Positions 1 through 64,000 of a stretch of 64,000 nucleotides of DNA are shown piece after piece. The notes beneath the pieces were generated by a model, which saw nothing but the letters and a program-made list of their open reading frames with translations, did not search any database and was not told where the DNA came from. This DNA is from Nautilus pompilius (Eukaryota > Mollusca > Cephalopoda > Nautilida > Nautilidae), in NCBI GenBank assembly GCA_018389105.1, contig JACATO010001703.1, positions 32,663-96,662 of the forward strand, written 5' to 3'. The translations under genes were made by a program, and so were the position numbers. How positions within the stretch are numbered: the first letter of the stretch is position 1; each line of letters starts with the position of its first letter.

Positions 1-159
1 GCCGCTTTAAGAGAGCGGGAAAAAATCTGAAAAAAGCAGCTTGAGCAGGTTTAGTCAGGTCACAGGGTAGATGAGAAGTCTGGCCGTCATTTAAAAGGAG
101 TTTCGAGTGTAAGTGTGATCTACTTTACGGAGGCTGCTATCGTAACTAGGAAAAAAGAA

Positions 160-540
160 CAAAAGGGGATGAGAGCGAGAGCTAGAGAGAGCGAGGCCCC
201 TAAAGGGAGGAAGGAAAAGAGAGAGCGCTTCTCTCTCTCCCCCGAGATCCTCTAGCTCTCTCTCGAGCTCTAGAGAGAGAGAGACGATCTGCTCTCTCGA
301 GAGCTCTCTCGTCTCATCTCTCGAGACTCTCGAAGAGAAAGCCATAAGAGAAGGGAGATGGGGATGAAGGAAAGTCTCCTCTCTCTCCAGATAAGAATCT
401 CTCTAGCTCGAAAGATCTCTCTCTCTCTCTCTCTCTCGAGACTAGCTCTCGAGGATCGAGAGAGAGAGCCTCTCTGAGATTAGATGCAAAACGAGAGGGA
501 GGAAGGATCTCTCTCTCGAGAAGAGCTCGAGATCGGCCAC
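160..540. repeat. GA/CT-rich fold-back region
   Basis: A polypurine/polypyrimidine stretch in which short CT runs and GA runs alternate on the same strand, joined by CTCGAG, GAGCTC and TCTAGA palindromes. Each strand could therefore fold into many overlapping hairpins. It leads into the pure CT tract that follows. No gene is supported; frames through it are low complexity. Confidence 0.7.
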
Positions 541-568
541 CTCTTCTGTGTAATTGTCAGAGATTCTC

Positions 569-571
<3 letters not shown>

Positions 572-632
<61 letters not shown>

Positions 633-655
633 TCTCTTCTCTCTCTCTATCCCAT

Positions 656-709
<54 letters not shown>

Positions 710-742
710 CTTCCCCCCTCTCTGTATTAATGTCATCTCTCT

Positions 743-823
<81 letters not shown>

Positions 824-850
824 CCTCTCTGTATTAATGTTCATCTCTCT

Positions 851-893
<43 letters not shown>
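572..893. repeat. (CT)n microsatellite with interspersed TGTATTAATGTCAT units
   Basis: Long (CT)n tracts interrupted at about 722-736 and 829-843 by TGTATTAATG(T)TCAT, followed in both cases by (CT)nCCATCTCT. These spacers are relatives of the TGTACTGACGTCAT spacer of the CT block at 3.5 kb. Confidence 0.9.
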
Positions 894-897
<4 letters not shown>

Positions 898-903
898 TTT
901 AGT

Positions 904-2890
904 CGCCATAGACCATAGACGAAATTAGGTTGACCGAAATCATTTAAAACGAACAAATCACGTTTTCTTTTTTTAAAAAAAAAATTGTTTCTCTTCTTTT
1001 GGAATAATTTATTAATGTTGACAGGATTTAGTTTTATTATGAAAAAAGGAAAGAAATTCGGAGGAGGTGAAAGTATGGCAACAAAATCTGATAATGTGGC
1101 CAAGTGTATCCCGCACGCGGTACATAAATCAGACCGGCCGCGTCACCGTCGGGGAAGTGCGCGGACAGAAAGAGAGAAGAAGGAAAACTTGGGAAATAAT
1201 CGCATGTTTACATCTGTTTTAAAGAAAAAATAAAACGGTCAAATATCCTTTCACTGACGTAGCTGTTGTGTTTTTTTTATTTTGTGTTCATATTTTCGTT
1301 ATATCTTCTAAACTGTAATCCCTTTTTTAAAGCAATACTTTGTTTTTTAAGAAAGAAAGTTTCTTAAAGATGAACTGCGCAGTAAATTATGCACAAATAT
1401 CTTAAAATTGTACAAATTTGTTGACAACATCGCCAGGATGACTTCTACGTTAAGGTTGTTGTCGTCGTCGTCGTTGACGCCAAGAAAATGTCATAACACG
1501 GATTTTGTTTGTTACTTTTTGTACAAAGAAATCCGAAAAATCGCACAGTTAATAGGAACAACTCGAACTGGTAACTTCCGAGTTGCCTACAATATTTTTT
1601 TTAAAAATGCTTTCTGTCATATTTTTGTTTCCAAATCGCCCGGTGCATTAAATCTCAAAAACAGATACTTTACTACAATTTTTACAATTATTTCTGGATG
1701 CCAAGGTCTAAAACAATTCCGAATCTATCATTATATGATCGAGATTTATATTAAAATTGTTTGCTTTTTTTTAAATATATAGATTAGTCTTTTGTTTCTT
1801 TTAATTTAGTTCGGTGAAAAGTTTTCTTTCAATGTCCGAAAGGCTGCGCGACTCCTCCAGCCACAGGAAGTCGCAGGTTTTGCCAACGGTAGAATCACTT
1901 TGACACTGTTACCTGGTATAAGAAACTCCTATCTTTGATACTGTTGCCCAGTATAAGAAAAACCCCTATTTAACATCAACAACGGGATGCACTAAATGCA
2001 TCTCAGTTACGAAAACTAGTGTCTAGAAAACGCTACCTCCGTGCTAGAGGAAAGTCTTCAAGAAGAGAAGAAAACATCACATCCTGTAGACGTATATATT
2101 TTCATTGTTTTCTTTAAAGATTTGTATAGTTCTGTAAATCTTCTCGATTGTAGTTTGTCAACGTTCTGCATTTTCCACTTGTGGCTTCATAAGAAGAATG
2201 AAACAAAACAGTTTCAGCTGAAGAATTACTAGAATACAATAACTAGAGGCCTTCGTCCAACAAGACGTTTATCCATTCAGATTTGCGTACAAGATGCATT
2301 GCATCTGGTTTTTATATTATAATTTCTATGGGTTTTCGCTTCTTTTTTGTTTTTGTACCGTATCGCGACTTTTCCCCCCAGGTACTGCAGTTTCCTCTCG
2401 ACTTGGTTCACCTTTGACTTTCCTCGTAATCTCTCTGTTTGACTTCTTGCTTCGATACTCAATTTTCTAAGGATTCGCTTTTCTTTTTTGCAGGTTTCTC
2501 GGAATAGTTCTGTTTCTATTTTTCTCTTCTTGTTGTTGTTGTTGTTGTTGTTGCCCTGATCTTGTCACATTTCCTTCGGGCACATCAGCAGCAGAGGTAA
2601 AACGGTTCACCGCTGACGTCAGGAAAGGTAAAAAGCCGCCAAGGTAGCGCGAAGAGGCAGCCCCAGTCTCCCCAGCCAATAAATACCCTGACTTAAAAAA
2701 AAAAGTCAACCTCGTTCTCACGACAGAAGATCTTGAAAATAAAACTGCAGACATTTAATCGGCGGTTTTTACTTTTCGCTTAACTCTTTCACATTCCACC
2801 AGTCCTCACTCTGCGATCTCTGCTGTCTTTTATCCTCTACTTGTTTGTCCCGTTCTTTTAATGATTGTTCACGAGTACCAGGCTGCGGTC
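904..2890. other. Non-coding stretch, no gene recognised
   Basis: AT-rich sequence with homopolymer runs and a (TTG)n run near 2530-2552. A 124-codon open frame at 1408-1782 does not resemble a known protein and has no coding-like composition. Confidence 0.5.
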
Positions 2891-2895
2891 TGATC

Positions 2896-2975
2896 TATAA
2901 ATATGGGGCTGCCCAGCTGTTTAGCATTCAGCTTTAATGGCTACCCCCCCTCCCTCGTGGCAAGAGGCAAAGTGG
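2896..2975 (+). promoter_or_regulatory. Possible TATA promoter and short first exon
   Basis: A TATAAATA box (2896-2903) is followed about 30 bases later by an initiator-like ATTCAGC. An ATG at 2937 opens a 13-codon frame (MATPPPSWQEAKW) that runs without a stop into GTGG|GTGAGTA, a consensus donor with the exon ending at 2975 in phase 0. The order TATA, initiator, ATG, donor is what a first coding exon looks like, but each piece is short and can occur by chance. No matching second exon was found, and no link to the receptor at 29.7 kb can be shown. Confidence 0.25.
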
Positions 2976-3510
2976 GTGAGTAAACGATACATCCCGCTAT
3001 CGGTTTTATTCATTCACGAGATAAAAACAAAATCTACTCCGTGATATAATCTTTTACGTTACACGAACCAATCCGCAAGAAGTTGTGTTTTTTATATTAT
3101 TATTATTTTGCCTTTTGCCAATATAAATACATTCCCCCCCCCTCTCCCACACGGGGCCGCTCACGTCTTCCCCATTACTACCTATGACGTTATCTTGTGC
3201 ATCAGCGGCCTTTGCTTGACATTGGACACCCCGCCAGTTTGGATTGTCTGTACCCTATACCAGCGATCTGAGTCAGAAGTGGCTGCGTGATTATTTGAAC
3301 AAAGAAAAAAAAAAAGATTCATGAATGGCGGTTGGGTGTCTGTTTTTCTTTCCGCCTAATGATAAAAAGTTAAAATTTAAAAAAAAACAGAGAAGAAACA
3401 AATTGTGTTCGGAATAGCTTTTGACAGCAACCATATTGCATAACAAGCCAGAAGGCATGAGCAGATGTTTGGATGATGTTAGATATAACGGAGAAAGTAA
3501 GAGACCAATG

Positions 3511-3850
3511 ATTCTCTCTCTCTCTCTCCATACTGACGTCATATCTCCTTCTCCATCTCTCTCTCTGTACTGACGTCATATCTCTCTCTGTAATGATGTC
3601 ATCTCACCCCTCTCTTTCCATACTGACGTCATATCTCTCTCTCTCCCTCCCTCTCTCCTTCTCCATCTCTCTCTGTACTGACGTCATATCTCTCTCTCTT
3701 TCCCCCTCTCCCTCTGTACTGACGTCATATCTCTCTCTCTTCCCCCTCTCCCTCTCCATCTCTCTCTGTACTGACGTCATATCTCTCTCTGTACTGATGT
3801 CATCTCCCCCCTCTCTCTCTCTCTCTCTCTCTCCGTCTCCCCTCTCTCCC
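3511..3850. repeat. CT minisatellite with CRE (TGACGTCA) cores
   Basis: CT tracts regularly punctuated by the unit CTGTACTGACGTCATAT. Perfect TGACGTCA palindromes lie at 3534, 3571, 3624, 3679, 3720 and 3772, and TGATGTCA variants at 3594 and 3795. TGACGTCA is the consensus binding site of CREB/ATF bZIP factors. Whether it is bound here is unknown; the regular spacing reflects repeat expansion. Confidence 0.9.
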
Positions 3851-3959
3851 CCACATCTCTTTCTCGCTCCCCCGCTTCTCTCAGTACATTCGTTTTTACG
3901 AGTTATAAAATGTAATTTCTCGGTCGTGCTACTTCATATATATTAACTTGCGTTGCATG

Positions 3960-6900
3960 TGGCACCACTCAGTAATTAGTTGAGTGATCTCCTGTCTTTG
4001 GAAATTTACCTCAACAACATTCGCATACACTTATCTTATACTTCAATGCACAAACTGTTATAATAACATCGTGATTTCTTCTCCCCTTTTTTTAAAATCT
4101 TTTTTTGTTTTGGTAAATATGAAAACAGATTTATGGAATAAGGCTGTTTTATTTTAGATCTTTACAAAAGTACTTTTTAATAGTCGTAACGAATTAGCGT
4201 CCATGTTTCCGGTTTAAAAAGAAATTGAAATATTTTAATATTATCTAAGATAACGGTAATCTATATAAAGAAAAGAGAGAAATTTGTTCTTGGATTTACT
4301 ATCACCTCTTTATTACATTTAATAATAGAACTAACTCAGTCATATAGGTTTTGGAGATGTTTCCCAGCTGCCATCATCAGTGTTTTGTTTTTAAAAGCTA
4401 AATTAGTAGCGTTCATTCTCAGCAGCATTTTTTATTATATTTGGATTGTATACAAGTAGCCTGAGTTGGTCCTGAAGCTGCCTGCTGCTGGATGCTAAGA
4501 CGTGGTGTAGATGGTTTATATACTTTATATTGCCACCAAATTCGCTTTCCTTCAGTTTTATTATAAAACAAATTCAAAATGAAAAAAAACAAACAAAAAA
4601 AGTTTGTTTCTAATCGATCTGATCGATCTGCCGAATGTATCACTCGTATGTATTTGTACGTCACAAATAACACGTGACTTACGTCCCGCGAGATCAACGA
4701 CGAGTTAAATGGTTGTTCATCGTCTTCCTTGTTAGGAAATTACAATATCCGAAAGAAAATAGTTACTGACTTACAGATTTATCAAAACTCTACGATGCAC
4801 TGCGTTGGTTGGTAACTCTTTCGATGTGAAGAAAAAAAGGTACATTTATTGCTGTTTATTATGCCAGCTCCTGACAGAAGTACACTTGGATTAATGCTAG
4901 AAACCTAAGCGTACTTATCTTGATGAGGAGGCAGGTCTGCAAGTAATATTTAAAAAAGCAGCCTTATGTGTAGAAAAAACAATGTTGTGTGCGTGAAGGT
5001 ACAATCCTTTTTGTAGCATAGAAAATATTACTCTTTCAACCAGGTTATATAAGCACTCAGCGTACAGAGATTAAACCCTTATCTATATCTTTTTTCAGTC
5101 CTTTTTCAGATGCACTGATATTTAATTGCTGATGTGCAAATTAACAACGGTGTTTCAAGGTCGCGGTGCCAACAAACCATTAGTTGGAGAGCAGAGAACA
5201 AGAACTTGGAAGCATCACTGGTGACGAGAGGACCTGTCTTCAGTCTGACACTTGCCGAAGTTCTTGAGCTTTGTCCTTTTGTTAAGTCGTTGGTTCGAGT
5301 TGCCTTCATTAGCTTTTCAGGTGAGAGAGGGGGACATTTAAACGTTCGACCAATCGAGATTTCCGAGCGCGCGACTGGTTTTTCGTAATTGCGTTTATCC
5401 AACTTATATATGCAGCAATATTCCATTCAAATATATCTGCGACGTGAGAAAGAAAGAAACATGAAAGATGTTCAGGATGACATTTGTGTTGATCGTTTCG
5501 ATGTCGCTAAACGCTGTTCCGATATATAAAGTCTGCTCTCCAAGTTTCAGATCATTTGCACAAATTTGGAAGGTAATGTAGCGGAGAGTTCCGGGTAATT
5601 GGCAATCACCTCCTGCCAAGAATTCATAAAGTGCAAAGAGTTTATTTCCCAGCAGATTATTTATGACAGATTATTATTTTTTTTTTTTTTTTTGCTAAAT
5701 AAAAGGTATTAGGTGACAGGTCGGACAGAAAGAAAAACCGTTACCAATATCAGAATAGAGTTTTAAAACCGACCGACTTTGCAGACAGTTAAGCTAATCG
5801 ATTCTTTGGCCTAAAATCGTTATCCAAATTTCTATAAACACGCACGGAAATCTTGGCTTATAAAATGAAATAGAAGCATCAAAGGAAAAGCATTTTTGAA
5901 CTTTCGAGTAACGACAGCTATAGGAAAGTTTTCAAAGCGCCATTTATTGAACTAGCGAGGATGACGCTAGATGGAGCTCTTGGCTGTCTATCGCAGCAGT
6001 CGCTTTGGATTGGTTTCGCGGTATCGTAAACTATTCACGTTTCTTGAAGAATACGTGTTAGGAAAATTTGGCATCAGGTAACTGATTACGCGCGGACTCT
6101 GGTAAATTCTCGAACTTTTATCCTTTTGATTTTAATGTATACCTTAGTCTCGTGCTCGGGAAGGCAAAGCCGGATCACGAGATCGTCCGCTCAGGTTCCA
6201 TTATCTTGTGACCTGAACCACTGTCGAACGGGTTTCGTTTTCACTCATTCGGTTTATCGTTGACCCCCCCGTATCGGGTATTTATTAATGTTTCTCTTTT
6301 CTTTTCGTATCTGAGCACAATAACAAGGGAAAGACTGAGAGGACCAGGCGACAAAGTTAAGGTCTGCGTTGATTGTCATCATAAATATTGTTCTGCTCTC
6401 CTCCCCCTTTTCCTTCCTACTAATCGCTCAAGAATTGGATGATTCACAATTTAGGAGGAATAGCACATAACACAGTCATACACTAATGGCTCCACTGTTT
6501 TGCTTGGTCTTCTGATGAGACAAATCCCCTTAACGTCCGACTCCACGATTATCCGTTCTTCCACGCTATTGAGTAGCCACACTTCTCCAACGCCAGTTCT
6601 AATTTTAGAAACTCTAATTCTTTTCAATAAACTACAATAAAAACTAATTAAAGTCATCTGTTACTTCGATTTTTACTTTCGACTTTTCTCTGTGTTTTAA
6701 AATATATATAAAACCAGAAATTAATCATTTTTGGAGTTTAAAGTTGCTAAAAGTTCGAATTATTTGTTTCGATGTCTTTAAGGAGAATGTGCGGTGTTTC
6801 TTGGTAGTAAGTTCTGTTAATTTTATTTGTTATTTGACGTTAGTTTTGAGGGGATTTTAATATATGCACTAAATAAGCTCAGCAAACCCTGTACGCTGAT

Positions 6901-7760
6901 CTTCTTTAATACGCTAATATTTCCAGCTGCCACACCTAGCTACACTGTTCAGGAGTATACCTGTAAGTGGCTGCCTGAAGAGAAATCAAAATGAAGAGTA
7001 CATACGGTGCGAAATACAGCGAGAGATTGTGAGATTTGTAAAGGTTACTTTCTGGTTTACCACCCTCATTTTAAATTGACTAATTCTCAGTTTTAAAATG
7101 TATATCTAATACGTGTATTCGATATCAGCTTCATCTCTTTTGGCAGGGATTGTTTCTGTTTTACAAAGAAGCGCACGTGAGCGCTCGGGTGTCCGACTGG
7201 TAGCTAGTTTTCAATTCGGAAGCTCGAGAACAACATCAACAGCAGCAACAACAACAAAAAAAAAGTGGCGGGGGGGTCGGATAACGAACAACAGGTCTGA
7301 GAAACCGGTCTGGTTTGCGCAAAGAAAGGAACACCTGGGGCAAAGACGCCATCTTTTTTTTTCTTTTTTTTTTTTTTGTCATTGTCTCCTCAGATGTTCT
7401 CGCCCCGTTTCTGAACTGGCGATTTTCGTACAGAAGTCCGCAGTAAACGATAAACACGCCAGGTAACTGACCCCAGAAACTAACCAGCTCTCAACCGTTT
7501 CTTAAGTACCAGAACGCGAGGTGAGTCACGCCATCTGTGATTACTCACGGGCGCAGACGACCACGTGTCTCTCGGTATCATTACTTACTCTGCCCCGTAT
7601 TATAGAAATAAGTTTTAAATATTTTTCTTTTAAAAAAAAAAGAAAAAGGACAACATAAAGAGATGGGAGGCTCACTATTAATGTTTGTTGTTGTTTTCTC
7701 GCGATTTTTAAAAATGTTTCATTTATAGTCGAAAAAAAATTATTGAAAATAAAAATCCGT
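3960..7760. other. Non-coding stretch, no gene recognised
   Basis: Mixed AT-rich sequence with homopolymer runs (T run near 5670, A/T runs near 7255 and 7355). Open frames are at most about 115 codons, overlap on both strands and show no recognisable domain. Confidence 0.5.
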
Positions 7761-8380
7761 TTAATATGCGCCCGTTTGGCCGCCATTCGCCTCACCTCTC
7801 TGGGCGGTGACGTAATCGACGTTGAAAGGAGGATATCGGCTCACGTGGTTCGGACTTTCCCGGTCGAGCCCGTTTGGCCGCCATTCGCCTCACCTCTCTG
7901 GGCGGTGACGTAATCGACGTTGAAAGGAGGATATCGGCTCACGTGGTTCGGACTTTCCCGGTCGAGCCCGTTTGGCCGCCATTCGCCTCACCTCTCTGGG
8001 CGGTGACGTAATCGACGTTGAAAGGAGGATATCGGCTCACGTGGTTCGGACTTTCCCGGTCGAGCCCCCCACACACACCCTCCCTTAAAAATTCCCAAAC
8101 TTCAGGACCCAGAAAACACGTCGCCGCTCGCGCCACATATCGTATTAATGTTTTCGACGTTGTTTTTGTCCCCCCCCCCACCCTCGGGGCCGTTCCACCT
8201 CGACCATCCAATTATTTTTCCAGAAGCTTCTCTCTAGAACGCGAGTAAGCGAACTGTGTCTGCGGACTTCCAGGCTCTTTCCAAAGTTATAACAGCCATT
8301 TCCCGTCCATTACCCGACGAGCGACGACCGGCTCCGCGCGAGATCGGCCACGCCCACCCATCAATCAAACTTGGCGTGTC
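7760..8380. promoter_or_regulatory. CpG-rich patch, possible promoter
   Basis: CpG dinucleotides are conspicuously frequent here compared with both flanks. The patch contains the triple 98-bp repeat and, at about 8350, a CCACGCCCACCC GC-box-like site. No TATA box or defined transcript start is visible. Methylated invertebrate gene bodies and repeats can also look like this, so a promoter role is only a suggestion. Confidence 0.3.
7771..8068. repeat. Three identical 98-bp tandem copies
   Basis: Units begin at 7773, 7871 and 7969 with CGTTTGGCCGCC and end in GGTCGAGCC. I see no base difference between the three copies. Each unit carries GGTGACGTAATCGACGTT (a half-CRE-like site) and TCACGTGG (an E-box). 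The length is not a multiple of three and the copies do not keep one frame, so this is not a protein repeat. Perfect identity implies a recent duplication or homogenisation. Confidence 0.95.
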
Positions 8381-8419
8381 TTTCCAAAGATTGGAAGCAC
8401 TAGCAGGCACTCGGAAAAA

Positions 8420-11400
8420 GAAAACCTCCGTTCCGGGTATGATTAAAACAACACAACAGCAGTTATTACCTAACAGCTGGTCCTGGCAAAATAATTCGAT
8501 AAATCATCTGGAGATTAATCTGTTTTTCTTTCTTTAAAATATCGTAAATACCTCACTCGCTGTAATAAGCCAGTTACCACGGGGACCCCCACGGGATACT
8601 TTCTCAGAGTCCCGTCAAGTTAGAAGATGATTGATAATTTTACATTTACAATTTTATCCCCGTTAGTTCTGCTGCATGAAAATGGATTCCTGGCCGTTGT
8701 CTTCCATTTATTTCCCCTCGGCACGGGCCGTACAAATGCGGGAGAACTTTCGAGAAGCGAACGGAAATGAGAGCGAGTGTGTGTGAGGATGGAGAGGTTG
8801 CATAAGACCCGTTTTGCGCTATGTTGGTAGATAGGGAAAGGTTTCGCTCGTTATTTGCTGTTTAAGGTTAAGATTTCTGTCGACACGAAGGATGTTCGGC
8901 GTAAAACAGCCTTAGTTCAGTATCGTTTGGCACGAAGTCCGTCAGTGACGGCGTAGATTCGGAGCTGAAACATCTATTTAAATAAAAAAACGGAGAGAAA
9001 AGAGTTGCGATTGATGTTAGGGAACTCGGAAGAAGTAAGTTCCTGTTCTTGAGAATACTTCGGATGTTTTATGGCAACCTTGTTAAGGATTGTAATATTA
9101 CCACAATAATATATATATATATATGTGAAGAAAGCTTCCTCTACATCCAGCTCTAAAACTGCGTCACATCAATATATCAACGACCACCGCCGATGGAACA
9201 TATTTGATACACTTATGATTCCGTCGCTAAAATATGTTCTAGTATTAGGCCTTGTACACTCTTATGATTGTGTTTTTTACTTGTTTAATTGTTCAAAGGT
9301 GAGCAAATCTGCTTTGTCTGACATTTGCGTAATGACGGTTTCCTCAGGTAGTTAGCTTTTGCGACCATTCTCGTGGAATTAATCCCGGCTGGCTGAATAT
9401 CCTTTGTTCTCGCCAAGCTGAAACAATCTAAATCGCTACCTTTTACCTGGCAAACAAAATCCATTCAGGTGAGAAAAACAGAGACTTGCATTGACAGTAT
9501 CGAGAACACTTCTTCGTATAATAATGTGGGAGAGCCGGTGGGGGGAGGGGACAGTTGAGCCGCGAGATAGAATTAAAGATGTTCCAATATAATTTTTACG
9601 AGCCTAAATCTCCGTTAGATGGGAGCCGAAGGGTCCACCTGTTTCACCTGTAACCAAATGTTTGTAGTAGGACAGAAAACGAGCTCATTGTTCTAAAAAA
9701 AAACGGTTCTCTTTTGTTCAAGAGGCATAATAACATTTTAAAAAGCGTCTTTTTTCTTTTTAATTTGAAAAATGTATATTATATGTTTAGCAAAATAGAA
9801 TATAAAAATCTAGAATCTCTATTGAATTCGGGAATTTTAAAAAATGATGTTGTTTTCTCCTATAAATGTTGTGCACGAGAAGCATCTGTCCTTGAACTCA
9901 ATAACTGCCAAGATGAAGAGATCTTGTCCCCGGGCAGTAGCTGTGTATTAAAGCTAACGTCCATCGTGAAAATTGATACCGTGGGCGGATGAAGCTTCTT
10001 CCAGGTGCTGAAACCAAACATGACCTTTTCTGGGAAAGGAGGTGGTACGGAGTTGTGGGGGGGGGGTGTCGTCGTCGACAGCAGAAGATCGAGAAGAATG
10101 TTTGGTTAAAGCCGCCAGTCCGCGGAGACAGCATTAATCGAGAAGTAGCGTGAAATCGAGGCGAAGGGAGGCTGCGTGGATGCTGCTTCAGACATACTCT
10201 TCCCCTGCACTCTGGAACTTCGCCGCGGAGTACATATTTATACAGCTTAATGAGCCAATGCCAATATTAAAACAGTGGCACTCGAATATCTATTTGGTTT
10301 ATATCATGTAAATTAATTATTTTATCCAACCGGAAGCCACTCGAACTGATCTGGATAAGCCACGGGGTAGCAGAACTTACAGTAAATGGGGGTCGGTTCG
10401 AAAATTTTTTTTTAATTTTTTTTTAGCTGGTTTAGAAACAGAAGTCCATTACACAGGAGGAAGTGCTAGACTGGGCCGATTTTAGTTCGTGCGCTAAAAA
10501 AAAAACTATTTTACGGGCGCAATCTGATTCCGTCTAGATGACGAGGAAGCTGAAACACAAGATGCTCTCGGTACATGGGCCGGGGCTGGACGTGTCTGTT
10601 ATTAACGTCAGCCCCCAAGGTGTAACTTAACAACCCGCTAACGAAACCAAAACGGTGTACACCGACATAAAGTCCACCGACTGTCAGTGAAACCCCGCTC
10701 ACCGGGTCAAACGTGGAGGGGGTGTGGCGACGAGACACCGGATAATGAAATTAATTCCCGCCAATCTTATAGTAAGTTAAGAAATCATTCGTAAATCCAT
10801 TTTGTAAATCACGTCATAAAATGGTCGGATCTGCTGAGTTCCGCTTTTGATGCAACCCAGTCATTGGAACAACAAAAGAAAATTCCGCATTGTCTAGTAA
10901 TTATATCTAGCGTTCGAGAAGACGCGAGCAAATAATCGATGCAACATGATGAACTGTTTGTTGTATAATTAAATATGAAACTAACCAGATATTCCTTCTT
11001 AGAAAGGCGAATGAAACATGTTTTCTTTAGTCTTGGACTTGGATTTTTTAAATTCCGCCTCTGATGGGAGGATTGGTTAATCGCTTGAACTTGGCTGCTT
11101 AAGTGAGAGGCTTTGTGGGCTCCGTGTGTCCTCCAGAGCTGTGAATACGTCTGTAAAACTCCTATTTAGTCTTCTTATAGTTCCACTCTAGTGATCAGGA
11201 AGAAGGTGGGTGATCCGGCTTGCGTTAACGAAGAGAGTTAATCTTCATTTTGTTGCCTATCTACTTTCGTTATGCCGTTGTACTCGGTATATCTCAGATT
11301 TTGTTTGTGTTGTCATGGCGGTACTAACTGTAGATCTGGATGTTCCTGTTCTATGCTGTAATAACAATTCCTATGACCCTAACCTCCTCTTTGTAGCGAT

Positions 11401-13590
11401 TGTCTCAATCTTTCCCGCTGTAATGTAATTCGTCCCGATGTCAAGATTCCTCCTTTTGTATTATTCTGTGGCTATATTCTGCAGGCCTGCATCCTCTGAT
11501 GTTGAATTGTAGATTTTTTTTTGTTGTTTTGTTTAGGTAGTCTCTTGTATACAATGTATATCGATGTTGTTTCGTAACCACTCCCCTTTGTATTACATTG
11601 CTTACTATTGACTGTCTTTTGTTCTGTTCTACTTGTACGAGCAGTAAAGGGGACCCTCGTTCGTGGATAAATAGCGTGAAACTCGTCTCAGACAGCTGAC
11701 CTGAGCTTTGCCTACCTAGCGGCTCCACAGAGAATGGTACCTACCCAGCATATGAATCCAGATATTCCGTGTTGGATGGGGATGTATAGCGTCTGGACAG
11801 CTTGGCTTTTACACTATGGGTGTTTAAGCCTTCCTGTCCGCGTCAGGAAGAGACCTAGTACATCCGACTTCGGCTGGTTAACCCTTTGATGTTGCTTGTA
11901 TTTGGTCATAATCAATAAAATGAGGTGATCATTTTCAGTAGCTATGTCAGATGTTTCCAATTAATTAAGCTAAACGTTCCAGTCTACTTTTATTTAAGGA
12001 ATCGTAATTTCTTTATACGTCTGTTGCCCATGCGCTAATTTAAAGGGACTGTTCCGGGTTACGTGCTACGCTGCGCCTTATCGGAGAAAGATTCGCCGAC
12101 GAAAACAAGTAAAAGCGTCGTACGAACTGCACACAATTGTGCATGCTACCAGTGGGGCCCCACCGGTTCTTGATACACCAAGTAAACTGAACACATCTTC
12201 GTCTCGTATTTTTGCGGCTGCTTACTACATCGTTTTTATAAACATAAATATCTAGTCGACCTTTGAAAAGATACGTCTGAACGTTGGGATCGCGTCACGT
12301 CTGCAATGCAGGGGAGATAACTAATATTATAGGATTGCGTGCATGTGACCATTTTTTCACAGAAAGGATCGTGACAGCTGGTCAGCTTTGACGAATTCTA
12401 AAAAAATACTAAATGATTTGCTAACTAACATTTATTTTGTCCTATTCATAAATTATTAACTATACAAAACAAATTTTATAAAACACGTGTTTCGAAATTT
12501 TAGAAAATTTCTGCGTACTTCTTGAGAAGGAATCAATACGAGAAATGATAGAAGGCATTTTAAAATACGGTTTGGCTTCCTTTTATATAATTTATTACGT
12601 CAGGCTCTGGAAATAATATCTTACTTTTTATTTTTAAAATTAACAAAAAGGAATTTTTTTTTTCATTTTACTTCGACCATTTACAACTTCAATGCCAAGT
12701 TGATGTAACTACTATAGATCGACAAAGAATGCAATGCTTCATAAATATTGAATGCCTCTTACATCTGGAGAGAGGAAAAGCATCTTCTAACAATAAATAG
12801 AGAAACTTTGATTAATGGCAAAAGCCTCCGGCTGCTGCGATGACTTCCTTCTGCTTTGGTGCGAGTTCAGTAATTGGCAAGACGAAATCTTACGCAGAAC
12901 AGCACTGTCTAGGTCTGACTTTGTAATGCTTTATTATCTGTCCCAGCGCCAGCTACTGGGGTCTGGCGATTTCTACTTACACCCATAGATGTCGAGTACC
13001 TCTTGCTGTCAGAGAAGTCTTACAGCATCTAAAAATTAACCACATTCTCTCAAAACTAATTTGACCCCCCCTTTTTCTTCTCTTTTTTTTTTAAAAAAAG
13101 CAATAATAATTCCACCGTTGACGTGGCAGATCTGACACCAGGCGTTGTAACCCTCCACCAATTATTCTGACAGAAAAAAACAACAACGGGTTTGACTGGA
13201 GACCGAATTCTGCATAGAAACGGGATTAATTTAATCCATAACCAAGACGCTCTCCCTCTTTTTATTATGGAAAACTTAATGCCACTGAATTTAAACTTTC
13301 CGTGCATTTGAAAGTTGTGTGGATTTACGTTATGGCTCTTCTGTGAAAAGGTCCGAGAATCCAGCAGCTTTTGTACGTTGTACTCGCATAGCGTGAGGAT
13401 ATAGAGACAGGCTTTACGAAATAAGGTCTTTAACAGTTATTGAAGAGCGAGTAAAGAGGACGCCCCATGATATTCGGCGTTAGCAGGTGCTCTGACGTCA
13501 GCCCATTGTCTACAAATGAAAAACAAAAAAATGGCAATCTATGAAGCAATGCATACAGTTTTTGTTTATATAATTATATTGATATTTTAG
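8420..13590. other. Non-coding stretch, no gene recognised
   Basis: Contains an (AT)n run at 9105-9124, a G10 run at 10057-10066 and a GGGGAGATAACT word at 12311. Open frames are short (under 100 codons) and unrecognisable on both strands. Confidence 0.5.
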
Positions 13591-13602
13591 TTATCTGTCA
13601 GT

Positions 13603-13652
13603 AGTATATATATTATATATATATATATAATATGTGTGTGTGTGTGTATATA
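13603..13652. repeat. AT/GT compound microsatellite
   Basis: (TA)n alternating with ATTATA, followed by (GT)8 and TATATA. Confidence 0.85.
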
Positions 13653-14639
13653 GGGCTTCTGCACCCTCCCTCAAAAACATCTTTTGTCTAATTGTAAGAT
13701 ATAGAAATCTAAAAACTCAATTTTGCATTCTTCTCGCTGCGAACTGCACGTATGAAAAAGCGCCGGATATTCCCCGGCCAGGTGCGAGGAATATCCGCTA
13801 TAAGTTCAACAGTCAAATGTTAATAAGCCTACCCGATACTGAATCATAATAAATACTAACCCAAAGCCGGCATGTGACAGCCAAACGTTCAGATCTTAAT
13901 ATTTTCGTGATTTGGTACAGGACGTACGTCAGTTCCATAACAACTCACTTTTGATGTGATCTAATTTCAAAATTTTAAGCTTTAGATTTCAAACATTGAA
14001 CTTCGCTGTTAAAACCCTGACTACAGAATGCTCGAAGTTTGACTAGACCGTCAGGCTGACTGCACATCGGGCATGAAATGGTTACAGGCGATATTTTATA
14101 AACATTAATCAATAAAATGTTTTGTTATTGGTTATAAGTAAAAAATCAAAACTCGCTTTTTATTGGTTGTAAAGTTTATAAAATACCTAACACACGTCTT
14201 TGTCTAGGATTGTGGGTTTAAGAGTATTCAAAATGTGTAATGTATACTTTTCGGTTTAATATAATAAAATTAAAATACAAAAATCTTACAGATTCTCTTT
14301 GCTACCGCTTAAAAAAAAAACAAAATATGCATACCTAAACATGAAAGAGCATGGATTTCTACCACACTTCTGCTTACAAATCATCTCTTGAAAATAAATT
14401 CAATAAAAGTTGCAGGATAGATAATAAATGAATTTTTAAAACTTAAATCTAAAATGGATAAAATAAATTTTGAATAAAAATGGTTTGCAAACGATTAAAA
14501 ATTCTTTAATAACAAGAATTAAAACCACAAAATTATATACCTATCTTTATATAATACAGAGGTTATATATACACATAAGAAGTTAATTAAATCGGAAATA
14601 ACATAATATTCATTGAAGTTGTGTTACCTCATTTTGGTG

Positions 14640-15190
14640 ACATGTTTCATCCACTAGGTGATAGAAATATCAACTTTAATAGGAATTTCAGTTTTCATTA
14701 ATCTGGAAACTATTCTGGAGAAACAATCCGTGGGACTTTTTTTTTAGTAGCCTTTTAATAATTTTAAATATTTCATCAATCCAATTTAAGTGCATTTTTA
14801 AAAAAAAATGTTTTAAAACGATACATTAGTACTAAATCTTTAGCTTTAAATAGTTTTTTTTTCTTTTATCATATCTAATTTTGTGTCTACTTAGTTTCCA
14901 TTATTTTTTACACTCGGTTCTTTTGGTGACATGTCGGTAGATCTTTACTTTTTGTTGTTGCGCTCATTCATTGATATATTTAGAATGGTAATCCAGATAT
15001 AATCATTATTTTCTCTAAACTTCTTTAGCGTATTATTTTTAAGGTTTTACCTAATATCTCGACTACAACTGCTTTACCTGCATTATATGTATGATACATT
15101 TCTATTCCTTTTAAAGGTATTTTAAAGTTCTGATAACATGTTCACTTTCCATATCAGTCCGCAGTTTTTATTAAAGATTTTCTAGTTTTA
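14640..15190 (-). pseudogene. Integrase (rve-type) C-terminal half, broken
   Basis: Read on the minus strand, 15,112-15,028 gives MYHTYNAGKAVVVEILGKTL, the pattern around the third catalytic acid of retroviral-type DDE integrases; the Glu in AVVVE sits at that position. Further along, 14,943-14,905 gives TDMSPKEPSVKNN, a conserved post-catalytic segment of Maverick-type integrases, and 14,783-14,753 gives WIDEIFKIIK, as in the C-terminal SH3/chromo-like domain. The three pieces are in the right order and spacing but in different frames with stops between them. The segment with the first two catalytic acids was not found. It would have inserted the element's DNA into the host chromosome; it cannot work now. 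Confidence 0.55.
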
Positions 15191-15452
15191 CTTTTAATGA
15201 AATATTCAAAGTATTTTCAGAAAATACATCTCTTACATTTATTGAAAAAGCTCGCTTATCAACTAAGTCCGCTGACCAGATTATCATCTAGCAGGTTTAT
15301 GTAAATCTCCAGCCAGTACAAGGCAGGTGTCTTCAGCATTTTTTGTGTTTACTTTTTAATTGTACCTGAAACTCTAATTTCCTTGGTGGAACTTCCAAAA
15401 CATATATTACCCTTAATTTTATTTTAAACTAAACGTCTATCAATTTTTTCTC

Positions 15453-15912
15453 TTAAACTAAAATTTTGAGTATTATTATTATCATCATGAATATATCAGT
15501 TTTTTGTCGGCTTCTAATACCAGCAAAACTGCCTACGGAACCACCTTCTTTATAGCTTAAACTATTTGTATAGCACGCACGATCAGCTTTATTTATAGGT
15601 TCTTTACTGTATTTTGGTGAATTATATAGATTTAATCTTGAATCTAATCGCGTTTCCGCACCACAGTAGTTATTATCCCGGTAAATGTTTTTCATCAAGA
15701 TATTTAGCCCTAGGAAATAAAGGAAATTTTCCTAAAGATGATTGTACATCTCCGGAAACAAACTTTAATCCTGAGACAAAAACATGTTTATTTTTCCCAC
15801 AAATGTTACACGCTTCTTTTAACATAAATCGATTATTCTTACTAATAACCTCTTCGTTGTTTGTATTATTTTTACTTTTACATCACAAACAACAATCTTT
15901 AGACTTTTGTTT
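15453..15912 (-). pseudogene. Zinc-ribbon plus phospholipase-A2-like virion protein, broken
   Basis: On the minus strand, two Cys pairs (a CCLxC-type pair at about 15,893-15,873, where a stop has replaced one residue, and CNICG at 15,810-15,796) flank NNEEVISKNNRFMLKEAC, a small zinc-ribbon pattern. It is followed by KYLDEKHLPG and, after a frameshift near 15,680, by NYCGAETRLDSRLNLY and EPINKADRACYTNSLSYKEG. This is the layout of the phospholipase-A2-like domain that some small DNA viruses carry in a capsid protein. The catalytic His-Asp pair expected before SLSY reads Thr-Asn, so the site is destroyed. The same strand and order as the integrase piece suggest one former transcription unit. 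Confidence 0.55.
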
Positions 15913-15929
15913 ATAAGTAAGTCTGAATT

Positions 15930-17190
15930 CAGAATAACAAAAGTATATTTTTCAGCTGATTCTTTTTCTTCAGATCTCACTTTGAGGTGATTAGATGTTT
16001 ATTGTTGATTCCATTGTTGCAACTTGACTAATTTTGTAGATAGTTAAAATTCAAGAGTAGGTTTCTTCTTCTATTCATAAGTTTACAGATGGAAATGAAT
16101 ACAAAAGTTAGTCTGAAACTAAGCAAAGTAAAATTAAATTAAAATTAAATAAACAGTAAGAACTTAAGCGTTTTCGATTTTTTTGTTTAAATGATTAAAT
16201 TTAAAACTTATTGGGAAAATAAGAATAGTAAAGATCATAAGTTTTCATTACTTAGAAATATACGTGGATTGATTATATAAAAAGAGTTGAAACCATGTCT
16301 ACTTAAGAGTATGTTATTCAATCCATGTTTTTTTCAATTATTCTAATGATGTTTTTTTTTAAAAATCTTTACATCAACCTGAATATCAAGCAATAAGAGT
16401 GGGTTTGCTAATAAGCTAAATAAATAACAGATATTAAATATTTTTTTTAATGAAACTGAATTAAAGAGTGAACATTTTGACCCACAAAATATTTGCAAAA
16501 TAATATAAACAAGAAATATATGTAGAATATTTTGACCAAATGATATTTCTAATCCGAAATAAATTAATTCAAAATTTTAAAATTCGCTTATTTTTTTTTA
16601 TGACCATATGTGTGACAAAAATCAAACAGTTTTAGTGATTTTATTATTAGACTATCTACCTTTTAAGTAATAGTTATAAAATTGACACTACTCTTCGTTT
16701 ATTGCAACTTTTATCTAAACAATATTTAAATTTATGTTTCGATTTTAGCATACACAGTTCAGCTATTTACCACAACGATGGTGATGCACAAAATAAACTA
16801 AGTTCAAGTAAAATTATAAACCGAACAAATGTATTTGTCCTGAACTAAAACAAAAACGTCTTATTACAAATCCAGCAAAATTCATCTAAACTAAAAATAT
16901 TTTATTTTACAAAGAATGAAGTAAGCATAATTTGGTGAATAAGAGTCTTGTTTTTACCCTCAGATCAAAATCAGTTAATTGAAAAACTTTGTTTACTTTA
17001 AGCGCCTAAACAAGATACAAATAATAATTTTTTTAATTAGAAAGATGCAAATAGTAATTAATTATTTTAAATAAATTTAATAGATACGCTAATTTAACAT
17101 TATTAATGGTTGAGTAGCTATTTATAAAATAGCAAAAGTGTTGAACAATTGGTAAAATTCAAATATTCCTATAATTTTGTTTATCAAAAA
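15930..17190. other. AT-rich remainder of the element, no product recognised
   Basis: No frame longer than a few dozen codons on either strand, and no motif recognised. It lies between the minus-strand and plus-strand gene remnants, where divergent promoters would be expected in an intact copy. Confidence 0.4.
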
Positions 17191-17199
17191 TGAAAATAT

Positions 17200-17660
17200 T
17201 AGAACAGATTTTTATTCAACATTAAATTTAGATTATACGAAACAATATGAAAATGCTTTGATTAATTTTAAGACGTATTACTCTTTTTCAGATGTTAGTA
17301 AACAAATAATATTTTGAAAATATAGTACCGGTAATGGAATCGTTTGACCAACAATAACTTCAGACAGTTTCATATGAATTTAAAAATTGGCAACGAAATT
17401 CCAACACGTGAAAAATAACAATCATTGATATTTTAAAACTAAGTAATATTACATTACTCTTAAAGCTGATAATGATTTCATTGATATTAATTCTAACTAT
17501 AAGGTTGTTTTACTGTAAAGGATGGTTTAGAAAATCTGTTAAAATTTAACACCAAGACTTTATCATTTGATTACAATTAAAGTGATAATTCAATTAATAT
17601 TTTATCATTTAATTATATTCTTGTAACTTGTGATTTAATTAAAAATAGCATGGGATGTTA
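17200..17660 (+). pseudogene. Conserved virion-type protein remnant next to the capsid gene
   Basis: The plus strand at 17,220-17,300 reads DYTKQYENALINFKTYYSFS, and at 17,560-17,655 SDNSINILSFNYILVTCDLI. I recognise both as patches of an uncharacterised protein family that travels with the capsid-like gene of the same animal elements. Its role (penton, minor capsid or other) is not something I can state. Stops and frameshifts separate the patches. The frame ends where a repeat fragment begins at about 17,670. The assignment is from memory of the pattern and is tentative. Confidence 0.4.
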
Positions 17661-17670
17661 TATATTCCTT

Positions 17671-17752
17671 CTTTATTCTGCCTGTCTCACAAACTGGCTT
17701 CGTTGTAGAAATCAATCTTTCATGATGGCCCTGCTGAGAGAGACTGCAGCTG
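17671..17752. repeat. Dispersed repeat, copy A
   Basis: About 80 bases starting CTTTATTCTGCCTG and ending AGACTGCAGCTG align with 19,204-19,284 (CTTTATTATGCCTG to AGACTGCTCTGA). Shared blocks include TTTATT-TGCCTG, ACAAACT and GTTGTAGA. It is less AT-rich than its surroundings, as expected for an insertion into the viral block. Family unknown; possibly part of a SINE. Confidence 0.6.
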
Positions 17753-18406
17753 TTGTAAGTACTGTAGGAGAGTAAACGTTTCTAATTTAGTATTTACTAA
17801 TTGACATAACCTTTAAACATTTTATCAAATTTTTTGAAGATTTTAAATGGTTAAAAAAACAAAAAATAGGTTGTTTACCAGTTAATAAAAGTTTATTTCA
17901 AACATCTAAATTTTAATTATAGATCAAGATGAAAATGTATAAATTTCCGAAACTAAATTGTTTCACTTAGATTACATTTAAGACAAGTTTAAAATGAATT
18001 TGGATTTGTTTAGATTAAATACTTAAGAAATACTCTAAAAATCACTTGTAACAGAATGTCTGGATATGTTTTTAATAATTCAAAAAGAATATACCCCATT
18101 AGAGATAATTTTGAAAATATTACTAAGGTTTAAAAAGGTTATGTTTCTCACAAAATTAAACTAAAAATAATAAATAATATTTCTAATAATTCTAGCATTA
18201 AAACTTTAGTAATTCGCAAATTAAATTTTCTATTCAAAACATAAATGCACTAACTGCTAGCTCGCGAAACTAAAAAAACTTACAGAAAAGTAAAAAAGAA
18301 ACGTTCAATGCAAATAAACATAGGTAAAGAATTTTAAAAATCAGCTAAAGATATTATAAAATCAACCTTTTAATAATAAATGTTTGTATATTAAGTAGAA
18401 TAAAAA

Positions 18407-18762
18407 TTGACGGCAGTGGATTTAATTATTGATGAAGCTATAAATAAATATGAGTTTTATGAATCTAGAACTGAGATAGATATAAATAATTCTGGTGCAG
18501 AAAATGGTATTACAATTCATATTCAGAGTGCGAATTTATTGCCACATAATGCTGGGATACTGTTTGAAAGAAAACTTTTAAAAGTTTGTAATACAAATTA
18601 TGTCGATAATATAATTATACGGAAAATTCAATTAACAAGTCGTAATCTAGTTAATTGTAAACAATTAGTTCTTCATTGCAATTTTTGCTGCTATGTTTCG
18701 AAACGTTTATTTTTTCCCGTCCTCATGGGTATTTTAATATCTCCTGATGATATTATCACATA
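18407..18762 (+). pseudogene. Major-capsid-like protein, N-terminal part, interrupted
   Basis: An open frame of about 118 codons to the insertion point, starting in effect at LIIDEAINKYEFYESRTEID, followed by NNSGAENGITIHIQSANLLP and LLFERKL-type residues. This is the start of a capsid-type protein family common in hydrozoan, insect and mollusc genomes, which I take to be the double-jelly-roll capsid of a Maverick/adintovirus-like element. The frame remains readable to SPDDIITYFIG and is then invaded by unrelated sequence. The matching C-terminal part resumes about 700 bases later. No ATG starts the open segment, so the true start is lost or further upstream. Confidence 0.55.
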
Positions 18763-18763
18763 C

Positions 18764-18840
18764 TTTATTGGTGGGATTCGAAACAGGAATTGTCTGATTG
18801 TGAATCCGACATTCTGCTGAATGAGCTACCAACAATTATT
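18764..18840 (-). repeat. tRNA-like sequence with A- and B-box motifs
   Basis: The minus strand reads TAGCTCATTCAGCAGA, a relaxed RNA polymerase III A box, and 33 bases later GTTTCGAATCC, a near-consensus B box, followed by CACCA. The stems of a full cloverleaf do not pair well, so a working tRNA is unlikely. It is better read as a retroposed tRNA or a SINE fragment at the left edge of the insertion that breaks the capsid-like gene. Confidence 0.4.
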
Positions 18841-19203
18841 GGTAAAATTGTATCTCTATTTAACCTCACAGATTAGTTTCTCCAAATATTTTATATTTTT
18901 TAGCACGTAGATTGGGTAACTATATAGGATTGAGTTCAAAACTTGACCTGCTAATGGACTGATTGACTAGAACCATGTATGCTACTTCTTTAATCTGTTG
19001 AGCTCCCTAGTGGGGGCTCAATGGCCAGGATCGTTGCTTCTGCTCATTTCAGTGGTTCATCTCTCATTGGACGTGTTCTAAAACCCCTGAGCTCTTTGTC
19101 TTAACCTTTTTTGTTGCTCTCCCGTGTTGTTTTACTCTTACTAACATCGGTCTACATTTTTACCCTTATATGGTCGCCCACAATCGCATATATATACGCA
19201 GTG

Positions 19204-19284
19204 CTTTATTATGCCTGCCTTACAAACTAGATTAGTTGTAGACAGTACATTCGTTACCGTGGTCCTACTGGGAAAGACTGCTCT
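19204..19284. repeat. Dispersed repeat, copy B
   Basis: Second copy of the block seen at 17,671-17,752, in the same orientation, differing by scattered substitutions. It lies inside the insertion that divides the capsid-like gene. Confidence 0.6.
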
Positions 19285-19489
19285 GATATTCATGTACTTT
19301 AAGAAAATAAATGTTTCAAAACGTAGCAATACAAAATGCAATGACGATGCGATGACGAATGTAAGTTTGACAAATAACAGCATATTTCATTTACTTTGTT
19401 AGATTAAAATATATATTTAGATGGCAAAGCAATTGAGGCTATACTTTGTCCGGGTAAAGCAAAAATTATGAAAGAATTGATCTTTTATT

Positions 19490-20100
19490 AAATTCTAGGA
19501 ATTGAACCAATGTTGGTATAAAGACACAAACGAAATGCTTGAAGTTACCAATATAGGATTTAAAGCAAGACATAATAGTATAACAGACAAATCAAATTCT
19601 AGAGACCGATTTAATTTCTCTGTACCAATAACTCACATCTTTGGATTTTGTGAAAACTATAACAGATGGTATATGGAGTAAAGAATTATATTTTTGAGAA
19701 AGCGAAATAATGATTTAATTTTTAGAGGAAACACAGTTGCGGTGGAAAAAATTAGTTTCTTGAAGATAGTGATTTATCTAATGAACAGAAACTGAAATTT
19801 CTTAAGAAACTTTTAAATAAAGTAAACTACAATATTAGTTATGCTAATAGACGATTTGATTGCACTTCTACACATTAATACTAGGTTTTATCGGAGTTTT
19901 ATTATTTCAGCAAGAACAGAAAAGCTTAAAAATATTGGTAGGATTTCGAACTGCTAAAGATAATAGCTAAGGAGCAAATCCTTATATACTTATTAATTTT
20001 TAGTTACCAACGCTCATGTTGTTTTAAATAGCGGTAGATATCTCACCCTTGATCTAAATCTAGATTTTAGAATATTTCATTTAAGCAAATTTTAATCAAT
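19490..20100 (+). pseudogene. Major-capsid-like protein, C-terminal part, broken
   Basis: Plus-strand patches follow in the order expected for the family: CWYKDTNEMLEV, then NIGFKARHNSITDKSNSRDR, FNFSVPITHIFGFCENYN, NNDLIFRGNTVAVEKISFLK, SFIISARTEKLKNI and VTNAHVVLNSGRYLTLDLNL. Stops and frame changes occur between patches (for example after WYME near 19,680). The IFGFC-type block is the most diagnostic. Together with the 18.4-kb segment this is one former gene in plus orientation. It is not expressible as it stands. Confidence 0.6.
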
Positions 20101-20329
20101 TGAGTTACATCTGGTGAATTTTAATTACTTTACGCTCTGTTTTTGTTTAAGTAGAGAATCAAAAGACCAGAAAAGTGGTTTAGCTGATAAGTTGCTTTTA
20201 ATTAAAATTGTCTTGCAAAATCTCAGTGTTTTGTAGTTTTTTTGTCAGACAGAGTTATGAAATGTACAGTCAGATGGTAATAAATTGAATGTTATGTTTT
20301 TTTAAAAAAATATTTATAAACGTTTTGTT

Positions 20330-20720
20330 AAATAAATGGAGCAATAAATTTCTTGTAGGTTTTCTTTAAGTGAACATCAAAAGCAAAAACGGGTAAAAGC
20401 TCTTGGAAAAGTTACTTTACGGTTGAAAAAAGGTCCAATTACACCACCATATTCCTCTTCCTATTACGAGTAGACAAAGAATATTGTAGAGGTTTAATGG
20501 AATTTTTTTTTGAAGATCTACGAAGTGTTGTTCAAGAATAAAACGTTGGTGGATCACTTTGAGCTACTTTCCCATCTCTGTTGAGTATCGGGGAAAGCAA
20601 TTTTATCATTTTTAGATGCAGTAGCTGCAGGTTTTCTTGGAAGACCTACTCGCGCTGATGGACAATAAACTGCGCTAAAGATTTGTACTTTGATCGTAGT
20701 AGTAGCTCACATTTAAAATT
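20330..20720 (+). pseudogene. Short frames downstream of the capsid remnant, unrecognised
   Basis: QKQKRVKALGKVTLRLKKGP (a basic patch, about 20,380-20,440) and ATFPSLLSIGESNFIIF (about 20,565-20,615) remain readable. Small basic core or minor virion proteins are plausible here, but I cannot assign a family. Confidence 0.25.
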
Positions 20721-23700
20721 TTTTTTTAAAAGGGGTTATTCATGTGGCGTAGTTGATATCGCAGTTGAAAATAGAGTGAAAAACAAAAAAATAAAACGCA
20801 TCTGCTAAATGGCACCTGTAAGTATGGAAAGAAAAAATCTAGATGTTTTGGAAACGGGTTAATACTTTGTACCTAATTTGCTATTTTAAAATGCGGTCCA
20901 TAGATCTTTTGATATATATAAACTGTAAGATTTTTGTTTTCTTAGTTTTAATGTGATTTATCTATTTTAATTTTTAAACGCATATCTGCATTCATATATT
21001 AGTTGTTGAGAATTAGTTTATTTTTTCTTTAATATCTATATAATTGTCTTCATGTTGTTTTTCTTTATTTAATTTTTCTTCCCTATTTTTTTTAGATTAA
21101 CTTTTGCTTGATCTTTAATTTCTAAACATTTTAATATTATATTTCTAATCTCCTCAAATTTATCAGTGATTTTATTTCTCCATCTCTTTACTTTTGGATA
21201 TTTTATTTTCATTAAGTTCCTAAAAGCAGCCCATCTAAATCTATTTTTACAAGCATTTTAATTTTTAAATGATAGTTAGAACTAGCAATAAATGCGTTAA
21301 GAAAAGACTTAAGTTTATCATCCTTTCTTCTTTTATTTCTATTGACTTTATGGTAAAATTATCTCTTCTTAAATCTTCCATATGCTTATATATTATTGAT
21401 TTTTTTAAATGCTGTGTAATTTTCGTTTCTTCTTGAGATTTAAATGTTTAACCTAAATAAAACAGTTAAATAGTTTTGATAAAATAATTCATACACCTTT
21501 TAAAGCTTTGTCCATTTATTGACATCAAGTTTTATTCAAAACATTATAATTTAAAAGGAAAGTCTTCTAAAGATCTTTGATATAGAAAAACATGGTAAAA
21601 GATTTTAAATACTTTAAAGAACTTTATGCGAGATACTTTTCTCAATAAACCTAATAAAATAGAATGTTGTTTTAAATTTAGATTCAGTTAAATTCATGGT
21701 TCACACTTTAATTGTTGGTGTAAAGATAATAGAAATATGTATGATTTTGATTTTTGTTGGCGTGCTTCTAATTTTTTAATATAAAGATTTTGATTTAGTT
21801 AGTAGTTTCTTTGATAAAAATATTTTTCATCACATATTCTAAACTAAAAGAAAGTGTTATTTGTGTAATTTATGTCAAACATTTTGGACTAAACACGCTA
21901 AAAATATTTTACAGAATTAAAAGTTGCGAACAAATACAAATTTTAAAGGTTTATTTTAAACTTATTGAATAAATTATTTAAAAGTTATAGGTTAAATTAA
22001 ACTTTTAGATAATATAAATGGTCATAATGTAGATGGAAAATATATTGTTATTCTTTCTAAGTAAATAAATAAATCAAATTTAATTATTTTCGTTAAATGA
22101 TTTAAAATTATGTATAGTAAATAAAAGTGAAAAGGAAAAACAATTAAATTTATTAATTTGTATATTTGGTTTAACATCTTCTATAATAACTGTATTAACA
22201 AACAAATTGAACATACAAAAGAGAAAAATATAAGAATCGTTTAAAATTAAATAAACCTAGTTTAATCTAGATTAAATAATTTAATTTAATGTTATAACTA
22301 AAAAAAAAACAAAAAAATATTTTTAACAAATAATTGAATTTTGTACATAATCACTCAAAGCTGCATTCGAAATCATCGAATTTGCCTGTGTATTCACCAT
22401 AGTTTCTATTCAATTTTAAGTATTAAATGAGTTTAAATAGGTTTTAATTTACTAGTTTAAACGAATCAAAATTTTTTTAAGAAAAAAGAACTGGTTAAAG
22501 TATAATGGCTGGAAATTTGAATTAGATAATCATAGAATTATAGATATTGACCCCGTTAATTTTAATTTTGAGGTTCACATTCATGTAGATAATTAAGTCC
22601 ATCAGATAAATATATTTTGGATAGAATGTGATTTTTGGAAGTAATCCTGTCATTAATTAAAGTAAGTTTTATGCTTTTGACGAAAATAATAATAAAACTT
22701 TAATAATGTAGTTGTATTTCATGTTTTATCACATTCTTTACATTCAACTAATTATAATGGAAATAAATTAATAAATAGAAATGAGACCACAGTAGTTCAT
22801 ACACCAAATAATATAAATGAAAAAATAAAAATAACATTTTCATCGGTAAGAGTTTATGTAAAAACAGACACTTGGATTCAGTTAGAATTTTTGGTATAAA
22901 ATTAAATGTTTTAACGATACAGTAAAAATTAAAGAATAGACATTGTCTTGCACAAAATAGTTATAGGTTTTATGCGTAAGATAAGATAGATTATGATGGA
23001 TTTAAACTGAAAAGAAAACATAATTCTAACTAATGCAAATTTAATCATTAATGCATGAGCGGCTAAAGAATGTTGCTTTAAAAGACTTAGTAAGAAATAT
23101 AAATCTAAACAGTAAAAAATTACAAATTTAATTGCGCCGATATCTGGATCAGACGATGAAAATAAAACTTATAATAATAATAATTTTCTGGATCAATTAA
23201 CGAAACATGCAAGACACTTCAGAATTGATATGAAAAAATGTATTACAGATATTGAATCACCATTAACTCGCAATATAAATCATAATTATTATGCATCCTA
23301 GTACGAGGTTTAAAATTTTAAAGAGTAATACATAGATTTTCTAGAATAGTGGTACTAAATCAATTAAAAATGTGAGTTGGGAAATTTACCAACAGTTACA
23401 GTAGTGTGTGCACATAACTCTGTAGGGCAGGGTAAGTTAAATCATAACCACTGGATAGGTAGAAGCCAAAACGAAACAAATCACATGGGTTATAAACATT
23501 CAAAACTATTGAAAAAGCTCAGAGAAATTAAAAACCACTTAATTCTTTTAATATTAATATATTAAACAAAAATGACGGTTTTAGATTGTTTATATCTGAA
23601 ATCTTTATTTTTTTATTTTTAAGGAACAGAAATTCCCTACTTAAAGTTGTATTATTTTATTTTCTAGTAAAAGTTCTATGCTGTTTAGCAAACATTTTTC

Positions 23701-23880
23701 GAATACTAATAATTACCCCCCACGATGTGCTTCGTGACGTCATTAATTTTGATTATCCTGTAATAAAACTTTTCCTTTGTTAATTCATTTTCTTAAATTT
23801 AATTATAAATCTGGAAAATAATTTCATCAAAGGGTTAGCAATCCGTTTAAGTTTTATTTTCAATGAAAATTCAAACTTTT
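20720..23880. other. AT-rich right part of the element, products not recognised
   Basis: Some stretches remain open longer than expected in such AT-rich DNA: plus strand 22,715-22,900 (Asn-rich, ending TFSSVRVYVKTDTWIQLEFL), 23,145-23,300 (NFLDQLTKHARHFRIDMKKC) and 23,377-23,565 (MGNLPTVTVVCAHNSVGQGK onward). The minus strand near 21,000-21,450 is Lys/Glu-rich. I could not match any to a polymerase, ATPase or protease. Confidence 0.35.
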
Positions 23881-24124
23881 ATTATGCAAAGAGAGAAATT
23901 CTTCAGGATATCATACCATGTTACTCCGCATACACTTGCACCCCAGATATACTCGCCTGCAGGTATATCCGGATTAATTTTTTTAGAAAATGAAAACACT
24001 TCGATTTATTTGATTTGATTTATTTATATTTACATCTTCGAAAATATTCATTTAACATTTGAGCATTTTCATTTGGCTTTCATTGGCTTTCTGGGTCCTG
24101 TCACTTGACATGCGATTGGATCTT

Positions 24125-24390
24125 CTAGCCCCCTACGCCGCTTATTCTCCCTTCTTCCCGTAACTTTCTTGGAACGTGGCCAATAATTTGGTCATTCCTC
24201 AAAACACATACTGCATATTTGTTGTGAGGATTTTCGGGTTCTCTTCGTGTTTCACCGATGACTGGATTCCAAGAACATTGGTAAATGTGGTGACCGGTAA
24301 CAAAACTATCAAACTGAAATGTTTGGGGCGACGGTCTTGGCATCATGCCATTTTCCGTAATGTTTTTAGAGGAAAAGGTATTTACTTTAC
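24125..24390 (-). pseudogene. HIRAN-like domain fragment
   Basis: The minus-strand frame, ending at the TAG at 24,127-24,125, contains FVTGHHIYQCSWNPVIGE, REPENPHNKYAVCVLRND and QIIGHVPRKL. This pattern (G-H-x-Y, W-x-P-x-x-G-E, P-x-N-x-x-x-x-x-A-V, G-H-V-P) is the HIRAN domain, known from HLTF-type proteins, where it binds DNA 3' ends, and from many stand-alone animal genes of unknown role. The frame is closed upstream by a stop near 24,390 and ends soon after the domain, so it is a fragment or a single exon. It lies wholly inside the inverted-repeat element. Confidence 0.55.
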
Positions 24391-24489
24391 CTTAAAACCG
24401 GGTTGCATGTTTTTGCGATTGTCTATCGAGTGATTGGATAAAGCTTTTTTCCTTCCTTAAATCAATGAATGCTCATTCAATAACCAGAC

Positions 24490-24835
24490 GACATTATTGA
24501 AGAATTCGATGAATGTCTTCGAGAAATAAGGGAGATCAACGATGATGAACTGTCGCATCAAAGCGACGATGAGGAGGACGGAGATGATAACTCTAATGGT
24601 GATGGTGAAGAAGGGGACAATGACAATGACGACTTGCCAGATGATGACTGTGAGGAAGGGGACATAAACCAAATCAGAACGCAATCATATTTTGTTTTAC
24701 TTTATCTTACTTACAATTACTTTTTTGCACATTTCGCGTTTAACTGCTACGTTTATTTTTCAATATTATGGCAAATTGAGGTGACCCTCGCATGCCAGTG
24801 TATGCGGGTCGTAATTTCGCTTTCTGAAATCTTTT
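24490..24835 (+). pseudogene. Acidic frame inside the inverted-repeat element
   Basis: The plus strand reads DDIIEEFDECLREIREINDD, then a run of Asp/Glu with Ser and Asn, ending DDDCEEGDINQIRTQSY before turning hydrophobic. Acidic leaders of this type begin some piggyBac-like transposases, which would fit the setting, but no catalytic part is present and the composition alone proves nothing. Confidence 0.3.
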
Positions 24836-24854
24836 AAATGGGAATAATTCGGCT

Positions 24855-24874
24855 TACACTCGCATGCGAGTGTA
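24855..24874. repeat. 20-bp perfect palindrome
   Basis: TACACTCGCATGCGAGTGTA is its own reverse complement. Its right half forms the inner end of the right terminal repeat, so the terminal motif occurs head to head here. Confidence 0.9.
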
Positions 24875-24999
24875 TGCGGGATAGCACGGTATGATTCTGG
24901 TTCTAAAATTTCAGGCGATAACAACATGCAAGTAATCAAACTTCTCCGCCCTCTTTGGCTAAAATAAAAGCACGCTGTAGTCATTGATCAGGCTTGCTG

Positions 25000-25700
25000 A
25001 CTTGACTCTAGGAATTCGCTCGATCGGCATTGCTAATTAGGTGAGTCCGAAGTCTCCTTGCTAGGAGAGCGATCGTTTGAACGACCCTCGATTTCGGGTC
25101 GGGGGTCCAGATCGTTGCAGCTACAGAAGCATCATAGGGCTTAATGGTTTTAGCTAAAAGAATAAACTTTTTTTTTATTCATAAAAATCTTTTAAAGGGA
25201 AAACGAATGTCAGTTTATCAATGGCAGTCAATATGTATCCCTTTTAAAGTTTAGATTACTACTTCTGAGCCAGGGGAGGTTACATTGATTTCTATAAAAC
25301 CCTACTACTAGTCGAGGACCACAAACCGAACGTGAGAGTGCTTTTCACTGACAGCTATTTTAAAGAAACTGGCTCCCGGCAGTATAATGGGAACAGTGAT
25401 TTCGCCTTTGTTCCCTTGTTTTACGCCTACGGGTGTGTCAATATGATAATAAAACACTTTTGGCTGGTGAACAACTGAAGCTGGCGAATTTCAAACAAAC
25501 ATTCCCGAGAATTGGACGTAAGTCAGATCGAAAACAAAGGGGAAGAAACAGACCGACTGGACGAATACTTTATCTCCGACCGCTCCAAAGTATCCGAAAG
25601 ACTATTACAAGGCATTAAGTACAACAGTGTTAGGGATCTACGTAATTGCAGTGTAAAGATGATGCGTTCTGTTTACCCGACCAATGATTTAACCTGACGC
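25000..25700. other. Non-coding stretch, no gene recognised
   Basis: Two overlapping frames of about 60 codons (25,433-25,697) are not recognised. A GATTTCGGGTCGGGGGTCC stretch at about 25,088 is locally GC-rich. Confidence 0.4.
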
Positions 25701-25738
25701 TGTCTTCTGTAGGCGCAAAAAGTGTATAGATCCCCAGC

Positions 25739-25780
25739 AGAGAGAGAGAGAGAGAGAGATGACGTCGATACAGAGAATAC

Positions 25781-25832
<52 letters not shown>

Positions 25833-25876
25833 AGATAGAGAGAGAGAGAGAGAGGAGAGCGAAGAGAGAGAGAGGT
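25739..25876. repeat. (GA)n block with GATGACGTCGATACAGAG unit
   Basis: GA tracts broken by GATGACGTCGATACAGAG at 25,758-25,775, which is the reverse complement of the CTGTA-TGACGTCAT spacer of the CT blocks with one rearranged base. Same repeat family, opposite strand. Confidence 0.85.
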
Positions 25877-25989
25877 ATGGGGGGCATAAAACTTCCCAGT
25901 TATAATTAATGAGGTAGAACTTATATTTTTTAATATATGCATTATGGGTTTCGTCCTGCATTAGTAGTAATTCTACCATTGGCCAAAAC

Positions 25990-28130
25990 AAGTAAAAACT
26001 TGCCGCTTTTCGCTAATTCAACGAAATTAACAGTTTAAAAACTCGAGCACAACTCGATCGTACAGATTACCTCCCACGCGCTGCAAGTTGCATATTTGCG
26101 CACGGAAGGAAGCACGCATTTTGTAAGGCCAACAGCTAACTGTTTGTTTGATTCTAGACGCAGCCTGGGAAGCGGTTCGCTGTAATGTCATTGTATGACC
26201 TTTGAAATACAAGAAAGGCCTCGCAGTTTCGACACTGTTGGTCTTTAGAGCCTCGCTCTCAGCCCTGGACAACCGGCAAGCTCGCGTAAAGCAGAAGTCC
26301 CAGAAACCCTTCCTTATACTCACACGGGGGGGGGGGAGACAAAAAAAAAAAAAAACAACACAAATAATTTGGAAAATATCTCTTTAAATGAAAAGGTTAT
26401 ATCTCATGTTTTCGTCGATGACAATCAAGGATTTTAAGTATCGCCTCAAAACAAATAAAAATAAGAATCTCGGTACCCACGTCAAAAGATTCTATTATTT
26501 TTTTTAGCATTTCAACGAATGATCAAAGTCGTTTCCTGCTTTGGTTTGTCTCGATCATTGTACGTAATGAATCCAAAACCAGATTTCTCTGTAAGAAATT
26601 TACATTGAGAGCACTGAGTAGTATGACAGACATGATTCATGCTTCGTTCTCGGAATTTTAGAACTTCCGGGAGACTAATACGATGAAACAACAACAAAAA
26701 AAACACGGTTGTAGCAGACATGCAAGTGATTCCGCAAGAAATGTACTCTGTCCTGGATCAATTTTACAAATGCTGAGAATAATTCTATGTTGATAAATAA
26801 TAGCAATGCGGATTCAGATAAACTAATAATTATCATAGTTATTTTCGTTGGTTTTCCTTTTGCGTGTGTTATCCAATATTCATGCGCGAGTGTGTGCTAA
26901 ATATAATACAAAAATATCTAATATACATTTTGAATCTCAGAATTTGAAAACATCACAGGCAAATAAATAAATGAATATTATTCATTTTTCATAACGGCGG
27001 ATAATTATACTTTTTTTTTTCAAATTATCAGTAATTTTTGGAAATTGTTAGCGCTTATAAGGCAATAAACGAGAATCATCGATAAATTAAAAATATTAAA
27101 GAGTAGGGTTTTTTTTTTAATTCTCATGAATAATTAAATGAAAAGCGATTTTCTTATCAGAATCTCGTGTAATCACTGGGCACCTTGATTTGATTTCGTG
27201 AATATGCCAAACCGCCACCTGGCGGCTAACGAAGCATCAAGAGAAATTTATCAAAGAGTTAAGGTCACCACTTCATTAACCACGGCGCCACATTCACGAT
27301 TTTAAACTACTGGGATTCCATGGTATATATATATAGAAAATTAAATGCTACATCTACGTAACGTTATTATCGTCTTTCTTAATAATAAACGATAAATCCA
27401 GGAAATGCAGTTCACAAAATTCCTCAGAGTCTAATAGTTGATAGGCAGATAGGAATACTGTGTTATTTAAAAGCGAGCGATTCGACGGAAGGGGCTAATT
27501 TTCGAAGTGTAGCTTCGCGATTTTTCCATAGGTAAAATACGCAAATTGTAGGCTGATGAGGGAAGAGAAAAAGGGGGGGGAAATGGTACACGATTAGAAA
27601 GCATTACTCTCAAATGCTGTTCATTTAAGATAACTGCCTAGCAACAAAGCAGCTGAGGAACATGCCATAGTTACAGTCGGTTTTTAACACGGAATCATGA
27701 GGAATTTGAGAAGGTTCTGAAAATCGACTGTAAATAATGCGACAGAGAAATCGGAGGAGGGGTTCAGAAAACTGGTTGTGATCAGAAGTCGATTACATCA
27801 ACCGAGATTCGAACAATAGCCACAAAGACGGGAAAATCTTCCGCTCAACGGAAGAGAAACCGGTCGATTGAGGCGCCTAATGGCAGCATTTCTCCTGGAG
27901 GCAGTTCTGATTTTAGCCTGATGTTCTTCGTCACGTGAAAGAAAAAAACAAACCGTTAAAAGACAGACATGAAGATTGGCATTATCCACTGTTCTTGTGT
28001 GTGGAACCTTTCCCCAGAGGATACCCTAAACTTGTCGTCAACTGTTAGTGTGATTTATATCTATGAATAAATTTTCATACTTTCGCGCTCCTTATTAATT
28101 TATTTAAACTTTAAAAAATGCTTCACCTAA
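25990..28130. other. Non-coding stretch, no gene recognised
   Basis: Intergenic or intronic sequence with a G10/A run at 26,326-26,355 and AT-rich parts at 26,900-27,170. No recognisable reading frame. Confidence 0.45.
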
Positions 28131-28139
28131 AAATTACTT

Positions 28140-28530
28140 TACTTGGGCTCCAAATGGGATAAGCTGTGCAGACGCCAGGTCTCCCGATATATCAGTTAGA
28201 AAATGACTATAGTCAGCTGTGATCTGGTTAGAGGGCATCTAGTGCGAGACCATCGGGGTATCAGTGGAGAATACATTTCTAGGTTCCAGTAATCCACAGC
28301 TTGAATGCTTCACCTGGGATTGGAGAAACGTGACCGGCGCATGATATTACAGTTTACGAGGCTATATGTGGAGGCGGGAGCGTCATGGTATGAGTTTCCT
28401 CCTGATATGGAGGAAAGTGCAGAATTGGTATTTGTCAAGGGACTTCCTTTCTGCGAACAGGCATACTGGGATCGATTTCTCATATTTTTACGCCACAACT
28501 CTCAAGTCACCACAGTCTGGAAGGAAAACC
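28140..28530 (+). pseudogene. Tc1-like transposase fossil 1
   Basis: The plus strand around 28,365-28,395 reads GGGSVMV, followed by a stop where Trp is expected. This is the conserved block just before the second catalytic Asp region of Tc1-like transposases. GKCRI follows in the same frame. The upstream sequence (SRF at about 28,283, frameshifted) agrees with the preceding block. Several stops break it. Neither a terminal repeat nor a TA duplication was identified. Confidence 0.45.
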
Positions 28531-29060
28531 AAAACAATCAATCTCTTTCCTGGGTACCGCAAAGACTTCATATTAAACCGATCGTACAGTATACTGTGGC
28601 GGTGTGCTAAGTATCTTTAGTGCCTTAAATTTGTTGTAGTAGCGGCGGCAGCTCATGATTTTGTCACCGAAGAATCATGGAAAACTTCACTATTTCACCA
28701 AAATCCCGCCTAGCAATATTAAGACTTTTCTAGTTATGACATCACAAGCCGCCGACGCCGTCACCACTACCGTATTATAAGACCCACACATAGCTGGCAC
28801 GCTGCTTAGAACACCATACTTTTACCTTAAATTTTATTATTTACCATCTTCTGTGTCATATCTAGGATTTTAATTTTATTACTTTGGCTTTTTTTTAAAA
28901 AAAAAGACCCCTTTAAAGATGTAATTTAAACAACCATAAAAATGCTTAATGGTTGAAACTGAATCGCAAAAGAGACAAACACAAGCGCTTGGATGCAGCG
29001 AAGATGAAAAGAGAGAAGAAAAAATTATGAAAATTCGCAGTGAATGGATTGGGGGGAGTG

Positions 29061-29085
29061 GTGTGTGTGTGTGTGTGTGTGTGTG
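29061..29085. repeat. (GT)12 microsatellite
   Basis: Uninterrupted GT repeat following GGGGGGAGTG. Confidence 0.95.
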
Positions 29086-29664
29086 ACGAGTGGGGGAAAT
29101 GAGGAAACTGTCCCCCTGGTCCAATGTTTGTATAGCATACGCTGCTACGACTATTTACAATGGGGAACTTTTTCCAGATCCGCCACTCTCGACGTCGTGT
29201 ACAATGCCCACGAACGTCTCACACGTGTACATCCCGCTGTATCCGATCTGCAGTCGCTGTCGGGTCCTTCCTAAAGCCTTAATAACTAGTGGGGTGTTCA
29301 ATATCTATGACGAAAGTTCGCCCTGACGAAGCATGTTCGACTGTGTTTTTACAAGATAACCACTGGAGAGGAGAGAGACGTAAATCCCTATTGTTGAAGT
29401 TCTGTTATTGCTTTAGTTGTTGTGGAAGAAGTGATTTGGCGGATAATCATCTCTCCGCTGATGGTTACTCTCGCCAGAGCCGATATTCTTTGTTCGACCA
29501 CAATAGTGTATTCCCGTTCACGTGGTACTGACATTTAAAGGCCTATACAAAATCTCGTAGTATCAGCTTCTGACGACTGATTGAATGGTCCTTTATTTTT
29601 ACGGAATTACAAGTGATATTTTGGAAAATGACGAAGCTTATTGTATGTTTCTTTTCTTTTCTAG

Positions 29665-29764
29665 GCTGGCCGTTCGGAGCGTTTCTTTGCAAAGCCACTC
29701 CGTATCTGCAGGGCGTTTCTGTCTGTGCGTCGGTGAACACCTTGGCCGCCATAGCCGTTGACAG
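29665..29764 (+). CDS. Neuropeptide GPCR (SIFamide/NPFF-receptor-like), TM3 exon
   Basis: A 100-bp internal exon between a pyrimidine-rich acceptor (TTCTTTTCTAG) and the donor AG|GTAAGA. It codes for (G)[19 protein letters not shown] and [13 protein letters not shown](R): the end of extracellular loop 1, the conserved Cys of TM3 that forms a disulfide with loop 2, TM3 itself, and Asp-Arg of the DRY motif needed for G-protein activation. It starts in phase 1 (the final two bases of a Gly codon) and ends two bases into the Arg codon; the G that completes it and the Tyr codon begin the exon at 56,589. The GWPFG, PYLQG and [13 protein letters not shown] blocks are typical of invertebrate SIFamide receptors and vertebrate NPFF receptors (rhodopsin family). 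The exons for TM1-TM2 are not visible in the window. Confidence 0.93.
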
Positions 29765-30484
29765 GTAAGACAATACTTCGCTCCATATTTATGACACCTG
29801 TAATTTTAGCGATCTCACGTGTACTGACGGACCTGTAGTTTTTGGCGTTTTTCTGGTTAATGTAAAGTGAAAAAAAAAAGAAAATCATATTTTGCTAACC
29901 TTTACTTGCACGGCTTCATACAGCCTTTGATCCTCCGCTTAATTTAATTGAGACAGGTGAGCCGTAGTTTATTAATGTTCACGGTTTCTGCGATCTGAAC
30001 AGGTGCCGCGTGTATGCTGCTCGTCACGGTCGCTTGAACAGTCCGACAACCGCCATCTTTGCTTCTCCCCCCCCTAATATAGCAAATAAGGACCTGGAAG
30101 AGAGCAGTGAACAATGAAGTTACTGAAACAGGGATGGAAAACGGGGCAGAATTCGAACAGACCGCGTCGGGCTTCGCATAATAATTGTCCCCTTTTTTCT
30201 GCTGCGATTACCGGAAGCTATTGCAAATCAGTGGCTGCGGGGTGTAAAGAAGGGCAACCGACGAGGTGCAGGTCTGGAACCAACTCTTGGGATTGACGTT
30301 GGCTCGCCCAGAACAGAGTGGCGTCCGGCCCTGACGACGGCAGGCGACGAGGAAGCTCTGGAGCGAGGCTCCCCTACCGTCTACTGGGTCTTGCCTGGGT
30401 CTCCTGTGGTTTAGAGCGGTTCGTAAATTTGCGATGAAGTAAAACTGCCCGATCTTTTGGGAATCTAACAGGTTTTAACACCTG

Positions 30485-30545
30485 GCCGAATATATCAGAC
30501 TGATGGAACATTCTGGTCGTTGCTCTAACCACTGAGCTACTGAAA
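30485..30545 (-). repeat. tRNA-like fragment with strong A box
   Basis: The minus strand at 30,539-30,521 is TAGCTCAGTGGTTAGAGCA, a textbook tRNA D-arm with A box. The remaining cloverleaf is not convincing. A weak B-box-like GTTAGATTCC lies about 60 bases further on. Likely the head of a tRNA-derived SINE or a decayed tRNA pseudogene. Confidence 0.5.
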
Positions 30546-31380
30546 AGAGTTGGATTTCTAATAGACGGTATTTACCCCTCCTCCCCCATTTTTTTTTCAG
30601 GAAAACACCCAATCGTTTCTGCATAGGGAGAACGGATCAATAACTCGTCCTGAATTAGGGATTTACTAAAATTCCTTTTACCTGTGAACAGTAACAGGTT
30701 GTCTCGCTCACCCACCTACCGACGGACACCAGGGACCCTAATTATAAATTAGCTGAAGTTTTAACACGACATCATCATGAGAAAGAAACTGAACATCTTA
30801 AGTAATCCAGATTTAAAAACCGGAATAAATTACTAGCGACAAAACGGAATTGGTTTAATTGTATTTATAATCGTCTTTCTTTTCTGAGAGCTTCTTGTCT
30901 ACATATCAGAAAAGATCTCAGAGAGAAACTATAATTCAAAGAGCTTATTTACTCAAGTTCTCCGACAGCAGGCGCTAGACAGGCTCCTTCCTCTACAGTG
31001 AATGCTTTCTGGAACCTCTCTTGATCTAAGGTGGTAAATATTGATGCTTCATCTTTTCAGAAGATACACAGAGTATTTATAAAACATAGCCAAATATAAC
31101 ATTTATTAGATATTTTTCAAGATCATTAATCGTTTTAAGCGGCTGCGCAGTGAGCACCTGTTATACTTCCATTATCGCCGATATTGGCGTCGTGTAAACT
31201 GACGCTTTACGGATTTTGGGTCGGCCAGATTCTTGGAAAGTAAATCTAACAACGTAGTGATACCCCCATCATACAGTGACAACTATCTCCCTGTTAGAAA
31301 GTAAATATATCTTTTTCATCTGTAAAAAAAAAACAACAACAACAAACAACAGCGTCAAGTTTTTCGAAAAATTGAGAGAG

Positions 31381-31401
31381 ATGATGATGTCACTACAGAA
31401 A

Positions 31402-31470
<69 letters not shown>

Positions 31471-31519
31471 AGAGAGAGATCAGAGACAGAGAGAGAGAAA
31501 GAAAGAGAGGAGAGAGAGG

Positions 31520-31557
<38 letters not shown>

Positions 31558-31572
31558 AGATGCATCAGTACA

Positions 31573-31644
<72 letters not shown>

Positions 31645-31740
31645 AGCGAGAGAGATGGCATCGAGCGAGAGAGAGAGGAGAGAGAGGAGAGATTTCCTCA
31701 GAGAGAGAGAGAAGAAAGATCAGTCAGAGAGAGAGAGCTC
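31381..31740. repeat. (GA)n block with degenerate CRE-type spacers
   Basis: GA tracts containing GATGATGTCACTACAGAAAG (31,383) and GATGCATCAGTACAGAGAG (31,559), both reverse-complement relatives of the CTGTACTGACGTCAT spacer at 3.5 kb. Long Arg-Glu or Ser-Leu frames across it are repeat artefacts. Confidence 0.85.
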
Positions 31741-31799
31741 TACAGGGCTCAGAGAGGAGAAGGCAACGTGGAGGAGAAGGGTCAAGAGAATCTCAACCT

Positions 31800-33530
31800 C
31801 TAAGGAAAAGGGAGGAAAAAGGGTAAACCAATATAGAAGCGGGAGAAAAACTCTCCAGCCTCAACTACTAAACAGAATCTTAGTGATGTTTTTAGCAAAA
31901 AGGCATCATTGGCTTTTATTCTTTCCTTCAGTCCACCTGGCAGAGAAGAGATCGGGACGCTCACGGATCGGTAGGGAGACGCACCGGTCGGCTCCTGATC
32001 AGTCTTAGTCTGGAATATTTTTTTTTTTTTTTAAAAAAGCAAACAAACAAAAAAGTAGTTTTCTCTTGCTTAAAGAACATCCGTTAATCAGCTCGTACTC
32101 ACACGCTATAAAATCGCATTGACACCCCCCGGCTTTGGCTCGCCGAGCTCGGTGTCGGCGCGAAGCCAATTGAAGAAAATAAAGTTTGTTTTAATTTTTT
32201 TTTTTTTTTTTTTAGTGGTGGAGATAAAATCGAGGAATTTCCACGTACTCCGGAAGCTGCTTTCAGAGAAGTAATAATAGGAAATACGTTTTGTTGTTGT
32301 TGTTTTATTACTGTCCGGCTGTTTACCGCAAGGGATGTGTTTGTGTTTTTTCCTCCAGCCTTCTTTTATCTAATGCCAACACATCGACGGCGGGAGATAA
32401 AAACCACGGCCGTAATTTATATGTAGGAAAATCGAATTGCATTTTTTCAAGCATAAACGCCATGATTTCTGTATATGAAAGACAACAATAGCGACCAAAT
32501 GTGTCAATTTTTGTTGTTGTTGTCCTTTGTAGTTGAAGCCAGCTCAGAGAAAGAGGTGAGAGTCGATTCCACCGGACTTTTTGTTCGCTTCTCTCTCACT
32601 CGGGTACCCTGTCGATCGAATTTTTCGACTGCAGCGCCTCCCCTCGCCATTCATTCAGTCAGTAAAATGATTTCTCCCTCGATAAAGATCAGCGTTTAAC
32701 AGCTGACATCCTGCCTCTCGAAGAAAGAAGAAAGTTTTAATCGCGTAAAGTTTTCTCCTCGAATGGTGTAAACGGTCAGGCAGAACCTCGATCACTCGAA
32801 AACATGCAGCATCTTCCAGCAATCGCCTAACTTTATTGTTGTTTATTATCTCCCCCTGTTCGGTCCGACCGGAATTCCACGTCTCCATTTGGCTGGCTGA
32901 CGCTTAAATCGTATTTATACTTGATTAAAATATCTCGCTAAAGAGGAATAGTCCGCTATCTGACAGCTATTCTTTTTGTTTGTTTGTGTGTACACAGCCA
33001 GCTTCAAAGCGAACAGCTTAATTACAAAATGAAAAAAAAGAAAAGAAGCTCCATAGAATTATTTTCGTGAATTTTCATGCGCTATTGGCCACGCGCTTTG
33101 GTTCAGTTGGAAACGAAGTTATCTTTCTTTGCTACGCAATAAAAAGAAAATGGCCGTACAATCCGCTTACTTTTTCGTATATACAGAATCACCTGAGAGC
33201 ATATTTGACAATTATAGTTGGGAGCGTTTAAAGAATTTAATACAGTTATTTTACCTGCACTATAAGTTTGCAACGTTTTACAAAATATTTCAAATGGAAA
33301 CAAAGTTACATTATTTTGCTGTTGTTCAAATTCTAGCAACATCTTGTTTTTGGATGGTAGAGTGCGATATATTTTCAATAACTTTACCTGGAAAACTATT
33401 ACAAATTTAAGAATAGGACAAAAACATGCATTTTTTTTCTTTTCATATTTTTAGGAATGCGTTAGAATTTAATTTATTTACACGTCGCAAAATTATTTGG
33501 AGAAGCAGAGTTGCAACAGAAAAAGCAAAT
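31800..33530. other. Intronic, no gene recognised
   Basis: Holds T and TTG runs (32,005-32,035, 32,195-32,215, 32,290-32,305) and an ATTATCTCCCC word near 32,846. No recognisable reading frame on either strand. Confidence 0.45.
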
Positions 33531-33536
33531 AATGTA

Positions 33537-33670
33537 AAGATACGATGAAATTACCTCCCCTGATATTTGCATGTCATAAAAAATATATATTCACCATTTA
33601 CAGAAGATACGATGTAATTATCTCCCCTCTTATTGCATATCATATATATATATTTACCGTTTACAGGAAG
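33537..33670. repeat. Two tandem copies of a 67-bp unit
   Basis: AAGATACGATG-AATTA-CTCCCCT begins at 33,537 and again at 33,604. Each unit runs through a TATATAT stretch and ends TTACAG. A third start (GAAGATAACTCAAATTA) follows at 33,667. The units contain the ATCTCCCC word seen elsewhere in the window. Confidence 0.8.
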
Positions 33671-33679
33671 ATAACTCAA

Positions 33680-36600
33680 ATTATTAAACATGCGTGATTT
33701 TTTAAAAAAATGTTGAGGTTTTATGAAGTGCTTAATAAAGATGTGATCGTATTATTCTATCTTATGCAAAACAGTTACTGATATTGGACTAACTCGACAA
33801 TGCATGTACCTAAAAATGTAAATCTCATTTACGGTGCCACGCAACTGCTTATTTCCGCTCGGCTAGTATTTTGGGAGTTAGTTATCTGAAATGTACGAGT
33901 ACACAAGGCGACAGCACACGGCCCCAAACAGAATTATCTCTACTGTTTTAGAGCGTTGTTACGAAGGCCCACGACGGCCTGTGAAGTCATTACTCGAACT
34001 GTTCATCTTTACAGATAATCCACGCATGCTTAAGTTTGAAATCAAGAATAGCCATAAATACTTGCATTATTGTTTTTTTTTTAAGATAATGGTTTATTTT
34101 AAGATTACGTTTTCCATACTCTAACTCATTTCTTTCTTTCTTTTGTAGTAAAGTAAATCTTTCTTTAAAAAAACTTTTTTGTTTTCTTTTTTATAAGGAA
34201 GAAAATAATCGTTTTGCCGATCTGACTTCGGGGGTAAAAAAAAAACAATTTTCAAACATCTTTTCGGTAAAATGGTTTTTAAATGGTATATTTGCAACCG
34301 GTCTTTTAACTTAATTCTTCTCCAAACATGAGACCGATTTGCAACAATGCTTTGATACTGTCTCTGGAGCTCTCCCTCTTTTGTCACCCTTTCGGTAAGG
34401 CGAAGCTGCTAACGACTTTTCTGTGTTGTTACCTTCTTCTTTACGAGGTGTTAAAAAATTTCAAACATGCCCACTGCTTTGATGGCACCTTGAACATATT
34501 TTTCCTGGTAACTTCCAGCTAATGCTTTTGTGTTTCTGCTTCTTTTATAATTTAGTCTTTGATGTAAGATTTCCATCAAAAAACGTTTCATGTAGAGTCG
34601 GTCTTTCTAGCTCACAGGATTCTGTCGGTAACCAGATAGCAGAAAGTTTTCTTTAAAAACCAAAGCTAATTCATTTTTAACGTTTTTTTTTTTTCAGGAG
34701 AGAATGGACTTAGTTTTTACGAAAACAGTCATTCTTGTTAAAATGTACAGATAAGTGAGTCTATAATCGACAGCTGGTGCTTTAACTTTAAGTATATAAC
34801 GTCAAGTATAGCGCCACCTACACGCTTAGTTAGGAATTACTGGTGTACTGGTGATGTAACAGCCTAGTCCCTGTGGTTAGCTTTTCCTTGTTCTTATTCG
34901 TACGCGGTCTCAACAGTGCATCGTATAATTCTCGCGCGGATGTGTGGGTGTGTAAATAAAATCTTACCAGCACACAGATTTAAAAGTCAAGAAAAATATA
35001 AAATTAGCGAGCAAAAAAAACGCTTCTGTATTTTTAATTACACTGGGCGACGACAAAAATAAATTTTCTCTTCTTCTAGAGAAATTGCGACTGTTTCTCA
35101 GTGATTCGGCAGCTGATTCTAAAAGTCAAGTTGAAATTTACTGATCGTCCCTCGTTCTTGACGTACAATAGATTTATTCGAAATATTCTTATATGTCGCA
35201 AAAAAATAACAACGTTTTTTTTTAAGATTTGTGCAGAAACTCTTCTACCTGGAGCTCATGAATTCCACTTCTGCAAATGAGAGCCAAGATCTCCGCGCTG
35301 CAACGATAGAGACAAGTCACGGAACAGATCAATTAGCTCTTCTCGTGCGATCAGATGAGGCAGTTTTTTTGCTGAGCTTCCATAGAAAAAGATATTATCA
35401 GACGAAGAGGACGATGATGATTCATTGTCTCTTTGCAGGATAACTCTTCTGTTTCTCAACTTTCTGGTGGGCATGGCGCTAGAGTCAATGCTTTTGTTAC
35501 AGACGCAATATTTAGATAGTTAATGTATTGTTTGGTTTTTCTAGAGTATCCAGAAACAATTTGTCCAGCTAAACCAGTAGTCAGTCAGATGATCTTCAGG
35601 CTCCCGCCATATCACGGGAACTGCAAACGGCGTACCTGATCCTCTTCTCAATCAGCCGCTGTGTCAAGCCAGATGTACGAACTGTCCAACACACCTGTGG
35701 AACCAAGTGTTTTATCTTGGTCGCCAATTTTACGAACAAAACACAGTGGTAGTAAGTCCCCATTACTTTGTGTGGGACGCCTCGTTTTTGTGGAACTGTA
35801 ATAAATTTTCCACAAAGTAACAGTTGGTAGAAAACTTGACTGTGTGGCGGGTTCGGCTCAGGCCGAAGTGACCGACGAGGGGCGTCTGACTCAGCCCCCC
35901 CCCTTACGTGCTCAAGCGAGGGATGTTCGAGAAAACGGAGCACGCGACTGCTCTGTCGCTGCCGGGCGGATTCAGTGAGCCTGGGGGGGGGGACAAAGCG
36001 AGAATGCTTGGATTATCGTCACAAATGTACGCTTTTCGTCAGGCATGATTCTGTTTTACTAAGTATGGAATCTGATATCACGATTTGCGCATGCGCTAAG
36101 CGGTGCGAATTCTGGGTGTCGGATGCTGAACTTAGAGACGCAGAAAGGCAGCCAGTCCCTCGCCAGTCGTCTCCTTTTCCACCGCTGTGTTCACAACCTT
36201 ATTGTTTTTAGTTCGCCCAGAGCCGTCCTCGATAAACCACCGTGGAATATTGGTGGGGGGCTGTAAAAGATGTGTCGGTCCTTCCGAAAATGCTGCTCAC
36301 GTGAAAACCACTGGAGAACCGACAACAGGGTTGTCAGGAAACTGGATGGCTACGGGCACCACGCCCGTCACCATTGTCAAATATCCGAGGTTATCCGGAG
36401 ACAGACATAATGGAGCTGGTTAATAGTTCCAGTTAGATTTCGCGTCATAAAAGGCAGATCGGTTTAGTGAAAGTCAGGGTTTCTTCTTCGATGCGTTGAC
36501 GATTGAATAAAAGTCTGACAAAACAGCGAAAAGTCTACGACTAAGGAAGCATCCTTGAGGCTGGTGATTCCGGTGGTGGTGGCGGATGTATGGTGACAGT

Positions 36601-37075
36601 GGGATTATCTTGCTGCACCCAGAATTCTAAATTACACCACGTATCCAGAAAATATATCTGAGCTCGTCGTCGTTTCTCATTTTGACGGTTCATCCCGCTC
36701 GCTACTTAGACCGTTCTTGCGAGCAGCAGCTTGGGGAGGAGAAGTGAGCAACTGATCCGTACAAGGAAAGGCCACATCGACATTGGCATTAAAGGGACAT
36801 TGTCACATTTCTCTGCAAAATATCGATGGTGCATCTCACACCATATCGTCTTACAAGACTTTCTTTAATAACCGTTTTTTAGATGCCATTTTACAAATTC
36901 CTGAATAAAACCAGAAAATTCATTTTCTAAAATATCAATACTTTGTGGCTTCAGGCCACTTTAGTCGGAGATGAATTTTCCTTTATACAGCAGTTCCGCA
37001 GAAATGTCTTTGGGGAATTTTATGATATTTAACCAATGTCGAAGTGTATGCATATATAATAATGGTGGACTTAAC
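33680..37075. other. Intronic, no gene recognised
   Basis: Mixed composition. A minus-strand frame of 115 codons at 35,596-35,943 (with HSQVFYQLLLCGKFI) is not recognised and may be a transposon remnant. G and C runs lie at 35,897 and 35,984. Confidence 0.4.
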
Positions 37076-37080
37076 CAGTG

Positions 37081-37098
37081 GACACACACACACACACA
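37081..37098. repeat. (AC)9 microsatellite
   Basis: Short uninterrupted AC run. Confidence 0.9.
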
Positions 37099-37804
37099 TG
37101 GATTATACAGTGTCACACCATAATAATTTGACCTGTTTTTATTATAATATACTAGTTTGTTGAGGAAAATGAGAAGTTTGTTGTTTTAGAACTTGATCTG
37201 TCCAATGAAGCATCAAAAGACCCCGCCATGTTTTGCAGTGACTAAATTAACAAGATTTTATATTACGGCCTGGTACAGAATCACTCATATTCACCTGAGA
37301 GTTTCCTTTAATTTTCTTATATTGAGCAGACATCGAAGGGTTTCCAGACCTCACTATCCAGATGTTTACGCTAATGCTCCATTCGGTGGAAGGAGATGAA
37401 AGCCTTGATTTCCCTTTCAGACTCTGATCAAACGATAAGTATGATATGTAGTGGCATCTTTGGGCATCAAATCTCAGTATGCCTCGACGATATAATGGTA
37501 GATGACTCTTTAACGATGGCAATGTACCCGGCGAAACTGAAAGGTTTTCATACCAAAATCAAATCATCTTTTTTCTCCACCGTAACGGTCTTTCTCTTTT
37601 CTTGTTCGCGAGCTAAAGACAATGGAATCGAAGGTCTTCGTTACGTCTTCCCCAAATCCATTAACGACCTCCAGAAGTGAACTTTTCAAATCTTGACCCA
37701 TTGGGAACAAAAGTACACGCTATCAATACTCAAGCGTCCTGCTAGACGTCCTCTGACCAGATCATTCGAAATGTTTTATTTCTGTCCAACAGAAGTGTTA
37801 TCTA

Positions 37805-37975
37805 CGCGCGCGCGCGCACACACTCACACAAACAGGCACAGACAAACACACTCACACACTTACTCACTCAACTCACCCACACCCACGCACATACGCACAA
37901 ACATACACTACCTCACACACACACATTCAGAGACACTCACACTCACTCACACTCACTCACACGCACGCACAGAGG
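37805..37975. repeat. CG/CA-rich imperfect satellite
   Basis: (CG)6 followed by about 150 bases of imperfect CACTCACA/CACGCACA units with occasional AAACA. All frames across it are low complexity. Confidence 0.85.
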
Positions 37976-38099
37976 CCAAAACGGTGATCCATGATGACAT
38001 AGATCGCAGATCGATGAGAAATGCCGAGATCTCTGGCAATCTATCGCTGACTTCGGTCTCACTCTAAACCTTTTATTGAGACACCTCAGGTGAATGGAC

Positions 38100-40880
38100 A
38101 AAAATCCCTGTTCTCCTGTGGTGACCGTCCGCATGCACGTGTGTATTCAGAAGAAAGAGAGAACGACGGAGTCGAAGACGAGAAGATAAGAGCACATAAA
38201 GGCAGGCAGAAGCCAACAAAAGAAAAAAAAAAAACGGCAGCTGAAAGAATGGAACCTGACCAAACATTTCCAAGGGCTGCAGAGATTTTCTAAAAGAGAA
38301 ATCGCACTACCACAACAATCTGTGAGGAAAACCTAGGAAATCGCCCGAAATGCAATGAAATAAGTCCGAAGTTCATTCCAAAATGAGACGAATGGTTAAC
38401 AGAACAACGAAACTTTACCGGCCGATCTCACCACTACACCCTGGAGTGGAGAGTCTGCGAAACCCTCAATGGAACGAACGCAGTAGAGTCTTATACTTGA
38501 TTTCGAGACCATAACGGGAAAATGACCAATCGTCACTACAAACTTCTCGCGATCGCTTCCTGCCACAGATTTACTCACAACAGTAGGAATGGACGCTTCC
38601 TTACGTTAGCGGTCGCAACGGGCGCGTGTAGGACCAATAACTACACAAACTATACAAAAAGTAGAGGTGTGAGCCTACAAAAACAAAGCCAAAATCTTTT
38701 AATGAACCGCTTGTACGTGATTATTAATCATAACGGAGGAGAATAAACCACGAATCGCATTTCTTATTTTAAAAAATACACGACATCGGGATAATTCTTG
38801 TCAGAAATCAATGTCGCATAAATCCAGACTAATACTAATCTTTAGCTGTTGACGACTGCTTAACAAATGGGATGTTGTTTGGCCCGTGTTGCGCACTTCC
38901 TCTAGTAGTAGCGGTGGCAGGAAATCACGAATGCACACAGTACCTTTGCTTTTGCGTGGAATGTAATGAATTCTGCATTCAGTTCACGCAAGACAAAAGA
39001 TTATTTTACAGCGAAAATTACCGGCACTTTGTCCGGTACTGAACGTGCTGGTGCCACGTTCCCGCTGATAAGTACACACGAAATAACTAAGCTTCGTGTT
39101 TTCACATTGACGATGCGCACTTTTCTGGAAAATAAATGCATAAACATACATTTTAAAACGAAAACCCTGTAAAGGTACAAGATCCAGGTACTTTTAACAA
39201 AAGCGATCCCATTGTCCCACCCTCTCAAAAACTTTAACACCGGTACCTACTGTAAACCTGAGAATATTGCTTGCTTTCTGGATATTAAATAAGAACCCCT
39301 GATTCCGATCATCTGATCTATTACTTAGACATTATTATGTTCGTATGTGCGTCTAACATTTGTCCCACTACTGTAGTTCGTCATCAGTGTACCGTTGAGA
39401 TTAATTAGTCGTGAAGTTGTATAAGTATCACGTGACAAATACCCGGAGAATGGTGGCTGTGACTCTTTTTTTTCTTTAGCTTTAGCTTTCCTTAAGTCAC
39501 AAATTTCGAAGACTCTGTTACCTGAGGTAGTAGCATCGTTTCCAGTCTTTCTTAAGTCCCTCACAGAATTATTGGTCTTTTATTGTTCATTTTGGACCGA
39601 CACCCCCCCCTTTTTCTTTCCGTTCTGTCAGGAAAGATGATCCTTCCGTCGCATTTAGCATACTCGTGACGTCACAGTTCCTGTTCCTCTTCAGGTGAAA
39701 TCCCATTATCGGTGGTAGCGAGGCGGATAAGGAGACATCGAGGGATGTCGAAAGTGGGCTGTTACTGGCACGCTGATGAACACACCGCCTGACTTTCAAT
39801 TATTTCTACTTCCCTTTCATCAAATATGAACTGCAAATGATGGTTTTGTTATTTTTTTAAAAAATAATTGGCGTCCCTTTTCTGCGCACATGGTATGTCA
39901 GCATCCCTGTTCTTACACTGTGAAGGTTCCATTATAAACGGCACGCGCGATTGTACTTTTCCTGATCGATTTCCAGGTCGGTCAGTCAACTTCATCAGCT
40001 CCTTTTGAAATTTACTCGACAAACGAATAATGTTCCTAATGATTCCACTTCTCCACATGTTGACTACCTCAACCCATCATTTCGGAATACTGACAATAAA
40101 GCAAACATCGTTTACCATACAGTAGATTCTAAAAAATCACAATAACAAATAAGACGGCCGAGAAATGGTTTTTCTGACCTTTCAAACCGCTGATAGATTT
40201 GTTTTCTTCCTTTCTTGTGATACTTTCGAAATTTCCTTCCTTAATGGTTAATAATAGTAGCTGTCAGTGGTTACAAATTGACCCCAAACTTGTTAAATGC
40301 CCACCGGAAAGTTAGAATTCATAAAAGTCTATATACTATGGACCAAACTAACTAACTAACGGCGGTAAACTAGAACTTTGTTTTACTGCTAATTTGTTGG
40401 ATGCATTTCGATCGACTACTTACGGCCTCCGTTAGCGTAACTAACTGATTGTGGGTTAATAAAGATTTTAGAAATAACTCCGTAGATTCAGATCGATCAA
40501 TGGCGCACCTTGGTCAAGACTAAATAGAAGAGGCTTCAAAACTGTTAATACGGAAATACATTTCGGCAATTAGTAACGGCTGTTCTTCATCAAAAATAAA
40601 TAATCCAAAATTATACATTCAGAACTCTCCGATGTCTACGTATTACTAAAAACAGACTTGATTTTTTAAGTTATATCCTTTCTGTTTTTTTTGAAAATCA
40701 CGAAAATATAAAGGTAAACGATGTTGTTTTCTTAGAAGTACATAAAAACAAGGCGACGACAGGTGGCTTCACACCAGCACTGAATGCATGTATTTTATCA
40801 AATACATTTAAGTAGATTCAGCGAAGTAGAAAGATGACAGAAATTAAAGTTGTTGACCACACCCAGCTCTGATTTATTTG
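38100..40880. other. Intronic, no gene recognised
   Basis: No recognisable reading frame; open frames are under 95 codons and overlap on both strands. A C9 run lies at 39,602. Confidence 0.45.
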
Positions 40881-40892
40881 ACCGTTCGGCTG

Positions 40893-40987
40893 AGATAAAG
40901 GCTGCTGGCTCTCACGTCGGTCTCGGCTATGCTGCTAGACCGAGCTGGATTCCGGTCTCGGACTGAGTTCTCACGTGTAGACGGACG
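40893..40987 (+). promoter_or_regulatory. Possible alternative promoter and first exon
   Basis: GATAAAGG at 40,893 lies about 28 bases before GGTCTCGGCT. An ATG at 40,929 opens a frame (MLLDRAGFRSRTEFSRVDGR) that runs without a stop into GGACG|GTAAGTGG, a consensus donor with the exon ending at 40,987. The sequence shortly downstream is CpG-rich. The same GGACG|GTAAGT donor context closes the candidate exon at 60,478. Inside a receptor intron this could be an internal promoter of the receptor or a separate transcript; it could also be chance. Confidence 0.22.
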
Positions 40988-40999
40988 GTAAGTGGATTT

Positions 41000-43920
41000 C
41001 TATTTCTATAAACTTCACCAAGCGCCGGAGTTGTGCGGTTTCGGTTGTCGTCTGCCTCTTTAGTACACTCCTGTAATTACCGACCATTTTCCTTTCGTGA
41101 TGTGCCTTCGTCTGCCAAAAGTCTGCTGTCACGTTTATTTGTCCTTTTTTTTGCGCATGCGCCTTCTCGCAGCCTCGGTTTAACCCTCTCCCCCCCATTC
41201 CGTAACCTGAAAGAAGGGGGGGGACAAACCTCGCGAAGGTACGGAGTAGCGAATTATCGCAAGAAACTTCTTTTCAGCGGACGACTGAAAGCCCCCCCCC
41301 CTCCCATTCAGACACCCGAACCAGCGAGTACTCGCCATGTTTGTTCGCTCCAAGATCTTCGAGGAGCGGCCGTGTCGCGTCGAGCTGACGGCTGTTTTCA
41401 AACTCCGCATCTCCAGGTTTGACCGCAGCGACATCTATGAGCTGCTCGCGAGTTCCATTCAAGTTCAAAAGAGGGCGCGCAAACACAACTTAAGAGAAGT
41501 GTGGATCACGCACAGCGAGAATACTGTGCGTGGGGGGGGGGTTTAAAAATAGTCTTAAATCCTCATTTGACAGAATAACCAGCACGTGGCAGTGTGGTTT
41601 GGAGTCACGGCCTTTGAAACTAAACCAAAAAAAACGGAATCTTAACATGTTCTGGTAGGTTCTAGAAGCAGAAAGAGAAAACTTTAGATGGTGTCAACAA
41701 GAAAACTTAGTTTTCAAGAACGGCCCGTTCCTTACTTTCTCGCGACACGTGCGTCTGCGGTAAAGGTAAAACAGGGCTAAGAACAAAAACAACGCTCTTA
41801 AATCCTTGAAATATGCATTATTATTCTCAAACGAATACTCAGTATGACTGGTAGCCAGTTGGACTCAAGAATGGTCGCCCACACACGTTGTGAGTATTTA
41901 ACCAGCACTATTATAATTATTGAAGGTAGTGTATAACATCTGCCCGAATCTAGTAAAATGGAGATTTTGAAATGTTCGTTTTAAGAAGTATAATTTGTCC
42001 ACGCCTGTAATTGCGACGATTTCGAATAAAATCTTTTTCTCCCCCCCAAGGGTTTAGTCAGGTGTCTGCATTAGTTGCGGAGGCCTTATCACGACAAGCC
42101 ATCAATAAAAGGGGGTTTTGAGTAGCTTTGTAAATCCTCAGAGGCCTTATCTCCAATAAACAATTTCTACCACGATTTGAGTTCTGGTCTTGCCCGCAGT
42201 TTTTTTGGTATGCTCTAGAGGCGTCATACATTTTATCCCCTGAAAACGTTAACCGGGTTCAGATGGAACTTTTCGAAAAGCCGTTTTGCTAAGGCACATC
42301 GCGTCGATTTTCCTGCTCTGACCGGGGGAGCGAAGGAAAGAATCCTTAACCGGTCGGTTTTATCTTTTTAAGAAGAAAAGAAATCGTAATTAATCCGGTA
42401 AATCCGGTCTCGGACGTTTGCCTTACCTTTTCATTGCGCTCTCCAAAGTTCTGACGTTCCCACCATTTAATCTGGCCTAATCCCCACCTTAGCTTCTTAC
42501 TCTCCAGCACGGAATTACAAACTACATCGAATTTTTCGTGAAATGCTTTTGAATCGGATGATTATGACGCAGCTTCTTGAAAGTAATTTACATCCGAGTT
42601 TATTCCCCAATCCGCTGGCACTGATTCTTACATTGTTCACACAGCGAGGACGGACACAGAAGAAAGGGGGAGGAAGCAAAAAAACAGAAAAGTTGATTAT
42701 GATAAAAAATCTTTAAGCGAATGAGAGATAACGTTTCTTTTAGGGAAAAATTTTGAAAAAGAGAAAAGGATAAGAAAGCTCAGGATCCAAGAAGGCTTAA
42801 AAGGAAATTTTAATGGTCAGGCAAGCATGTCTTTGGTAATTTTAACTCGTTATAGCATAACAGTAAAGAGATAAAGACTTCTTAAGATAAAACTGTTCAC
42901 GTCGTTTCTGCTGAGCCGTGGAAAGTCCCAAGTGTTTAGTTTAGCCTACATACAATAATTATGCGTGCAGAAGGTTCTTTCGTGAATTTATGACGGCTTC
43001 TCTCTTCTTGTGAACATTGTTCTCTTTCGGTAACCATTATTGCACGAAATTAATGAAATCACATCGTTATTGCGCAGTTTCTCAGAATCAACTGTGCTTG
43101 GCGATCACGCACAATGAGAAAAACGTGGGTCGCTATGTGAATTGCATTCATTCATTTACTGAACAACACCTGGATGTGTTGGACAGGCGGAAAATGACAG
43201 AAATGCACTTGGAAAGTTTATCTGAGATTTCTGACAGATTTTCATCGTTTCCTAATGCGGATTTAAATAACGTAGTTCTTACAGCCACGTAACTACTGCT
43301 ATGGAACATATTATGTATGATGAAATTGTCTGTACCGTGGCTGTAGGGATGTTGTTTCACTTCTGTTGATGCCCTGCCTTCAGCTACATATTCTTCTATA
43401 TACAAAAGCTACTAGGATGTCATATTCTGCTTCGGAACGACTGACCGACTGTAAAAATTACCGTTCAAAGCACACCATACAATGACGCTCCACGCCATGA
43501 CGCTGCCATCGCCATAGGTGTCAGAAAGTAACAGTCTGGAAACGATTTATGTGGACGGCGTTGAACCAAATTTTTAAAAAGAAAAAAAATTAAATTGTGG
43601 GTCAACTGCAGAAATGGCATTATTCCAAAATTCTGTGACGATGAGCAGGCACTTTTTATCTTTGCAAATTTCTGAAAGAGCCGTTTAGTCGAGATTGTCC
43701 CATTCTTTGGCCTCCCACGTTTTGTTGCCCGGTTTCAGACTGCTGAAGATAGCGATTGGATGCAGTAGCAGACCCCGTGTTCTCATGACCACTGGCGCAT
43801 TTTGGGGTACTGTCGCTGTCGAACCAACGATTTCAAAGATAAATGGTTAATTTTGGTGTTGGGTCGTAACGCAGAATCCGAACCTTCATCTGTCTTTGGG
43901 AAAGACTTCCGTCCAACAAA
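41000..43920. other. CpG-rich start, then intronic sequence without genes
   Basis: 41,020-41,470 is comparatively CpG-rich with G and C homopolymers (41,217, 41,292, 41,531). Several frames overlap there on both strands, none recognisable. The remainder is ordinary mixed sequence. Confidence 0.4.
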
Positions 43921-43930
43921 TCTAAAGCGT

Positions 43931-44009
43931 GCTCTCTCTCTCTCTCCCTCCCCCTCCCCCTCCCTCCCCCTCTCTCTCTCTATCTATCTATCTATCTCTC
44001 CATCTCTTT

Positions 44010-44043
<34 letters not shown>

Positions 44044-44050
44044 CTCTCCC

Positions 44051-44085
<35 letters not shown>

Positions 44086-44125
44086 GTGTCCTGTCTGTCT
44101 GTCTGTCTGTCTCTATCTCTCTCAG
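43931..44125. repeat. (CT)n / (CTGT)n microsatellite
   Basis: CT and CCCT tracts with TCTATCTATCTA at 43,979 and a (CTGT)5 stretch at 44,092. Unlike the 3.5-kb block it carries no TGACGTCA spacer. Confidence 0.9.
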
Positions 44126-44139
44126 CTACTTCCAGTCAT

Positions 44140-47100
44140 GGAATCTTGACGCTTGCTGCCAGATCTTTGAACATCAGAGCGGTCACGTTATGTGATCATT
44201 CTGACTTTGACGTACAAAACAACTATATCTATTCTATGCCAGAAATATTCGGGCGGCGATAAAGAAAACAAAGAGAAAGTTTTTGTTCTGCCTGCCATAC
44301 ACAACCGATGACGCCATCAAATCTTGCTAAACTCCAGCAAAACACAGTTCTCTCATTCGACAAAAAATATAGTTTTTCTGTCATCATATTACAACTCACA
44401 TTTCTCGAAACAGATGTTTGACGTTTTAAAACGATATATTTCTGCTTGATAGCAGAGGAAATAGCAACGTGGCTTTTAAATTATCTGTCTTTGTGATCAG
44501 ATTAGAATTTTCGAAGTAATTGTAGAATTCTTCAAAATGTACCATTAATGCGGTACGCTATTTTGAGAACAAATCTGTAATTATATTGCAAAATAAGCTT
44601 TGGAAATTCTTTAGAATTCTTTAACAATTAACACTTTTATGTGATAATAAACATGTTAAAATAAACTTCCTCTTTTATAAGACTGTTTTTATGCCACAGC
44701 AATCATTGCCAAACAATTAACATCTTGGCATCATCTATGATAGGGTCAGTAATGCGATAATGTGATGTGTGCGAGTGGGTCCAAGCTCACTTTCATGAGT
44801 AAATAGAGTGTTTTCCCAACGAGTGTATTCAAACAGTCGTCATGACGTTTCCTTTTCTTTTTTAAAATTTATAATAAATGAAGTAGCTTTTCACCGTGTA
44901 GCTTACTCGTGTTGCAAATGTATCTGTTTCTTTTTCCCAAATAATCCTGCTGTTCTTAGAATTTATTCTCACTTGGATATGGTTTATGAAAAAAACAAAA
45001 CAACACGAGATTAATCTCTCTATCAGATGACTGACTGGGCAGCAAAATAACAAACTTGCCTCGAGTATTTATGTGAAACTCTTTTTCTTATCAATACGTT
45101 TAATTAAACATTACGCATGCTCTGACAACTTAGTCATTATAGCGACTAGCACCGGTCTTCCTGATATCCCTAAAGTTTCTCAAAAGGAAAAAGAAAAAAA
45201 AAATTAAGCCCTTATTATTCATAAAGATGTTTCAAACAGAAGTGAACAGGGGGATAATGTAAGATAACATCGTGCTAAAATTATGCTCATTTATCTAAGC
45301 CAAAGCCAAATTTGTAAATCCAAAAGAGCATTTGTGACTCGTTCAGTAGTAGCGTGTTAAGTTTAAATAATCTCTAATTATTATCAAGGCAGCATAACGA
45401 ACTCTCTCAGTAGAGGGAAAGGTTCGTTCTTCAAAAGGACACGACGCAACAAATAAACCAGATTTAGTAGTTCGGCGATTACAACTAACCCCCGTTTTAT
45501 CGGAGACTTCCAGCCAAGAAAGAAACATCTCTCATTTATTTTTCTAACGATCGCAATTTCCGATGGAGAGACCCGCCCCCCCCCGATTCCGGTTCCCGGT
45601 TTACTCTCACGTCTAAAACTGAAAGGTTCCAGTGAGGACTTTTGGTAACAACAAATGGTGCCGGTGACGGTTACCATCCTAAGCACTGCAGGAACGTGGC
45701 CAGTCAGCGAAGTACCCGGTATTCCCGCCCGCCCAAAGACACAACCCTGAAGACGTTTGTGCGGCTTTTAGACTGGCAGTAGATGGCCAACGTAATCTGT
45801 TCCCCCCTTCCGTATATAAGACGCACATGACGATCTCTGGAATAACAACACGCGACCATTTATCGGCCTCAGTTATTTTACTCAGAAACAAGAAACCACG
45901 ACAAAAGCAGAGAAATAGAATTAATGAGTTATTAAATATACAAATAACAAAATATTTATGCACTGATATTTAGAAGTTGGAGATATTTGTTCAAAGAACT
46001 GATAATTCAAAATACGGGGAATTTCGAATTTTTTTACATAAGCCGAGTAAACAGAAATAATTTTTAATAAACTTTTTCACGCGCCGTATCTTTAAATATT
46101 AGAGTTATGCAAATATTCTCCAATGTAATTACCATATTATATTCTCCTAGGATCGTCGTTTCACAAAGCAGTTGGCTGAATGTCACAAGTGCTGAGGGGA
46201 TACTTACTGTCGCCTCGACAGATGACGAACAATTCGGTTTTCGCGAGGGGTGGGAGGGTCGGCCGATGGCGATGGAGAGAAAGTTCGGGTACTGGAGACG
46301 TGGATGAGTGCGTGTCTCCATCTGTAGTCTACTAGTCAAGGCGGCGATTCCAGAAAGGCTAAGAGCCCTGTAGCGGGCGACCGAGAGCAGGATGTCGTTG
46401 CGATAGTAACAGGTTCGCTGCGAAGAGAAGCCGGAGAACTGATTTCTGACGGATATAGTTTCTCATTCCGAGGCCCCTCCTTCGGTCTGTGCGGGGTCGC
46501 CTTACCCGGCTACGAGCCCCCACATCGCTTCGCCAATGATTCACAGACGCTAGAACGAAAGAATACGGTGGCGCTTGTCTTGCTGGTGGTCAGGCCGGGA
46601 CGAATGCGATTTTGACATTTTACCTGTAGTTTAAGATTGAATCTCTGACTTAAGGGAGCGCAGGATGCACGCAACGCGGAGTGATGGGTGTGATGGGAGA
46701 TCATCCATCTCGGAGCTTGACAGTACCCAGCTTGTCACCGACCTACCCTTGACAAACTTTCTCTACAGAAACATCATCCCTCAACTGATCGATGCGCCAT
46801 TTTTCAAAACACTGTCTCTCGTGATTCTTTTATCAAGACGCACACCTTCATCAGACCAATATTGAGAGAACTCCTCCACGCCACCGCTCTTCCTCTTTTC
46901 CAGTCTGTTCATTGGCAGACTTCGTTTTTTACTATTAACAAAACAAATTTAGTTTTCAGTAAATAAAAGTTGCAATAATAATAATAATTTATTCAACTTA
47001 AAAACAGCATAAAGGTAGTACAAAAACATACATGTGTTTTATTTTGGATCAGTTGAGTATAATATATATATTTTTTTACTGACGAGTTAGATTTTCCTGT

Positions 47101-47980
47101 TCGCTTTCTGTGAAGTCGTTGAATAATCACTAAATCAGTTTTCTCAATATATCACATCTACGTATTACATCGGTTTGTTTGTTTTTTATGTGCAGTATCT
47201 TCACCTCCCCAGAGGTGTCATTTCTTTGGCTGTATCACACATAAAATCTCCCTGTAGCTGATCAGTTTCGAAAGCCAGATGAAATAACTCCAAAGATATC
47301 GGTTTTTTCTTTCTGTCTACGCCTTATCGCCGCCTGTCAATGGCCAGACCGCCATCAGAATAATCAAAATAACCATCTATTGAATTATTTATCCACTCGT
47401 TTTCTTTGTGGCCCTTTTACGTCTGTCCTTCTAGAATGTTGGGTTTTGCTTTCAAAGCAAAAATTGGGATAAAGAAACCTCGGAAGCCAAGACGTTTTCT
47501 TGTCGGCACAAACGAGCATCAAAAGGACCCAGCAGCTTTGCCAGATATTCTTCTTCTTTCTTTACAGAAACACAACTTTAAAAATTCATCTACTGTAGAC
47601 CTCACGCTGAGAAAAGATTGTTCTACTGTGCACAGAATCGGTTCAGAAATCGTGATAGGCGTATTCATTGAGTTAATAATTTTAGTTGTCCTACATATCC
47701 TTCTACGTTTGCTAAGTTATATTAAACCTTAAGCTCTTTGTAATCATACTTACACTGATGAAAATTCTGCTTGGCTCTCACAAAAGGTAAACGACAAACG
47801 GCTGTTTCCAAGCCTCTAGTACTTGCATCGTACGTTGCTCACATCCCGGTGAAATAGAACCCAGGTATTCAATCTAAACTCTCCGTGAAAAAGGAGACTA
47901 ATGTTAATGGAAGATACGCTGAGTCTAAAACAAGAGCGAGTATAAAATGGCAGTGACGCGCGGTCTAAAAATGCTCGCAG
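44140..47980. other. Intronic, no gene recognised
   Basis: Contains an (AAT)n run near 46,976-46,988. A 108-codon plus-strand frame at 47,406-47,732 ends in a hydrophobic stretch but matches nothing I know. Confidence 0.4.
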
Positions 47981-47989
47981 ACAAATTAA

Positions 47990-48720
47990 CTATGGCAGAA
48001 AGCCACTCCAAGCCGACCAAAATCTTGTTGGCTGACTTGGTTCCCCTGCGATCTCCATTAGGGTTTAGGTCCGGAGATTGGTCAGGCCACACCATGCGAG
48101 TGTCGCTGTGGGGCTGAAGCGCAGCACTGACCGACAGCACGCGGGCGATGTCGATGGACGTTATTACCCGTATGGATGATGTTGAGACCTTGTCGTTGGG
48201 CTAGAGAAACGACTGTAGATGCGATAGTCCCATCCCTGTTCTGACATCAATGACGGCATCGTTCCTAACCCTGACAACATCAGTTCTTCGGCCAGCTTGA
48301 TTTCCAGCCCGTAACGTTTGGGTGCCTTCCACCAAGATCGATCATGATGGGGGTGGTTACAGCTAGCAAATCGCTTTCCAGTTTGGCTACAGACTCTACC
48401 CGACGTAGCATTGATATCTAGACTCGGTGGTGAAAATAACACGGCGTCAACGATCCAAACTGCATCTGAGACGTGTCGCCCATTGCATGCCGCCATGTTA
48501 GAAGAATATGCAGCAGTGGTATTCTGGAGCGCATATCACCAGCGCAAAGTCTGTTGTGAACTGTCTGTGCTGTTAAAAGTTGTCTCCTCTGGCAGAGGTG
48601 GCAAGATAACAACCCCCCACACAGAGATTTGGACGACTTGAAAGAACCTTCTCCATAACGGCCAGTCTTCAATGGCTTGGTAGATCTTTAGAAATGACAC
48701 TGCGATTGACAGTGTACTGC
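47990..48720 (-). pseudogene. Tc1-like transposase fossil 2
   Basis: Read on the minus strand in order: TVNRSVIS near 48,705 (end of the helix-turn-helix region), RRQLLTAQTVHNRLCAGDM at about 48,610-48,550, AVLFSPPSLDINATSGRVCS near 48,440-48,380 (the block with the first catalytic Asp, here replaced), GKRFASCN, and finally MVWPDQSPDLNPNGDR at about 48,093-48,046 (the block preceding the third catalytic acid). The order and spacing match a Tc1/mariner transposase of about 340 residues, but the frame changes several times and catalytic residues are missing. No terminal repeats identified. The element is inactive. Confidence 0.65.
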
Positions 48721-51700
48721 GAAACGGGGGGATGCTTTCTGCGTCACCTCGATGATCTGAACCACGTCATTTTGCCGTACGTGACGTCAGCGCGATCCAG
48801 AAAATCCAGATGCTCTCGAGTCCAGAATATACAAGCCAACAAATTCTTCGAGCGAGATATGATTTCGCTTTTCGCCCTCGTCTTTCACATCACGGCGTTT
48901 AGAATAGGATCTTACATCTAAAACAGAGTTAGCTCCCCTGTCTCCGTTACCGTGTCCCCGGCTCGCGCCCAATCGTGGCGACGTCACCCACACGAGAGTT
49001 TTGGGCGAGAGTTGGAAAGCAAGCGTTTGGTGTTAACTCCGAATTAATATCATAGATCAAGGAGAAAAAGAAAACAAACAAACTTTTTAAACGCTGGTGC
49101 AGCCATCTTCCTGGTTATCGATGAGGAGTGAAAAGTTTACCACTCCCTCTCTTCGCCAACCACGGAAATCCTTTTTCAGTCTTTTAAATGTCGGCGTTCC
49201 TCCTCGGCCGAAAAGTGGCAGAACAAACCTTTCCTCGATCATCGATGGTTTCAGTTCAACTGGATCTCAGAGTTTTAGAATGTACGATTAATTTTTGATA
49301 ATAATCCGTAAACTGGACCTTCTTCTAGATTTAAAGACAAAAAAGCGTTGAAGGCTTAAGGAGTTGTATGTTATGTACTGGGAAGCACACCAATGAAATG
49401 TATCATGGATGTCACCTGCATACCAGCTGCTCCCAGATACCAGTGAGTGGATTCTTCTTGTTGTTTTGAATAAAATATCATGTACATCGTCCGTGAGCTG
49501 TTATACCACTAAGTTCTAAATCCTACGATCAACCACAGCTTACGTTTTCTTTCGCGGTAGATCTATGCCCCTCATCAGCCTGAGCATCTTATCGGTTAAC
49601 TCCCGCACGAGTAGTGGGATGAATGCCGGGGTGGGGAGGAGAAGTTTCTGAAACTACGATGCGGCCTGTCCACCCTTCTAGGGCGTCGATCGTGCGAGGC
49701 AGATGTGGTTCCGGACGATCGAGAACGGCCCGAAACCGGCCGTTTTCTGACGGATCTCGGTGCCCGTGACGTGTAACCGACTTCTCGTGTTCTTCAACAC
49801 AGACGCCTTTCCCAAACGAACCCAGTAGCGGAAAACGGCATCACAGGTAAGGATATTCTATAGTAGAACGAACGCTTGCTGTTTTTTGTTAATTTGTCGA
49901 AATGGCTCCAAGTCAGGAGTATAAGACGATCTTCCTCAACGTGGAATAGCTGTACAAGCGCACAGACGTTTCTCCGTGAGCGAGACGACGGCTTCAGAAG
50001 CAGCCACGGTTAAAGACTGTAGTAAAGCGCGGAGAAGAAAGATGTCGGTAGTTAAACACCTTAGAGAAAGAAAAAAAAAAGATCGGCGAATATTCTGCCG
50101 TTTTGGAATGGCATAAAAAAGAAATGGAATTCTTTGCCTTCTCAATGAGTGAAGAAATTAATGCTGCAGATTCAAAAAAGGTATGTAGACATCTTTATAG
50201 AGCTAAAGTGGTATATATATATATATATATATATACCTGATAAAAACGACTTCCGCCCTAACGTATACCTATAGCGAATCTGGTAATTTACATATCGACA
50301 TAAGTTATGCGTCGTCCAATCTGATATTTATTTCTATTGATCGAAGATAAAGCGTTGCAGTAATAAATCTTTTTCACGGTTAAGTGAATTCATGATGTTG
50401 TCCAGGCGCCTGGCAGTATCAATCCGGAGTGCTGCACGTCTAGAACTGTCACTAATAGCACGCCACGCATGGCATGGACACGCTTCACAGAAGCCCAGAG
50501 ATGGCAAATAATTGGGATGAAAAATGGCTGAGCTTTCCTGGGGGAGACACAGAGAGGCAACGTGGCAATCACCACTTCGTTATCAGATGTCTTGTTGCTA
50601 AAAGCCGTTCAAAAGACTGTTGTTGATAGAATGTGGAGTGAACCTTCCCATAAAATGACTTCTTGATAATTCCTCTGCCAAAGACATTAACCCGAAAACC
50701 TCTGCAGAACCTAATAGCGGGGTTTCAACCCGAATAGTGCTGAGAGAACTAAATGACATCGGATGCCACGACCGTTTCCATGTGTAGCGTCTAATGTTTT
50801 TGAATAGAAATAAGAAAGCAAGACTTACTTGGGCTATCACTGTTTCCAGTATAATTTAAGGACTTGGAGGAGACACTGGTGTAGTAAAGGTGGTTTTCTA
50901 ATGCGCAGTGTGGTTGGATGAAAGTCTGGCAACACAGGGAACAAGAAGACTGTTGCCCACGATGATGTATCCTCGACACCGAGATGCGAACGTTATGACT
51001 GAGCTTGATCTTGTTACTCTGCTTGGATCCCTCAGTGATGTCGTTTCACAAAATGTTGTATAATATCTAAAAGTAAATACTTGATTTTATTGTAGCCTCT
51101 CCTTCCGTTTACTTTGTCGCATTGGGTTACCTCGTAGTAAAAAAGGAGGGAAAAATCTATTTTAAATTGAACAGCAGTTCTGCATGGCTTTCATAATGGA
51201 AACACCGATGGTGCTTAATTTATGTCGGTGTAAGGTTCAGGTACAAAATGCAGGTTAAAAAATAGGGCGCACCAAGCCGTAGTGCCGGAGAGAAAGTGCA
51301 GGGTATTAATGAAGAACTACTTTCAATTTAAAAAAGTGGATTTTCTGGAAAATTTGGTTCCAATCTGTTGTTTGTTTCCCGCAGGGTAAAGGTTCAACAT
51401 TTTTATCTCAAAAACAAAAAGAAAGAAAGATAAAATTTATTGAAACTTATGAGGGTGTGTGCGGAATCCTGGCAGACCGACGGATATCAAGCTCGGCCAT
51501 TAGCGGAAGGTCAACCATAACTGTCCACGTGACGATCGACCACGCTACGCCTTGCACTTTTCCGTCTCCGCGGTTAAACTGGCCCTGAAGATAAGTCAAA
51601 TAGACTTTGAGCGCTACAATTGTTGTTTTACCAGCAAACTTTTAAAATGAATTATTCCTTTCAGACTGCGAGTCTGTTTTGACGTCATAGTCAATTAAAT

Positions 51701-53200
51701 AAAAATTCTACCCCCACCACACCCCTCCCTGCCTCTGTGGATGTTTACGTGGTGCGAAAACCAAGTCCTTAGATCGGTCGGGCTGAGAAATCTCGCCCAC
51801 GATCGACAAGAGCGATGAAGCATTTCGCAGTCTCCTCCGCTCGCCGTGTCATCTGATAGCGAGGCTGCTGCAGCCACGAGCCGATTACTGCCGTGCCGAT
51901 GGAGACCGGTTGGCGTTGTGTCAGTCACCGTTCACCCGAAGATAAGGACCTATTAACGTTACCAGAACGGCCATGGCGTTCTGAGGCTCTCTTTTATGCA
52001 AAGTAAGTTTGTTTGTGTTTTTTTTTTAATTGGTAGACGAGGGCTGGGTTAGAATCATAATGTAAATAATTAAACAGATGTAGCAGCACGGCTACTGCAT
52101 TTCCGTCGTTTTAAGGTGCGATGGTTTTCTGGCTAAACGGAGCAACTTCAAATCTCGAGTGAATTTGTTTAGGTTAACGATAATTTGTGCACGTGTTTCC
52201 TCTGTGTCCGGTCATCGGAGCTGCCAGTTATTCTCACTATAAACCAGGCTGGGTTTATAGGTTTCACCTGCGCGCGCACACTACGGCCCCCATAAGTTAG
52301 GGACAATCTTTGTAATTGCGAATAATTTAGTGCTACCATCAATGACATGGAGATTCCAATAGAGTTCGGCCAAGTTATTTGAAAAGTCGCTCTGATAGCT
52401 TCCACAATGTCAGTTCGTTAACTGTGCCAGCTCCCTCAAGCGAAATCATTAAAAATATTGAATAATCTGAGTGTATTTTTCTCTTTTCTTAAAAATCTAT
52501 AATTGGCAAGAATCTGCACGAAATCAAAGAACCATCCTCGGGGGGGGGAGGGCGCTTTAAAAGAGACGAGGAAGTCTGTTCTACTGGAACAGCCACAGAA
52601 GTTAGCACGAGACATCGTCCTTCTCGTCTCTAAGCCATCGCTAGGCTGAACAGAAGTCGTCAGTTATTAGTAAATAAGCCATTGGAAGACAAATCTCACA
52701 GATAACTGCTAGGACCACACTTAAGGCGATTCCGCGCCGTGTCATAGTGCTGCTGGACCTTTTTGTGGTACTTGCGTGAGGGTGCGTGTGAGAGTTCTTG
52801 TATGCGTGTGTATCTCCGAGGGGAAGGGAGTGGAGGGGTGGCCGAAGCCTTTATAACTACTGACGTTCAATAGCAACCCGGCTGAAGTAGCTTCGGCCGG
52901 ATTTCGTAGCCTTCTCTTTGGTACCAGCATCCGCATCTCACTTTTGCCAGTGAGATGCACTTGTGTTCAACACGTGTATGGATGCGGTAAATATACTGGA
53001 GAAATTTTATAAAATGTTTCAAAAGCCTCTCTTTTTTTTATCTAAATAGCAACTTCTGAAAAAGAAAGATATTTATTTTTGAAAATTGTACGTTGACTTT
53101 GCGCGTTCCACGCTGATTACAGCGAAGAAACAGAGGCCCATCTTCGCTTTGTGTTTACACATCGTTTAAGATCCTGTCATGTAAATGCCACATCTTTCCC
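48720..53200. other. Intronic, no gene recognised
   Basis: Includes the (TA)n run at 50,211-50,235, a G8 run at 52,541 and a weakly transposon-like minus-strand region at 50,390-50,840 that I could not classify. Confidence 0.4.
50211..50235. repeat. (TA)n microsatellite
   Basis: GGTATATA...TATACC, self-complementary along its whole length. Confidence 0.95.
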
Positions 53201-53206
53201 TGCAGG

Positions 53207-53275
53207 CCTGATTCGAACTGCTACCCACTCGTTGCTAATCGTCCGCCTTTCTATTGTCCAGTGCGCGGTGTTTGA
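53207..53275 (-). repeat. tRNA-like fragment with B box
   Basis: The minus strand contains GTAGCAGTTCGAATCAGGCC, a good T-arm/B-box pattern, preceded by GGCGGACGATTAGCAACGAG, which resembles an anticodon arm region. The 5' half is poor. Likely a tRNA-derived SINE fragment or tRNA pseudogene. Confidence 0.4.
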
Positions 53276-53499
53276 TTAACAACCAAAAGTCTATTCCACA
53301 CTTGGAAAATGTGATGTTTTTTCTTTCCCAAATACTTCAAATAGTCAAGCTTTGAACCACTACTGAAAATAATGCTGAAATACGGTATTAAAACTACAAT
53401 TATTCATATATATAATAAATATGAAATACACACAGAATATGCACAGATAATGACTAATTTCAATTACAGAAGTATGTAACGCATGCACAATGCATTAGT

Positions 53500-54480
53500 A
53501 TTTAGTATGTGGTCCCTTTGTTTTCTAGAGAGCATGACACCTTGCTTCCATGCTCTCATACAGGTTATTGTTGTATGCCTGTGGATTATTGATTCGAATA
53601 ATCGGTAACACTTACCACAATCCATCCAAGGTGTTTGGTCTATGTTTGGCTTTTTTCAGTAGCCATGCAACCCCGAATAGTCTCAGGGATGCTGATTCCA
53701 GGGCTATGCGCGGACCAAGCCATTTTTTTTTTTCGTTTTGTTCGTTTAATGTTTCATCAGCCCTCGTTGCGTTCCGGATATCGTTTCATCACATCGGACA
53801 TATTCTTGAGTTAATTTTTTTTTTTATGTTGGAAGATTGAACCCTCTCGCCATCTAAGACAGCCACCTAGAGGGGAGCAGGATGGATGAGAACCTGCTTG
53901 TTTGTACCTGTTGGCAGTCAGTACACCTTCAACCTTATACAAATCTCCGACACCCTGGGCTAATATGCAGTCCCACGCTTGTAGAGATCTGTGCGTCGCT
54001 GTGGCTGCTGTAATTGACTCTTGTAGCGCTCCCCGTTCATCACTTGAAAATAAACAACAAACTTCTGTTGGTTATTGCCGAACAGTTGAAGCTCGAACTC
54101 ATTTGTAAAGAGAACCTTCTTCCGGGTTTGAACATTCTACTGCATCATTTCTGGTTGCCATTTGGTTGCTTCTTCTCAGCAGAAGTTCTCGGGAAGATGT
54201 ACATCCACTGATACCTCGCATTAATTGCATTTTACTGTCTTTTAAAGAAACATTGACATCCGTACTCGCAGTTAGGTCATTCGCAAGGTCTCTTTCAGCT
54301 CTTCGTGTATCGCATAAGGAACATAGGCCGAGCTACTTAGCATCACTTTTGGAGTGTTTGGGTTTTCTTCCTTGACTGAATCTATTGTCAGCTGTATCAG
54401 TTTCACGTATCCTCCTCGGTCTTGTTTACAGCTCTGCTGCATGGACTAGTTTCCACCAGCTTAAAATGATTTCTATATGC
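53500..54480 (-). pseudogene. Tc1-like transposase fossil 3
   Basis: The minus strand gives, in order, GRKPKHSKSDAK (about 54,370), RDLANDLTASTDVNVSLKDS (54,290-54,230), FELQLFGNNQQKF (54,100-54,060, the block around the first catalytic acid), GERYKSQLQ (54,030), DLYKVEGVLTANRYKQ (53,950-53,905), GSIFQH (53,845), MAWSAHSP (53,725, degraded from the W-P-x-x-S-P block) and NNLYESMEARCHALLENKGT (53,570-53,510) ending in TTY and a stop. It is nearly full length for a Tc1 transposase. Stops and frameshifts occur throughout, and the second and third acids are not preserved. The flanks (to about 54,560) probably belong to the element, but inverted repeats were not resolved. Confidence 0.7.
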
Positions 54481-54569
54481 TTGTCACGTGGTATTTCCTT
54501 CTCAGGGGCCTAAGAATTCACCAGACAGTCATCACGCCACGAGGTATCACAGTCTATCCATTTATAGTC

Positions 54570-56560
54570 ATTCTGCATGAGTTCACTTTCCGACTGCTTG
54601 CATGATAACCAATCACAGTGTTCTATATTAACACGTGACTGTACTGAAAAGCATTTCATATCTACACGTGTGCTATGACTCTATCACGTGTTATTTGCAT
54701 TTTATATCTAATTTTCCCATTTTTTCCATAATTATTTCCAATAATATATATATAATCATTATTCCATTTGAAGAGTTCAAAAGAAAATTTAATTTTCCTC
54801 CGTTTAATGTACTTAATAAAAGTTAGTCGTCATATATTATGCCAAGTAATAAATTATTTTACCTGTTCAAAGATATATACTACATAACGTTTTTACATTT
54901 GTTTCGTTTCTTTTATTATAAAGATTATACTAACGTTACGTAAAATCATAACTTTAAACAGATAAGAAAGTTTGTTTGAAATTCCAATCTCTACAAATTC
55001 CCGTGTCTTTAATTTAAAGGTGTATCCAGTCTTTTGAATCGCAACGAGTAATAATTAAGTCCAATTTCCCGTCGTACCATTTCCGAGCACGCTGATGATG
55101 TTATTCTGGAAACCTTTATTTTGATAGGACGGTGTACCTGCTGGCGACACAAGATCCAAGCCGAGTCGTCTCTTTGCCTCTTTCGGAGCTGTCAGGTGCT
55201 TGCAATAGAGTGACGTCGTTTGTTTAAATAACATTTCTGACGGAAATCAACAAAAATTCGACCAATGGAAGGAGGTTTTAAATATCTCTTCCTTCAAGAA
55301 GCCGATGAGCAAGAAATCGTTTATTGGCAATTTTTGCCGTAGAGGTCATTTTTATTGTTTACGGAGTACTTTTAAAGAAATTTCTGTGTTCTCCAATCGG
55401 CAAAAATGCATGACGGACGAGGCTGCTGAGAAAGTCCACTCCGATGAAACTTGACTTTGAACGACGAATCTTGGAAAACGTGGGTAGCTTCAGGGTTAAA
55501 CGAGAATTACACGGGTTAACAATCTGCGCGAAAACTTAAATGAACAGAACAAAATTCCAAGAATAATGATGAAGATGCCTAGTTAGTGCATCCACCCACG
55601 AGTCCGTTGTGGCCATGCATCCCAATTAACTATTTCTTCTTATTTTCTTTAGCTTTTTATAAAACTGCGGTATCTGCACGCACTTTCTCGTTAACTCTAT
55701 TCAGTAAATATCACAGCATCCTCTGAAAAAAAAATTAGCTAAGGGCGGCTAATCAGTTGTCTTTCTCTGTTTCCTGTTTACCTGTTAACCTGTTCTTTTC
55801 TATGTAAATGACATATAAATTATTATTTCCTCCTTCCAAGTATCTCGCCATAGGTATGTCAGTATTCAATCTTTGTCCTCAGATATTCTCTATATTTCTT
55901 CTTTCAGCATCTCTGTAGCTGCCTGTCTTTTTGTTTCTTTACACTTCAACTATCTCAGTATTTAAATATGTTCTACCTTCAGTCATTTAGGAATCTCAAT
56001 ATGCGAATGACTTCAACCTGTTTTTATTCAGATGTCGCAAGAGCTGAATATTATCTAAACTTATTTCCTTCAGATTCTCCATATTTAATTATCTTCCACC
56101 TTTGCACTTTAGATATCTCATTATCTGAATATTATCTACATATTCTTTCAGTATCTTAATTGATAAAATGCCTTCTACGTGTGCTCCTTTGGGTGTTTTC
56201 TCATGAAATTACCTTCTATCATGAGCTATTTCTGTATCTAGATATCTTCTACATTCATTCCTCTAGGTATTTCAATATACACAACGCTTTACCTGTGTTC
56301 CTTTACAGATATCATATTAGAATATTTCCTGCCTTTGTTTCTTCAAGCATTTTTATACCTAAATATCTTTTGCCTTTGTCCTTTTAGATATCTCGCTATT
56401 TGCTTACCTTCTGATTTTTTCCAAATTTCACTATTTAAATGTCTTTTGTCTCTGTTCTTTGAGGATCTTTCATTGTCTAATATTATCTACTTCTATTACT
56501 TTAGGTAAGTGCGCTTCTATTTGTCTTCTGCAATTTGTCATTTCAGATATCTCGGCATCT
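54570..56560. other. Intronic, CT/AT-rich, no gene recognised
   Basis: 55,800-56,560 contains loosely repeating TATCTCxxTATCTAAATATxTTCTACCTTTGT-like sequence, a degenerate pyrimidine-rich tandem repeat reaching up to the acceptor of the receptor exon. Short Ile/Phe/Ser-rich frames there are artefacts of it. Confidence 0.5.
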
Positions 56561-56588
56561 AAACGTCTTCTACCTTTTGTCCTTTCAG
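55840..56588. repeat. Degenerate TATCTC/CTTCTACCTTTGTC tandem repeat before the acceptor
   Basis: At least ten imperfect copies of a unit of about 50-60 bases reading roughly TTTCAGxTATCTCxxTATCTAAATATCTTCTACCTTTGTxC. Each unit contains a potential acceptor (CTTTCAG or CTTTAG followed by GTATCTC or ATATCTC). The last copy supplies the real acceptor and the first exon bases GTATCTC of the receptor exon. Confidence 0.7.
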
Positions 56589-57297
56589 GTATCTCGCCAT
56601 CTGCTACACGCTGCAGTTCAAGATCACCGGCCAGGTGTCACGTACCATCATCCTTAGCACGTGGGTGTTTGCGCTGCTGATCATGATCCCGTGGGCAGTG
56701 TTCTACCGGCACGTGCCCCATTCCAACCTGTTCATCTGCTACGAGGAGTGGCCCAGCAGCCTGCACCAGACTGCCTTCTTCCTCGGCGCCATTTTTATCT
56801 GCTGCTACACCATCCCGTTGCTGCTCGTCGTGCTCTGCTACACGCTGATCGGGCTGCGCGTGTGGAATCGCGAGGCACCCGGCATCCACGACCAGTCTAA
56901 GGTGATCATGAAGTCTAAGATCAAAGTGATGAAGATGCTGGCCGTAGTCGTGATTCTCTTCGCCTTCTCCTGGCTGCCGCTCTACGCCATCCGCCTTAAG
57001 GCACATTTCAGCCCGATCGAGAGCCGCGTCGTGCACGAGACCATAGTCCCGATCGCGCAGTGGCTCGGCTCGGCCAACAGCGGGGTCAACCCGGTCATCT
57101 ACTGCTTCTTCAGCAAGAAGTTCCAGCGCAGCTTCAAGGCTATGGTCACGTGTCAGCGGAACTCTTTCTCAAACGGAGGCGACAGAAGGCGCTGCATGAC
57201 CACCAAGTACATGACCGTGGAGTACGCCAGTGGTCAGGTTACCCTGTCCTTTCACCGAAAGTCCGCCAACGCTAGAGAGCTCCAAGAATTTGTTTGA
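56589..57297 (+). CDS. Neuropeptide GPCR (SIFamide/NPFF-receptor-like), TM4-TM7 and tail exon
   Basis: The acceptor CCTTTCAG|G restores Arg with the upstream exon; 235 codons follow to a TGA at 57,295. Residues are counted from the DRY Tyr as 1. YLAIC opens loop 2; TM4 is about 19-39; the loop-2 Cys (FICYEEWP) is at 50; TM5 is about 60-92; a Lys-rich third loop (IMKSKIKVMK) is at 106-115; TM6 has FAFSWLPLY at about 125-132 (Trp 128 is the toggle residue); TM7 has SANSGVNPVIY with NPxxY at 167-171; helix 8 is SKKFQRSFK, and a Cys in VTCQRN may be palmitoylated. The WLGSANS-VNPVIYCFFSKKF block points to the SIFamide/NPFF receptor group. It would sit in the plasma membrane of neurons or target cells and couple a peptide to G proteins; ligand and G-protein class are inferred from the family. 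The exon is markedly richer in GC than the adjoining introns. Confidence 0.95.
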
Positions 57298-57805
57298 ATT
57301 CCAGAATACGTAGAAAGAACAACTATATTACTAAAATATATAAATGGAAACAAAATTAAGAGCATAAATAATTTCATTCATCTAAATCATGCCGATAAGT
57401 ATTATTTGTATGTAAATATTTGAGAGTTTATTGTTATTGTTGTCGTATTGTTTCCGGTCGCTTTGGTTCTGTATGGCTTCATTATGTTGATATAAAAAGT
57501 TTACTTTCGTTTTAATCTCATTTTTGTGCTTTTTTTGGTGGGGATGACTTTGTATCGAACCGATTACAAATCAAATAATCATTCATAAGGTTCCCTAAAT
57601 ATCTTTAGGCCCCCTTCCCTTCCTTCATAAAGGAAGCTAAACAGTCACGCCTTCGTTTGAGTAATTGATTAGAATTAGCTATGTTCAAACGGGGTTTGCG
57701 GAAAAACGTCACACGTGCAGAATTTAATATCAGTTATCTCCCTTCACCGGCCGTGTTAATGCTTGGTCTAATGAAAAGGTAATAACCGTGTATCTTCTGT
57801 TGCAG

Positions 57806-57948
57806 AAGAGAGTCGTCAGATCACCACCGGTCTGCCCGCTCCCAGCGATGAACTCTCGAGCACCTATCGCTACATGCGCAGGAACGAATTAATCACCGGC
57901 GAACAGTTGTCAGTAGTGACAGTATCACCCGATACGAAACGGCATTGA
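57806..57948 (+). CDS. Possible alternative C-terminal tail exon of the receptor
   Basis: TCTTCTGTTGCAG|AAGAG is a good acceptor. In the frame that starts after two bases, 46 codons stay open to TGA at 57,946: ESRQITTGLPAPSDELSSTY then RYMRRNELITGEQLSVVTVS, PDTKRH. The composition (Ser/Thr-rich, charged, balanced codon use) looks like a receptor tail. Joining it would need a phase-1 donor inside the preceding exon. AGTG|GTCAGG at about 57,234 fits the phase but is weak; CAG|GTTACC just after it is better but would put the exon in another frame. It may therefore be a splice variant, a remnant or chance. Confidence 0.35.
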
Positions 57949-57959
57949 TACGTATTTCT

Positions 57960-60230
57960 TTTATCCCGTTTCGTCGGGATGGAGAGCACGATGTGTTGCT
58001 GTTTAAACCGTAGCGGTTTTCTTTCTAAATTGTTTGGGTAGAAAACGAAACGATCAATTCTTAAGTTAGTTTTTCCCTCTAAAGGCAAACAAGGATTCAG
58101 TAATTCGGGTAAATGTGCAAAACATTCGCACTATTCCGTAGACTTACTTTCCAACCTGTTCAGAAGAGAACTCAGCTGATGTATTATTATTATTATTATT
58201 TAAAAGACAAAGATACGTTGAAGTCCAGTCTATACTGATCTTACGCATAGCATCGCCACCATTCGTGATGTAACTATGGGAGATACATGAGAAGGGAAAT
58301 ATTCTCGAGGAGACCGCGATCTCCTATTGTACCGCTCTTGGAGTGGCATTCCACAAAAAGTGACGTCAGAACGCCTCGCACTTACAAACGAAAGCCCTAA
58401 ATAACACGGCATGTTTCTGGTTTTCTTGACAAGAGAGTTATGGGATCGCTTATGTATATTTGAAAAACAGCAGAATTCTTAATTTATTAACTGCCCTTAA
58501 AATTCATATCAACGCCCGCGCGATTGATCCCCCCAAAACCATCAAAAACTTCCCGTTCACCAGAGGTTTATGTTTTTGGCGCTCGGGTGTACTCGCGATA
58601 ATTATTAAAGAACGTCTTTGCTGCCAAAGCTAATGCTTCATTCTTTCTGATTTGACCAAAACGATTTAAAACATAACCAGGCCCATGGGAGATCATTCGA
58701 CTTATGGTCGGCGATTAGGAGAAGCCAGCCGAGTTTTGGGGATGGCAAAACTTCGGTCCGTGCATCAGGAAAATTAAAGAATGGCTGCCCAGCCGAAAAA
58801 AAATACACCCAGCACCATTTGGGAAAGTTTTCCTTCTGCAATCGACGGAGACGGGCAGGTCTCCTCGCTCGCTGTACCAGCCCTGAGTGGGGGGGGGCGG
58901 GATAAAGACGATTATTGCGATTTGAAACCACTCGCTGTGATGGAGCATCAGTATCCATCTCTGCCGTTCAGAAGACAAGACGGAAGTAATGTGTTCCGCG
59001 TTGAGGGCAGATCAAACGCCAGGATACAACACGTAATGGAGGAACGAAAGTGGGCGATGTCGAACCGCGAGAAAACGCGCCTTCAGAAGGTGATGCGGAG
59101 ATGATGATTAGGAGGCAGGACACGTTAACGTAACAGCAGAGCCAACCAGGTGAAAGTGTAATAGCCTGCCATTCGGCCGATGATCGCTTGCCGATTAAAA
59201 CCAATTTTGCCCGAGTGTTCGTGCGAGAACCAAACAAGATGACGGTTTGAACAGGGTCAATTATCAAACTGGGAGGATGGGGGTGAACTCTTTTGTCGTA
59301 CACTCGAGTCTTTTGAGTCACGTGACGAGACATGGTTGGAAACGCATTTTTTTTTTCGATTAAAAGCTTCAAAAATAGTTAACCAAGAAAGACTGCGTGT
59401 GTATAGAGAGTGGCGCACGAAGTATAGGCGCAAGGTACGTTGAGAAATCGGAAGGATACCAAAGCACTTCCCAGAGTTTGATGAACAAACGCGATTTCGT
59501 CGTGTCTAGCTATTAGCCATGACGTCCAGTAGTTATCATCTGCTGCTGTGATTGCAAACCTGGAACCGTGTTTCGCTTTTTGCTCCCGGTTTCTAACTGG
59601 TGTCGATCGACACCGGCTGTAAACCCTAACTTAATTTTTTTTTACCTAAATCTACCGAGCAACAGTTTTATGGAATAACTGGACATGGCGCATAACCAAA
59701 GCAATGCATTTGATTTCCTCGGAAGAAGAATTAAAAGTCCAGTAGATGGAGATGCAGTGACCTCGAACCTATACAAGTCTAGAACAGGAGAACTGTTATT
59801 GTCGTAGTCATCAAAAGCTTCCTCCTACATTCCTTTCCTAGGGTATTTTTTTTAATTAATGCAAAATCGCTACAGTTAATAATGCTAATGTTTATACAGT
59901 GATTCGATAGCCAGAGATCTTGTAGACATAAAATCAAAGCCCCTCTTTTTTGTTACGTATATCGCGAATTCGAACCGCCAGTCATCAAAGATATTTTCGG
60001 CGCCTTTGTTATGCATCGGTTTTCAGAGTGGAGGTCATAAACCTATTAATGATAAAGATGTTCACTTCACGACGGTACACCGGCAGAAATATATACGAGA
60101 CGACACAAAGGGGAAGATACCAACGGAGCGTGGGGAAAAGTCATTACTCCGCAGAACACGTCGATAGTATCATTCCGCATAACAAGATGCTTTTCACTTT
60201 TTTTGGCAAAAAAAAATAAGCATCCACATT
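57960..60230. other. Intergenic sequence, no gene recognised
   Basis: (ATT)n at about 58,182-58,200 and a G8 run at 58,889. Overlapping frames at 58,638-59,372 on both strands are under 135 codons and unrecognisable. Confidence 0.4.
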
Positions 60231-60290
60231 CCACAAGCTTTATATTAAAAACACTGTGCTTGGCTAGCCACCCGGATCTTTTGATGCCTT

Positions 60291-60322
60291 TATAAGCCAG
60301 GCGTCGTCTCGGCCAGTCAGTA
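60291..60322 (+). promoter_or_regulatory. TATA box and initiator
   Basis: TTTATAAGCC (TATAAG at 60,291) lies 28 bases before the A of TCAGTAGT (TCAGT at 60,317-60,321), a classic metazoan initiator. Spacing and both motifs agree with a focused RNA polymerase II start at 60,319. A donor 160 bases downstream strengthens the case. Confidence 0.55.
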
Positions 60323-60478
60323 GTCGCTACAATTTAGTCTCGTCTATATGCGTCCGCATGTACAGCCGTGCTTCTCCTCCGCTCTCTAGCTTAAAGACGT
60401 TAAATTGCAACGCAGCACCAAATTATTCAAACAATTCACAAAATTTTTTTCTCCAGTCTATGAGAAATAAGGTGGACG
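60319..60478 (+). other. Probable first exon of a gene continuing to the right
   Basis: From the predicted start site to a consensus donor GGACG|GTAAGTAA. Two ATGs occur. The first (60,348) closes after 13 codons. The second (60,358) opens 40 codons, MYSRASPPLSSLKTLNCNAA through SMRNKVD, that run through the donor in phase 1. Spliced to the acceptor at 63,714 this frame would meet a stop after a few codons (G|CA AGA GAG TAG), so with that partner the exon would be 5' untranslated with upstream frames. With another, unseen exon it could be coding. No product can be named. Confidence 0.4.
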
Positions 60479-60479
60479 G

Positions 60480-61850
60480 TAAGTAATCTTGGTGATTAAT
60501 AGATCGAAGCTGTTCGTTTATTCATAATTCTTTTACAAGGCGGAATGATGCGAAAACATCATTAACAATATTTAGGAAGTCACGTGTTCAAAGGCTATCT
60601 GGGATTACTCCGCGTAAGGAATGTCCGTGAGACTCATCTATAGAAAGAGAACTCTTGTGGGAAAGAAATAGTGTGAATTTATGGCTTCTTTTCATTTTCT
60701 AGAAACTCTACCGCAAAAAAAAAAGAGGTAAATTAGGAACGTTTGATAGATTCTTTAATCTCGGCGGTCCCTGAGAATAAAAAAACATGGAAATATCGGT
60801 GATATATATACGATAGCTACAACTGTGAGATTTTCAAATAGCACTGGATATTTAAGAAATAAAAAAAAATTAGTTAAAACTGAAACAATAAAATATGAAA
60901 AGAAGATAAACTAATTTTATGAATAACTTTGACGTTTTAAAAGTTCAAAGATGTCAATAATTTTATATCGCAACTATAAATGGAAACGGAATAAAAATGT
61001 TTGCCAAAGCAAAGCAATTCAAACTGCGAGGAAACTGGAAAAGCATTTTTTTGGAAAAATAGGGGGAAAAAAATTGCAAAGTACATAGAAGTTACAGAGA
61101 CATCCATAAGAAAACTTGAAAATAAATTATGGTGGAAATGATAGGAAGAGAAGCAGAGAAATCACAAAAGGGCAAAAGTAAAGCTGACACGTGTTCCAGT
61201 TGCGAGACAAATAACCGGAAACCTTTCATTAATAATTTGAATTTAATATCAAAATATAATGCTAACCTAAACAATCCAACGCTATAAAATATTTAAAGAA
61301 ATAGAAATGTAAAAGATGTTAAAAACGGATCGATCACTTGATCGATCAACTGTCATTATAAATAGTAAAAGATTCCAATTTGATCAAACACCTATTTTTA
61401 ACCTGTATGCGCCAGAGACTATTATTCGTTAACTAGATATTTGTACCTTTAACATTTAAGAATTGTTTTTTTTGTAAACAGGAAAAATACTACTTAAAAG
61501 AAATTCCCAAAAGGCAAATATAAAGTAAGATTAATGTGAAAGTTCAAAATACATAAAAAAATAGAAGATTTCAGATGGAAACTTTACGATGGCGGTGTAG
61601 CTGTGAACTTGCAAATAAAATAATTCAACAAGTATAACAGAAACGATTGTGATGGAAGTGTTCTGTGTGACAAAGTAGATGCTTGATTTATATGTGTGTA
61701 TTTTTAACGGTCAGATAACTAGGTTCGCCAATAAAGTGGTGTGTATTTGAAATATAGGATGGTATCATCAGTTATTTGTCCGGGTCTGTGGCGTCCAGGG
61801 TGTGGATAAGAAAAGAATGACTTTCTAAATGAAACTTTTAACGACTGCTT
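60480..61850. other. AT-rich, no gene recognised
   Basis: Probably the first intron of the gene whose exon ends at 60,478. An inverted GATCGATCACTTGATCGATC lies at about 61,329-61,348. No recognisable frame. Confidence 0.45.
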
Positions 61851-61866
61851 CAAACGAGGAATGCGG

Positions 61867-62235
61867 ATTCTCTCTCTCCTCATGCTCAGCGCATCCTCTC
61901 GCTCGCTCGCGCTCGCTCCTCTCTTCTCTCTCCTCTCTCTCTCGCGCTCCCTCCGCTGCCCGCCGCCCTCTCCTCTCTCTCTCTCTCGCTCTCTCTCTCT
62001 CGCTCTCTCTTCGCTCTCTTCTCTCGCTCTCTCTCTCTCCCCGCCCGGTCTCGGCCTCTCTGCTCGCCCTCTCTCTCCTCTCTCTCTCTCTCTCGTCTCT
62101 CTCGCTCTCGTCTCTCCTCTCTCTCTCTCATCGTCTTTTCATTCATCTCTCTCTCTCTATCTATCTCTATCGCCTATTCTCTTTTCATCTCCTGCTCTCT
62201 CTCGCTGCTTCTCTCTCTCCCTCTCTCTCTCTCTG

Positions 62236-62285
<50 letters not shown>

Positions 62286-62312
62286 CTCTCTCTCTCTCCT
62301 TCTCTCTCTCTC
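61867..62312. repeat. Long (CT)n/(CTCG)n microsatellite
   Basis: About 450 bases of CT tracts with interspersed CG (CTCGCTCG and CTCTCGCTCT types) and short TCTATCTATC. The long Ser-Leu frame through it is an artefact of the repeat. No TGACGTCA spacer was seen. Confidence 0.9.
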
Positions 62313-62317
62313 ACTCG

Positions 62318-62564
62318 TATAAATTTTCCAACAATGAGTCAGACGGCTCCACGGATAATTTTACAGTTAGCGTTTCAACAAATCGAAACAGGCTCACTCG
62401 ATCGATACACCTAGCAGCGACCATAGACAGCTGCCAGTCGATCGCCGACTCGGTCACGCTGAAGCGACAGTTGCACGAGAGTATACTTTACTCGGGTGAA
62501 CCACATGAACACCAACTTCACCTAGATCTTCATACTGCAGTGGATTTGGCAAACTTGAGCTTAG
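62318..62564 (+). other. Open segment after the CT repeat, possible exon
   Basis: After the CT tract a frame remains open with mixed composition (NNESDGSTDNFTVSVSTNRN, RLTRSIHLAATIDSCQSIAD, then HQLHLDLHTAVDLANLSLG) and meets GCTTAG|GTGAGA, an acceptable donor, at 62,564. It would lie between the first exon at 60.3 kb and the coding segment at 63.7 kb. No domain is recognised and the pyrimidine repeat makes any acceptor call meaningless, so this is weak. Confidence 0.2.
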
Positions 62565-62699
62565 GTGAGAATCTTCTTGGAATGTTCTCTGGAAGCTCTT
62601 TACTTCTACAAATTCCATCGCCACGTTTGCTTTGTTGCCGTACTGGGGTGGCAGAAGTGCTGAGTCTACAATATCGTTTCAATTTACTTGTCTAGGACC

Positions 62700-63700
62700 T
62701 ATGTTATTGGTCAGTTATGGCCAGTAAACATTTAAACTGTGTGTGGACACAGTTGGTCAAACATAAAAAGGCAGTTATTTTGTTTTATTTACTTAAAAAT
62801 AGAAAGAGAAATGTTTTATGCTTTAAATTTAAAAACAAACTTCTAGTTTGTAGGTTTGTAATTTAGGATTTATTGCGTTTGCGATCATAAAAAGCAATCC
62901 CTTTTATTATCGTTTGGATTTCTAAAATTCCCTAAAGTAATGATTACCTTTCTTGTAAGAACTCTTTTTTTTAAAACGCACAATAAACTCTACCATCTTT
63001 TCTAAACGGTCCCGTATATAAATATATTTTAAAAAAACAACTGTAAAGCGAAATAGTTCTTTTTTTTTTAGTTCTTTATTTTTCAAAGTTATAACGACAC
63101 ATAAATCAAAAGTTAAAGTTTTAACTCAGTTTTATTGATGCTCAGAATTCCATTCATTTTCTATGAGCTTGTTTTGAGTTAGCGTTTAATTTTCTGCGTG
63201 CATGGTGTAAACTGACCAAGAAGGAAAATAACTTTTGATGTCAAAAAAATTATATACAGTTTAGGTTTCATATCGTAAGAATCAGTTTATTACTATTATT
63301 AGTATAATAATAATAATAATATAACTGAGTGCCTAAGAGACTATGATGAAGGACGCTTCAAAGGCGTTGAGAAATAAACTACTGCCACTACAGTGTCCGT
63401 AGAAAATATGGCCACGCCCTCTCTCTCTCTCTCTTTTTTTGGTGATTGTTGCTAAAATGTTGCTCAGAACTCATCAGGTGGGTACTTCACGACTTGGCGT
63501 TTACTCTTTTTTTAATTTCATATTCAACGTCGCATGGGTAGGCTTGCTCTTTGTCAGTAAGGAACAAGTGAACACATATTTTCTTGTATATCAGAGCTTC
63601 GGGGAACCCAGGTCTAAAGCTGAATGCCCCGAATCCTTTTTCAGGCCATGGTCGCTCTGAAGCACCATTCTCCTGAAGAATACGAGAACGGAATCTCAGT
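62700..63700. other. AT-rich, no gene recognised
   Basis: Homopolymer A/T runs, and a near-palindromic ATTATTAGTATAATAATAATAAT at about 63,293-63,322. No convincing frame. Confidence 0.45.
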
Positions 63701-63738
63701 ATGGTTTCTTGTAGCAAGAGAGTAGATGCGCTTTTAAA

Positions 63739-64000
63739 ATGGCAGTGTGTCTAGCAGACATCGAGATGTCCTTCGACGAACACCGATTTGCTTCCCTTTC
63801 TAGTCTGCTGGATTTCGGTCCATACCCAGATTCTCCAATCTCAACTCCTGACCATGGACTGACGACATTAGAGACATGGTATTCGTTAGATCTTTTCAAA
63901 GAACAGGTGCAATCTCCAGGCGTTAGTAACAGGACTTACTGGAGGCAGGCACACGATGTAACTCACCAGACATGTTCTTTAACAGACATTTCGGAGTATT
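63739..64000 (+). CDS. Unrecognised gene, N-terminal part, runs off the right edge
   Basis: The ATG at 63,739 (context AAAATGG) begins 87 codons that stay open to the last base: MAVCLADIEMSFDEHRFASL, SSLLDFGPYPDSPISTPDHG, LTTLETWYSLDLFKEQVQSP and onward through TYWRQAHDVTHQTCSLTDIS. An in-frame TAG at 63,712 excludes an earlier start in the same exon, and TTTCTTGTAG|CAAGAG makes an exon start at 63,715 likely. The product is acidic with Ser/Pro and aromatic patches, has no signal peptide or membrane segment, and resembles the disordered leader of a transcriptional regulator. I do not recognise the family. Codon use and composition are far more coding-like than nearby frames. The promoter and first exon at 60.3 kb are in the right place to belong to it. 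Confidence 0.6.
   Translation, partial: MAVCLADIEMSFDEHRFASLSSLLDFGPYPDSPISTPDHGLTTLETWYSLDLFKEQVQSPGVSNRTYWRQAHDVTHQTCSLTDISEY

What the first reader, a model, noticed from the sequence alone, without database searches (positions are those of the whole stretch)
14090..23880. Fossil of a Maverick/adintovirus-like DNA virus in an AT-rich island
One AT-rich block of about 10 kb contains, in plausible genome order, broken pieces of a retroviral-type integrase, a zinc-ribbon/phospholipase-A2 virion protein and capsid-type proteins on diverging strands. The combination of integrase with phospholipase-A2 and a jelly-roll-type capsid is what animal Maverick/adintovirus-like elements carry. The base composition differs sharply from the flanks, as if the invader's own composition survives. 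The lineage to which this copy belongs may be undescribed in the host group.
Basis: partly seen in the sequence, partly recalled or inferred. Interest (0 to 1): 0.75.

Follow-up and report, generated by a model that had tools for sequence, protein, structure and literature searches.

The report
Fossil of a capsid-bearing DNA virus
This AT-rich block is the decayed remains of a virus-like DNA element with a broken shell-protein gene, one of about ninety such remains found in the same animal genome, likely left by one old burst of a Maverick- or adintovirus-type virus; it is a new example of a known kind.

Summary
Partly confirmed. Window 14.0-23.95 kb is AT-rich (GC 0.21-0.32; flanks 0.41). It holds a nearly full-length broken double-jelly-roll capsid gene at 18422-20299 (+) (tblastn E to 3e-20; PF21738 E 4e-6, 26.7 bits, cut-off 27), and a zinc ribbon (PF18930, above cut-off) beside a phospholipase-A2-like piece at 15456-15882 (-). 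The PLA2 call is weak, but the piece recurs in 7 of 24 sister stretches, two keeping the His-Asp pair.

The block is one copy of a dispersed repeat: the capsid gives 104 matches (91 places) in this genome, and 20 of 20 stretches around such places align beyond the capsid. The window copy starts at or before 13.80 kb, lacks about 3.0 kb kept by sisters, and carries insertions. Capsid mismatch is about equal at codon positions 1-3 (27, 28, 26%), as after one burst and neutral decay. Inverted ends show in one sister.

Likely a new member of the Maverick/Polinton-adintovirus kind; formal membership stays open.

The parts
   Evidence: blastn to sister stretches L032 and L025, E 3e-8 to 7e-4; not seen at the stricter setting
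14165..14176 (.). deletion junction: sister L032 holds about 3.0 kb between the two window pieces that meet here
   Evidence: window 14165 matches L032:3960, window 14176 matches L032:961
14176..15450 (.). repeat body without identifiable domain; by position could be the end of a polymerase gene (untested lead)
   Evidence: blastn to sister stretches; no Pfam hit
15456..15731 (-). phospholipase-A2-type piece; the window copy lacks the His-Asp pair that two sisters keep
   Evidence: PF08398 E 0.12; 7 of 24 stretches at E<=1e-3, in L024 only its first part; alignment A4; a phospholipase A2 is the better of two weak PDB hits, E 0.4. Against: no sister piece reached PF08398 at E 0.1
15673..15882 (-). 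zinc-ribbon domain (DUF5679), in another frame, directly before the PLA2-like piece
   Evidence: PF18930 27.7 bits, cut-off 27; 5 of 24 stretches
16100..16645 (.). conserved repeat block; sisters L012, L013, L014 and L020 hold some 600-830 bases where the window has about 75 (16645-16720)
   Evidence: blastn
17156..17314 (+). protein piece shared with sisters; from memory it resembles a minor capsid (penton-like) protein, unproven
   Evidence: tblastn 6 of 24 stretches; no Pfam or database homologue
17644..17795 (.). insertion, a piece of the same short repeat as the insertion in the capsid gene
   Evidence: sister alignments stop at 17643-17646 and resume at 17791-17822, or span it with a gap; 72% identical to 19204-19320
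18422..20299 (+). broken double-jelly-roll major capsid gene, nearly full length, with stops and an insertion
   Evidence: tblastn of 9 homologues; PF21738 E 4e-6, 26.7 bits, cut-off 27; homologue fold
18615..19310 (.). insertion inside the capsid gene with 44-nt inverted arms at 18670-18713 and 19304-19347
   Evidence: 82% complementary arms; 18800-19199 matched by 0 of 20 sister stretches
20374..20905 (+). conserved block after the capsid gene, function unknown
   Evidence: blastn; tblastn 1 of 24 stretches
20905..21550 (.). stretch absent from most sisters, probably a third insertion; holds two small - strand frames
   Evidence: mean depth 1.4 and 0 of 20 in the bins 21000-21399, but L015 matches 20741-21146 in order and L023 20914-21125 out of order; the two frames match 0 of 24 stretches
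21551..23508 (+). right part of the repeat; protein pieces at 22696-22896 and 23116-23298
   Evidence: blastn; 6 and 2 of 24 stretches

Best explanation
The AT-rich block is one decayed copy of a repeated virus-like DNA element with a broken double-jelly-roll major capsid gene, likely a Maverick/adintovirus-type endogenous virus that spread through this animal genome in a single old burst and then decayed without selection. Shown: the capsid pseudogene, the zinc ribbon, the dispersed related copies, the insertions and the deletion, and the even mismatch over codon positions. Inferred: the intact element was about 12.5 kb with terminal inverted repeats; its capsid would have formed an icosahedral shell, the PLA2-type protein would have opened membranes on entry, and a polymerase and integrase, either in the part that this copy lost or supplied in trans, would have copied and inserted it. 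Nothing here suggests a present function.
For: Capsid; fold of homologue P0008. Zinc ribbon and PLA2-like piece. Copies: 104 matches, 97 with stops inside, none complete; 20 of 20 stretches align beyond the capsid, L015 only weakly. Inverted ends in L025, one arm shared by L026. Even decay: 845/3080, 852/3076 and 790/3085 mismatches at codon positions 1-3 over 20 copies. Narrow pairwise spread, p 0.20-0.33, median 0.273 over 185 pairs.
Against: No rve integrase, DNA_pol_B_2 or ATPase by Pfam in the window or in the sister stretches scanned, though the capsid was found there at 5e-12. PF08398 was not reached by any sister piece at E 0.1. Of 11 end regions tested against the L025 arms only L026 rose above shuffles; both window ends did not. 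No 6-bp target duplication seen. The PLA2-like and 17156 pieces found no homologues in the protein database. The structure model is poor (mean pLDDT 56; query TM-scores in the listed rows at most 0.32). L015 taken alone shows a third-position excess (33, 32, 41%).
Confidence: 0.68

Rival explanations
1. A non-autonomous, capsid-carrying element: the family never had its own polymerase or integrase and was copied and inserted by enzymes of full Mavericks in the same genome.
For: No polymerase, integrase or ATPase found in the window or in the sister stretches scanned, while the capsid of a sister is found at E 5e-12.
Against: The left 3-4 kb, mostly absent from the window copy but present in sisters, is large enough for a polymerase and has some short shared frames, more on + than on - (20 against 7 pairs, six or fewer of them from one near-identical pair); frameshifts could hide a gene from profile search.
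Confidence: 0.14
2. Many separate endogenisations of an exogenous virus over time, not one burst inside the genome.
For: Copies are far apart (median p 0.273); L015 alone has a third-position excess.
Against: Over 20 copies mismatch is about equal at the three codon positions, so most divergence arose after the gene died; pairwise distances are narrow.
Confidence: 0.11
3. Fossil of a parvovirus or bidnavirus (a source of PLA2 domains) plus unrelated host repeats.
For: PLA2 domains are best known in parvovirus capsid proteins (recalled; a figure legend in PMC3671162 names the parvovirus PLA2 domain in a comparison with polintons).
Against: The capsid is a double jelly roll, and the PLA2-like piece lies in the same repeat in several copies.
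Confidence: 0.03
4. Chance matches in AT-rich host DNA.
For: AT-rich DNA gives spurious frames; many small frames here mean nothing.
Against: 85.5 bits against 25.8 in shuffles; colinear pieces along almost the whole capsid.
Confidence: 0.01

Closest known systems
Maverick/Polinton elements of animals
   Same: Double-jelly-roll capsid gene, many degraded copies in one genome, inverted ends in one sister copy.
   Different: No polymerase, integrase, protease or ATPase detected; about 12.5 kb inferred; 6-bp target duplication not seen. Features taken from passages of PMC8097293, which also mention marine mollusc elements, and of PMC11071308.
Adintoviruses
   Same: A Drosophila-associated adintovirus capsid is tenth among the viral fold matches of the homologue.
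   Different: Defined by an OTU-bearing PolB and a BLAST-recognisable hexon, with a chromodomain integrase (passages of PMC11071296); none of the enzymes found here.
Adomavirus LO7 and bracovirus R9XLG5 proteins
   Same: First two viral fold matches of the capsid homologue.
   Different: 14-15% identity; different virus types.
PF21738 double-jelly-roll-like proteins P0002-P0010
   Same: 36-44% identical over the capsid piece.
   Different: Frames of 416-435 aa from unnamed public contigs; their neighbours could not be seen.

Membership tests
Maverick/Polinton | double-jelly-roll major capsid protein | tested here: met
[quoted passage not shown]
   no DNA_pol_B_2 by Pfam; the genome search for it did not complete
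Maverick/Polinton | retroviral-type (rve) integrase | tested here: inconclusive
   not listed in any Pfam scan of window or sister stretches; heavy decay
Maverick/Polinton | packaging ATPase and Ulp1-type protease | tested here: inconclusive
   no Pfam hit in the same scans; a piece shared by L012 and L023 looks ATPase-like only from memory
Maverick/Polinton | single-jelly-roll minor capsid | tested here: inconclusive
   shared piece 17156-17314 without homologues
Maverick/Polinton | terminal inverted repeats | tested here: inconclusive
   94-nt arms, 68%, E 3e-7 in sister L025; 1 of 11 other end regions (L026) above shuffles, both window ends not
Maverick/Polinton | 6-bp target-site duplication | tested here: inconclusive
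   ends of L025 read by eye, none seen; exact ends uncertain
Adintovirus | OTU-bearing PolB and BLAST-recognisable adintovirus hexon | tested here: inconclusive
   no PolB found; hexon reference sequences not at hand, only a fold match
Adintovirus | rve integrase with C-terminal chromodomain | tested here: inconclusive
   no rve or chromodomain listed in the Pfam scans

The most novel reading that the evidence does not exclude
A capsid- and phospholipase-bearing satellite of Mavericks: a family of some ninety copies that kept a virus shell but had no polymerase or integrase of its own, and was copied, inserted and perhaps packaged by a helper Maverick, an animal counterpart of virophage-like parasitism.
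Probability: 0.1. Interest if true: 0.65.

Novelty: new member of a known kind. Interest (0 to 1): 0.36.

Why it matters
It adds a family of double-jelly-roll virus fossils whose many dead copies in one genome allow a test of burst against repeated infection: about equal mismatch at all codon positions says the capsid gene was already dead while most of the divergence arose. If the missing enzymes prove truly absent, it would point to satellite-like elements in animals. It also shows that an AT-rich island read by eye can flag a genome-wide virus-derived repeat.

Tried and rejected
Close relatives in viral contigs and genome contigs: none confirmed. PDB sequence search with the capsid profile: none at E up to 1. 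Protein-database searches with the PLA2-like piece and the 17156 piece: no homologues. Penton and ATPase readings were recalled resemblances and could not be confirmed. A polymerase in the left 3-4 kb was considered from size and short shared frames and not confirmed. Inverted repeats at the window copy's ends: none above shuffles; the inverted repeats listed did not pair the two ends convincingly. CpG loss as the cause of AT-richness: only mild (0.82 against 1.01). PHROGs, Rfam and tRNA scans gave nothing useful. The HIRAN-like frame at 24125-24391 is outside the element. No held paper names DUF5679.
Full report
Observation. GC falls to 0.21-0.32 per kb from 14.0 to 24.0 kb, against 0.407 and 0.411 in the left and right flanks. 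Ten frames went to Pfam first: 19499-19681 (+) gave PF21738, double-jelly-roll-like domain (E 1e-4, 21.9 bits, cut-off 27), 15673-15882 (-) gave PF18930 zinc ribbon (27.7 bits, cut-off 27), and 15453-15731 (-) gave PF08398 phospholipase A2 only at E 0.12. With stops read as X, the capsid frame gave PF21738 at E 4e-6 (26.7 bits, just under the cut-off of 27) over profile positions 53-231.

Capsid. A search with the 19499 region found 9 proteins of 416-435 aa among 19 candidates, E 1e-14 to 9e-11, all carrying PF21738. Against the window these 9 give colinear pieces from 18422 to 20299, best E 3e-20; 50 dinucleotide shuffles plus the reversed sequence gave at most 25.8 bits against 85.5. The gene has stops and is split by an insertion of about 0.7 kb. 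The homologue model is poor (mean pLDDT 56), yet 28 of the 30 PDB matches with E up to 0.001 are double-jelly-roll capsids (iridovirus, PR772/PRD1, mavirus, faustovirus, PBCV-1, adenovirus); the other two are chains of a streptococcal surface protein. The first viral matches are adomavirus LO7 and a bracovirus protein; an adintovirus capsid ranks tenth. Query TM-scores are at most 0.32 in the listed rows, so this only agrees with the sequence result.

PLA2 and zinc ribbon. The zinc ribbon matches 5 of 24 sister stretches and the PLA2-like piece 7 of 24 at E up to 1e-3, in L024 only its first part (the 24 stretches lie at 20 places). Of five aligned rows that reach the site, L019 and L020 keep the His-Asp pair; the window, L009 and L013 do not. 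As a profile against PDB sequences the better of two weak matches was a phospholipase A2 aligned on this motif, E 0.4. Against: the protein database gave none, and among 73 sister frames no PF08398 reached E 0.1; one gave PF09056, another phospholipase A2 family, at 0.056, and one gave PF18930 at 0.013. I rate PLA2 as likely.

No integrase. Pfam scans of the six whole frames list no rve, but they also missed the capsid, so they are insensitive. Shorter segments left out 15.5-16.0 kb and the - strand of 18.5-20.2 kb. Sixty frames from five sister stretches and 73 frames from 13 list no rve, polymerase, ATPase or protease. In one search the capsid served as positive control (E 5e-12). Strong decay with frameshifts could hide these genes.

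A repeat family. The host assembly has 727.6 Mb in 2,558 contigs; one capsid protein gives 104 matches (649 candidates, 98 scored), 91 places by my count with the window included and neighbouring rows merged; two places on C2092 have identical figures and may be one duplicated stretch. Of the 104, 97 have stops inside, and the 7 without span at most 120 of 426 residues. Around 20 of these places stretches of 10 kb were fetched. All 20 align to the window beyond the capsid (L015 only weakly), at 58-82% identity per match, over 14095-23508 with gaps; none match 13.0-14.0 or 23.6-25.6 kb at that threshold. Four further stretches show that the family extends left: in a narrower search window 13799-14165 matches the outer left part, and about 3.0 kb present in L032 is missing between window 14165 and 14176. 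L025, a short copy, has 94-nt inverted arms at its edges, 68% identical, E 3e-7; of 11 other end regions tested against these arms only L026 rose above shuffles, and the window's two ends did not. Insertions in the window copy are 17644-17795 and about 18615-19310; about 20905-21550 is probably a third, though L015 matches part of it in order.

Decay. Between the window capsid and 20 copies, in four in-frame segments, mismatch is 27.4, 27.7 and 25.6% at codon positions 1, 2 and 3 (845/3080, 852/3076, 790/3085). A virus diversifying before insertion would show a third-position excess; only L015 stands out that way (33, 32, 41%). Over 185 pairs with at least 1,500 sites p is 0.20-0.33, median 0.273 (the near-identical pair L024/L032 was left out). 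This fits one burst followed by neutral decay, about 0.17 substitutions per site per lineage. With rates of 1-5e-9 per year (recalled) that is roughly 30-170 million years, very rough, and local alignment makes it an underestimate.

What is known. PMC8097293 (abstract and other passages) describes vertebrate Mavericks as mostly degraded elements with two gene modules, inverted repeats and 6-bp duplications, and mentions related elements in marine molluscs. PMC11071296 (passages) defines adintoviruses by PolB and hexon, with an integrase. PMC11071308 (passages) lists integrase, Ulp1-type protease and packaging ATPase for polintons. PMC3671162 (passages) has a figure legend naming the PLA2 domain of parvovirus capsid protein in a comparison that includes insect fragments. 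PMC8502044, the adintovirus paper, was not held. Nine searches listed no paper that I could recognise from title and start of abstract as describing this family; that does not show absence from print.

Verdict. A real, ordinary-in-kind virus fossil: likely Maverick/adintovirus-type, integrase not shown, a new member of a known kind.

Noticed in passing
window 56563-57297 (+): Open frame matching neuropeptide FF, substance P and orexin receptors (best E 2e-25), so the host is an animal.
   Followed up: partly
L026:8789-9823 (+): Open frame of 345 aa without stops that looks like a Tc1/mariner-type transposase (recalled), close to a capsid fossil.
   Followed up: no
L024 and L032 (G000:C1793): Copies of the element lie in opposite orientations here; a 1.06-kb stretch is 97% identical between L032 and L024 in inverted orientation, suggesting a recent inverted duplication.
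   Followed up: no
window 24125-24391 (-): HIRAN-like fragment (PF08797, E 7e-4, below its cut-off) just right of the element.
   Followed up: no
L012:2133-2333 (+) and L023:7336-7503 (-): A piece shared by two copies (42% identical) that from memory looks like a packaging ATPase; the PDB search did not support it.
   Followed up: partly
window 22300-22350 with 34141-34191; window 25743-25875: Short repeats shared with another place in the window and with L009.
   Followed up: no
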